From positions 1 to 33,428 of the IMG/VR virus record IMGVR_UViG_3300027848_000061: a DNA stretch of 33,428 bases. One strand, 5' to 3'. This document shows, piece by piece, positions 1-33,428 of this stretch. This DNA is from a virus. Each line of letters starts with the position of its first letter. Position 1 is the first letter of the stretch. A program made the position numbers and the translations under genes. Below the pieces are notes generated by a model. The model saw only the letters and a program-made list of their open reading frames with translations. It had not been told where the DNA came from and searched no databases.

Positions 1-465
1 TTCTGGCGGGAGATGCCGTTCTCGCCGCCGGTGAGCAACCCTTGGCTGCTTGAAAACCATAATGATGGGGTTCAATTCGTCTGCTGCGAGCACGCCTCTG
101 TAGCGATTGCAGGCGATGCGACATACACCCTTAAAACACGCGAAGGCCTAAAGGATTACATCTGGACGCGCGGCACCCACAACGTGGACAACGGTCTGGG
201 CTACCTGCCCGCCCGCGAGTTTACGCGCACCTTCCGCAACGGCTTTAGCCTGTGCTGCATTCTTCAGCCTTATGTGGTGCGCGACGGCGGCGCAGAGTAT
301 CGCTTTGAGGTAATTACAGGTCCGTTTACCCTCGCCCGCGACTGCGTTGCCATGCACTTCTGCACGGGTTCTCGCTTCAAGCAAACCGATCTCGCAACGC
401 CCGCCGGCGCTATCATCGACGTATCCGCAGACGACATAACAATTGTCGCTTACCTTAAAAACTAG
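1..465 (+). CDS. C-terminal part of an uncharacterised late (probably tail-associated) protein, 5' partial
   Basis: The reading frame is open to the left edge of the window (Phe-Trp-Arg-Glu precede the first Met at 13), and the sequence in front of that Met has no well-spaced ribosome site, so this is most likely the 3' end of a longer gene. About 154 residues are visible, with many aromatic residues, several Cys and alternating beta-type patterns (for example VICC-like and FTLARDCVAMHF). I do not recognise a family. It is followed closely by a tiny basic ORF and the lysis cassette, so it sits at the end of the tail/late operon. A fibre tip, receptor-binding or other virion-associated protein would fit the position, but this is inference from context only. 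Confidence 0.6.
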   Translation, partial: FWREMPFSPPVSNPWLLENHNDGVQFVCCEHASVAIAGDATYTLKTREGLKDYIWTRGTHNVDNGLGYLPAREFTRTFRNGFSLCCILQPYVVRDGGAEYRFEVITGPFTLARDCVAMHFCTGSRFKQTDLATPAGAIIDVSADDITIVAYLKN

Positions 466-474
466 GGATCGCTG

Positions 475-567
475 ATGGCCTACAATAAACCAAAGAAGGC
501 ACTCCGGCCCAAGAGCGCCGCGCGTAAACCCGCAAAGCCAGCCGCGCCCCGCGAGCTAAAAAGATGA
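475..567 (+). CDS. Tiny basic Lys/Arg/Ala/Pro-rich protein, 30 aa
   Basis: A 30-codon ORF begins 9 nt after the previous stop, with GGGA about 7 nt upstream of its ATG. The product is strongly basic and low-complexity (Lys, Arg, Ala and Pro make up most of it), resembling the small histone-tail-like peptides sometimes found among phage late genes. It has no membrane segment and no recognisable domain. Position between a late gene and the lysis cassette and good spacing support expression, but a chance ORF in a short gap cannot be excluded. Confidence 0.45.
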   Translation: MAYNKPKKALRPKSAARKPAKPAAPRELKR

Positions 568-622
568 GTTGACCGCCAGTCAATCAGCATAACTTTCGTC
601 ACTTGATACAGGACCGCACGCG

Positions 623-883
623 ATGGATTATCAGATTCTCTTTAACATTTCTTTCGCGTGTGCGGGTGGCTTGTGCGGCTGGGTGCTAAACAGCCTCACC
701 AAAGCTATCGACCGGCTGGATGCGGACGCACGCGAACTGCCTAAAACCTACGTCACAAAGGACGACTGGCGCGAGGATGTTAAGTCTCTTAAAGACGACA
801 TGACCAAGGGTTTCGACAAGATGGACAAAACATTAGGCACGATCTTTAAAAAACTAGACAACAAAGCGGATCGCAGCCGCTAA
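623..883 (+). CDS. Small membrane-anchored coiled-coil protein of the lysis region, 86 aa
   Basis: The N-terminus (residues 4-23) is hydrophobic and Gly/Ala/Cys-rich and looks like one membrane segment. The rest is charged and helical, with a heptad-like pattern in residues 57-80 (VKSLKDDMTKGFDKMDKTLG), so a short coiled coil is likely. This architecture is common for small phage proteins just before the endolysin and is often annotated as a holin accessory or membrane protein. AGGA lies about 10 nt before the ATG. The role is inferred: a lysis accessory or a membrane-tethering protein. It is too short and lacks the partner pairing to be a convincing spanin, and a true spanin pair lies further on. 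Confidence 0.75.
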   Translation: MDYQILFNISFACAGGLCGWVLNSLTKAIDRLDADARELPKTYVTKDDWREDVKSLKDDMTKGFDKMDKTLGTIFKKLDNKADRSR

Positions 884-927
884 TCTGCGATCTGACTGCG
901 ACACTGCGGCCCTATTCAGTCGCAGAT
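883..927 (+). promoter_or_regulatory. Overlapping alternative hairpins after the membrane-protein gene
   Basis: ATCTGCGA at 883-890 can pair with TCGCAGAT at 920-927, and CTGCGAC at 896-902 can pair with GTCGCAG at 919-925. The two stems share one 3' arm and so are mutually exclusive. No T-run follows, so this is not a clear intrinsic terminator; attenuation or RNA processing before the endolysin gene is possible. Confidence 0.35.
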
Positions 928-952
928 GCCGGAGCCTTTCGCTAAATAACGC

Positions 953-976
953 CTAGGCATAGTTTATTGTGCCTAG
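953..976 (+). promoter_or_regulatory. Hairpin upstream of the endolysin start
   Basis: CTAGGCA (953-959) and TGCCTAG (970-976) form a perfect 7-bp stem with a 10-nt AT-rich loop. It lies 26 nt before the endolysin ATG. It could limit or time endolysin translation, or be a weak terminator. The long gap between genes here is unusual for this tightly packed operon. Confidence 0.35.
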
Positions 977-1002
977 CGCGCAAATCTGGTAAGTCATTTA
1001 GC

Positions 1003-1491
1003 ATGGATAAATCAACACCCCGCTGGTTGCGCGTTGCCAAGAGCTTCGACGGACTAAAAGAGGTCAGAGGGCCGAAGCACAACACCGCCATTCTAGGGTG
1101 GCTAACCAAGCTACGCGCGTGGTGGCGCGATGACGAGACGCCTTGGTGCGGCGTGTTCGTGGCCCACTGCATGCAGGAGGCCAGTCTACCATTCCCCAAG
1201 CTATATATGCGTGCCAAAGCGTGGTCGGATTACGGCTCGCTTCTGCGCCCTGATCGGCTGGCCCCAGGCGCGATCCTTGTGTTCGAGCGTAGGGGTGGAG
1301 GCCACGTAGGTTTCTATGTCGGTGAGGATGCAGGGTTCTACTACGTGCTGGGTGGCAACCAGTCTAACGCAGTGAACGTAATGAAGTTGGGTAAGTCTAG
1401 GCTCACCGCATCTCGCTGGCCTAAGGGTGAGCCTGTTACTGGCGGGGCAGTATACATGACCCGTGGTATGGTATCAACTAACGAAGCATGA
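1003..1491 (+). CDS. Endolysin, TIGR02594/CHAP-like Cys-His-Asn peptidoglycan hydrolase, 162 aa
   Basis: This is a member of the TIGR02594 (NlpC/P60-CHAP-like) family, which cleaves an amide bond in cell-wall peptidoglycan during host lysis. The expected catalytic residues are visible: Cys49 in TPWCGVFVAHCM, His101 in GGGHVGFYVGE and Asn119 in LGGNQSN. Length is normal for a single-domain phage endolysin; there is no signal peptide, so release should need the adjacent holin. The ATG at 1003 is preferred over a TTG at 967 because the family begins close to the residues after this Met and the extra residues would run through the upstream hairpin. Ribosome-site match is weak. The stop overlaps a possible ATG of the next gene. 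Confidence 0.9.
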   Translation: MDKSTPRWLRVAKSFDGLKEVRGPKHNTAILGWLTKLRAWWRDDETPWCGVFVAHCMQEASLPFPKLYMRAKAWSDYGSLLRPDRLAPGAILVFERRGGGHVGFYVGEDAGFYYVLGGNQSNAVNVMKLGKSRLTASRWPKGEPVTGGAVYMTRGMVSTNEA

Positions 1492-1502
1492 AGGGAAGAC
1501 AC

Positions 1503-1697
1503 ATGGACAAGAGCCAGATTTTTGGAATCATCCGCACGATTGCTGCGGCGGGTTTTGGTTACATCGCAGGGCGCGGCCTGATCGACGGCGCGACGGCTGA
1601 AGCCCTCGCAGGCGCTGTTGCGACCATCAGCGTTGCCGTGTGGTCTGTGATGAGCAAGCGGCCAGCCGAAGACGGCCTGAACCGGATCAAGAAGTGA
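1503..1697 (+). CDS. Small holin (resembles Pam3-gp28-type), 64 aa
   Basis: A 64-aa protein with two hydrophobic stretches (about residues 5-25 and 34-51), a Gly-rich turn between them and a charged C-terminus ending in Lys-Lys. This is the layout of small two-segment holins that open the inner membrane for the endolysin, and the sequence style matches the small Pam3-gp28-type holins. An ATG at 1488 overlaps the endolysin stop, but the ATG at 1503 is preferred because AAGGGA lies 6 nt before it. It sits directly between endolysin and the spanin pair, completing a standard lysis cassette. Confidence 0.8.
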   Translation: MDKSQIFGIIRTIAAAGFGYIAGRGLIDGATAEALAGAVATISVAVWSVMSKRPAEDGLNRIKK

Positions 1698-1909
1698 TTA
1701 AGTTTCTGGCGGCACTGCTTGGTGTCGTCAGCAAGATGCTGGGAGCCTGGACAGAGCATCGCTCGAAACAGCAGGGCCGAAAGGATACCATCAAGGAGTT
1801 CAACGATGCCATCAATGAGCAAGTCGCGCTTGGCGAGGCTGTCCTTGCTGTGCCTGATGCTACCCGCGATGACCGGCTGCGCAGCCGCTTTGACCGCTCC
1901 CGCAAATAG
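1694..1909 (+). CDS. Probable inner-membrane spanin (Rz-like), 71 aa
   Basis: The frame starts at a GTG that overlaps the holin stop (GTGA), giving translational coupling. Residues 2-19 form an uncleaved hydrophobic N-terminal anchor, followed by a charged helical region (HRSKQQGRKDTIKEFNDAIN) likely to be periplasmic and coiled. This is short for an Rz protein but has the right topology. The decisive evidence is the second frame: a lipoprotein gene begins inside it at 1806 and ends beyond it, the classic spanin nesting. The pair would bridge inner and outer membranes to disrupt the outer membrane of a Gram-negative host. Confidence 0.75.
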   Translation: MIKFLAALLGVVSKMLGAWTEHRSKQQGRKDTIKEFNDAINEQVALGEAVLAVPDATRDDRLRSRFDRSRK

Positions 1910-2042
1910 TTACTGCTTGATCGCCAAGCCTATCACCTATGACGCGGCCCAAGACACGGCGGAGACTGTGGCGGAGGTAGAGGCGCACAACAGCGTTTTT
2001 GTCTGCGTTTGCGAGGCGGATTGTCCGATAGGTTTGCGATGA
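1806..2042 (+). CDS. Outer-membrane spanin lipoprotein (Rz1-like), overlapping the i-spanin, 78 aa
   Basis: The frame is +1 relative to the inner spanin and overlaps its last 104 nt. It has a basic start, a hydrophobic core (LSLLCLMLP) and a lipobox AMTGC, so Cys25 should be lipidated after signal peptidase II cleavage. The start at 1806 is chosen because AAGGAG lies 7 nt upstream; a second ATG at 1815 is further from it. The mature part is short with four more Cys residues near the end (CLIAKP, CVCEADC), which is unusual and may allow disulfide-linked dimers. It works with the inner spanin at 1694-1909. Its stop overlaps the next ATG. Confidence 0.85.
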   Translation: MPSMSKSRLARLSLLCLMLPAMTGCAAALTAPANSYCLIAKPITYDAAQDTAETVAEVEAHNSVFVCVCEADCPIGLR

Positions 2043-2167
2043 GTAGCGCGCTTGTGGTCGATGTGCGCCTCTTCGAGTATTGCTCGCCAAGCCAGCGCGA
2101 GATGCTGGTCTCGGCAGACAACCCTGCGCACTATGTGCCGGAGCAGCGCAGGGCGGCTTCGGCGTAG
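2039..2167 (+). CDS. Small hypothetical protein, 42 aa, end of the rightward late operon
   Basis: A 42-codon ORF whose ATG overlaps the outer-spanin stop (ATGA), the coupling used throughout this operon. The product is soluble and mixed (VVDVRLFEYCSPSQREMLVS), with no motif I recognise. It ends 15 nt before the stop of a gene on the other strand, so it is probably the last gene of the operon. Its coupling supports translation; function is unknown. Confidence 0.5.
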   Translation: MSSALVVDVRLFEYCSPSQREMLVSADNPAHYVPEQRRAASA

Positions 2168-2170
2168 GTG

Positions 2171-2191
2171 GTGCGCGGCGGTCAGCCGCAC
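2171..2191. terminator. Hairpin between convergent operons, possible bidirectional terminator
   Basis: GTGC-(GC)-GGC pairs with GCC-GCAC around a GGTCA loop, a 7-bp GC-rich stem with a 2-nt bulge, placed exactly where the rightward late operon and the leftward accessory operon meet. There is no long T-run on either side, so the assignment rests on position. Confidence 0.35.
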
Positions 2192-2400
2192 ACCCCTTTC
2201 GTCTCGATTTCGAAGCGCGCCAAAGTGACGAACACCTTCTGATAGATGCCATATTCGGCATTCAAGTTTTCGCGGGCGAGCGAATTAGCAGCCTTTTGCG
2301 CCTCGCCTAGCGTGGGAAACGGTCCATCAAGACTGCCTGTGCCTGACAACTCATAAATGACGTAGCGCGTCTCATCGGCCTTTTTTTGCTCTTCGGTCAT
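2182..2400 (-). CDS. Small hypothetical protein, 72 aa, last gene of the leftward array
   Basis: A soluble 72-aa protein beginning MTEEQKKADETRYVIYELSG, with a predicted beta-strand start and a helix containing LGEAQKAANSLARENLN. It resembles the many small phage proteins whose strand-plus-helix pattern suggests an alpha/beta fold, but I do not recognise a family. AAGGGA lies about 9 nt upstream of the ATG. The ATG overlaps the TGA of the preceding alanine-rich gene, so the two are coupled. Likely an early accessory protein from its operon. Confidence 0.7.
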   Translation of the reverse strand: MTEEQKKADETRYVIYELSGTGSLDGPFPTLGEAQKAANSLARENLNAEYGIYQKVFVTLARFEIETKGVCG

Positions 2401-2693
2401 GTCGTCGGTCCCTTCGTTATGCAGGCGGTGGTGGCGGTGGTGGCGTAGGCGGCGTCGGAAGCGTCACAGGCGGCTTTGTGAGCGGCGGTAGCAGCGGCTT
2501 CGGCGGCGTCAGCGGCGTCGAAAGCGTCACAGGCGGCTTTGTGAGCGGCGGTAGCAGCGGCTTCGGCTTCACCGGCTTCGCGGGCTTTGCGGGAGGTGGT
2601 GTGGGCGGCTTCGCGGTAGGCGGCCTCGAGGGCGTAATAGGCTACGTAAGCTGCGATGGCGGCGGCTTCGGCGTCGGCGGTCTTGTCTGTCAT
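2397..2693 (-). CDS. Alanine-rich helical protein with internal 21-aa tandem duplication, 98 aa
   Basis: About half of the residues are Ala, with regularly spaced Tyr, Asp, Glu, Lys and His, so one long helix or helical bundle is expected. A 21-aa unit containing EAAATAAHKAACDA occurs twice in a row (see the repeat at 2451-2567). The start at 2693 is chosen because AGGAG lies 9 nt upstream in the box GGAGCAAACGAC, which also precedes two other genes of this array; an upstream extension has no such site. It is one of several Ala-rich paralogues (see 3041-3376 and 4624-4863) sharing the start MTDxTA or similar. Function unknown; no signal peptide or catalytic motif is visible. Confidence 0.7.
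   Translation of the reverse strand: MTDKTADAEAAAIAAYVAYYALEAAYREAAHTTSRKAREAGEAEAAATAAHKAACDAFDAADAAEAAATAAHKAACDASDAAYATTATTACITKGPTT
2451..2567. repeat. 63-bp-period tandem duplication inside an Ala-rich gene
   Basis: Two 54-bp copies, 2451-2504 and 2514-2567, differ at one base (GGAAG versus GAAAG near their left ends). The period is 63 bp, exactly 21 codons, so the frame is kept. The near-identity implies a recent duplication. Confidence 0.9.
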
Positions 2694-2712
2694 GTCGTTT
2701 GCTCCTGTTTGC

Positions 2713-2943
2713 TTACTGACCCAAAGCACTGCGCACTGCGTCGAGGCACGCCTCGTCGTCTTTGCGAGTGATGCGCTTGTGCATGGATGCCGGCAGGGAT
2801 TTGCCAGACAGCCAGCAGATGTCGTCGATCTCGATCTGCTCGTCGAATATGCCAACGTCTGGCTCTGCCTCGTAAGCCGTCGCACATACCAGCACCGGCA
2901 GGCCACCAAAGATGCGGGCCTCGGTTTCGATCTCAATGCTCAT
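2713..2943 (-). CDS. Small acidic hypothetical protein, 76 aa
   Basis: The 76-aa product starts MSIEIETEARIFGGLPVLVC and continues with acidic and aromatic residues (EAEPDVGIFDEQIEIDDICW) before a basic helix (MHKRITRKDDEACLDAVRSAL). This looks like a small folded alpha/beta protein; no family is recognised. GGGAG lies 8 nt before the ATG, inside the shared leader found in four copies in this region. The ATG overlaps the stop of a possible 34-aa ORF. It is surrounded by Ala-rich genes but is not itself Ala-rich, so it may be the functional cargo of a leader cassette. Confidence 0.75.
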   Translation of the reverse strand: MSIEIETEARIFGGLPVLVCATAYEAEPDVGIFDEQIEIDDICWLSGKSLPASMHKRITRKDDEACLDAVRSALGQ

Positions 2944-3044
2944 TTTATATTCTCCCGTAGGCGGTCACGATTGACCTTGTGCAGTCGGTATGAGGCACAG
3001 CGCAGCGTCTTAGGCGGCGTCATAGGCATCGGTGGTGGTGTCAT
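2940..3044 (-). CDS. Possible 34-aa ORF that runs through a leader copy
   Basis: The ATG overlaps the stop of the 3041-3376 gene (ATGA) and the TGA overlaps the ATG of the 2713-2943 gene, so the ORF exactly bridges two genes. Its first codons (Met-Thr-Pro) match those of the helix-turn-helix gene that follows the paralogous C-terminus at 3967, but the rest is Pro-, Thr- and Arg-rich and encoded by the hairpin leader itself. It may be a decayed remnant of that gene fused to a leader, or only a coupling ORF. Confidence 0.3.
   Translation of the reverse strand: MTPPPMPMTPPKTLRCASYRLHKVNRDRLRENIK
2944..2992 (-). promoter_or_regulatory. Leader copy 1: hairpin plus ribosome site, -35 box absent
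   Basis: On the minus strand the segment reads -10-like CATACC, then GCACAAGG, the hairpin GGTCA-ATCG-TGACC (2963-2976), GGGAGAATATAAA and the ATG. It is nearly identical to copy 3 at 3699-3769, but the sequence 17 bp upstream of CATACC is GCCTAA rather than TTGACA, so it probably acts only as an RNA leader, not as a promoter. Confidence 0.6.
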
Positions 3045-3069
3045 GCCCACGAGAAATCCTCACCGAACT
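3040..3069. repeat. 30-bp direct repeat, copy 1 (end of shared C-terminal domain)
   Basis: Identical over 30 bp to 3966-3995. It encodes the last residues (FGEDFSWA) of the domain shared by the proteins at 3041-3376 and 3967-4155. Confidence 0.9.
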
Positions 3070-3376
3070 GTGCCTTGTGGCGGGCGCAATACTCGACCAG
3101 AAACCATTCGGCGTCCGATGCCCGGTAGTCGTCATGGATGGCCTCGCGAATGTCGTTGTCCATGAGCATCGCGGCGGCTGCTAGGTTCGCTTCTGCGAGG
3201 GCGGCGTCGTAGGTGGCGCGGGCGGCATGGTAGGCGGCGTCGTGGGCGGCTGCGGCGCTGGCGGCGGCGGCATGGTAGGCGGCGGCTAGGGCTGCGAGGT
3301 AAGCGGCGGCGGCGGCGGCGCGCGCTTTGTAGAGGGCGTTGTAGCGGGCGTCGTCGGCGGTGATCTTGTCGGTCAT
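3041..3376 (-). CDS. Two-part protein: Ala-rich helix plus IREAI-FGEDFSWA C-terminal domain, 111 aa
   Basis: Residues 10-70 are almost entirely Ala with spaced Tyr, His and Asp (AAYLAALAAAYHAAAASA), a long helical segment. Residues 72-111 form a distinct, non-repetitive domain beginning MDNDIREAIH and ending HKAQFGEDFSWA. That domain is shared, with few changes, by the 62-aa protein at 3967-4155, where it stands almost alone. This gene therefore looks like a fusion of an Ala-rich array member with the small domain. The start has AGGAG about 8 nt upstream, in leader copy 2. No known family is recognised; the domain with Trp-Phe-Leu, Tyr-Cys-Ala-Arg-His and a C-terminal Trp-Ala may be a binding module. 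Confidence 0.75.
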   Translation of the reverse strand: MTDKITADDARYNALYKARAAAAAAYLAALAAAYHAAAASAAAAHDAAYHAARATYDAALAEANLAAAAMLMDNDIREAIHDDYRASDAEWFLVEYCARHKAQFGEDFSWA

Positions 3377-3409
3377 TTTATATTCTCCTGTCGGCGGTCA
3401 TGCTTGACC
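3377..3409 (-). promoter_or_regulatory. Leader copy 2: hairpin plus ribosome site, no promoter
   Basis: The hairpin GGTCA-AGCA-TGACC (3396-3409) is followed on the minus strand by CGCCGACAGGAGAATATAAA and the ATG. The stem is the same as copies 1 and 3 but the loop differs. The preceding gene ends only 7 nt upstream, leaving no room for -35 and -10 boxes, so this copy must work in the RNA. Confidence 0.6.
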
Positions 3410-3416
3410 TAAAAAA

Positions 3417-3698
3417 TCAAAAGGCGAAGGCGGGCTGCTCTGCGGCCAAGGTGAGCGCCTCTGCCACCGCTGCTGCATTTTCCTCAGCTTCGCGGGCGGC
3501 ATCAACGACCGCGTAAGCTGCTTCGCAGATTTCCAGACCGGCATCGAATGCGTCCTCTGCGGCGATAAACCGGGCCACGTTAGCCTTGCTCTTGCTGCGC
3601 TTTACCGCGTTGCGAGCGTGGTTGAGTTCGCGGGCGATTGGTGTGAAGTCGTCCTGCGTCTGGTTGAGGGCGGCGTGTGCTTGTTCGAGGTTGGTCAT
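3417..3698 (-). CDS. Helical Ala/Glu-rich hypothetical protein, 93 aa
   Basis: The start at 3698 (MTNLEQAHAALNQTQDDFTP) is chosen because GGGAG lies about 8 nt upstream in leader copy 3; an upstream in-frame start would fall inside the leader hairpin. The protein is predicted all-helical, with a basic middle (RNAVKRSKSKANVARFIAAE) and a highly acidic, Ala-rich second half (AREAEENAAAVAEALTLAAE). It lacks the Tyr/His-spaced Ala repeats of its neighbours but has the same composition bias. It is the first gene behind the promoter at 3741-3769. Function unknown; a small coiled-coil or DNA-mimic-like protein is possible but unproven. Confidence 0.7.
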   Translation of the reverse strand: MTNLEQAHAALNQTQDDFTPIARELNHARNAVKRSKSKANVARFIAAEDAFDAGLEICEAAYAVVDAAREAEENAAAVAEALTLAAEQPAFAF

Positions 3699-3791
3699 TC
3701 CTATTCTCCCGTAGGCGGTCACGATTGACCTTGTGCAGTCGGTATGAGGCCCAATGGTCCGCCTGTCAACGCCTATTTTATATTAATTAAA
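3699..3791 (-). promoter_or_regulatory. Promoter with UP element plus hairpin leader (copy 3)
   Basis: On the minus strand an 18-bp A/T-only tract (3774-3791, UP-element position) is followed by TTGACA (3764-3769), a 17-bp spacer, CATACC (3741-3746), and then the leader hairpin GGTCA-ATCG-TGACC (3717-3730) and GGGAG before the ATG at 3698. With the usual distance the transcript would begin near 3734, so the hairpin would sit at its extreme 5' end. The A/T tract also encodes the end of the helix-turn-helix gene upstream. Confidence 0.7.
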
Positions 3792-3800
3792 CGCTCGTCC
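3759..3800. repeat. 42-bp perfect direct repeat, copy 1 (UP element and -35 box)
   Basis: Identical to 4527-4568, 768 bp away. It spans the A/T tract and TTGACA of one promoter; weaker similarity continues through the -10 box, hairpin and ribosome site. Confidence 0.95.
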
Positions 3801-3970
3801 GCTTGCGCCAAGAGCATCGCGGTCAGCTTGGCGACAGGGCCGCTGACTTCGCGCTCGCCGCTCTCGAATTGCCTAATGGCGCGGCTAGTCTTGAGCCCTA
3901 GCGCCTCAGCCATCGCGTTCTGCGATAGGCCAAGGTCGCGGCGCGCATCTTTGAATTGGGTTGGGGTCAT
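3773..3970 (-). CDS. XRE-type helix-turn-helix protein, 65 aa
   Basis: The sequence MTPTQFKDARRDLGLSQNAM followed by AEALGLKTSRAIRQFESGER is a standard XRE/Cro helix-turn-helix (scaffold helix, helix 2, turn, recognition helix), with the typical ending REVSGPVAKLTAMLL. It should bind an operator as a dimer. The start at 3970 overlaps the TGA of the upstream gene (ATGA); an ATG 6 nt earlier is also possible. Its last five codons are formed by the UP-like A/T tract of the downstream promoter. It is clearly related to the protein at 11954-12160 on the other strand. A regulator of the early promoters in this array is the likely role. Confidence 0.85.
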   Translation of the reverse strand: MTPTQFKDARRDLGLSQNAMAEALGLKTSRAIRQFESGEREVSGPVAKLTAMLLAQADERLINIK

Positions 3971-3995
3971 GCCCACGAGAAATCCTCACCGAACT
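3966..3995. repeat. 30-bp direct repeat, copy 2
   Basis: Identical to 3040-3069; encodes the end of the shared C-terminal domain in the 62-aa protein. In both copies the stop overlaps an ATG beginning Met-Thr-Pro. Confidence 0.9.
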
Positions 3996-4155
3996 TAGCC
4001 TTGTGCCGCGCGCAGTATTCAGCCAAAAACCAAGCGGCGTCAGTGGCCCTCGCGTCCGAATGGATGGCCTCACGAATATCATCGTCCATAAAGATTGACG
4101 CTGCTTCCAGATTTTTGATGGATTGTGCTACGTAGATGTTATTTTGGTTTATCAT
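3967..4155 (-). CDS. Small protein consisting mainly of the IREAI-FGEDFSWA domain, 62 aa
   Basis: After a short head (MINQNNIYVAQSIKNLEAAS) the protein is the same domain as residues 72-111 of the 111-aa protein: DDDIREAIHSDARATDAAWF, then LAEYCARHKAKFGEDFSWA. About 28 of 36 positions agree between the two. The start at 4155 lies one base after the preceding stop, with GGGA about 9 nt upstream; the longer frame from 4206 would overlap the neighbour and has no site. Conservation of the domain at amino-acid level next to an Ala-rich fusion suggests it is the functional unit. Family not recognised. Confidence 0.75.
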   Translation of the reverse strand: MINQNNIYVAQSIKNLEAASIFMDDDIREAIHSDARATDAAWFLAEYCARHKAKFGEDFSWA

Positions 4156-4156
4156 A

Positions 4157-4465
4157 TCAATATTCCCATTCTGCGCGGTCTGCCGAAACCCATTCGCCGC
4201 GACCATTGCGTGTCATCGCGCTAGCGCCTGCATTCGTGCGGCTGTAAGCATGTAATGTGGGCTTAACTACTTTGGTAGCTACAGGTGCGTTAAACGATGC
4301 TACCTGCTCGGCGGTGATTGTGGTTACGATAGCGCCTGATGAGCGGATAAGGTCTGTTCCGTTTTTTGCGAGATAAACAGTCGACGTAAATTTCGCGTCA
4401 GGGGTTGTGATAGTCCAGCCCATTGCGTCTTTGCGGATGGTGCCTGCTTCGGTAATAATTGTCAT
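4157..4465 (-). CDS. Hypothetical protein, 102 aa, first gene behind promoter copy 4
   Basis: The ATG at 4465 follows AGGAG by 8 nt inside the fourth leader copy; the longer frame to 4537 would run through the promoter. The protein begins MTIITEAGTIRKDAMGWTIT and has a beta-rich first half (TPDAKFTSTVYLAKNGTDLI), a Thr/Val-rich middle and a basic, aromatic C-terminus (NGRGEWVSADRAEWEY). It is not Ala-rich and its base composition is more AT-rich than the neighbouring Ala-rich genes. No family recognised. It is coupled to the 62-aa protein (1-nt gap) and through it to the XRE regulator. Confidence 0.75.
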   Translation of the reverse strand: MTIITEAGTIRKDAMGWTITTPDAKFTSTVYLAKNGTDLIRSSGAIVTTITAEQVASFNAPVATKVVKPTLHAYSRTNAGASAMTRNGRGEWVSADRAEWEY

Positions 4466-4559
4466 TTTACATTCTCCTGTCGGCGGCCTTGATTGGCCTT
4501 GTGCAATCCTTATGCGGCACGGCGTGCCGCCTGTCAACGCCTATTTTATATTAATTAAA
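4466..4559 (-). promoter_or_regulatory. Promoter with UP element plus hairpin leader (copy 4)
   Basis: On the minus strand: A/T-only tract (4542-4559), TTGACA (4532-4537), 17-bp spacer, CATAAG (4509-4514), leader hairpin GGCC-AATCAA-GGCC (4485-4498), AGGAG and the ATG at 4465. The spacer contains the palindrome GCGGCAC-GCC-GTGCCGC, a possible operator between the -35 and -10 boxes. Compared with the other leaders the stem has changed on both sides (T-A to C-G), keeping pairing. Confidence 0.75.
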
Positions 4560-4568
4560 CGCTCGTCC
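4527..4568. repeat. 42-bp perfect direct repeat, copy 2
   Basis: Identical to 3759-3800. Here the A/T tract lies in non-coding DNA after a 19-codon ORF instead of inside the XRE gene. Confidence 0.95.
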
Positions 4569-4627
4569 TAGCCCCACTGGTCAGCCAGCGCGACCAGCAG
4601 TGCTACGGCTATTTCGGTTTTCGTCAT
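4568..4627 (-). CDS. 19-codon micro-ORF with a conserved ribosome site
   Basis: MTKTEIAVALLVALADQWG is preceded by GGAGCAAACGAC, the same box found before two Ala-rich genes, and its ATG overlaps the stop of the 79-aa Ala-rich gene. The product is hydrophobic enough in the middle to be a membrane peptide. It ends where the duplicated promoter begins. It may be real, or the truncated start of a former Ala-rich paralogue cut off by the promoter duplication. Confidence 0.45.
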   Translation of the reverse strand: MTKTEIAVALLVALADQWG

Positions 4628-4863
4628 GTCGTTTGCTCCTTGGCATCGCGGGCTGCGACGTAAGCGGCGCAAGCGGCTTCGGCTGCGTGGTGGGCGTCGT
4701 GGTAGGCTTCGCGGGTGGCGCGGTAAGTTTCGGCGTCGGCGGCTAGGGCTGCGAGGTAAGCGGCGGCGGCGAAAACGGCGGCTTTGTTGGCGTCGTCGGC
4801 TGCGTCGTAGGCAGCGCGGGCAGCGAGGGCTGCGGCGGCGGTCTGGTCGGTGATGTCGGTCAT
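4624..4863 (-). CDS. Alanine-rich helical protein, 79 aa, first gene of the leftward operon
   Basis: Starts MTDITDQTAAAALAARAAYD and keeps an Ala-dominated pattern with spaced Tyr, Asp, His and Arg to the end (AAEAACAAYVAARDAKEQTT). It resembles the proteins at 2397-2693 and 3041-3376 in start, composition and spacing and shares the ribosome-site box GGAGCAAACGAC with the first. It is the first gene leftward from the divergent control region with the operator-like palindromes, so it is probably expressed very early. No domain recognised. A long amphipathic helix could coat a partner or membrane, but nothing in the sequence decides this. Confidence 0.7.
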   Translation of the reverse strand: MTDITDQTAAAALAARAAYDAADDANKAAVFAAAAYLAALAADAETYRATREAYHDAHHAAEAACAAYVAARDAKEQTT

Positions 4864-4899
4864 GTCGTTTGCTCCTGTGTGCGTTGCTGATGCAGATCA

Positions 4900-4948
4900 T
4901 TTAGCAAAGCTAAAACATCATGTCCAGCCTTTTGCTAAACATTTTAGC
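4900..4948. promoter_or_regulatory. Two operator-like palindromes in the divergent early control region
   Basis: TTTAGC-AAA-GCTAAA (4900-4914) and GCTAAA-CAT-TTTAGC (4934-4948) are perfect 6+6 palindromes built from the same hexamer in opposite order, 19 bp apart, between the leftward Ala-rich operon and the rightward Cro-like gene. A minus-strand promoter may use TGGACA (4920-4925) with TAAATG 17 bp on, overlapping the first site. A regulator encoded nearby (4984-5196 or 3773-3970) is the natural ligand. Confidence 0.6.
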
Positions 4949-4983
4949 TTTATTTTAGACGGCGGGCGCGCTATGGTGGCTGC

Positions 4984-5196
4984 ATGACATTGCACGAGTA
5001 TCTAAAGGCCGAACAAGCCCCGACACTTTCATCTCTTGCGGCGTCCCTAGGCGTCTCGGTCGGCAGGCTATCGCAGTTGCGCAGATCGACCAAGTGGCCT
5101 GCGCGCCTCGCCCTAAAGCTAGAGCAAGCTACCGGCGGTGCCATCAATGCGGCGGTCATCTCCGAAATCGTGGCAGAATGCAGGCACACAGCGTGA
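4984..5196 (+). CDS. Cro/YdaS-like helix-turn-helix protein, 70 aa
   Basis: The sequence HEYLKAEQAPTLSSLAASLG followed by VSVGRLSQLRR is a Cro-type helix-turn-helix, of the short YdaS-like kind used by phages to bind operators. Its C-terminal half is helical and may dimerise. The ATG has only a weak GGTGG upstream, and with the operator so close the transcript may have a very short leader. It begins the rightward unit facing the Ala-rich operon, and its stop overlaps the GTG of the next gene. The likely job is control of the divergent promoters through the palindromes at 4900-4948. Confidence 0.8.
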   Translation: MTLHEYLKAEQAPTLSSLAASLGVSVGRLSQLRRSTKWPARLALKLEQATGGAINAAVISEIVAECRHTA

Positions 5197-5372
5197 GGCT
5201 CTACGGCTCAAAGCGACCATCAAAGGCCGCGCGCACAGCCGCGCTCTATGCGATGCTAGTTATGACTAGGGACATTGACGCGAAAAGCCCCGAAAGCCTG
5301 GAGCGCAGCTATGGGCTAGGGCCAAAGACGACCGCTGAGATGCTCAAGGCAGAGCGGGATCGCAGGTCTTGA
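5193..5372 (+). CDS. Small basic protein with a possible DNA-binding helix pair, 59 aa
   Basis: The GTG start overlaps the TGA of the Cro-like gene; an in-frame ATG at 5178 is an alternative. The protein starts with a basic segment (RLYGSKRPSKAARTAALYAM) and ends with SLERSYGLGPKTTAEMLKAE, which has the shape of a helix-turn-helix. No family recognised. It is coupled at both ends (its stop overlaps the next TTG), so it belongs to the Cro-nuclease operon and may be a second small regulator. Confidence 0.65.
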   Translation: MRLYGSKRPSKAARTAALYAMLVMTRDIDAKSPESLERSYGLGPKTTAEMLKAERDRRS

Positions 5373-5806
5373 TAAACTTCGGCCACCTGGAAAGCAGCCT
5401 TAACCCAGAACCACTGTTTTTTGTGCAGCAGCCAGACGGCGTCACCGGCTGGGCGGAAATTGACAGGCAGGCCGCTTTCCTGAAACACATAAGGTTGGCT
5501 AACCCTAGACTCCTGGTATTTGCGACCCCGAACGCAGGCAAGCGCAATCCCTTCCTCGCCCGCAAGGAGGGCATCATGGCGGGTGTGTTCGACATCTGCG
5601 TGATCGGCGTAGGCATGGTCGCTTACATCGAGTTTAAGGGCTACGCCAAGTCAGGCAACAAAGGCAAATTGTCGAACGCGCAGATCGAGTTTGGCAACCG
5701 CTGCGTTGCCTTGCAGATTCCCTGCGCGTGTTTTTACGACCCGCACGCGGCAGTAGATTGGCTCAAGTCTGTTGGGTTTGCTGCAAGGTCATCGACTCGA
5801 CACTAG
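5369..5806 (+). CDS. VRR-NUC domain nuclease, 145 aa
   Basis: The VRR-NUC fold is visible: ATPNAGKRNPF (52-62), AGVFDI with Asp75 (71-76), IEFK with Glu88 and Lys90 (87-90), and NAQIEFGNRC with Gln105 (103-112). These form the PD-(D/E)XK active site of small phage nucleases thought to act on branched DNA such as Holliday junctions or replication forks. The only start matching the full domain is a TTG overlapping the previous stop (TTGA). Its stop TAG shares the palindrome CTAG with the stop of the convergent gene on the other strand. Likely role: junction resolution or trimming during replication and packaging. Confidence 0.85.
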   Translation: MINFGHLESSLNPEPLFFVQQPDGVTGWAEIDRQAAFLKHIRLANPRLLVFATPNAGKRNPFLARKEGIMAGVFDICVIGVGMVAYIEFKGYAKSGNKGKLSNAQIEFGNRCVALQIPCACFYDPHAAVDWLKSVGFAARSSTRH

Positions 5807-6000
5807 GCCGCTTTGATCGCAGCGACATCCCAAGCGTCGCCAGTGCGCGACCAGCGCAGGTCTTTGGCAAGATAGCCGTGATCGGCGTGGATCATGCCGT
5901 TTGCGTATTGCACGATCAGCCGCACCTGCCCGCTCGGAGGCATCGCCCATTGTGTCCGCTCAAAGCCTGGCGCTGGTATATGATGCGGGCCTGTCAGCAT
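5803..6000 (-). CDS. Small hypothetical protein, 65 aa
   Basis: The last gene of the leftward recombination operon. It has an aromatic, beta-rich pattern (SGQVRLIVQYANGMIHADHG, then YLAKDLRWSRTGDAWDVAAI), compatible with a small beta-sheet protein. Family not recognised. The ATG overlaps the stop of the GcrA-like gene by a few bases, so translation is probably coupled. Its stop overlaps that of the VRR-NUC gene on the other strand. Confidence 0.65.
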   Translation of the reverse strand: MLTGPHHIPAPGFERTQWAMPPSGQVRLIVQYANGMIHADHGYLAKDLRWSRTGDAWDVAAIKAA

Positions 6001-6260
6001 TGCGCGCCTATGTCCTGCGCATCGTCCGCTCGGCCATCAGATCGGCAATCGCGGCCTGTCGCAACGCTGGATGCGCACACCTTGTAAGTGATCGGGCTGG
6101 GCCGCTCCGGTAGCTCCAGCCGGTAACGCCTCCCGCTTATGGCGTTTCTGCTGCGCCCTATGACCTCTGCGATGGCCGAATTGGTAAGACCGGCACTCCA
6201 CAACTCCTTTAGGCGCAAGTCCTCGTCATCGGTCCAAGGTTTTGTGCGGGGTAAGATCAT
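5994..6260 (-). CDS. GcrA-like helix-turn-helix regulator, 88 aa
   Basis: The N-terminal part (KPWTDDEDLRLKELWSAGLT, then NSAIAEVIGRSRNAISGRRY) is the Trp-containing helix-turn-helix of the GcrA family. In alphaproteobacteria GcrA binds sigma-70 and methylated promoters and controls cell-cycle genes. The rest is short, basic and unlike the C-terminal half of cellular GcrA, so this is a truncated phage version that keeps only DNA binding. The ATG at 6260 overlaps the exonuclease stop (ATGA); a TTG at 6272 is less likely. It may redirect host transcription or act on the phage's methylated DNA. This gene is a main reason to suspect an alphaproteobacterial host. Confidence 0.75.
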   Translation of the reverse strand: MILPRTKPWTDDEDLRLKELWSAGLTNSAIAEVIGRSRNAISGRRYRLELPERPSPITYKVCASSVATGRDCRSDGRADDAQDIGAQC

Positions 6261-7120
6261 GTTAGCCGCCAATATGTTGTTGCCTTGCCACGATACGGCT
6301 CAAGGTCCGCGTCTGGCATTAGCCGCTTAACCGCTTGCGCGTAGGCAACCGCGCCCTTCCTTTCCGTCAGCGTGAGCTTGCGCCCACATATCACGGCGCT
6401 CTTGCTTCCAGACATCGACACAAAACTTTCAAGCAGTTTGCGCCTAGTGTCTATCAGGCCGTCGATATGCTCATTGAGCCAATCCCAGGTTGCGACCATG
6501 CTGCGAGCCTCGTCGGTGTCGATTTCAGGCACGCGCGAACCCCGATAATGGTCGGCGTTGTCTGTAACCTCCGCAAGAAACTCGGCGTGAAATTGGCGCA
6601 GGGCAGACATATGCGGCCAATCGGGATCGCGCAGCACCTTTTCGATCCGCGTGTCGTGCGGTGCCCACTGGTAAAACCAGCAATGCGGGGCGTCGGTGCA
6701 GATCATCTGCATCTGCATTTGTGCAAGGTAGTGAGGCTGTTGCGCCGCGCTCTTAAAGATCGGGCGCTCCTGTTTGCGCAGGCCGAAAGGACATTTGACC
6801 TCCAACAATCCGCCGTCGCTAACGTATCCGTCAGGCGATGCGCCCGCCCAATCCTCAAACGGGACGAATGGCGCTGCCGTGACGGTCAACCCTGTCTCGA
6901 TTTGGAACTCGACCACAGCGCCTGCCTCGTGATGCGACCCGTATCTGGTCGCTATGTTACCTTGGAACTCGGTCGGCTCACCGATAGCCGCGCGCACCAT
7001 CGAACGCATTGCATCTGCGCGGGTCATATAAATCGCAATGCCGAGTATGGCACCGGCCAGGCTTGCGGTGACGCGGCCCTTGCGCGCCTCAAACCATTCT
7101 GGCGTCCCTTGGTCGATCAT
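6257..7120 (-). CDS. YqaJ/lambda-exonuclease family recombination nuclease, 287 aa
   Basis: A 5'-to-3' exonuclease of the YqaJ/lambda Exo type, which resects double-stranded ends to make single strands for annealing. Motifs in order: GTPEWFEARKGRVTAS (5-20), GSHHEAGAVVEF (61-72), ASPDGYV with Asp97 (94-100), LLEVKCPF with Glu107 and Lys109 (105-112), and HYLAQMQMQM (130-139). These are the full PD-(D/E)XK catalytic set and the usual helix after it. Length is normal. GGAGAG lies just before the ATG. It works with the Sak4-like ATPase and SSB-like protein encoded upstream in the same operon. Two hairpins separate it from the SSB-like gene. Confidence 0.9.
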   Translation of the reverse strand: MIDQGTPEWFEARKGRVTASLAGAILGIAIYMTRADAMRSMVRAAIGEPTEFQGNIATRYGSHHEAGAVVEFQIETGLTVTAAPFVPFEDWAGASPDGYVSDGGLLEVKCPFGLRKQERPIFKSAAQQPHYLAQMQMQMICTDAPHCWFYQWAPHDTRIEKVLRDPDWPHMSALRQFHAEFLAEVTDNADHYRGSRVPEIDTDEARSMVATWDWLNEHIDGLIDTRRKLLESFVSMSGSKSAVICGRKLTLTERKGAVAYAQAVKRLMPDADLEPYRGKATTYWRLT

Positions 7121-7142
7121 GAATCTCTCCGATAAGTAGGGT

Positions 7143-7192
7143 GGCAGACTGTCGCACTCGGTCTGCCAGCGAGTAACGCGGGTCTAGCCCGC
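7143..7192 (-). promoter_or_regulatory. Two hairpins between SSB-like and exonuclease genes
   Basis: GGCAGAC (7143-7149) pairs with GTCTGCC (7161-7167), and GCGGG (7178-7182) pairs with CCCGC (7188-7192). They fill the only sizeable gap in this operon (7121-7202). No T-run follows, so partial termination or an RNA processing/stability role is more likely than full termination. Confidence 0.45.
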
Positions 7193-7202
7193 TGCGTATA
7201 AG

Positions 7203-7766
7203 CTAGAAGGGGATTTCGTCCGACAGATCATCATGCCGAGCAATGCTGCTGGCAGGCTTACCGGCACCTGCTGGCACATCCAATTCCTGCCCTTTAGGCG
7301 AGATCGCCTTGACCCAGTTACCTACAGTGCCACCGATCTCCCAGACGCCCAGCTTAATCACAGCGACCTTGTGCTGCAAGGCAATGGCAAGCGCATCGTT
7401 GTCTGGCTTGCCGTTAATCTTGGCGAGCTTGCCGCCCGCGATAGCGTCGATCTTGGCAAGCATTGCCAGCGCCTTGTCACGCTTTGCACCGGCATCCTTG
7501 GCGTTGGGATCGGCGTCCGTGACCCAAAGTTTTTGAAAAACTACCCGCCGAGCAACAGAGTCCGGCTTTTCGATCCGCCATTGCAGGTTAATGTATTCCG
7601 GCTGTCCGTCCTCTTCGCGGCCAGTTTTCCATGCCGCGATTTCGATGAACGCCTGAACGCTGCTGTTTTCGGGCAGTGGCTCGCTGCTCCCGCCCGCGTC
7701 ATAAGTGCCTTCGGCCTGCACGTTTACGGTTGCGGCAGTGCCTGCGGATGTTGTCCAAAAGCTCAT
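7203..7766 (-). CDS. SSB-like single-stranded DNA-binding protein (DUF669-type), 187 aa
   Basis: The protein ends DDLSDEIPF, matching the acidic tip with terminal Pro-Phe by which SSB proteins recruit partners. The body is beta-rich with conserved-looking strands (YINLQWRIEKPDSVARRVVF) and Gly-Ala linkers, matching the DUF669-type phage proteins that accompany Sak4 ATPases. It should coat single strands made by the exonuclease downstream and hand them to the annealing ATPase. It is coupled to the Sak4-like gene (4-nt overlap). I infer SSB function from the tip, size and neighbours rather than from a clear OB-fold signature. Confidence 0.8.
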   Translation of the reverse strand: MSFWTTSAGTAATVNVQAEGTYDAGGSSEPLPENSSVQAFIEIAAWKTGREEDGQPEYINLQWRIEKPDSVARRVVFQKLWVTDADPNAKDAGAKRDKALAMLAKIDAIAGGKLAKINGKPDNDALAIALQHKVAVIKLGVWEIGGTVGNWVKAISPKGQELDVPAGAGKPASSIARHDDLSDEIPF

Positions 7767-8563
7767 TGTGCTGTTTCCTTTTCATTGGTTTCGGGTTTGG
7801 GGTTGGCTGGGATTGCGGACATCACGGCCAGCAGCGGATTAGTGCCAGGCGCAAAGTCTATCGGCTCGGTGATACCTAGACCGTTTTTCGTGACGCTGGC
7901 GGCAGTGGCGTGGCAAACGATCTCGCGGCTACCATCGGACACAACCTTTTTGCGCTCTCCCTCATCGCCTCGAAGTGCGCTTGTCAGGCGCACAAGCGCC
8001 ACCAAGTCGACATCGTCGACATACGGCGCGATGCTCTTGGACATAAGGCGCAGCGAATACCGCTGGTAATCGTCGCAATCAGGCAGGCGCATAGTCTCAA
8101 GATCGGCATGGCCGATAAAGACAACCGCCATGCCCTTGCGAGTATTGAGCGCAGCAGCAGCCTTGCGAATGCGCGAATGCTGCGATGCCACGGCAGCAGG
8201 ACCGTTGCCGTAACCGCCCAGCGCCTGATTGATGCCTTTAGACCGCTTATCGGTTTCGAGGATTTCACGAATGAAAAGCTCCTCCAGCTTGGTCACGCTG
8301 TCGATCACAAGCGTGTCATAGCTGTGATCCTCGTTAAGCAGAGCCATTAGCTGCTCCCACACGCCAGCCGCCTCAGTGATGACAGGAAAGGCGTCTGGCG
8401 CATCGAGGCTTTTCTCGATCCGGCTTAGTCCGTCTTCGGCGCGAAGGAAAACAGGGTTGGGAAATGACGCAGCTAGGCTGCTCTTGCCTGTCCCAGCGTC
8501 CCCTAAAATCGTGATGATCGGCGGACGCGGTTGCGGTTTGGAGATCGTGCGAAGCACACTCAT
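7763..8563 (-). CDS. Sak4-like RecA-type ATPase, single-strand annealing recombinase, 266 aa
   Basis: Walker A GDAGTGKSS (21-29) and Walker B TLVIDS (84-89) with the intervening SRIEKSLDAPDAFPVIT spacing are those of the AAA_24/Sak4 family, RecA-core proteins that stimulate strand annealing with the help of SSB. A sensor-like region (MAVVFIGHADLETMRLPDCD) follows. Length is standard. GAGGTG lies 6 nt before the ATG, one of the best ribosome sites here. It heads the leftward recombination operon, facing the P22-Cro-like gene across a palindromic control region. Together with exonuclease and SSB it gives the phage its own homologous recombination. Confidence 0.88.
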   Translation of the reverse strand: MSVLRTISKPQPRPPIITILGDAGTGKSSLAASFPNPVFLRAEDGLSRIEKSLDAPDAFPVITEAAGVWEQLMALLNEDHSYDTLVIDSVTKLEELFIREILETDKRSKGINQALGGYGNGPAAVASQHSRIRKAAAALNTRKGMAVVFIGHADLETMRLPDCDDYQRYSLRLMSKSIAPYVDDVDLVALVRLTSALRGDEGERKKVVSDGSREIVCHATAASVTKNGLGITEPIDFAPGTNPLLAVMSAIPANPKPETNEKETAQ

Positions 8564-8615
8564 TTTTTCACCTCATTGGGTTTGTGCCGGTAGGGGCGGC
8601 TAACTAACACCTACT

Positions 8616-8652
8616 GCTTTACATCTAGGTCATTAAACCTTAGTTGTAAAGC
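8616..8652. promoter_or_regulatory. 37-bp palindrome in the divergent Sak4/Cro control region
   Basis: The outer arms GCTTTACA (8616-8623) and TGTAAAGC (8645-8652) are perfect; the inner arms CTAGGT and ACCTTAG match with one extra base. Read either way it offers TTTACA followed after 17 bp by TAG-type hexamers, so it may hold two face-to-face promoters as well as an operator. A further TTGTAACAA palindrome lies at 8657-8665. The P22-Cro-like product of 8676-8834 is the likely ligand. Confidence 0.6.
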
Positions 8653-8675
8653 GGGATTGTAACAAGGATTAGCAA

Positions 8676-8834
8676 ATGAGCAAAACCGAGGCACTTTCAC
8701 TATTTGGCGGGAGGGTGCGGGCGCTGGCCCAAGCCCTTGGAATTACACAGCAAGCGGTAAGCCAGTGGGGCGAGATCATCCCGCCGCTGCGCTCGTTTCA
8801 GATCGCGGAAATCGTCGCTGCAAGGGCGCAATAA
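8676..8834 (+). CDS. P22-Cro-like repressor, 52 aa
   Basis: The sequence LSLFGGRVRALAQALGITQQ followed by AVSQWGEIIPPLRSFQIAEI follows phage P22 Cro closely (FG..RAVAKALGIS.AAVSQWKEVIP), including the recognition helix QQAVSQW and the IP turn. Such proteins bind operators as dimers and shut down early transcription. AAGGA lies 7 nt before the ATG. It is transcribed away from the Sak4-like gene across the 37-bp palindrome, and leads into the primase. No partner repressor gene is visible next to it, so it may work alone as a timing repressor in a lytic phage. Confidence 0.88.
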   Translation: MSKTEALSLFGGRVRALAQALGITQQAVSQWGEIIPPLRSFQIAEIVAARAQ

Positions 8835-8860
8835 GCGCCAGCATGAAAAGGGGATAGTGA

Positions 8861-11257
8861 ATGGAAATTAACTTTGACGCGGTGCGCAGGCAGCATCCAA
8901 TTGCCGACATTATCGGGCAGGCCATTAAACTCACAAAACAGGGCCGCGAATATAAGGGATGCTGTCCGTTCCATACGGAAAAAACCCCTAGTTTTCACGT
9001 GGTCCCGGACAAAGATTTTGCTCATTGCTTCGGCTGCGGCTGGAATGGCGATGTCGTCGATTTCGTCGCGGCATATCAGGGCATCTCCTTGGGCGAGGCG
9101 GTCGATATGCTTACCGGCGGCGGCGAAGTGCGCGAAACCACCGCAGAGGAAAAGGCGCAGCGCGAGGCGATTCTTGCCCAGCGTGAACAGGCGCAGCGCG
9201 CTGACAGGGCCAAGGCGGTGGCCTGTGCCACTAAGGAATGGGGCACAGCCGAACATGCAGACGCGCATCATCCCTACCTAGTCCGCAAGCAGGTAGAGGC
9301 GCACACTTGCCGCCAGACAAGCGGCGGCGATCTGCTGCTGCCGATCTATGACGCGCAGGGCGACATCCAATCGGTGCAGACCATTGCCGATGACGGGTCG
9401 AAGAAGTTTTTTGCCGGAGCGCCGACAGGGCTGGGCCGCATGATGGTCGGCATTAACATGGGCCGCGTCATATTATGCGAGGGCTATGCTACAGGCGTGT
9501 CTATATTTGACGCAGTGCTAGATCAGGTGTGCGTGACGTATTCCTGCGAAAACATGGAAAAAGTCGCGCGCGAAAAGGCGGCTGATGGGCAGGTTATCAT
9601 TCTTGCCGCTGATACCGGATTGTCGGCGGAGAAAATGGCTAGGCTGGCGCGCGAGCTTAACTGCCCGCTTGTTGTGCCGCGCGATGATCTACCGGACGAC
9701 GGGACGGATTTTAACGACCAGGCGCAAGCGTTTGGCAGGGATTGTGTGGCGCAGACATTCCGCGCGGCGCTGAAATACTATTACGACTCCCGCGCAGCAC
9801 CTGACGCGCCTAGTCCTGCTGATGTCGGGCCGGTTGACCTGTGGGCAAAGCCAGCAGTGCCGGAATTGCCGCGCGGGCTGTTGCCGCCCGTCATCGAGGA
9901 AATGGCTTTCGCGATTAGCCGCCAGATGGGGACAGACCCAGCCGGTCTGGCAATGGCTGCGCTTGCCGTATGCGGGGCCGCGATACCGGACAGCGTAAGG
10001 CTCCAACCCAAGCTGCACGAAAAAGAGTGGCAAGAAAGCGCGCGGCTCTGGGTGATGCTTGTTGGCGATCCGTCATCGAAGAAAAGCCCGATCTATAAAT
10101 ATGCGACAAAGCCTGTGAAGCAGATCGACAAGCAGTTGCGCGAGGAAAACAGCCGCGCACTGCTGGAATGGCAGAAGAAAAAGCAGGACGGCATAGATGA
10201 GCCTAAGCCACCTTGCCCGCGACTATACGTCAGCGATGCTACACAAGAGGCCGTGCAGCGCATTTGCGCAGATAGTCCCGAAGGGGTGATGTTGTTGCGC
10301 GATGAGCTTAAAGGGATGTTTGCGGGCATCGGCAAATATACGGCAGGCAAGGGCGGCGGCGACAGCTCGTTCTGGCTCGAAAGCTATAACGGCGGGGCTT
10401 ACATGGGCGACCGCGTAGGCAGCGGGAACACAGCGGTCGAGAACCTTTCGCTGTCCATGCTTGGCTCGATCCAGCCGGAAGTCGTGCGCGGCATCTTTTC
10501 GGGCGCAGAAGACAACGGGCTGTTGCAGCGTTTCATCCCTATCATCTTGCGGGATAGCGGCGACGAGGAGGACGAGCCACTGCCGCCTGTATATGAGGCA
10601 TACTGCCACACGGTCGAGGCGCTAAGGTCGATCAAGCCACCGTCCAGTTTCTTCGGCACGAAGCCTTTGCAATATTGCGAGGAGGGCTTGATCTTGCGCC
10701 GCGATCTGGTGCGTCGGCAACAGCAGGCATCCCGCACGATGGCCGGTTTCAACAATATGTTGTCGTCGCACATCCGCAAGCACGAGGGGCTGTTCGTGCG
10801 CCTGTGCGTCATCTGGCATTGCCTCGAAAACATGACGGCAAACGGATTGCCGGAAGTTGTGCCGATCAGGACAGTGCGGCGCGTCGAGCAATTCCTGTCT
10901 GGCTTTATCATGGGCCAATCGGTCGCGTTTTATACAGGCGTGCTGGGCATGACCGATAGGTTTGAATGCGTAACAGACGTTGCGGGCCATATTCTGGCGC
11001 AAAAGCTGGACCATGTAACGCTGCGCGATCTGTCGAAAAATGTCCGCAGCACCAAGGCGCTCGGTAAGGAAAGCAAGATCGCGGTGATGGAGCGGCTGGA
11101 AATGTCCGGCTGGGTTTATCGGGATGACAAGCGCAAGGATTCGGCGCGCTGGGTGGTCGAGCAAGGGGTGCATGAGATGTTCGCAAACAGGGCTGGAGAG
11201 GAGCGCGAGAGACGCCTCGAAATCCACAAAATCATGCGGGAGATGGGAGCGGGCTAG
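8861..11257 (+). CDS. Primase-helicase: CHC2 zinc finger, TOPRIM and DUF3987 domains, 798 aa
   Basis: Residues 1-90 are a DnaG-type CHC2 zinc finger (CCPFHTEKTPSF at 34-45, HCFGCGWNGD at 55-64; ligands C35, H38, C56, C59). Residues about 150-290 are a TOPRIM-like catalytic region (VILCEGYATG at 203-212, VIILAADTG at 245-253, GTDFND at 281-286). Residues about 336-700 are a DUF3987 ATPase/helicase region with an atypical P-loop GDPSSKKSP (402-410). The C-terminus is helical and basic. One polypeptide thus primes and probably unwinds DNA. AGGGG precedes the ATG. The origin-like repeats lie immediately downstream (11281-11460), the expected place for its binding site. Confidence 0.92.
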   Translation: MEINFDAVRRQHPIADIIGQAIKLTKQGREYKGCCPFHTEKTPSFHVVPDKDFAHCFGCGWNGDVVDFVAAYQGISLGEAVDMLTGGGEVRETTAEEKAQREAILAQREQAQRADRAKAVACATKEWGTAEHADAHHPYLVRKQVEAHTCRQTSGGDLLLPIYDAQGDIQSVQTIADDGSKKFFAGAPTGLGRMMVGINMGRVILCEGYATGVSIFDAVLDQVCVTYSCENMEKVAREKAADGQVIILAADTGLSAEKMARLARELNCPLVVPRDDLPDDGTDFNDQAQAFGRDCVAQTFRAALKYYYDSRAAPDAPSPADVGPVDLWAKPAVPELPRGLLPPVIEEMAFAISRQMGTDPAGLAMAALAVCGAAIPDSVRLQPKLHEKEWQESARLWVMLVGDPSSKKSPIYKYATKPVKQIDKQLREENSRALLEWQKKKQDGIDEPKPPCPRLYVSDATQEAVQRICADSPEGVMLLRDELKGMFAGIGKYTAGKGGGDSSFWLESYNGGAYMGDRVGSGNTAVENLSLSMLGSIQPEVVRGIFSGAEDNGLLQRFIPIILRDSGDEEDEPLPPVYEAYCHTVEALRSIKPPSSFFGTKPLQYCEEGLILRRDLVRRQQQASRTMAGFNNMLSSHIRKHEGLFVRLCVIWHCLENMTANGLPEVVPIRTVRRVEQFLSGFIMGQSVAFYTGVLGMTDRFECVTDVAGHILAQKLDHVTLRDLSKNVRSTKALGKESKIAVMERLEMSGWVYRDDKRKDSARWVVEQGVHEMFANRAGEERERRLEIHKIMREMGAG

Positions 11258-11280
11258 GCGCTCCGTTCATGTTCATCGGG

Positions 11281-11460
11281 TGGGGACATTAACAAGGCTG
11301 TCCCCAGTTGTCCCCACTCGAAAACGGCAAATATGGCCGAAATGGCCTCCGAGTGGGGACAACTGGGGATTGCGTAGGAGAAACATATTATTAATATATT
11401 TTTTATATATTCGCGGGTGGGTGTGAAAACGCAAACCCTACAATCCCCAGTCGTCCCCAG
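11281..11460. other. Probable replication origin: TGTCCCCA repeats and AT-only tract
   Basis: The octamer TGTCCCCA or its complement occurs exactly at 11281-11288, 11299-11306, 11309-11316 and 11354-11361, with near copies at 11364, 11444 and 11453. A 27-bp run of only A and T (11385-11411) lies between the two groups. Repeats plus a melting tract next to a primase-helicase gene is the usual form of an iteron origin. The rest of the 346-bp gap (11258-11603) holds no convincing gene. The repeats could instead bind a regulator of the following genes. Confidence 0.65.
11301..11369. repeat. 20-bp perfect inverted repeat with 29-nt loop
   Basis: The arm at 11301-11320 (core CCCCAGTTGTCCCCACTCG) is exactly complementary to 11350-11369. 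The loop has its own small CGGC/GCCG stem. Each arm carries two octamer units. A cruciform or a strong RNA hairpin could form; there is no T-run for termination. Confidence 0.9.
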
Positions 11461-11603
11461 TCGGGTAATAAAATTACAAAGCGGCGGCGCTCATGAATTA
11501 TTTTGCAGGCGTGTCGTTTTCCGGTTGACGGGCAGGATCAATGGCCCTAGCAAGGGTCATCGAAGCAACGGGGCGCTGCCCCACCACACAAGGGAAAATG
11601 AAA

Positions 11604-11897
11604 ATGACCAAGACCTTCGACCTCACCGCCAACGAAACCACCGCTTCCATGATCCTCGTTAAGTCCTGCCTCTACAACATGGGCGGCAAGCGCCCCAGCG
11701 ACCTCGACCACGATCCCCTCACATGGGTCGAGGCCAAAGACCTCATCCGCGCAGGCTACAGCAAGCCGGAAGCTGCCGGCACTTGGGGCGCTTTGGACGC
11801 CAAGGGCATGATCTTTGAGCATAACCCTAAAGATTGGGCCATGACCGAAGACGGCTACCGCTACCTCGACACCATCTGGGACAGCCACAATGGTTGA
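11604..11897 (+). CDS. Winged-helix-like small protein, 97 aa
   Basis: After a short head (MTKTFDLTANETTASMILVK) the sequence has helix, LTWVEAKDLIRAGYSKPEAA helix pair, then GTWGALDAKGMIFEHNPKDW and AMTEDGYRYLDTIW. This order (helix, helix, turn, helix, beta wing with a Gly-Met-Ile strand) fits a winged helix. Family name not known to me. The ATG at 11604 is preferred over that at 11598 because AAGGG is then 9 nt away instead of 3. It is the first gene after the probable origin and is followed by a terminator-like hairpin. It may bind DNA, perhaps at the origin or the following genes. Confidence 0.7.
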   Translation: MTKTFDLTANETTASMILVKSCLYNMGGKRPSDLDHDPLTWVEAKDLIRAGYSKPEAAGTWGALDAKGMIFEHNPKDWAMTEDGYRYLDTIWDSHNG

Positions 11898-11904
11898 CCT
11901 CACA

Positions 11905-11926
11905 TGAGGGGGCTTCGGCCCCCTCA
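11905..11926 (+). terminator. Strong TTCG-tetraloop hairpin, likely terminator
   Basis: TGAGGGGGC-TTCG-GCCCCCTCA is a perfect 9-bp stem with the very stable TTCG loop, 8 nt after the winged-helix gene. No T-run follows, so it may terminate only partly or protect the 3' end of the message. Confidence 0.6.
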
Positions 11927-11953
11927 CCGCCCTTACCTAAAAGGAGAACCAGC

Positions 11954-12160
11954 ATGACCCCTGAAACATTCAAAGCAATCCGCAAGCGCGCTGGGCTAAC
12001 ACAGGACCGGCTCGCACGCCTGTTGCGCATCTCAGACAGCCGCACCGTCCGCAGGTGGGAAAATGGATCCCGATCCGTCAGCGGGCCGGTGTCGTTCCTC
12101 ATGGAACTGCTCGATGCAGGCACCATCGGCGCTGCGTCCGTCACGCAGGAGATGGCATGA
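11954..12160 (+). CDS. XRE-type helix-turn-helix protein, 68 aa
   Basis: The helix-turn-helix is MTPETFKAIRKRAGLTQDRL followed by ARLLRISDSRTVRRWENGSR. It is clearly homologous to the protein at 3773-3970: both start Met-Thr-Pro, have the xRxWxxGxR or QFESGER turn and the following VSGPV. AAGGAG lies about 9 nt before the ATG, a strong site. Its stop overlaps the methyltransferase ATG, so it is coupled to that gene and may control it. The duplicated pair on opposite strands suggests that both recognise similar operators. Confidence 0.85.
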   Translation: MTPETFKAIRKRAGLTQDRLARLLRISDSRTVRRWENGSRSVSGPVSFLMELLDAGTIGAASVTQEMA

Positions 12161-12184
12161 TCGACGATAGGCAAGTGGGCGGCG
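12154..12184. repeat. 31-bp perfect direct repeat A, copy 1
   Basis: Identical to 12834-12864. It contains the start codon and the first nine codons of the methyltransferase; the same codons start the DUF3310 gene. Confidence 0.95.
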
Positions 12185-12840
12185 TCTCCGAGCGCGTTGT
12201 GACGATTGGCCGTGCAACGCTGATACAGGGCGATTGTCGCAATGTGATGCCGGTGCTGGGTAAGGTTGACGCGATTGTCACAGATCCCCCGTATGGGCTG
12301 GGCGATAAGTGGAACGGCGGGGGCGGTGGGAAAAACTCTAGCTGGGGGTTCGATCCGCATGAGGCAAAGTCTTGGGACGGCCAGACTGCCGATGGAGTGG
12401 AAGATTTACCGGATTACGCGCGGGACGTAATAATATGGGGCGGCAACTATTACGCTATGCCGCCAATGCGCTGCTGGCTAGTTTGGGACAAAAAGCAAAA
12501 CGACAAATGGACGACGGGCCAATGCGAATTGGCTTGGACCAACCTTGATCGTCCGGTTCGCGCATTTAGATTCGCACAATGCGAGCAGGCCAATGAAGGT
12601 AAAAAGTCCCACCCGACGCAAAAACCGATCGCGTTGATGAAGTGGTGCTTAAAGTGGACTGATGCCCAAACAATCCTAGATCCATTCATGGGCAGCGGAA
12701 CGACTGGCGTCGCAGCCGTTCAGATGGGGCGCAAGTTCATCGGGATCGAGCGCGAGCCTAAGTATTTCGACATCGCGTGCAAGCGCATCGAGGATGCTCA
12801 GCGTCAGGGTGATATGTTTATTGAAGGAGCGGCGGCATGA
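12157..12840 (+). CDS. DNA methyltransferase, N4-cytosine/N6-adenine type, 227 aa
   Basis: Motif IV DPPYG (43-47) precedes motif I DPFMGSGTTG (175-184), with the SHPTQKP signature (151-157) between: the beta-type order of N-6/N-4 methylases, with a small target-recognition region in the middle. It transfers a methyl group from S-adenosylmethionine to DNA. AGGAG lies 6 nt before the ATG. Its first nine residues, MIDDRQVGG, are the conserved start of DUF3310 proteins and are out of place in a methylase; the natural enzyme probably begins near VTIGRATLIQGD. No restriction partner is visible, so protection of phage DNA or regulation is likely. Confidence 0.9.
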   Translation: MIDDRQVGGVSERVVTIGRATLIQGDCRNVMPVLGKVDAIVTDPPYGLGDKWNGGGGGKNSSWGFDPHEAKSWDGQTADGVEDLPDYARDVIIWGGNYYAMPPMRCWLVWDKKQNDKWTTGQCELAWTNLDRPVRAFRFAQCEQANEGKKSHPTQKPIALMKWCLKWTDAQTILDPFMGSGTTGVAAVQMGRKFIGIEREPKYFDIACKRIEDAQRQGDMFIEGAAA

Positions 12841-12864
12841 TCGACGATAGGCAAGTGGGCGGCG
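12834..12864. repeat. 31-bp perfect direct repeat A, copy 2
   Basis: Identical to 12154-12184, 680 bp away, so the two copies bound the methyltransferase gene. This copy lies in its natural context at the start of the DUF3310 gene. Confidence 0.95.
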
Positions 12865-13217
12865 ACCACTACACTTCCAAGGCCGTGCAGCCTTGGGAAG
12901 CAATGCAAGCATGGATGGGACGCGAAGCATTCGCTGGCTATTTGCGGGGCAATTGTATAAAATACCTTGCGAGATACCGCGACAAGGACGGACTACGCGA
13001 CCTCCAGAAATGCCAGCACTACCTCGACAAGCTGATCCAATTGGAAAGCGACACAAGCAAAATGGCCGACAATATTCTGGACTTCCAAGCTGGGCGCAAT
13101 GCGGCAATAGATTGCCTAACCCGTGACTTGCGGCGCAGCAAAGACTGGCTTGAAGGTTACGACCAAGTGAACATGGCGCGAAAGTCCGCAGATGCCAGCA
13201 CTACCTCGACAAGCTGA
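12837..13217 (+). CDS. DUF3310 protein with an altered, extended C-terminus, 126 aa
   Basis: Residues 1-67 match DUF3310: VGGDHYTSKAVQPWEAMQAW, then FAGYLRGNCIKYLARYRDKD and KCQHYLDKLIQLE. These small phage proteins (often called nucleotide kinase-like) have an unproven role near replication genes. The family normally ends shortly after KLIxLE. Here 50 more residues follow (MADNILDFQAGRNAAIDCLT, then WLEGYDQV), encoded in a 182-bp segment bounded by 27-bp repeats. That extra part, with G..A..C and a WLxGY motif, faintly resembles Rmf/CrpP-type small proteins. AAGGAG lies 7 nt before the ATG, which overlaps the methylase stop. Confidence 0.85.
   Translation: MIDDRQVGGDHYTSKAVQPWEAMQAWMGREAFAGYLRGNCIKYLARYRDKDGLRDLQKCQHYLDKLIQLESDTSKMADNILDFQAGRNAAIDCLTRDLRRSKDWLEGYDQVNMARKSADASTTSTS
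13010..13036. repeat. 27-bp perfect direct repeat B, copy 1
   Basis: Identical to 13192-13218. In this copy the frame reads Cys-Gln-His-Tyr-Leu-Asp-Lys-Leu, the DUF3310 end. Confidence 0.95.
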
Positions 13218-13218
13218 T
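13192..13218. repeat. 27-bp perfect direct repeat B, copy 2, out of frame
   Basis: Identical to 13010-13036, 182 bp away. Because 182 is not divisible by three, the DUF3310 frame here reads through a different frame and stops at 13217. Confidence 0.95.
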
Positions 13219-13240
13219 TGAGTTGGGACATAACAGGTAG
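13193..13240 (+). pseudogene. Stranded original 3' end of the DUF3310 gene
   Basis: In the second frame this segment encodes CQHYLDKLIELGHNR and a stop, a typical DUF3310 ending. It has no start of its own. Joining copy 1 of repeat B directly to copy 2 would restore a short, standard DUF3310 gene, so this is the displaced ancestral end. Confidence 0.75.
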
Positions 13241-13243
13241 AAC

Positions 13244-14542
13244 ATGAAAGACACTGAAACAGAAACCCTTGGGACTATAAAGGTGGACTACCGCAAGGTT
13301 GCCGACCTCATCCCATATGCAGCCAACAGCCGCACGCATAGCGACGAGCAAGTGGCGCAGATCGCCGCAAGCATTTTTGAGTTTGGATTTACTAACCCGA
13401 TCCTAACCGATGGCGGCAATGGCATCATTGCTGGGCATGGACGGCTGATGGCAGCGCGCAAGCTAGGTCTTGGCGAAGTGCCGACGATCTCGCTTGCAGG
13501 GCTTACGGCAGCTCAGAAACGAGCCTACGTGATCGCCGATAATAAGCTGGCGCTTAATGCAGGCTGGGACGCGGAGTTGCTATCGAGCGAAATTGCAGGG
13601 CTTGGCGATGAAGGCTTTGACCTGTCCTTGCTGGGCTTCAATGAGGATGAGTTAGCTGCGTTGCTGGTCGATAAGACCGAAGGCTTGACCGATCCTGACG
13701 AGATTCCCGAGGTGCCTGCCGATCCGGCGACCGTGCTTGGCGACGTGTGGCTGCTGGGGCGGCATCGGCTGATGTGCGGGGATAGCACCAGCATTGACGC
13801 GGTTGACAAGCTGATGGATGGGCAGAAGCCTAACACAATGGTGACAGACCCGCCTTATGGGGTGAAACTAGACCAGTCGTGGCGCGATAAGGCTCTAGGA
13901 GACAAAGCGTTAGGCAAGGGAAATTCGCACCTTGTCGATAATGACGACCGCGCAGATTGGACGGAGGTTTGGTCTCTGTTCGAAGGTAATGTTGCCTACG
14001 TCTGGCATGCGTCATCCTTTACGGATGTTTTGATGGGTAGTTTGCGCAACGCAGGAATTGAGCCGACGCAGCTGATCATTTGGAATAATTCGGTTATGGT
14101 CATGGGGCGGAGTGACTATCACTTTAAGCACGAACCTTGCTGGTATGCGATCAGAAAAGGTCAGAGCCACAATTGGAAGGGCGACCGTAAGCAGACGACC
14201 ATTTGGGATGCCGCCGCGCCCAATCACATCATGGGCGGCTCCAAGGAAGAAAAGACAAGCCATCCGACCCAAAAGCCAGCCAGCCTTTACGAAAAGGCAT
14301 ACCTAAATCACACAAACCCCGGCGAGTATGTATATGAGCCGTTCGGCGGCAGCGGCACGTCCGTCGTGGTTTGTGAAAAGATCGGCAGGCAGTCTTTGAC
14401 AATGGAACTCGACCCCAAGTATTGCGACGTGATCGTTACGCGCTGGCAGAACTTCACCGGCCAGCAAGCTGTTCATGGCGAAACAGGCGCTGCGTTTAAT
14501 GATATTAAGAATCCTTTATATGCCAAGCAAGAGGCGACATAA
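13244..14542 (+). CDS. ParB-like/DNA methyltransferase fusion, 432 aa
   Basis: The N-terminal 130 residues are a ParB/Srx-like domain (IPYAANSRTHSDEQVAQIAA, IIAGHGRLMAARKLG at 61-75). The rest is a beta-type methylase with DPPYG (202-206), SHPTQKP (339-345) and EPFGGSGTS (365-373). This fusion is widespread in phages and prophages; it modifies adenine or cytosine N positions, and the ParB part may add DNA binding or nuclease/CTP-related activity. Length is normal. It directly precedes the small terminase (1-nt overlap), linking modification to packaging. It is the second methylase within 2.4 kb and need not share specificity with the first. Confidence 0.92.
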   Translation: MKDTETETLGTIKVDYRKVADLIPYAANSRTHSDEQVAQIAASIFEFGFTNPILTDGGNGIIAGHGRLMAARKLGLGEVPTISLAGLTAAQKRAYVIADNKLALNAGWDAELLSSEIAGLGDEGFDLSLLGFNEDELAALLVDKTEGLTDPDEIPEVPADPATVLGDVWLLGRHRLMCGDSTSIDAVDKLMDGQKPNTMVTDPPYGVKLDQSWRDKALGDKALGKGNSHLVDNDDRADWTEVWSLFEGNVAYVWHASSFTDVLMGSLRNAGIEPTQLIIWNNSVMVMGRSDYHFKHEPCWYAIRKGQSHNWKGDRKQTTIWDAAAPNHIMGGSKEEKTSHPTQKPASLYEKAYLNHTNPGEYVYEPFGGSGTSVVVCEKIGRQSLTMELDPKYCDVIVTRWQNFTGQQAVHGETGAAFNDIKNPLYAKQEAT

Positions 14543-14880
14543 TGGGAGCGCGAGGACCAAAGCCAAAGCAGCCAACGCAAGACGAGCGCCGCAAGGTCGA
14601 GCATTATTGCAGCATCGGCTATACCCAAGCGCAGATCGCCGCGCTGATGGGATGCTCCGATGAAACGCTCCGCAAATACTACCGCGAAGAGCTGACTAAC
14701 GGCGCGCTAAAGGTCAACGCGCAGATCGGCGGCAAGCTATTCCAAAAGGCAATGGGCGGCGATACGGCCAGCCTTATCTTCTGGGCTAAGACCCGCATGG
14801 GCTGGCGCGAAACCAGCGCAATAAACGTAAGCAGCGACAACGGAATAACCGTGAGCTTCCGACGCCAGGCTGATGCTTGA
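14542..14880 (+). CDS. Small terminase subunit-like protein, 112 aa
   Basis: A basic start (GARGPKPKQPTQDERRKVEH) leads into a helix-turn-helix (YCSIGYTQAQIAALMGCSDE), TLRKYYREELTNGALKVNAQ and a helical oligomerisation part with IFWAKTRMGWRE, a motif frequent in phage small terminases and related HTH proteins. Its ATG shares one base with the methylase stop and it overlaps the large terminase gene by 8 nt. It should recognise the packaging site and stimulate the large subunit. Size and position fit well. Confidence 0.82.
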   Translation: MGARGPKPKQPTQDERRKVEHYCSIGYTQAQIAALMGCSDETLRKYYREELTNGALKVNAQIGGKLFQKAMGGDTASLIFWAKTRMGWRETSAINVSSDNGITVSFRRQADA

Positions 14881-16120
14881 AGTTTCGCTTACCGCGCCAC
14901 AGGATGATTTTGTCCATGCAACAGAGCAATTCCCCGCGCTAGTAGCAGGTTTCGGCGCGGGGAAATCGCACGCTGCTATCTGGCGCGCGCTACGGATGAA
15001 GCTCACCTATCCTCGGCAAGACGTTGCCTACTATCTGCCCACTTACGATCTTGTAACGCGCATGGCGATCCCGCGCTTCGAGGAGCAGATAGAGAGCCTC
15101 AAACTGCCGTTCAAAACCAACAAAAACGACAGCCTAATCGCTATTGGTGGCTTCGGAACCATCATCATGCGGACAATGGACAACCCTGCGCGCATCGTGG
15201 CCTATGAGGTGGCAGATAGCCTTGTCGATGAGCTTGATACGCTGCCGACCGAAAAGGCACGCGAGGTATGGAACAAGGTCATTGCCCGCAACCGGCAGAA
15301 GAAGCCAGACGGATCGCTAAACACAGTGGGCGTTGCCACCACACCAGAGGGCTTCCGTTTCGTCTATGACCGCTGGAAGAAAAACCCCTCGGAGGGGTAT
15401 CGGCTGATTAAAGCCTCCACCATGTCTAACGCGGCAAATCTGCCTGATGGCTACATCGACAGCCTGCGGGCGTCCTATTCGTCCAGCTTGTTAGCCGCCT
15501 ATCTCGACGGCGAGTTCGTCAACCTAACCGCTGGCAGCGTCTACCCAGAGTTCGACCGCAAGCTGAATTGCGTCTTCGAGACGATACAGCCGCGCGAACC
15601 GCTGCACATTGGCCTAGACTTTAACGTCAACAACATGAGCGCAGCCGTGTGCGTCATCCGTAACGGCAACCCGTTTGCGCTGGATGAGCTAACACGGCTT
15701 AGGGATACGCCAAACATGATACGGGCGATCCAAGAGCGTTACCAAGGCCATGCCATCACAGTTTATCCCGATGCCTCTGGCGGTGCGACCAAGAGCGTCA
15801 ACGCCAGCCTGTCCGACATCACGCTTCTGCGAAGCGCAAACTTCACGGTCCTTGCGCCAAGCAAGAACCCCGCTGTCAAAGACAGGGTGCTATCGCTTAA
15901 CTTGATGATCCACAACCAGGGCGCAAGACGGCTGCTAGTTAACCCAGACAAATGCCCGAATCTCATTGAAGGTCTTGAGCGCCAAGCCTACAACAAAGCA
16001 GGCGAACCCGATAAAACCGCAGGGCTAGACCACTTGAACGATGCAATCGGCTACCTTGTGACTTATAAATATGGTATTGGTCGAGGAACAGTTTCTTTTG
16101 CAAAAATCGCGGGGGTTTGA
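14873..16120 (+). CDS. terL: Terminase large subunit, 415 aa
   Basis: The packaging motor with ATPase and nuclease parts. Walker A is GFGAGKS (26-32), Walker B is DSLVDELD (115-122) with catalytic Glu120, and a coupling-type TTPEG follows (156-160). The RNase H-like nuclease has HIGLDFN with Asp249, YPDASGG with Asp300 and LDHLNDAIGY with His387 and Asp390. All expected residues are present. Length is on the short side of normal. Its ATG overlaps the small-terminase stop region and its stop abuts the portal start, so the three genes are coupled. Confidence 0.93.
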   Translation: MLEVSLTAPQDDFVHATEQFPALVAGFGAGKSHAAIWRALRMKLTYPRQDVAYYLPTYDLVTRMAIPRFEEQIESLKLPFKTNKNDSLIAIGGFGTIIMRTMDNPARIVAYEVADSLVDELDTLPTEKAREVWNKVIARNRQKKPDGSLNTVGVATTPEGFRFVYDRWKKNPSEGYRLIKASTMSNAANLPDGYIDSLRASYSSSLLAAYLDGEFVNLTAGSVYPEFDRKLNCVFETIQPREPLHIGLDFNVNNMSAAVCVIRNGNPFALDELTRLRDTPNMIRAIQERYQGHAITVYPDASGGATKSVNASLSDITLLRSANFTVLAPSKNPAVKDRVLSLNLMIHNQGARRLLVNPDKCPNLIEGLERQAYNKAGEPDKTAGLDHLNDAIGYLVTYKYGIGRGTVSFAKIAGV

Positions 16121-17632
16121 ATGGCCGTCAATACTAGCCACAAAGCATATGACGCCAATCGCCACAAGTGGCAGCGTTGCCGCGATGTAATAGAGGGCAG
16201 GGATGCTGTCATTCAGCAGCTTAAATCAAGCGCCCGCTCCCAGACTGGCGCTAGATACTCAGGGAGTCTGTATAGCCCAGACTTTACGGCCAACAATTAT
16301 CTGCCACGGCTACTAAACCAGACCGATCAAGAATACGTCGCCTATAAGGAGCGCGCCGGTTTCTTTAATGCGACAGGGCGCACGCTAGACGCCTTTACTG
16401 GCATGATCTTTTCCAAAGATCCGACATATAAGCTGCCCACAGCCATCGAAGCCTTTGCAGACGACATTACGCTATCCGGCACAAACCTGCGCGAGTTTAG
16501 CGAGCAGGTGGTGGAGCAACAGATCGCCGTGGGCCGCGTTGGGCTGATGGTCGATTACCCGTCGAACACGCCAGCCAACCTGACAGTTGCCGTTGCAGAA
16601 GCCCTTAACGTGCGGCCCTTCCTGCGCTGGTATTCGGCAGAGAGCGTCATCAATTGGCGCTCAAGCTATATTAACGGCGCAGAGACGCTGACCCTAGTGG
16701 TCCTTCGCGAAGTCGTTGACGTGCATCAGGACGAGTTCGTTTCGGACGATGTGACGCAATACCGAGTGCTCGACCTAACCGAGCAAGGCTACCGCGTCCG
16801 CATGATGAACGAGGAAAACGATCTGCTTGATGAGGTCTACCCGCTCCAGCAAGGTCGCCCGATGCGTTACATCCCGTTTACGGTGCTAGGGGCCAACAGC
16901 GCATCGACCGAAGTGCAGAAACCGCCGCTGTTGGACCTGGTGGACACAAACCTTGCCCACTATCGCAACAGCGCGGACTACGAGCATGGCCTACACTTCA
17001 CCGGGCTACCTACGCCCTATGTCGCAGGCGTGCAGCTTGCCGAAGGCCAGACGCTTTCCATCGGCTCGATGACGGCATGGGTGTTTCCCGATCCGTCCGC
17101 TAAGGCGGAATACTTGGAGTTTAAAGGCGACGGTCTTAAGACGCTGCAACAGGCGCTCAAAGACAAGGAGCAGCGTATGGCAGTGCTTGGCGCACGGATG
17201 CTCGCAGACGATAAGCGCACGGCGGAAGCCTTCGGGACGCTTGAGCTACGCACGGCAGGCGAACGCTCGATCTTGGCATCTATCAGCCGATCAGCATCTG
17301 ATGCAATCGAGCGGTCGCTAAACTGGATGGCGCAATGGGTAGGAGCGCCGCAAGAGGCAGAGTTTAACCTGAACACGGACTTCGGCGCGGCGCGCATGGC
17401 TCCGCAGATGTTAAGCGCACTGATGGCGGCCTATCAGGGCGACGCAATGCCGCTGTCTGTCTTGTTCGACAACCTCCAGCGTGGCGAGCTTATCAAGCCA
17501 CAAATGGAATTTGATGAATATGAGGCACAGCTTGCAGGTGCAGGGCCATCGTTTGCAGACGCACCTGCGCCGCAAGCCAGCCCAGAAGAACAGAGCTTGA
17601 TGACTAATATTCGCCAGCGGCTAGGGCTCTAA
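16121..17632 (+). CDS. Portal protein, DUF4055 type, 503 aa
   Basis: The protein fits the DUF4055 portal family: an N-terminal Arg/Lys-rich region, YLPRLLNQTDQEYVAYKERA, FNATGRTLDAFTGMIFSKDP, LDLVDTNLAHYRNSADYEHG and a long C-terminal helical region. It forms the 12-subunit ring at one head vertex through which DNA enters and leaves. Location immediately after the large terminase is standard. Length is normal. Its stop shares a base with the start of the collagen-like gene. Confidence 0.92.
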   Translation: MAVNTSHKAYDANRHKWQRCRDVIEGRDAVIQQLKSSARSQTGARYSGSLYSPDFTANNYLPRLLNQTDQEYVAYKERAGFFNATGRTLDAFTGMIFSKDPTYKLPTAIEAFADDITLSGTNLREFSEQVVEQQIAVGRVGLMVDYPSNTPANLTVAVAEALNVRPFLRWYSAESVINWRSSYINGAETLTLVVLREVVDVHQDEFVSDDVTQYRVLDLTEQGYRVRMMNEENDLLDEVYPLQQGRPMRYIPFTVLGANSASTEVQKPPLLDLVDTNLAHYRNSADYEHGLHFTGLPTPYVAGVQLAEGQTLSIGSMTAWVFPDPSAKAEYLEFKGDGLKTLQQALKDKEQRMAVLGARMLADDKRTAEAFGTLELRTAGERSILASISRSASDAIERSLNWMAQWVGAPQEAEFNLNTDFGAARMAPQMLSALMAAYQGDAMPLSVLFDNLQRGELIKPQMEFDEYEAQLAGAGPSFADAPAPQASPEEQSLMTNIRQRLGL

Positions 17633-18351
17633 TGGCCGTTAGTCAGGAGATTGTTACCTCACTAGTTGAGGCTGTTGCCGCGCTTAACCTGCGCGTTAAC
17701 GATGCTGCGTCAAGGCCAATGATACAGGGGCCGACAGGCGATGCTGGTAAGCAAGGCGATAGAGGCGACGACGCACAGCCTGTTAGTGACGAGCAAATCA
17801 AGGCGGCTGCTAGTGATTGGCTACGGGCTAACATTACACAGCCTAGCGACGGCACAGACGGCACAGACGGTAAAGACGGGCAGCGCGGCGACCAAGGCAG
17901 AGCGCCAACAGATGACGAGATTCAGGCGGCTGTTGAAATCTGGTTTAAAGCTAACCGCGAGCAACTGCGTGGCGCTGCTGGTAAGGATGGCACTAATGGC
18001 AATGCTGGTAGTGATGGGCGTAATGGCAGTAACGGCAGTAACGGCACTAACGGCACTAATGGCGAGAACGGCGTAGGGATTGCTCTTATTGAGCAACGCG
18101 ACGACAAGTCATTTTGGATAACGCTGACTGACGGGCAAGAAACGGAAATCATGCTGCCGGTAGGCAAAGCCAGTGGCTTTTTTGGCGGTGGCGGTAGTGG
18201 TGGTGGTGGTGGTGGTGGCGCAACGCTGTTGTCGGAGTTAGGCGATGTGCGAATCTCTGCGCCGATGGACCTCCACGTTTTGCAATACGATACAGCGTCG
18301 TCGGTTTGGCGTAATGGTCCGGGCATCCTTGACGGCGGCACTTTTAATTAA
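17632..18351 (+). CDS. Collagen-like head fibre protein, 239 aa
   Basis: Residues 1-25 are a helical head likely to form a trimeric coil. Collagen-type Gly-X-Y triplets follow in three blocks: GPTGDAGKQGDRGDD, GTDGTDGKDGQRGDQG and GKDGTNGNAGSDGRNGSNGS and on. Two helical inserts of similar sequence (PVSDEQIKAAASDWLRANIT and PTDDEIQAAVEIWFKANREQ) interrupt them. Then comes a small beta domain, a Gly-only linker (FFGGGGSGGGGGGG) and a fibre-type end (LLSELGDVRI, LQYDTASSVWRNG). A triple-stranded fibre is expected. It lies between portal and head genes, so it is more probably a head or neck fibre than a tail fibre. Confidence 0.8.
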   Translation: MAVSQEIVTSLVEAVAALNLRVNDAASRPMIQGPTGDAGKQGDRGDDAQPVSDEQIKAAASDWLRANITQPSDGTDGTDGKDGQRGDQGRAPTDDEIQAAVEIWFKANREQLRGAAGKDGTNGNAGSDGRNGSNGSNGTNGTNGENGVGIALIEQRDDKSFWITLTDGQETEIMLPVGKASGFFGGGGSGGGGGGGATLLSELGDVRISAPMDLHVLQYDTASSVWRNGPGILDGGTFN

Positions 18352-18362
18352 AGGTAAGTGAT

Positions 18363-18815
18363 ATGGCGCGCATTCAGATCAAACGGGGCCTTAAGGCCAA
18401 TCTGCCAACCTCTGGGATGTTGGCAGGCGAGCAGTTTTCCACAACCGACAGGGGGACGCTGCACATTGCACTTGATGCGGCAACCACTGTTGGCGTTGTG
18501 CCAGCGGTGGACGATCTTGCGGCAATCGGTGCAGTCGATGGGGCCGCTGATCTGCTTTTGATACATGATGCGAGCTCGAGCGGCGTTAAGGCCAAGAAAA
18601 TCACGATTGCCGACTTCAAGGTTGCACTAAACATCCCTAATGGCGACACAGACGAGAAGGTCGCTGTCATTGCTGGCGGGACATCTGGCTATCTTTGGGG
18701 GACCGATGGAACAGATGGCGTGCTACGCATGAATAGCTCGATGCTGGTGACAAAAGACTCTGGCAATAACTTCATCACGCTAGCTGTTGGAACTATCGAC
18801 TTAGGGACATTCTAA
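18363..18815 (+). CDS. Fibre-like structural protein with tropism-determinant-type N-terminus, 150 aa
   Basis: The start MARIQIKRGLKANLPTSGML followed by AGEQFSTTDRGTLHIALDA matches the N-terminal domain of phage fibres and major-tropism-determinant-like proteins: beta strands with RRG/KRG, a GE turn and a conserved xTDxxxLHI. The rest has DLLLIHDASSSGVKAKKITI and a Gly-rich beta end, typical of fibre shaft or tip. AAGG lies about 9 nt before the ATG. It shares the N-terminal domain with 18856-19809 and 33118-33428, suggesting that each attaches to the virion in the same way. Confidence 0.75.
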   Translation: MARIQIKRGLKANLPTSGMLAGEQFSTTDRGTLHIALDAATTVGVVPAVDDLAAIGAVDGAADLLLIHDASSSGVKAKKITIADFKVALNIPNGDTDEKVAVIAGGTSGYLWGTDGTDGVLRMNSSMLVTKDSGNNFITLAVGTIDLGTF

Positions 18816-18828
18816 GAAAAACAAGCCC

Positions 18829-18840
18829 CGCTATATAGCG
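18829..18840. repeat. 12-bp perfect palindrome before a fibre gene
   Basis: CGCTATATAGCG lies between two fibre genes, 16 nt before the next ATG. It could form a small hairpin that ends just before the AAGGG ribosome site. Confidence 0.4.
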
Positions 18841-18855
18841 AAAAGGGAAAGCCAC

Positions 18856-19809
18856 ATGGCATTATTGAAGTTTAAGCGCAGCGCAGTCCCCGACAAGATA
18901 CCAAGCATTGCCGACATTGACTTGGGCGAGATTGCTATAAACACTTACGATGGCAAGCTCTACACCAAGAAGCAGGTTGGCGGCACTCAGACTATTGTAG
19001 AAGTAGGCGGCGATGCAAGCAACGTCGACATCACGGGCGGAACGATTAACGGCACCACAATAGGTGCGACGACAGTTGCGACTGGGGGGTTTACTAGCGT
19101 CAGCACACCGACTGTCACCAACGCGGGCACTCTGGCACTAACGGCCACTGGAGCTAATGTGGTGGCGGTGTCTACCAATGGTTCCGAGCGGATGCGGATC
19201 ACCGAAGCAGGTCTCGTAGGTATCGGCACGACCGCGCCAGCTTATGCGCTAGAGGTGGTTGGCGACATCCGCACCAGCAGCGGCGGAGACCTTCGCCTTG
19301 GCTCGGCCACTGGCACGACAACCACTGGCGGCGACAGCCAAATCTATAACGACGCCAACGACATGATCTTCAGGACCGGCACTACCACCACCGAGCGTTT
19401 CCGGATCGGCTCTGTTGGTCAGTTTGGCATCGGCGGTGCTACCTACGGTGCAAGCGGCCAAGTGTTTTCGTCGCAGGGCGCGGGCGCAGCACCAACATGG
19501 CTGACTCCCGCTACTGGTGTACGGTCTAACGGCCAGAACGGTGTCACGTCTTCGAAGACGCTAGGGAGCGCCGACAAGGGCACAAACATACTGATTCTCA
19601 CCTCTGGCATCACCATCACCTTCCCGTCTACCGGCTTTGGTAGTGGCGAAGGATTTGCGATTTCCAACGTCAGCGGCGGTAGCGTGACACTTTCCACTCC
19701 CGGTGGGTCTGATTTTGGCACTACCCTACCCAATAATGGAACATTTTTTGCGTTCTGCGACGGTGGCGGGTACTGGCGTCAATACTGCTACTCCACCAGC
19801 AGGCTGTAA
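18856..19809 (+). CDS. Fibre-like protein with beta-repeat shaft, 317 aa
   Basis: The N-terminal domain (LLKFKRSAVPDKIPSIADID, then LGEIAINTYDGKLYTKKQVG) is the same type as in the previous gene. The middle is Thr-, Gly- and Val-rich (ITGGTINGTTIGATTVATGG) with recurring GIGTTAPAYALEVVGDIRTS and FRIGSVGQFGIGG motifs, which are common in bacterial and phage fibres with repeated beta coils. The C-terminus ends in a Gly/Cys/Tyr-rich knob (FFAFCDGGGYWRQYCYST). AAGGG lies 9 nt upstream of the ATG. Likely a trimeric surface fibre, position again in the head module. Confidence 0.78.
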   Translation: MALLKFKRSAVPDKIPSIADIDLGEIAINTYDGKLYTKKQVGGTQTIVEVGGDASNVDITGGTINGTTIGATTVATGGFTSVSTPTVTNAGTLALTATGANVVAVSTNGSERMRITEAGLVGIGTTAPAYALEVVGDIRTSSGGDLRLGSATGTTTTGGDSQIYNDANDMIFRTGTTTTERFRIGSVGQFGIGGATYGASGQVFSSQGAGAAPTWLTPATGVRSNGQNGVTSSKTLGSADKGTNILILTSGITITFPSTGFGSGEGFAISNVSGGSVTLSTPGGSDFGTTLPNNGTFFAFCDGGGYWRQYCYSTSRL

Positions 19810-19820
19810 ACGGAAAAAAC

Positions 19821-20165
19821 ATGGCACAAATTGTAAAAACTTGGTCGGTCACTGAAATGCAGTGCTACGCTGACGCAGCAGGCAAAGATAACGTGGTCTC
19901 CACTATTGAATGGCTACTGACTGGGGCGGGCGATGCGCATTCGGCTACCATACGGGGGGTCTTAAACATCCCGTTTAACTCTGCCAGCGAGTTCACTGAC
20001 TTCGCATCACTGACGCAAGATCATGTCGTTGGCTGGGTGCAGAGCACTATGGGGGCGGTTCAGGTCGCAGCTTACGAAGACAACCTAGGTCTCCAGATTG
20101 AGTCTTTGGCAAACCCGCCACTTGTGACCCCGCCCCTTCCTTGGGCACCACCGGCTGAATCATGA
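19821..20165 (+). CDS. Small structural protein (DUF7936-like), 114 aa
   Basis: The sequence starts MAQIVKTWSVTEMQCYADAA and has a mix of short strands and helices ending in a Pro-rich tail (VTPPLPWAPPAES). It resembles the small DUF7936-type proteins found beside phage fibre genes, which may be connectors or chaperones. The ribosome site is weak. Its stop overlaps the ATG of the head-morphogenesis gene. I am fairly sure it is real and structural, less sure of its exact role. Confidence 0.65.
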   Translation: MAQIVKTWSVTEMQCYADAAGKDNVVSTIEWLLTGAGDAHSATIRGVLNIPFNSASEFTDFASLTQDHVVGWVQSTMGAVQVAAYEDNLGLQIESLANPPLVTPPLPWAPPAES

Positions 20166-21196
20166 GCGTCTCCGACCAACTCCTTGACCTGCTAACAATC
20201 CGCCAACTGCTGCTAGAGCGGGTGATAGCTGGCGAGAATGTGGCATTCAACAAGCAGCTAGACAGCGTTGCAGAGGCCATCACAAAGGCGCTCAAAGGCA
20301 AGGAGCTTACAGAGTATCAGGGCAAGCGTCTTGATAAGGCGATTGCAGAGCTATCCGGCATTGTGAAGCTCAACACGCCTAGTCTTTCGGCCATCGCCGC
20401 TTCTGAAGCCTCATTCCTCCAGAGTGCTTTCGCCAGTGTCGGCATCGAGGCTGTGTTGCCACCTGTCGCGGCTGTGGAGGCCATCGCTAGGTCGTCACTT
20501 GCCCAAGGCGCGACAATTGCCGGTTGGTTCGACCAGCTAAACGAAGCAACAAGATTCGGCATCAGCCGCGCAGTCAAGAACGGCGTGATGCTGGGGCTGA
20601 CGAACAGCCAGATCGCCAAGTCGATCATTGGCATTGGCGACAAGGGCGGCGAGCCTATCGCCAAGTCTCGGCGCGACGGCATGGCTATTGTCCGCACCGC
20701 TACCCAGACCGTCGCCAATGACGTTAGGGTCGGAATGTATGCCGAGAACGCAGACATCATCAAGGCGGTGCAATGGGTCGCCACTTTGGATTCTCGGACA
20801 ACTGATATTTGCATGGCTCGATCAGGCAAGACATGGACCTTCCCAGGCTTTGTCCCTATCGGCCACAGCATCCCTTGGGGCGGCGGTCCACCTGCGCACT
20901 GGGCTTGCCGGTCAACGTCCGTGCCTGTCACAAGGTCGATGGCAGAGATAACGGGCAAGGCTGCGGACAAGATAGCGCCGCGCACAAGGGCGAGCATGGA
21001 CGGCGCAGTGCCAAGGGAAATGACCTTCGACCAATTCCTGAAGGGCAAGCCACCTGAGTTTGCCGACGAGATGCTAGGTGTCGGTCGCGCAGACCTGTGG
21101 CGCTCTGGCAAGATTACGTTTGCTCAATTGCTCGACCAACGGGGCAACCCGTTAACCCTGGCGCAGCTAGAAGCGCGCTATGGCACAGCAAGCTAG
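20162..21196 (+). CDS. Head morphogenesis protein (Mu gpF-like minor head protein), 344 aa
   Basis: The C-terminal domain (residues 203-256) carries the Mu gpF signature: VQWVATLDSRTTDICMARSG, then PPAHWACRSTSVPV. The N-terminal 200 residues are helical. Such proteins are present in few copies in the head, bound to the portal, and are needed for correct assembly; Cys/His residues of the domain may hold a metal. Overlap with the preceding gene (ATGA) couples it to the fibre genes. Length normal. Confidence 0.88.
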   Translation: MSVSDQLLDLLTIRQLLLERVIAGENVAFNKQLDSVAEAITKALKGKELTEYQGKRLDKAIAELSGIVKLNTPSLSAIAASEASFLQSAFASVGIEAVLPPVAAVEAIARSSLAQGATIAGWFDQLNEATRFGISRAVKNGVMLGLTNSQIAKSIIGIGDKGGEPIAKSRRDGMAIVRTATQTVANDVRVGMYAENADIIKAVQWVATLDSRTTDICMARSGKTWTFPGFVPIGHSIPWGGGPPAHWACRSTSVPVTRSMAEITGKAADKIAPRTRASMDGAVPREMTFDQFLKGKPPEFADEMLGVGRADLWRSGKITFAQLLDQRGNPLTLAQLEARYGTAS

Positions 21197-21283
21197 GCCA
21201 ACAACGCGGCTGCTGTGGCCGTGGTCTGGCGATGTGGATTATTGAGGAGTGCCGTGCTTGTTCTAGTAAACCTTAAATAAACG

Positions 21284-21292
21284 TGGTATGAT
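21284..21292 (+). promoter_or_regulatory. Extended -10 promoter for scaffold and capsid genes
   Basis: TG-n-TATGAT (21284-21292) is a textbook extended -10 element in the only large gap of the head operon. No good -35 box is visible 17 bp upstream, consistent with an extended -10 promoter. It would give a transcript from about 21299. Confidence 0.55.
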
Positions 21293-21303
21293 CACCCTAT
21301 TGT

Positions 21304-21337
21304 GCGGCTGTGCCGCCCATTAAATGCCCCTGTGGGG
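21304..21337 (+). promoter_or_regulatory. Two small hairpins in the scaffold/capsid leader
   Basis: GCGGC-TGT-GCCGC (21304-21316) and CCCC-TGT-GGGG (21327-21337) both have a TGT loop. They lie in the leader RNA before the scaffold gene and may stabilise it for heavy capsid expression. Confidence 0.45.
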
Positions 21338-21361
21338 ACCAATAGTCCAGAGGACACATCC

Positions 21362-21952
21362 ATGAGTGACGAACGAATTGCAGAGTTAGAGGCAGCAATC
21401 GAAGCGGTTAACGCTAAAAACAGGGAGCTGCTTGGGGAAGTTAGAATTGCCAAGGCCAAGGCCAAGGGCGCAGACATCGACCCAGCAGAATTTGCGGCGT
21501 TGCAGACTGAGAACGAAACGCTGAAAACTGAGCTAACCAAGACCAACAAAGATAGCCTAAAGACGGTAGAGGCATTGCAGGCAAATCTAACTGAAAAAGA
21601 CAGTGCGTTGCAGTCGTATCTAATCGACAATGGGCTAAATGACGCGATGCTAAAGGTGGGAATCCGGCCTGAGTTTATGTCGGCTGCAAAGGCGATGTTA
21701 AAGGCAGAAACCCAGATCAAGGCAGAGGGTGGTCAATATTCGGCGCACATGGGTGAAAAGCCGTTGCTGGAAGGAGTTACCAACTGGGCAGCTAGTGACG
21801 AAGGAAAACACTTTGTCTCGGCTCCCGCCAACTCCGGTGGCGGTGCCACTGGCGGGGCTGGTAATGTTTCCGCCATCGCGCCGAAAGGCAACCTTGGCGG
21901 TGATAAGGTGCAACGCCTAAACGCAATCAAAGCCATGTTCCCCGAATTGTAA
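21362..21952 (+). CDS. Capsid scaffold protein, 196 aa
   Basis: The protein is mostly a charged coiled coil (MSDERIAELEAAIEAVNAKN, then ETLKTELTKTNKDSLKTVEA), then a helical middle, a Gly-rich flexible segment (NSGGGATGGAGNV) and a basic C-terminal helix (KVQRLNAIKAMFPEL) of the type that binds coat protein. This is the usual scaffold design, and it lies directly before the capsid gene. The start at 21362 has AGAGGA 8 nt upstream; the longer frame runs into the leader hairpins. It guides shell assembly and is removed before DNA entry. Confidence 0.85.
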   Translation: MSDERIAELEAAIEAVNAKNRELLGEVRIAKAKAKGADIDPAEFAALQTENETLKTELTKTNKDSLKTVEALQANLTEKDSALQSYLIDNGLNDAMLKVGIRPEFMSAAKAMLKAETQIKAEGGQYSAHMGEKPLLEGVTNWAASDEGKHFVSAPANSGGGATGGAGNVSAIAPKGNLGGDKVQRLNAIKAMFPEL

Positions 21953-21968
21953 CAGAGGATTTTAGTCA

Positions 21969-22934
21969 ATGTCGCTTTCGCAAATGAAGGTATTCAACGA
22001 ATACGTGATGCCCGCCACCATCGAGACTCTGGCTCAGATGGTTGACAAGTTTAATGCCGCATCGAACGGCGCGATCCGTTTGACCACCACTGGCTTCGAC
22101 GGCGATTTCTATCAGGAATCGTTCTTCGCCGCTATTCACTCGGCACAGCGCCGCGTGGATCGTTACGCGGATCAGGAATCAGTGGCCGCAGTCGATCTTA
22201 CCCAGTTGCAGATGAACGGCGTGAAAGTTGCTGGTGGCTTTGGCCCAGTCAGCTTTGAGCCTTCGCAGATGACCTGGCTCCAAAAGCCAGCACCGGAAGG
22301 CATCGAAGTTGCGTCGCGTAACTTTGCCGAGTCCATTATTGCAGACCAGCTTAACACTGCGATTGCCGCACTTGTCGCGAGCATTAGTAATCAGGGCGCG
22401 GCGACCACCGTTGACGTCTCGGCTAGTGGTCCTTTGACCTATGCCACGATGAACAGCGCCAACGCTTTGTTTGGCGATAACTCGTCGAGCATTGTCGCCA
22501 ACGTCATTAACGGCGCAACCTACCACAGCCTCATCGGTCAGAACTTGGCCAATGGCGCTCAGTTGTTTGTTGCGCAGAATGTGCAGGTCGTGGAAATCCT
22601 CGGTCGTCCGATCATCGTGACTGACGCGCCCGCGCTTTATGCTTCTGGCACGCCTAACAAGGTGCGCGCCCTTGGCCTTGCTGATGGCGCGGCTGTTATT
22701 TATGATGGCGGCGACGTTATCAGTAACATCGAAACCAGCAACGGGCAGACCCGCATCGAAACCACGATGCAGGTGGACTACACCTTCGGCGTGGCACTCA
22801 AGGGCTACAGTTGGGACATCGTCAACGGTGGCAAGTCGCCAACCGATGCCGAGCTTGCGACTGGTTCCAACTGGGACAAGGTCGCAACGTCGATTAAGCA
22901 TACTGCTGGTGTCTTGGCTGTAGGCGAAGCCTAA
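21969..22934 (+). CDS. Major capsid protein, HK97-fold, 321 aa
   Basis: Size, position after the scaffold and sequence style (FNEYVMPATIETLAQMVDKF, DRYADQESVAAVDL, NSANALFGDNSSSIVANVIN, QNVQVVEILGRPIIVTDAPA, GYSWDIVNGGKSPTDAELAT) fit the HK97-fold coat proteins of such siphoviruses. It builds the icosahedral head. AGAGGA lies about 9 nt before the ATG. A strong intrinsic terminator follows within 10 nt and an extended -10 promoter precedes the scaffold gene, so scaffold and capsid can be made in excess over the rest of the operon. Confidence 0.9.
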   Translation: MSLSQMKVFNEYVMPATIETLAQMVDKFNAASNGAIRLTTTGFDGDFYQESFFAAIHSAQRRVDRYADQESVAAVDLTQLQMNGVKVAGGFGPVSFEPSQMTWLQKPAPEGIEVASRNFAESIIADQLNTAIAALVASISNQGAATTVDVSASGPLTYATMNSANALFGDNSSSIVANVINGATYHSLIGQNLANGAQLFVAQNVQVVEILGRPIIVTDAPALYASGTPNKVRALGLADGAAVIYDGGDVISNIETSNGQTRIETTMQVDYTFGVALKGYSWDIVNGGKSPTDAELATGSNWDKVATSIKHTAGVLAVGEA

Positions 22935-22941
22935 TAAAAGA

Positions 22942-22975
22942 GGGGGGTTGTCCTTAGTGGGCAGCTCCCCATTTT
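22942..22975 (+). terminator. Intrinsic terminator after the capsid gene
   Basis: A 12-bp stem (22942-22953 with 22959-22970, including three G-T wobble pairs), a 5-nt TTAGT loop and ATTTT right after. It is the strongest terminator signal in the window. Read-through is needed for the downstream tail genes unless these have another promoter. Confidence 0.8.
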
Positions 22976-22990
22976 AACGGAAGGTTTGCT

Positions 22991-23233
22991 ATGTCGAAAG
23001 TTATTTATGAGCCGCATCCGGTTCACCCCGCGCGCAAGGCAAAGTTGCAGGCAGAGGGCTATAAAATCCTTGATGCAATTTTCGCCCCGGCCGGAACGCC
23101 CTTGCACGCCTCGGTTGACGAAGTGGCAGATGAGATCGTGCCTGTGGCAGAAGACGAGCCAGAACAGGCTGAAGCCATCGAAGAAGCCGTCTGCGACATT
23201 CCTGTAAAGCGGGCGCGCTCGAAGAAGGGCTAA
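22991..23233 (+). CDS. Small acidic head protein, 80 aa
   Basis: The N-terminal part (YEPHPVHPARKAKLQAEGYK, then ILDAIFAP) is a short folded helix-loop; the C-terminal part is acidic (EVADEIVPVAEDEPEQAEAI) and ends basic (VKRARSKKG). Proteins of this type, located after the capsid and before connector genes, are common and may decorate or close the head. GGAAGG precedes the ATG. No family is recognised with certainty. Confidence 0.7.
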   Translation: MSKVIYEPHPVHPARKAKLQAEGYKILDAIFAPAGTPLHASVDEVADEIVPVAEDEPEQAEAIEEAVCDIPVKRARSKKG

Positions 23234-23238
23234 AATAA

Positions 23239-23751
23239 ATGGCGTTCGTGGTCGAAACAGGTGCAGGCATTCCAAACGCCAATAGTTACGCCAGCGTCTC
23301 GGCTTCCGATAGCTATGTTACGGATCGCGGCGTTACCGGCTGGCTAAGTCTTTCCGTCCCAGCCAAGGAACAGGCGCTAATCAAAGCGACCGACTATCTG
23401 GAAGCCACCTATAGGGACGCATGGAAGGGTGGCCGCATTGCCGCTGCACAGTCTCTGTCATGGCCGCGCTCTGGCGTGGTTGCTGATGGATTCCTGTTGG
23501 CCGCAAATGCGGTGCCTTTGCCGGTGGTCTATTCCTGCATCGAGATGGCACTGCGCGCAGCAGGCGGCGAGACTTTGATTGCGGATCAAGGGCAGCGCGT
23601 GAAGCGTGAGAAAATCGACGTCATCGAAATCGAATACCAGGATTTTTCAGACCCGACAGCGCGCTACCCTTTTATCAATCGGATGCTGTCGCCTTACGTC
23701 CTTTCGTCCTCTGACGGCAGTTTCGCGCAGGTGAGATTGAACCGCACATGA
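23239..23751 (+). CDS. Head-tail adaptor (DnaT-like/connector), 170 aa
   Basis: The sequence NSYASVSASDSYVTDRGVTG, KATDYLEATYRDAWKGGRIA, LSWPRSGVV and LRAAGGETLIADQGQRVKRE is that of the DnaT-like adaptor family (HK97 gp6/lambda-connector kind), with helices that form a ring below the portal. A GAAGGG ribosome site overlaps the previous gene end. Length is normal, and the following gene overlaps its stop. It should link the portal to the neck. Confidence 0.85.
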   Translation: MAFVVETGAGIPNANSYASVSASDSYVTDRGVTGWLSLSVPAKEQALIKATDYLEATYRDAWKGGRIAAAQSLSWPRSGVVADGFLLAANAVPLPVVYSCIEMALRAAGGETLIADQGQRVKREKIDVIEIEYQDFSDPTARYPFINRMLSPYVLSSSDGSFAQVRLNRT

Positions 23752-24101
23752 GCGGCCAGGCTGAAACCGCTGCGAGACTGCTTGCCAAATATGGCGAGCC
23801 TGTGAGCGTCACCTTCAGCGATTTTGGGGAATATGACCCTATCACGGGCGCAGCAGACGGCACGACAACGCAGACTACGGTGGTATCCTCTGGCTACCCG
23901 TCAGCCTACAGCACGACTGAGATCGACGGCACAGTGATTGAGGCAGGCGATGTTCGGCTGATCCTTGCGCTTATCTCGCCCGCCCCTGTGATGGGCTGCA
24001 TGGTCGCACTGGGTGGCAAAGCCTATCGCATTATGGCCGTCAGGCAGGTGCGGCTATCTGGTGCGGACATCATTTTCATTTGTCAGGTGAGGGCTAACTA
24101 A
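23748..24101 (+). CDS. Head closure/stopper-like protein, 117 aa
   Basis: A beta-rich protein (YGEPVSVTFSDFGEYDPITG, then GDVRLILALISPAP, GGKAYRIMAVRQVRLSGADI) of the size and order of neck stopper proteins such as lambda FII or SPP1 gp16-type. Its start overlaps the adaptor stop (ATGA). It probably closes the head after packaging and offers a surface for the tail. Confidence 0.78.
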   Translation: MSGQAETAARLLAKYGEPVSVTFSDFGEYDPITGAADGTTTQTTVVSSGYPSAYSTTEIDGTVIEAGDVRLILALISPAPVMGCMVALGGKAYRIMAVRQVRLSGADIIFICQVRAN

Positions 24102-24271
24102 TGGAGATCGGCTCAAGGGTTTGGTTTCCTTGCGATTGGAATGTTGGCACCTTGGATAGCGTGCTTGAGGATAGCAGGGGCAATGTGATTGCCTACGTGC
24201 TGCTGCTTGATAATGGCAAGAAGTGCGCCGTAGATGTGCAAAATGCGGAGCCATTTTATGAGTATTACTAA
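24101..24271 (+). CDS. Small SH3-like protein, 56 aa
   Basis: This ORF shares one base with the preceding stop (TAATG), has GAGG 6 nt upstream and overlaps the next gene by 14 nt, so it fits the coupled operon perfectly despite its small size. The sequence IGSRVWFPCDWNVGTLDSVL, then GNVIAYVLLLDNGKKCAVDV has the strand-turn pattern of an SH3/KOW-type barrel. I do not know a family. It lies between stopper and tail terminator, so a minor neck component or assembly factor is likely. Confidence 0.75.
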   Translation: MEIGSRVWFPCDWNVGTLDSVLEDSRGNVIAYVLLLDNGKKCAVDVQNAEPFYEYY

Positions 24272-24653
24272 GATTGGGGCGGCTCTATCTACGCAACTAG
24301 CGACCCTCAACATCCCTACAGGCTGGGAGAATTCGCGCGTTAGGCCAGTCGCTGGTCAAGTCTATCTTACGGAGAGCCTGCTGGCCGGCAAAACCATAGC
24401 GGTAGGCATCGCCTCCCAATCCTCAGATGAATACGGCGGCATCTATCAGGTGCTTGTGTATGCCCCAGCCGATGCTGGAAAGGGCGTAGGCCGCGCAACC
24501 GCTGATGTAGTGGCGGGCGCTTTTGTGAGGGGCGACCGGCTGTTCTATGAGGGCGCAACCGTTACGATCATGTCCACCTCGCAAGCGACGGGCTTTATGT
24601 CGGGCGACCGCTGGGTGGTGCCTGTGTCCGTCTCTTACAGGTCGTTCTTGTGA
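24258..24653 (+). CDS. Tail terminator (DUF4128-like), 131 aa
   Basis: The protein (MSITKIGAALSTQLATLNIP, VRPVAGQVYLTESLLAGKTI, YQVLVYAPADAGKGVGRATA, PVSVSYRSFL) matches the DUF4128 family, which has the same alpha/beta ring fold as lambda gpU. Such proteins cap the tail tube and join it to the head. The ATG at 24258 is used; the longer frame to 24234 has no ribosome site and overlaps more. It overlaps the genes on both sides. Confidence 0.85.
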   Translation: MSITKIGAALSTQLATLNIPTGWENSRVRPVAGQVYLTESLLAGKTIAVGIASQSSDEYGGIYQVLVYAPADAGKGVGRATADVVAGAFVRGDRLFYEGATVTIMSTSQATGFMSGDRWVVPVSVSYRSFL

Positions 24654-25033
24654 GCTTCGAGCTAGACATCAGCGCATTTGTGGCAAAGGCAAACGGGCGC
24701 GCTGACAAGGTTGTGCGCGAGATATGCCTAAACTTGCTGACTGATATTGTTTACAACACCCCAGTGGACACAGGGCGCGCAAGGGCAAACTGGTTTACGT
24801 CTATCGGTTCGGCCTCTACAGATAGCGTGCCTTACACTGGCGGCAAAGATGCTGCTGGTGGCGCTTCGATTAACCGCTCCATGGCTGATGTGGCAAAAGC
24901 CACTGGGCAAGTATTCTACCTCAGCAACAACTTGCCCTACATCTACCGCCTAGAGTTCGAGGGCTGGTCGAAACAGGCACCGCGTGGTATGGTGCGAATT
25001 GCCATTGATAACATCAGCCGTGACTTGCGGTGA
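24650..25033 (+). CDS. Neck/tail completion protein (HK97 gp10-like), 127 aa
   Basis: The motif NTPVDTGRARANWFTSIGSA (residues about 35-54) is the HK97 gp10/phage-neck family signature, followed by a beta part (YIYRLEFEGWSKQAPRGMVR). The start is a GTG overlapping the previous stop (GTGA). Normal length. Proteins of this family sit at the head-tail junction. Confidence 0.87.
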   Translation: MSFELDISAFVAKANGRADKVVREICLNLLTDIVYNTPVDTGRARANWFTSIGSASTDSVPYTGGKDAAGGASINRSMADVAKATGQVFYLSNNLPYIYRLEFEGWSKQAPRGMVRIAIDNISRDLR

Positions 25034-25057
25034 TCTGGTTAATCATTGGACAAAGTT

Positions 25058-25063
25058 TATAGT
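25058..25063 (+). promoter_or_regulatory. Weak -10 candidate before the tail-tube gene
   Basis: TATAGT lies in an AT-rich 56-bp gap before the major tail gene, with only CTGGTT 17 bp upstream. Because the gene is needed in many copies and follows a longer gap than most neighbours, a promoter is plausible but weak by sequence. Confidence 0.3.
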
Positions 25064-25089
25064 GTTTTCTTCATGTGTAGGAGTTTTTG

Positions 25090-25542
25090 ATGTCTGATAT
25101 TGTTTCCTCTGTTGGCACGGTAGTCTCCGTTTCGTCGACTGCACCTGCGACCTATGACGCGACCGGCTTTGCGGCCCTTACCTGGCTGCCTTGCGGCGAG
25201 CTGTCCGATCTGCCGGGGTTTGGCGCGGAAGCTGCCCTTGCAACGCATACTCCCCTTGGCACCGGCATTGTCGCCAAGCGGCGCGGGTCGATTAACTTTG
25301 GTTCCGTCACGCTGACGATGGCGCTCTCGGCCACCGATACGGGGCAGGGCGTGTTGCAGTCGGCTGGTGAAGCTGCCGCTGGCGCTGATGCTCAGGTGTC
25401 GGTTAAGGTCGAGCTAGTGACCGGCGAAATCCAGTATTTCACGGGCCAGGTCATGTCCTACAAGACCAACGTCGGCAATGCCGATGCAATCACGATGGCC
25501 GAAGCCACTTTGGAAATCGACAACTCGATTGTCAAAGTTTAA
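25090..25542 (+). CDS. Major tail (tube) protein, 150 aa
   Basis: A beta-rich protein (VSSVGTVVSVSSTAPATYDA, LPCGELSDLPGFGAEAALAT, GSINFGSVTLTMALSATDTG, VELVTGEIQYFTGQVMSYKT) with the ending NADAITMAEATLEIDNSIVK typical of tube proteins of lambda gpV/TP901 kind. It stacks as hexameric rings around the tape measure. AGGAG lies 6 nt before the ATG. It precedes the tail chaperone pair, the expected order. Confidence 0.87.
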   Translation: MSDIVSSVGTVVSVSSTAPATYDATGFAALTWLPCGELSDLPGFGAEAALATHTPLGTGIVAKRRGSINFGSVTLTMALSATDTGQGVLQSAGEAAAGADAQVSVKVELVTGEIQYFTGQVMSYKTNVGNADAITMAEATLEIDNSIVKV

Positions 25543-25555
25543 GTAATTGCGAAAT

Positions 25556-25590
25556 TCCCTGCCGTAGCTACGTCCGACTGCGGCGGGGGA
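25556..25590 (+). terminator. Hairpin after the major tail gene, possible terminator
   Basis: TCCCTGCCG (25556-25564) pairs with CGGC-(G)-GGGGA (25581-25590) with one bulge and a 16-nt loop. No T-run follows. Together with the candidate promoter it mirrors the arrangement around the capsid gene. Confidence 0.35.
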
Positions 25591-25623
25591 TACTTCACAT
25601 CGGCGTATCGGATCGGACAAGAA

Positions 25624-26022
25624 ATGTCGTTTGATTTAAACTCGCTTCAGCCTGTGTTGGCGGACAATGGCGCTGTCTTGAATATCGTTCACCCAGAAAC
25701 GGAGGAGGTCATCGAAGGTATGACCGTCACAGTGCTGGGACAGGACAGCAAGATTTACCGTAAGCTACAAATGGGCAAGCAACAGGCCGCGCTTAATCGC
25801 ATGGCAAAGGGTAAAAAGGCCCTTGACCTTGACGCGGAAAAACTATCCGAGGATAGTATTGACGATTTGGTCAAGCTGACGACCGCCTGGTCGGGCTTTG
25901 CCCTTGATGGCAAGGAGCTAGATTGCACGCCTGAGAATGTCCGCACTGTCTATGCCGATTGGGCGTGGATCAAGGAACAGGTTCAGGAGTTCGTCGCCAA
26001 CCGCGCTAACTTTTTTCGCTGA
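25624..26022 (+). CDS. Tail assembly chaperone, short form (G-like), 132 aa
   Basis: A helical, charged protein (EEVIEGMTVTVLGQDSKIYR, KAQQAALNRMAKGK-type basic helix, LVKLTTAWSGFALDGKELDC) of the size and place of lambda gpG, between tail tube and tape measure. Its frame ends at TGA 26020-26022 directly after TTT-TTT-CGC. The overlapping second frame (25937-26461) has no start of its own, so the long form is presumably made by frameshift. These chaperones coat the tape-measure protein while the tube is built. Confidence 0.85.
   Translation: MSFDLNSLQPVLADNGAVLNIVHPETEEVIEGMTVTVLGQDSKIYRKLQMGKQQAALNRMAKGKKALDLDAEKLSEDSIDDLVKLTTAWSGFALDGKELDCTPENVRTVYADWAWIKEQVQEFVANRANFFR
26011..26016 (+). 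other. T6 slippery site for +1 or -2 programmed frameshift
   Basis: Six T bases form two Phe codons in the G frame, followed by CGC and the stop TGA. The downstream T frame is +1 (equal to -2) relative to G, not -1: reading resumes as TTC-GCT-GAG. A U6 run lets Phe tRNA re-pair two bases back. Confidence 0.75.
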
Positions 26023-26461
26023 GACGCTTGAGCTTCTCAAGGTGTTTGTCAGGCAAGCTGCTTGGCTCAACACGATACCGGCAAAGGCCAAGCGGCCTAG
26101 GCGCGAAACCAAGTCTGACGCCATGCCCCAAATTGGGGCTGGAGCTCACTTGCTCGAAATACTTTTCGAGGTCGGACCCGCAAAGCCGGTCGGCATGGGC
26201 GGGCAAGTCGGCATTGATGAAACAGACCTCGCCGCATGGCAAACCAACCAGTGCATTGCCCTAACGCCTTGGGAAGCTAAGGCCATCCGTGCGCTGTCGC
26301 GAGAATACGCCTATATGCTGGGGCAGGCCAGCGAGGCCAGTTGCCCGCCACCTTGGGTCGATCCTTCAGTGATGACAGAGGAGCGGCGCAATAAAATTGC
26401 GGACGCCATGTCGGCGTGGGCGAACAACCACAATGGTAGCAAGACAAAAGCCAGAGTTTAA
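26012..26461 (+). CDS. Tail assembly chaperone extension (T-like part of GT), made by frameshift
   Basis: This frame continues G after the slippery site: FAETLELLKVFVRQAAWLNT, then a basic linker (AKAKRPRRETKSDA) and a C-terminal helical domain (LTPWEAKAIRALSREYAYML, VMTEERRNKIADAMSAWANN). The GT fusion would have about 280 residues. There is no ribosome site for separate expression. The T part binds the tape measure in lambda. It ends 33 nt before the tape-measure start. The ORF is open further upstream in the same frame, but those codons overlap G and are not conserved-looking. Confidence 0.8.
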   Translation, partial: FFAETLELLKVFVRQAAWLNTIPAKAKRPRRETKSDAMPQIGAGAHLLEILFEVGPAKPVGMGGQVGIDETDLAAWQTNQCIALTPWEAKAIRALSREYAYMLGQASEASCPPPWVDPSVMTEERRNKIADAMSAWANNHNGSKTKARV

Positions 26462-26494
26462 GCTATAAACAGCAATCAATTGGCGGGGTATGGC

Positions 26495-29400
26495 GTGGCA
26501 GACTTAGCAAAACTAAGAATTAGCGTTGACAGCCGCGAAGTGAGTAACGCTATCGGCGTGCTTGACAGGCTGACGAGTGCTTCCAGCCGGTCCGAGCAAT
26601 CAGCAACAAGATTGTCTGGCGCGATGAAGTTGCTTCGCAATTCGTCAATCGGTGCCGCTTTTCTGATGGCTGCTAAAAGCGCGATGGACTTCGAGAAATC
26701 AATGGCCGAAGTCTCCACGCTCATCGACACGACTGTTGTTTCTATGGACCAGCTTACGGCATCAGTCAGGAATCAAGCCAAGCGATTCGGCGGCGATGTC
26801 CAGACGCAGGCTGCTGCGCTGTATCAAATCATATCGGCGGGCGCATCTGATGCAGCCACGGCTAACAACATTCTAACAGCATCCAACAAGCTCGCCGTTG
26901 GGGGCGTCACAGATGTTGCCACTGCTGCTGACGGTCTAACCAGCGTCCTAAACGCCTTCGGGGACAAGGTGGAGGGCGCAACAGCGGTTTCAGATGCCAT
27001 GTTCGTGGCGATGAGGGCCGGTAAAACAACCATCGCGGAACTATCTGCATCGCTGGGTTCGGTCGCCCCACTCGCGGCACAGATGGGCATCAGTTTTGAC
27101 GAGTTGGTTGCAAGCACCGCCGCACTGACTAAGGGCGGCATTTCGACCAGTGTCGCTATGACAGGGCTTCGCGCAATCCTTGCGACTGTCGCAAAGCCCT
27201 CGCAGGAGGCTGCGGAGTTAGCGGACAAATTAGGAATCGAGTTCAACTCCGCAGGGCTTGGGGCCAAGGGGTTGGCTGGTTTCATGGAGGACTTGCAGCA
27301 AAAGACGGGTGGCTCGCAAGAGGCAATGGCTATCTTGTTTGGTGGCGTTGAAGCTCTGGTCCCCGCGCTGGCACTAACTGGGCAGGCTGGCAAAGACCTA
27401 AACGCCATCCTGGAGCAAATGGGCGTGAAGGCTGGGCAAACAGACGAAGCCGTCAATAAGATGGAAAAAACATTTGCCCTCCGGTTTGCAAAGGCACTCG
27501 CAAACGCAAAAGACGTAATGCTTACGTTTGGGCAAGTGATTCAGCAGGTATTGCTGCCACTACTTAAGGTGTTCAATTCTTCGATAGACGAGATGGTCTT
27601 TGCTGCCACCGCCGCTGCCATTGCATTTGCCTTGCTTAAGGCAAGCATGGCCGTGAGCTTCATCGCAACCTACTTGCGCTCTATCGTGGCGCTGCAAATG
27701 GCGCTGGGCGCTACTGGGACAGCATCGGCGCTGTTCGGCGCGGGCCTCAAGCTAGTGCAAGGCTCGTTTGCGTCACTGACAGCGACCATGATGGCAAACC
27801 CCTTCATTGCCATCGCGGCGGCGCTCATCGCTGTGACGACTCTTCTGTATTCCAACCGTGACGCGCTGGTGGAGGTCGAAGGGGAAACCGTGCGCTTTGG
27901 CGACATATTCTTGGGGGTGTTTGAATTAATAAGGCGCGCAGTGGCATTTGTCACCAAGGTATTCCGCGAAGGCTGGGCGTCTGCCATTGGCTCTATTGCG
28001 CCTGAGTTGGCATGGCTGGGAGGTATATTCGACAGGGTATTCAATGCCATTGGTAACTTCATCAAAAACTTCATTAATGAGAAGATCGGCTTGTTCGTCG
28101 GCTTTTATGATGCTGTGTCCGCTATATTCACCGGAGGCGATATAACTGACGCCTTTAGTGGTGCCTTTAAGAAGGACTACATCGGCGGCTTTACCAAGCA
28201 ATTAGGCAACGGGGTTGTGGCACTGGCAAACCTGGGCGCGGAAGCCAGAAAAACAAACGGCGCTGCGGTGGGACTTGGCGAGCAAGGTTTAGCTACAGCC
28301 ACGGAGTCGGCAGATAAGGCATCCAAGAAAACCAAAGAAGCCACCGATGCGCTGATGGATTATTACAAGGCGCTCATTGAGACTGGGAAATATCTTGGGA
28401 TCACGAACGAATACGAAATCCAAGCGGCCAAGGCACGCGAAGCTGGCCGCACTGGGCTTGCTGCACTGATACTCGCGCAGGGCAAGTCGAACGAAGCCAG
28501 GCAGCTTGAAATCGACAACGAAAAGAAGCGGCAGGACTTTGCAAAGGGCACGCTTGCCGATCTGCAATTTGAAAACTCGCTGATTGGGATGAACAACCAG
28601 CAGCGTGAGCAGGCCATAGCTATGCGCGCTCTTGAGACTGCAAAGGTTGTCGAGGGCACAGCCGTTTATAATGCTTACCTTGCAGCGGTGTCTGCTGGGT
28701 CGGAAGGCAGGGCATCTGAGGAGCAGGCCAAGCGCATCCAAGCCCTACAGCAAGAAATCGAATTAATGGGCATGGCCGCTGATGCTGCCATCAAGCAGGC
28801 CGCTGCAAACCAAGCCCTAGCCTTGGGCTATGCGGCTGGCACGGCGGCATTCGACAAGTTTATGGATGGGGCCGCGCAAGAGGCAGGGCTGCAAAAGACC
28901 GTCGATGGCCTACAGAAGATTAAGGACGCCATGCAAGAGGTCAAGGATATGACCTTCGACATCGACCTTGAGGGCGTGTTTGGCAATGTCGGCAAGGCTG
29001 TAGGCGGCTTAGTCAATGTTTATGAGGACTTCGCAAAGCGCCAAAAGGTGCTAGCCGTCGCCATGAGCAAAGACAACAAGGACGAGGCCGGTCGCAGGAT
29101 CGCGCAGCAGAAGTCATTTAGAAACGATATAAACCTTTACGGCAATCTGGCAGCGTCAGCCAAGGGCTTCTTTAAAGAAAAGTCCCTTGGTTACAAAGTC
29201 ATGCAAGCGGCAGAAACCGCATTCCGTGCGTTTGAGTTTGCCATGTCAATTAAATCGCAAGCAATGAAAATCGCTGAAGCACAAAATACGGTTGTGGCTA
29301 AGGGAACAGAGGCGGCGGCTAACACTACTGCTGGCGCGTCCAAGATATTCAGCCAACTGGGTGTCTACGCATTCCCGATTGTGGCCGCGATGATTGCAGT

Positions 29401-31630
29401 AATGGCAAGCTTGGGCGGCAAGGGTGGCAGTGTAGCAACCCCAAGCATTCCAAGCGCCGAGGATATGCAGCAGCAGCAGGGCGCAGGGAGCGTGCTTGGG
29501 GATGCAACAGCCAAGTCTGACAGCATCAATCGTGCGCTCGAAATCATGGCTGCAAACAGCAACAGCGACCTTGAATATAGCAACCAGATGCTTGCCTCCT
29601 TGCGCTCGATCCAGAGCAGCATGGCGAACCTGTCGAACAATGTTGCCAAGCAAATCTCCGTAAGCGGCGGGATGTTCGACACATCCAAGCAGAGGCTTGG
29701 TCAAACCGGCTCCGGCGGCGTGCTGGGTTTGTTTGCCTCCAGCACCACACGCGAACTGCAAGACCTTGGCGTAGATATAACGGCTTCGACAATCGCTGAG
29801 ATAATCGCTGGCGGCATTTCTGGGCGGACTTATCAAGTCGTGCAGCAAGTCAAAAAGAAGTCGGGCTTCTTTGGCATTGGTGGCTCGACCAAAACAACAT
29901 TGCAGACGACCACGGGCGACATTGACGCCAGCGTGCGCGACTCCATCACAGGTGTGATCGCAAGCCTGCGTCAAGGGCTCATTGATGGCGCGGCTGTGAT
30001 CGGCCTAGATGGCGCGGCGGCGATCTTGGATAGCTTGCAGGTTAACATCGGCAAGATCAGCTTGTCGGGCCTCACCGGCAAAGAGATTGAGGACCAGCTT
30101 AATGCTGTATTTTCCAAGGTCGGCGATCAGATGGCCGGAGCATTGCTGCCATCGCTTACTAATTTGCAAAATATAGGTGAGGGGCTGTTTGAAACCTTTG
30201 CACGGGTAGCGCGTGAATATCAGGTTGTTGACGTTGCGCTGCGCTCTATCGGCAAGGAGTTCGGCGCTGTTGGCCTTGCGAGCATTGAGGCGCGCAGTGC
30301 ATTGGTCGGGCTGTTCGAGAGCCTTGGCGAGTTTGTCGAGATGACAAGCTATTTCCGCGACAACTTCCTAAGCGAAGCCGAAAAGATTGCCCCTATCGCA
30401 ACGGCGGTGGCGGAAGAACTGGCACGGCTCGGCCTGACCTCGATCACTACGATTGATCAATTTAAAATGGTCGTGCTGGGCCTTGACCTGACAACAGCGG
30501 CAGGGCGCGAAACCTACGCTGCGATGCTCCGGCTTGCCCCTGCCTTTAAAAAGGTGGCTGACGCACAGGCAGAGATCGCAGCGGCGCTGGCTAAGGCACA
30601 GGAAGACCTTGCAGCTAAGGCAGCGGCTGACGCGAAGCTGGCGCTTGAAGCGGCGGAAAAGGCGGCTAAGGCGCTGCGGGACTTGGCCGACAAGCGCGCA
30701 TCAATGGAGATCGTGTTATTGGATGCTCTGGGCCGATCAGCCGAAGCCTTGGCTGCGCGCAGGGCAATCGAGCTTGCCGCGATTGACGACACGCTGCGCG
30801 GCTTGCAGTTGCAAATATACGCGGCGCAAGATGCAGCGGCAGCGAGCAGGCTGGCATCAGAAGCACAGGCAAAGGCGGCGCAAGAGGCAGCGGCAGCGGC
30901 AGAAAAGGCGCTCGCCTTGGGTCGGGAGCGCCAGCAGTTGGAGATACAGCTACTTGAAGTGCAGGGCTTTGCGGTTGAGGCTTTGACCGCCAGGCGCGTG
31001 CTTGAACTGGCGGGCATGGACGCGAGCCTGCGCGGGCTAAAGCAGCAAATCTTCGCGGCGCAGGACAAGGCCGAGGCTGACGCATTGGCAGCGACGGCGG
31101 CGAACGAGGCGGCGCAGTCATTGCAGCAGTATGCGGATGCGCTGTCCAATGTCAGCAAGACAATTGTGGATGAGATTAACCGCCTGCGCGGCGTCACCAC
31201 ATCCACATCGGCGGTATTGCTCAAGGCACAGTTTGCGACAGTGACGGCGCAGGCGCGCAACGGCAACCTTGAGGCGCTGGGCAAACTGCCAGAGCTTAGT
31301 AAATCAATCGAGGCGGCGACGATTGCCAGCGCAAGCTCGGCGCTCGAAGTGGCGCGCATCCGTGCATGGCTGGACGCCAGCCTTAGCGAAACGCTTAACA
31401 CTCAGGGCATGGCACCTACCGCCACGGCGGATGGGTTGACGTTTGACGGCAACAGCACAGCCTCCGCCAATACGCAGCAGACATCCGGCGACCTTAGCAA
31501 CATGAGCAGCGCGCTGAATAATGCGCTATATCAAGTCGCCAAGAACACCGGCAAGTCCTATGAACTGCTCGACCGCTGGGACGGGAACGGATTGCCCGAC
31601 ATAAGGGAGGACGCCAGTGATTATTATTAA
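26495..31630 (+). CDS. Tape-measure protein, 1711 aa
   Basis: By far the longest gene, in the usual place after the chaperones. Residues about 20-330 are a TP901/phage minor tail domain (QAAALYQIISAGASDAATAN, MTGLRAILATVAKP). Two to three hydrophobic helices follow near residues 370-450, then long helices, a Gly/Ser region and a coiled coil with a 78-aa repeat in tandem near 30700-31110 (MEIVLLDALGRSAEALAARR and LEIQLLEVQGFAVEALTARR). It sets tail length, roughly 250 nm at 0.15 nm per residue. The GTG at 26495 with GGGG just upstream is preferred; a TTG at 26480 is possible. It overlaps the next gene by 14 nt. Confidence 0.93.
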   Translation: MADLAKLRISVDSREVSNAIGVLDRLTSASSRSEQSATRLSGAMKLLRNSSIGAAFLMAAKSAMDFEKSMAEVSTLIDTTVVSMDQLTASVRNQAKRFGGDVQTQAAALYQIISAGASDAATANNILTASNKLAVGGVTDVATAADGLTSVLNAFGDKVEGATAVSDAMFVAMRAGKTTIAELSASLGSVAPLAAQMGISFDELVASTAALTKGGISTSVAMTGLRAILATVAKPSQEAAELADKLGIEFNSAGLGAKGLAGFMEDLQQKTGGSQEAMAILFGGVEALVPALALTGQAGKDLNAILEQMGVKAGQTDEAVNKMEKTFALRFAKALANAKDVMLTFGQVIQQVLLPLLKVFNSSIDEMVFAATAAAIAFALLKASMAVSFIATYLRSIVALQMALGATGTASALFGAGLKLVQGSFASLTATMMANPFIAIAAALIAVTTLLYSNRDALVEVEGETVRFGDIFLGVFELIRRAVAFVTKVFREGWASAIGSIAPELAWLGGIFDRVFNAIGNFIKNFINEKIGLFVGFYDAVSAIFTGGDITDAFSGAFKKDYIGGFTKQLGNGVVALANLGAEARKTNGAAVGLGEQGLATATESADKASKKTKEATDALMDYYKALIETGKYLGITNEYEIQAAKAREAGRTGLAALILAQGKSNEARQLEIDNEKKRQDFAKGTLADLQFENSLIGMNNQQREQAIAMRALETAKVVEGTAVYNAYLAAVSAGSEGRASEEQAKRIQALQQEIELMGMAADAAIKQAAANQALALGYAAGTAAFDKFMDGAAQEAGLQKTVDGLQKIKDAMQEVKDMTFDIDLEGVFGNVGKAVGGLVNVYEDFAKRQKVLAVAMSKDNKDEAGRRIAQQKSFRNDINLYGNLAASAKGFFKEKSLGYKVMQAAETAFRAFEFAMSIKSQAMKIAEAQNTVVAKGTEAAANTTAGASKIFSQLGVYAFPIVAAMIAVMASLGGKGGSVATPSIPSAEDMQQQQGAGSVLGDATAKSDSINRALEIMAANSNSDLEYSNQMLASLRSIQSSMANLSNNVAKQISVSGGMFDTSKQRLGQTGSGGVLGLFASSTTRELQDLGVDITASTIAEIIAGGISGRTYQVVQQVKKKSGFFGIGGSTKTTLQTTTGDIDASVRDSITGVIASLRQGLIDGAAVIGLDGAAAILDSLQVNIGKISLSGLTGKEIEDQLNAVFSKVGDQMAGALLPSLTNLQNIGEGLFETFARVAREYQVVDVALRSIGKEFGAVGLASIEARSALVGLFESLGEFVEMTSYFRDNFLSEAEKIAPIATAVAEELARLGLTSITTIDQFKMVVLGLDLTTAAGRETYAAMLRLAPAFKKVADAQAEIAAALAKAQEDLAAKAAADAKLALEAAEKAAKALRDLADKRASMEIVLLDALGRSAEALAARRAIELAAIDDTLRGLQLQIYAAQDAAAASRLASEAQAKAAQEAAAAAEKALALGRERQQLEIQLLEVQGFAVEALTARRVLELAGMDASLRGLKQQIFAAQDKAEADALAATAANEAAQSLQQYADALSNVSKTIVDEINRLRGVTTSTSAVLLKAQFATVTAQARNGNLEALGKLPELSKSIEAATIASASSALEVARIRAWLDASLSETLNTQGMAPTATADGLTFDGNSTASANTQQTSGDLSNMSSALNNALYQVAKNTGKSYELLDRWDGNGLPDIREDASDYY

Positions 31631-32516
31631 ACCAACGCCTATCACTGAGACAACGCTAACCACTAGCGACGTCCCTGAAACAGACCATGCCGCATGGACT
31701 GCTGGCACCTACACGCTCGGCACCCGCAGAATATACGATCACAAAATCTATGAGGTGGTCGCAGCCACGACAACGGATAGGCCGGACATCGGCGCGGCGG
31801 CTGTCCCTGCCTCTTGGCTATTTGTAAGCGCGACTAACCGATACAAGATGTTCGACATCTCGGTGGGATCAGGCACAACCAATCCGGCGACAATTGACAT
31901 TAAAGTCACGCCCGAAGTCGTCTGCAATGCGGTTGTGCTGTTTAATGTAGACGGGAGCACAGCGCAGCTAATAGTCAGGGACTCTGGCAACGCTATTGTT
32001 TACAACCAAACGGTCGACTTGACCGATTACAGCGGGATTACTGGTTATTTCAATTACTACTTCCTGCCATTGGCAGAAACTGGAGAGTTTGAAATAGCTT
32101 TTCTGGACATTCCAAACTTTTCTGGTGCCAGTTTCCAACTAATCATTTCCGCTGGTTCGGGGGTGGCTACTTGCGGCGAAATGATTATGGGCCAGAAGTC
32201 TGTTCTGGCTGTCACTAACTTTGGAACATCTGTCAGCATCAAGGATTATTCTGTTAAAACCATTGATGAATTCGGTAATGTTACAATTATTCAAAGGCCA
32301 TATAGCAAGCGCGCTGATTATGATTTAACAGTAGAGACTTCGCAAGTCGGTAGCTTCAGCAAGTTTCTTGCAGGCATCCGATCTATTCCTGCTGTTTACA
32401 TTGGCGACCCGCTAAGAAGTGAAACGATTGTCTTGGGCTATTACAGAGACTTCGGTATTGTGCTATCTAATCCGTCGATTTCGGAATGCACCATGTCGGT
32501 TGAAGGGCTTATCTGA
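31617..32516 (+). CDS. Distal tail/minor tail protein, 299 aa
   Basis: The start GTG has AAGGGAGG 6 nt upstream, a very strong site, inside the tape-measure end. The protein is beta-rich: a first part (YTLGTRRIYDHKIYEVVAAT, ASWLFVSATNRYKMFD), then a jelly-roll-like middle (FQLIISAGSGVATCGEMIMG) and a C-terminal part (IIQRPYSKRADYDLTVETSQ, SIPAVYIGDPLRSETIVLGY). This two-part design fits a distal tail or carbohydrate-binding minor tail protein. Exact homology not certain, but role at the tail tip is well supported by position. Confidence 0.75.
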   Translation: MIIIKPTPITETTLTTSDVPETDHAAWTAGTYTLGTRRIYDHKIYEVVAATTTDRPDIGAAAVPASWLFVSATNRYKMFDISVGSGTTNPATIDIKVTPEVVCNAVVLFNVDGSTAQLIVRDSGNAIVYNQTVDLTDYSGITGYFNYYFLPLAETGEFEIAFLDIPNFSGASFQLIISAGSGVATCGEMIMGQKSVLAVTNFGTSVSIKDYSVKTIDEFGNVTIIQRPYSKRADYDLTVETSQVGSFSKFLAGIRSIPAVYIGDPLRSETIVLGYYRDFGIVLSNPSISECTMSVEGLI

Positions 32517-33121
32517 TGGCATATTCTGCTATAACCGCTCTGCCAGCCGCGCCATCCCGCCTTGGCGACCCAAGCAACTTTGTATCTGAGAGCCTCGCCT
32601 TTCTAAGCGCGCAGGCGGGCTTTGTGAGCCAATGTAACGCGGCTTCGAGCTATTTTAACGCGGCGAAGTTCGACCCGTTCAATTGGGGCGACCTGTCTGC
32701 GATTACTGGTAGCTCGCCTGTATCCATCACAAACTTCATCGACCCTGCGCCAGTAGTCGCGTCTTTAAACGGCTTGCAGTTGGCGGGTGCGATTGATGGC
32801 CTCTTGGCAAGCATGGTGGATTTTGTTCCAGACGCCAACACTGTGGGCGCATGGGCTGACAGTCTAGCGGACCCAGCAGCGCCGAGCGTCACCGATCCTG
32901 CCAGGCCGACTTTTAGCAGCGTATCAGCCACACCATTGCGCAATGATGGGCAGCTATCCTTCGGGGCCAAGGCGTCGGCCTTCTACGGCAGCGCCAGCAC
33001 ATTCTCACGATCCTTGCAGGGCTTTGCGGATTACGTCGCCACGTTTTCCAGCGGGTTTGAGGATTGGAGCAGCATTGCCGTTACCTTTACCGACTCCGAC
33101 GACTGGGGATTTATCACATGA
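32516..33121 (+). CDS. Tail tip/fibre-associated protein, 201 aa
   Basis: Ala-, Ser- and Phe-rich protein: MAYSAITALPAAPSRLGDPS, NFVSESLAFLSAQAGFVSQC at the start, a short linker (PAAPSVTDPARPTFSSVSAT) and a helical end (FSRSLQGFADYVATFSSGFE). The first segment resembles a pattern common in small fibre-assembly or attachment proteins of siphoviruses. It shares one base with the preceding stop and overlaps the fibre gene that follows (ATGA). Family not recognised with certainty. Confidence 0.7.
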   Translation: MAYSAITALPAAPSRLGDPSNFVSESLAFLSAQAGFVSQCNAASSYFNAAKFDPFNWGDLSAITGSSPVSITNFIDPAPVVASLNGLQLAGAIDGLLASMVDFVPDANTVGAWADSLADPAAPSVTDPARPTFSSVSATPLRNDGQLSFGAKASAFYGSASTFSRSLQGFADYVATFSSGFEDWSSIAVTFTDSDDWGFIT

Positions 33122-33428
33122 GCAAGCAAGTCAAAATGCGTCGCGGCACAGCGGCCGAGCACGCAAGTTTTACGGGCGTGGTAGGCGAAGTCACCGTTGA
33201 CACGACAAACGAAGCCTTACGCGTCCACGATGGCGCTACGGTTGGCGGGCGGGCTATGGCGCGTGCAGATGGCACCAACGCCTCTGGCGCATGGCCGATC
33301 AGCGTAAACAACGTCAGCGGCGTTGTGGCGGTGGCTAACGGCGGGACGGGATCAACCACTGAGGTAAACGCGCGCACGGCACTCGGCCTTGGCTCATTGG
33401 CTACCGCGTCCTCGATCAATAACGCTAA
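33118..33428 (+). CDS. Tail fibre protein, 3' partial, 103 aa visible
   Basis: Starts MSKQVKMRRGTAAEHASFTG and continues VVGEVTVDTTNEALRVHDGA, the fibre N-terminal domain also found at 18363-18815 and 18856-19809. Then a typical shaft motif follows (VANGGTGSTTEVNARTALGL), the well-known GGTGxTT linker of phage fibres. The gene runs off the right end. Joining the ends of the window would stop this frame after about ten codons, so DNA is missing between them. Confidence 0.85.
   Translation, partial: MSKQVKMRRGTAAEHASFTGVVGEVTVDTTNEALRVHDGATVGGRAMARADGTNASGAWPISVNNVSGVVAVANGGTGSTTEVNARTALGLGSLATASSINNA

Follow-up and report, generated by a model that had tools for sequence, protein, structure and literature searches.

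Four small genes of an anti-CRISPR-like phage locus share a short leader, twice joined to a promoter

The window (the whole stretch analysed, 33,428 nt of viral record IMGVR_UViG_3300027848_000061) contains what looks like an anti-CRISPR-like locus in which one short control sequence recurs ahead of four small genes, in two cases together with a promoter. We put at about one half the probability that these leaders derive from a reused promoter-operator-RBS cassette in an early acr-aca-like region, two as complete copies and two as truncated ones. Judged from the sequence, the gene layout behind copy 4 is that of anti-CRISPR acr-aca operons.

The repeated unit is a 34-nt minus-strand leader (n = 4) that starts AGGYCAANCNNGRCCGCCNACRGGAGAAT and consists of a 14-nt dyad, or potential hairpin, followed by a Shine-Dalgarno (SD) sequence and an ATG. 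The first-pass annotation was right that a leader with hairpin-forming potential recurs at the starts of four different genes, and the four 14-nt sequences lie where it placed them. All are on the minus strand and end 18–19 nt 5' of the ATG codons; the genes behind them differ from their first codons on, and homology ends at the start codon. Repetition of the leader is far beyond chance. Among ~100 related phage loci, repeats never exceed two copies and are isolated, and several of them merely reflect duplicated coding sequence. The copies and their parts are as follows.

4463..4568, minus strand: copy 4, full cassette with AT-rich upstream block, -35, spacer dyad, weak -10, hairpin and SD
4532-4537, minus strand: copy 4 -35, TTGACA
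4514-4530, minus strand: copy 4 spacer dyad, GCGGCACGCCGTGCCGC
4509-4514, minus strand: copy 4 weak -10, CATAAG
4485-4498, minus strand: copy 4 hairpin, GGCCAATCAAGGCC, then SD AGGAG and ATG at 4465
3695..3800, minus strand: copy 3, full cassette with the same upstream block as copy 4
3764-3769, minus strand: copy 3 -35, TTGACA
3746-3762, minus strand: copy 3 imperfect spacer dyad
3741-3746, minus strand: copy 3 -10, CATACC
3717-3730, minus strand: copy 3 hairpin, GGTCAATCGTGACC, then SD GGGAG and ATG at 3698
3377..3410, minus strand: copy 2, leader core only (hairpin and SD), lacking the promoter part
3396-3409, minus strand: copy 2 hairpin, GGTCAAGCATGACC
2944..2998, minus strand: copy 1, truncated cassette lacking the -35
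2963-2976, minus strand: copy 1 hairpin, GGTCAATCGTGACC

Copies 3 and 4 are cassettes of ~100 nt in which a 42-nt block, TTGACA, a 17-nt dyad-bearing spacer, a weak -10, the hairpin and the SD follow one another. The 42-nt block, with its AT-rich tract, is identical in both, and at copy 3, which starts inside the 3' end of a small HTH_3 gene, it encodes the last residues of that gene (DERLINIK-stop). Copy 2 begins ~7 nt past the stop codon of gene A. Copy 1 is joined on its upstream side to DNA resembling alanine-repeat coding sequence. Copies 1 and 3 agree at 51 of the 52 nt that run from the -10 region to the SD and are recent duplicates, leaving at most three independent leader copies. The earlier claim that the stem GGTCA/TGACC occurs three times is therefore correct as to sequence, but the three are not independent and amount to at most two observations. 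Likewise, of the two copies said to lack a promoter, copy 2 does, whereas copy 1 lacks the -35 yet retains the -10/start-site region of copy 3. The cassette homology and the truncations support reuse of a cassette. Counting against it, the -10 hexamers are poor and a consensus promoter scan found none; the promoters were identified by eye.

The spacer dyad supports the cassette reading. In copy 4 it is perfect, with 7-bp arms between the -35 and -10, and is matched in 2% of shuffles; in copy 3, six of eight pairs are retained with two double changes (P ~0.17 for the retained pairs). The imperfection in copy 3 and the difference in sequence between spacer and leader dyads count against the cassette reading. 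The genes of the locus are as follows.

4157..4465, minus strand: gene D, 102 aa, no known family, first behind copy 4
3967..4155, minus strand: AcrIC5-like protein, 62 aa, Pfam PF22147 at 39.1 bits (cut-off 27)
3773..3970, minus strand: small HTH_3 (XRE) protein, 65 aa, Pfam HTH_3 at 30.7 bits (cut-off 23)
3417..3698, minus strand: gene A, 93 aa, no known family, behind copy 3
3041..3376, minus strand: gene B, 111 aa, alanine-rich N-terminal part, behind copy 2
2713..2943, minus strand: gene C, 76 aa, phrog_18992 (unknown function), behind copy 1

A tight operon begins behind copy 4 and comprises gene D, the AcrIC5-like gene and, directly downstream with an ATGA overlap, the HTH_3 gene. The AcrIC5-like protein matches the AcrIC5 crystal structure 7yhr with phmmer (E 7.5e-4) and as the top Foldseek match (TM 0.62, 40% identity). 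Gene B has a second AcrIC5-like domain at its C terminus (residues 66-108, PF22147 at 35.1 bits), which aligns with the 3967-4155 product. The first-pass annotation overlooked this context: AcrIC5-like and HTH genes between copies 4 and 3, and an AcrIC5-like domain behind copy 2. Many small phage proteins carry AcrIC5-like domains, and PF22147 is a broad family; because of that spread, a CRISPR-inhibitor function can only be inferred. The HTH_3 protein has a generic XRE fold with structural matches that include Aca2 and Aca10, and it matches Aca3 (9vt3) in the PDB at E 0.013; there is no Aca model among its NCBIfam matches and it is not assignable to an Aca family. It is a candidate Aca-type autorepressor, and the cassette dyads are candidate sites for it. 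An AcrIC5-like domain occurring twice, with an overlapping downstream HTH_3 gene, supports an acr-aca-like region, and the generic XRE domain, not assignable to one of the Aca families, counts against it. A second small HTH gene, YdaS/Cro-like with a weak YdaS match, lies nearby at 4984-5196 in divergent orientation, and the intergenic region holds TTTAGCAAAGCTAAA.

If the cassette has been reused, host RNA polymerase would start a few nucleotides before the hairpin, which would then lie at the extreme 5' end of the transcript. Starting from copy 3, transcription would read through genes A, B and C, with copies 2 and 1 as copied translation starts serving genes B and C. The HTH protein is predicted to bind the spacer dyad, perhaps also the leader dyad as DNA or RNA, and in the manner of Aca proteins would switch the genes off once an early burst had passed; the leader may act as RNA. 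The genes behind all four copies would be candidate anti-defence genes, gene D being one by position. Otherwise nameless genes A, C and D would become testable as such, and the cassette would be a marker for a set of small phage genes that share their regulation with an anti-CRISPR-like gene.

The first rival, a tentative but real possibility, is that the hairpin does nothing: what was duplicated, in some copies together with its promoter, was an efficient SD leader whose 5-bp stem arose by chance and was inherited, with too little divergence among copies for the stem to have been lost. Stems of 5 bp occur in 11–19% of shuffled leaders of the same composition and in 15% of 165 SD-bearing genes from seven phages of the family, and invariant columns cover stem and non-stem positions alike. 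The copy 4 stem, with one pair changed on both sides (T-A to C-G), has its innermost pair broken (A-A). In L008, the nearest phage fragment, the gene B relative is preceded by a different leader without a hairpin, so the leader is exchangeable, which also favours the cassette reading. Similarly, the sole other repeated start in the window has a different and shorter leader, CAGGAGCAAACGACATG, without a hairpin, which tracks a gene duplication. Against this rival, all four copies retain at least 4 bp, copy 4 despite four changes in 14 nt, and the unrelated coding sequences behind the leaders exclude plain gene duplication.

The paired change in copy 4 had been taken to point to selection for pairing, a conclusion that is not supported. 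Its stem outcome is equalled in 95 of 500 shuffles, so the covariation is not significant, and when the same four columns are substituted at random, 34% of trials yield one paired change of this kind. The argument from the hairpin for selected pairing is weak.

Nor does the lack of promoters show that the element must act at the RNA level, as had been concluded. The dyad could be a DNA operator and the copies could be relics of a promoter cassette that was duplicated; moreover, the spacer dyad of copies 3 and 4, which sits upstream of the predicted transcript start, shows paired changes of the same kind as the leader stem. Paired changes in a hairpin do not prove RNA-level action. An RNA-level element in which the hairpin blocks decay, keeps the SD open, or binds a non-HTH phage or host factor is the second rival, and we consider it unlikely. 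The predicted stems (-4.7 to -6.1 kcal/mol) lie immediately 5' of the SD, and the hairpin is present in promoterless copy 2, which is flanked by two genes of the same operon. Compared with shuffles, however, local leaders show on average only a weak gain in stability (z -0.6 to -2.1), longer fragments are no more stable, and in the longer minimum-energy folds of copies 2 and 3 the 5' arm pairs with the start codon. Rfam covariance models gave no match to the leader at E up to 5, and a known RNA family was rejected. A start-codon switch was also dropped, since the GGTCA arm can pair with AUGACC at the start codons of genes A and B but not C or D, and an intrinsic terminator was rejected, there being no terminator-like site at any minus-strand leader hairpin. 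Overall, the element looks less like a proven new RNA element than like a reused switch for anti-defence genes.

The earlier idea that a phage factor binds the leader is a sensible one. A speculative and decidedly improbable extension of the cassette reading is that the Aca-like HTH protein of 65 residues governs four anti-defence genes at two levels, recognising the dyads of the promoters as DNA and the SD-adjacent 5' hairpins as RNA. The HTH repressor Aca2 is reportedly (work of Birkholz, 2024) also able to bind RNA stem-loops near ribosome binding sites. Such dual binding would explain dyads in promoter DNA together with a hairpin beside the SD; in contrast to the 65-aa candidate, Aca2 has ~125 aa and belongs to another HTH class. 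If dual control is true, copied leaders would hold genes under control even after promoter loss, and the leader could serve as a tag for unknown anti-defence genes.

It is very improbable that the dyads are operators of another repressor, such as the YdaS/Cro-like protein, in ordinary early promoters of a lysogeny switch. A divergent second HTH gene with TTTAGCAAAGCTAAA in the intergenic region fits this, but that operator-like sequence is unlike both cassette dyads and the 3773-3970 HTH gene is inside the operon headed by copy 4. That the leader carries a CRISPR-repeat mimic (a small RNA anti-CRISPR, Racr) is disfavoured and hardly credible: the neighbourhood is Acr-like and Racrs are known from phages (PMC10651486), but there is no Rfam match of any kind and the element always ends in an SD correctly spaced from an ATG.

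Searches for cassette or leader copies in a second genome found none. Exact and degenerate DNA patterns of the leader gave nothing in viral_contigs beyond single hits and chance matches within unrelated sequence, BLASTN of the cassette against phages gave no meaningful match, and the hairpin pattern with two mismatches allowed is little or no commoner in 25 records than its reversed control. Protein searches of viral_contigs yielded no relatives of gene D, the AcrIC5-like protein or gene C. Searches with Sak4 and the lysin recovered many related loci, none carrying the leader, and the nearest, L008, stops short of the cassette region. Among genome contigs the only match is one distant Sak4; the 385 genomes in the class of the contig bearing it, 14 controls and 45 other phage records hold no match to the AcrIC5-like protein, so the 385 genomes offer no further acr-aca loci for comparison.

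The cassette reading can be set beside known systems, one of which contradicts the first-pass statement that no named element of this kind was known: SAS/ESAS of cluster K mycobacteriophages have nearly the same layout (PMC3203893, PMC11373665). There, a repeated AGGAG-containing sequence lies a few nucleotides before the ATG of small non-structural genes of different families, with an upstream part in a subset only; in Adephagia that part has -35/-10 hexamers 17–18 bp apart and an inverted repeat that may be a repressor site (PMC3203893, PMC11373665). The likeness is one of layout and working, and the cassette is not a member: its sequence is different, it has only four copies, and the phages are unrelated. 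The SAS/ESAS 13-bp consensus, GGGATAGGAGCCC, is not matched by the copies (CGACAGGAGAATR or CTACGGGAGAATA; only AGGAG/GGGAG is common), and the 17-bp imperfect inverted repeats that lie 5' of the SAS are absent, arms here being 4–5 bp in the leader and 7 bp in the spacer. Unlike SAS/ESAS, the cassette has AcrIC5-like and HTH neighbours and a second dyad between promoter and SD.

In known acr-aca operons, the acr gene comes before a small HTH gene, and the core promoter contains an inverted repeat (PMC9410906); second repeats in such promoters resemble the first. As with AcrIC5 and aca1, and with the HTH_3-type Aca3, 5, 6, 7 and 9, an AcrIC5-like gene is here followed by an overlapping HTH gene (PMC9410906, PMC7913775), and an inverted repeat, perfect in copy 4 and with 6 of 8 pairs in copy 3, is in the core promoter. 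Here, however, the HTH protein has no assignable Aca family, the second dyad is unlike the first, and the cassette is reused before further genes within one locus.

The PeSLs (promoter early stem-loops) of T4-type phages are reportedly repeated promoter and stem-loop cassettes in hyperplastic small-gene regions, with a link to gene shuffling. By name they are promoter-terminator composites, whereas the stem here sits between promoter and SD and has no T-run. In SIRV2, a virus of archaea, one regulatory sequence is common to acr/aca and other small early genes, whose coding parts differ (PMC11065993). The shared sequence in SIRV2 and other archaeal viruses is an archaeal promoter (TATA/BRE), in contrast to the cassette, with neither SD nor hairpin leader. 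If our reading is right, this locus would be a bacterial siphophage example of the archaeal-virus principle, with anti-defence genes found through shared regulatory sequence, and would offer a small HTH protein for testing dual DNA and RNA control.

The window, a 33,428-base IMG/VR virus record, comes from a siphophage; its genes include those for the portal, large terminase, tape measure, and SSB, along with Sak4 and a RecE-like exonuclease. All four hairpins are on the minus strand, within a block of small minus-strand genes that runs from 4863 down to 2182. As the first-pass annotation had described, they sit ahead of four start codons (hairpin sequences 5' to 3'):

2944-2998, minus strand: copy 1, leader of gene C, hairpin GGTCAATCGTGACC
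3377-3410, minus strand: copy 2, leader of gene B, hairpin GGTCAAGCATGACC
3695-3800, minus strand: copy 3, leader of gene A, hairpin GGTCAATCGTGACC
4463-4568, minus strand: copy 4, leader of gene D, hairpin GGCCAATCAAGGCC

Each hairpin is followed by GCCKACRGGAGAAT, and the ATG is 18-19 nt past the hairpin. In an unbiased within-genome comparison of all SD-bearing starts, the four leaders form the strongest repeated-start set in the window, and in related phages the same comparison found few or no repeated starts. Therefore, the repetition is real and is unusual among phages of this group. Searches of viral records found no homologous leader.

The evidence for selection on the hairpin is less compelling. 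The stem GGTCA/TGACC is present three times as sequence, but copies 1 and 3 are identical at 51 of 52 nt and therefore count as one observation. Copy 4 differs at four positions, with one pair altered on both sides and one pair broken. This paired change had been read as pointing to selection for pairing, a reading that the analysis does not support, as the observed covariation was matched by 95 of 500 shuffles and, in 34% of trials, random substitution at the same columns produced such a double-sided change. A 5-bp stem occurs in 11-19% of shuffled leaders and in 24 of 165 SD-bearing genes of seven phages. Folding energies of the isolated 14-mers range from -4.7 to -6.1 kcal/mol. Once 40 nt of coding sequence are included, leaders fold no better than shuffles, and the 5' arm pairs preferentially with the start codon in the longer folds of copies 2 and 3. 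The hairpin may be important, which these data do not demonstrate.

In copies 3 and 4, homology reaches far outside the hairpin. The two are identical over the first 42 positions, a block that holds an AT-rich stretch and TTGACA, and the order in both is TTGACA, a 17-nt spacer, a weak -10 (CATACC/CATAAG), hairpin, SD, and ATG. A sigma-70 scan did not call either copy because the -10 is poor, so the putative promoter is our own reading. In copy 4, the spacer forms a dyad whose arms are 7 bp long (GCGGCAC-GCC-GTGCCGC); 2% of cassette shuffles do as well. In the same register, the spacer of copy 3 keeps six of eight pairs, two through double-sided changes (chance about 0.17). Because this dyad is 5' of the predicted transcript start, paired changes there would favor a DNA site. 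The first 28 nt of copy 3 also encode the C-terminus (DERLINIK-stop) of an HTH gene at 3773-3970; their counterpart in copy 4 is noncoding. The earlier statement that two copies lack a promoter applies to copy 2, a leader only that begins about 7 nt past a stop codon, and in part to copy 1, which retains the -10 part and has alanine-repeat-like DNA upstream in place of the -35. With two full copies, one truncated copy, and one core-only copy, the series suggests that a cassette bounded at its 3' end by the start codon has undergone recombination. In a related phage (G019), a two-copy promoter-leader before two small genes parallels the cassette:

L085 12587 (minus-strand count) and 15514 (plus strand), same in L028, L029, and L030: TTGATT/TTGACG, 17-nt spacer, spacer dyad TGCG..CGCA

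Leaders of this plastic region are interchangeable. The nearest relative, L008, is a 5.2-kb fragment with 96% identity to the window over 4.4 kb. The two sequences part at the ATG near 4623-4627; in L008 a gene B relative comes next, preceded by a different, hairpin-free leader, CAAGGAGCAAACGACATG. That second leader recurs in the window ahead of genes starting at 2693, 4627, and 4863. Genes here thus swap starts. An alanine-rich repeat protein family (AAYDAA-type), with the usual start leader CAGGAGCAAACGACATG, differs in gene number and length between the two:

Window 2397-2693, 3041-3376, and 4624-4863, minus strand: alanine-rich repeat genes
L008 4442-5236: alanine-rich repeat genes

Elsewhere in the window, 13244-14542 (plus strand) encodes a DNA methyltransferase with a fused ParB-like nuclease domain (phrog_498 plus ParB families). 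An inverted repeat, GGCAGAC..GTCTGCC, is just 5' of the SD at the RecE-like exonuclease start (7121-7180, minus strand); L009/L010 (L010 11613, plus strand) have one of other sequence, GATATC..GATATC, at the same place. Possibly a lysis-lysogeny or early switch, the divergent intergenic region at 4863-5196 contains TTTAGCAAAGCTAAA, a perfect palindrome at 4900-4914, together with related half-sites; a small HTH gene with a weak YdaS match (4984-5196) lies beside these.

A 62-aa protein (3967-4155) matches Pfam AcrIC5 at 39.1 bits (cut-off 27), as does a C-terminal stretch of 43 residues in gene B (35.1 bits). The AcrIC5 family had zero matches in 385 sampled genomes, 14 controls, and 45 other phage records, which sets the two matches apart from background. 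Against the AcrIC5 crystal structure 7yhr, phmmer gave an E of 7.5e-4 for the 62-aa protein. Its predicted model (pLDDT 71) has 7yhr as clear top match (TM 0.62, 40% identity) with a weak Foldseek E of 0.15, in line with the protein's small size. AcrIC5 is experimentally a type I-C inhibitor, occurs with aca1, and has relatives in Proteobacteria, Firmicutes, and Actinobacteria (PMC7913775). Similar small domains are also found in gut phages and microviruses, suggesting that the domain is wider than its anti-CRISPR name; they need not be CRISPR inhibitors in every case. Unannotated human-gut phage records have it at L182 1734-2156, L183 1968-2174, and L184 1959-2141, with the pattern LMDDELRE.LHA.LAPC.EQEFFDAY..AH..K.GEEF. 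Directly downstream of the AcrIC5-like gene, with an ATGA overlap, is the gene for a 65-aa HTH_3 protein, a generic XRE domain whose best natural PDB match is Aca3 (E 0.013).

The simplest account covering the promoter cassette, truncations, dyads, and gene content would be that an acr-aca-like early region reuses one promoter-operator-RBS cassette. The candidate regulator of the cassettes would be the HTH protein, whose gene lies between copies 4 and 3. The first-pass annotation held that the element must act at the RNA level. Such control through the leader hairpin may occur, by analogy with Aca2, which reportedly also binds RNA stem-loops near ribosome binding sites, and would be the most direct route for the HTH protein at copy 2. 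Like the spacer dyad, the leader dyad may be a DNA site.

As here, acr-aca operons usually have an HTH gene right behind the acr gene; the HTH protein in them represses transcription from its own promoter via a core-promoter inverted repeat (PMC9410906). Among described repeats, SAS/ESAS of cluster K mycobacteriophages come closest; those of Adephagia join a promoter and an inverted repeat to a conserved SD sequence (PMC3203893, PMC11373665). The discoverers of ESAS had doubts about RNA hairpins as well, since the deviations seen in the two arms do not support base pairing. SAS/ESAS and the window cassette are unlike in sequence and repeat length, so we consider the cassette a functional analogue of SAS/ESAS and not a member.
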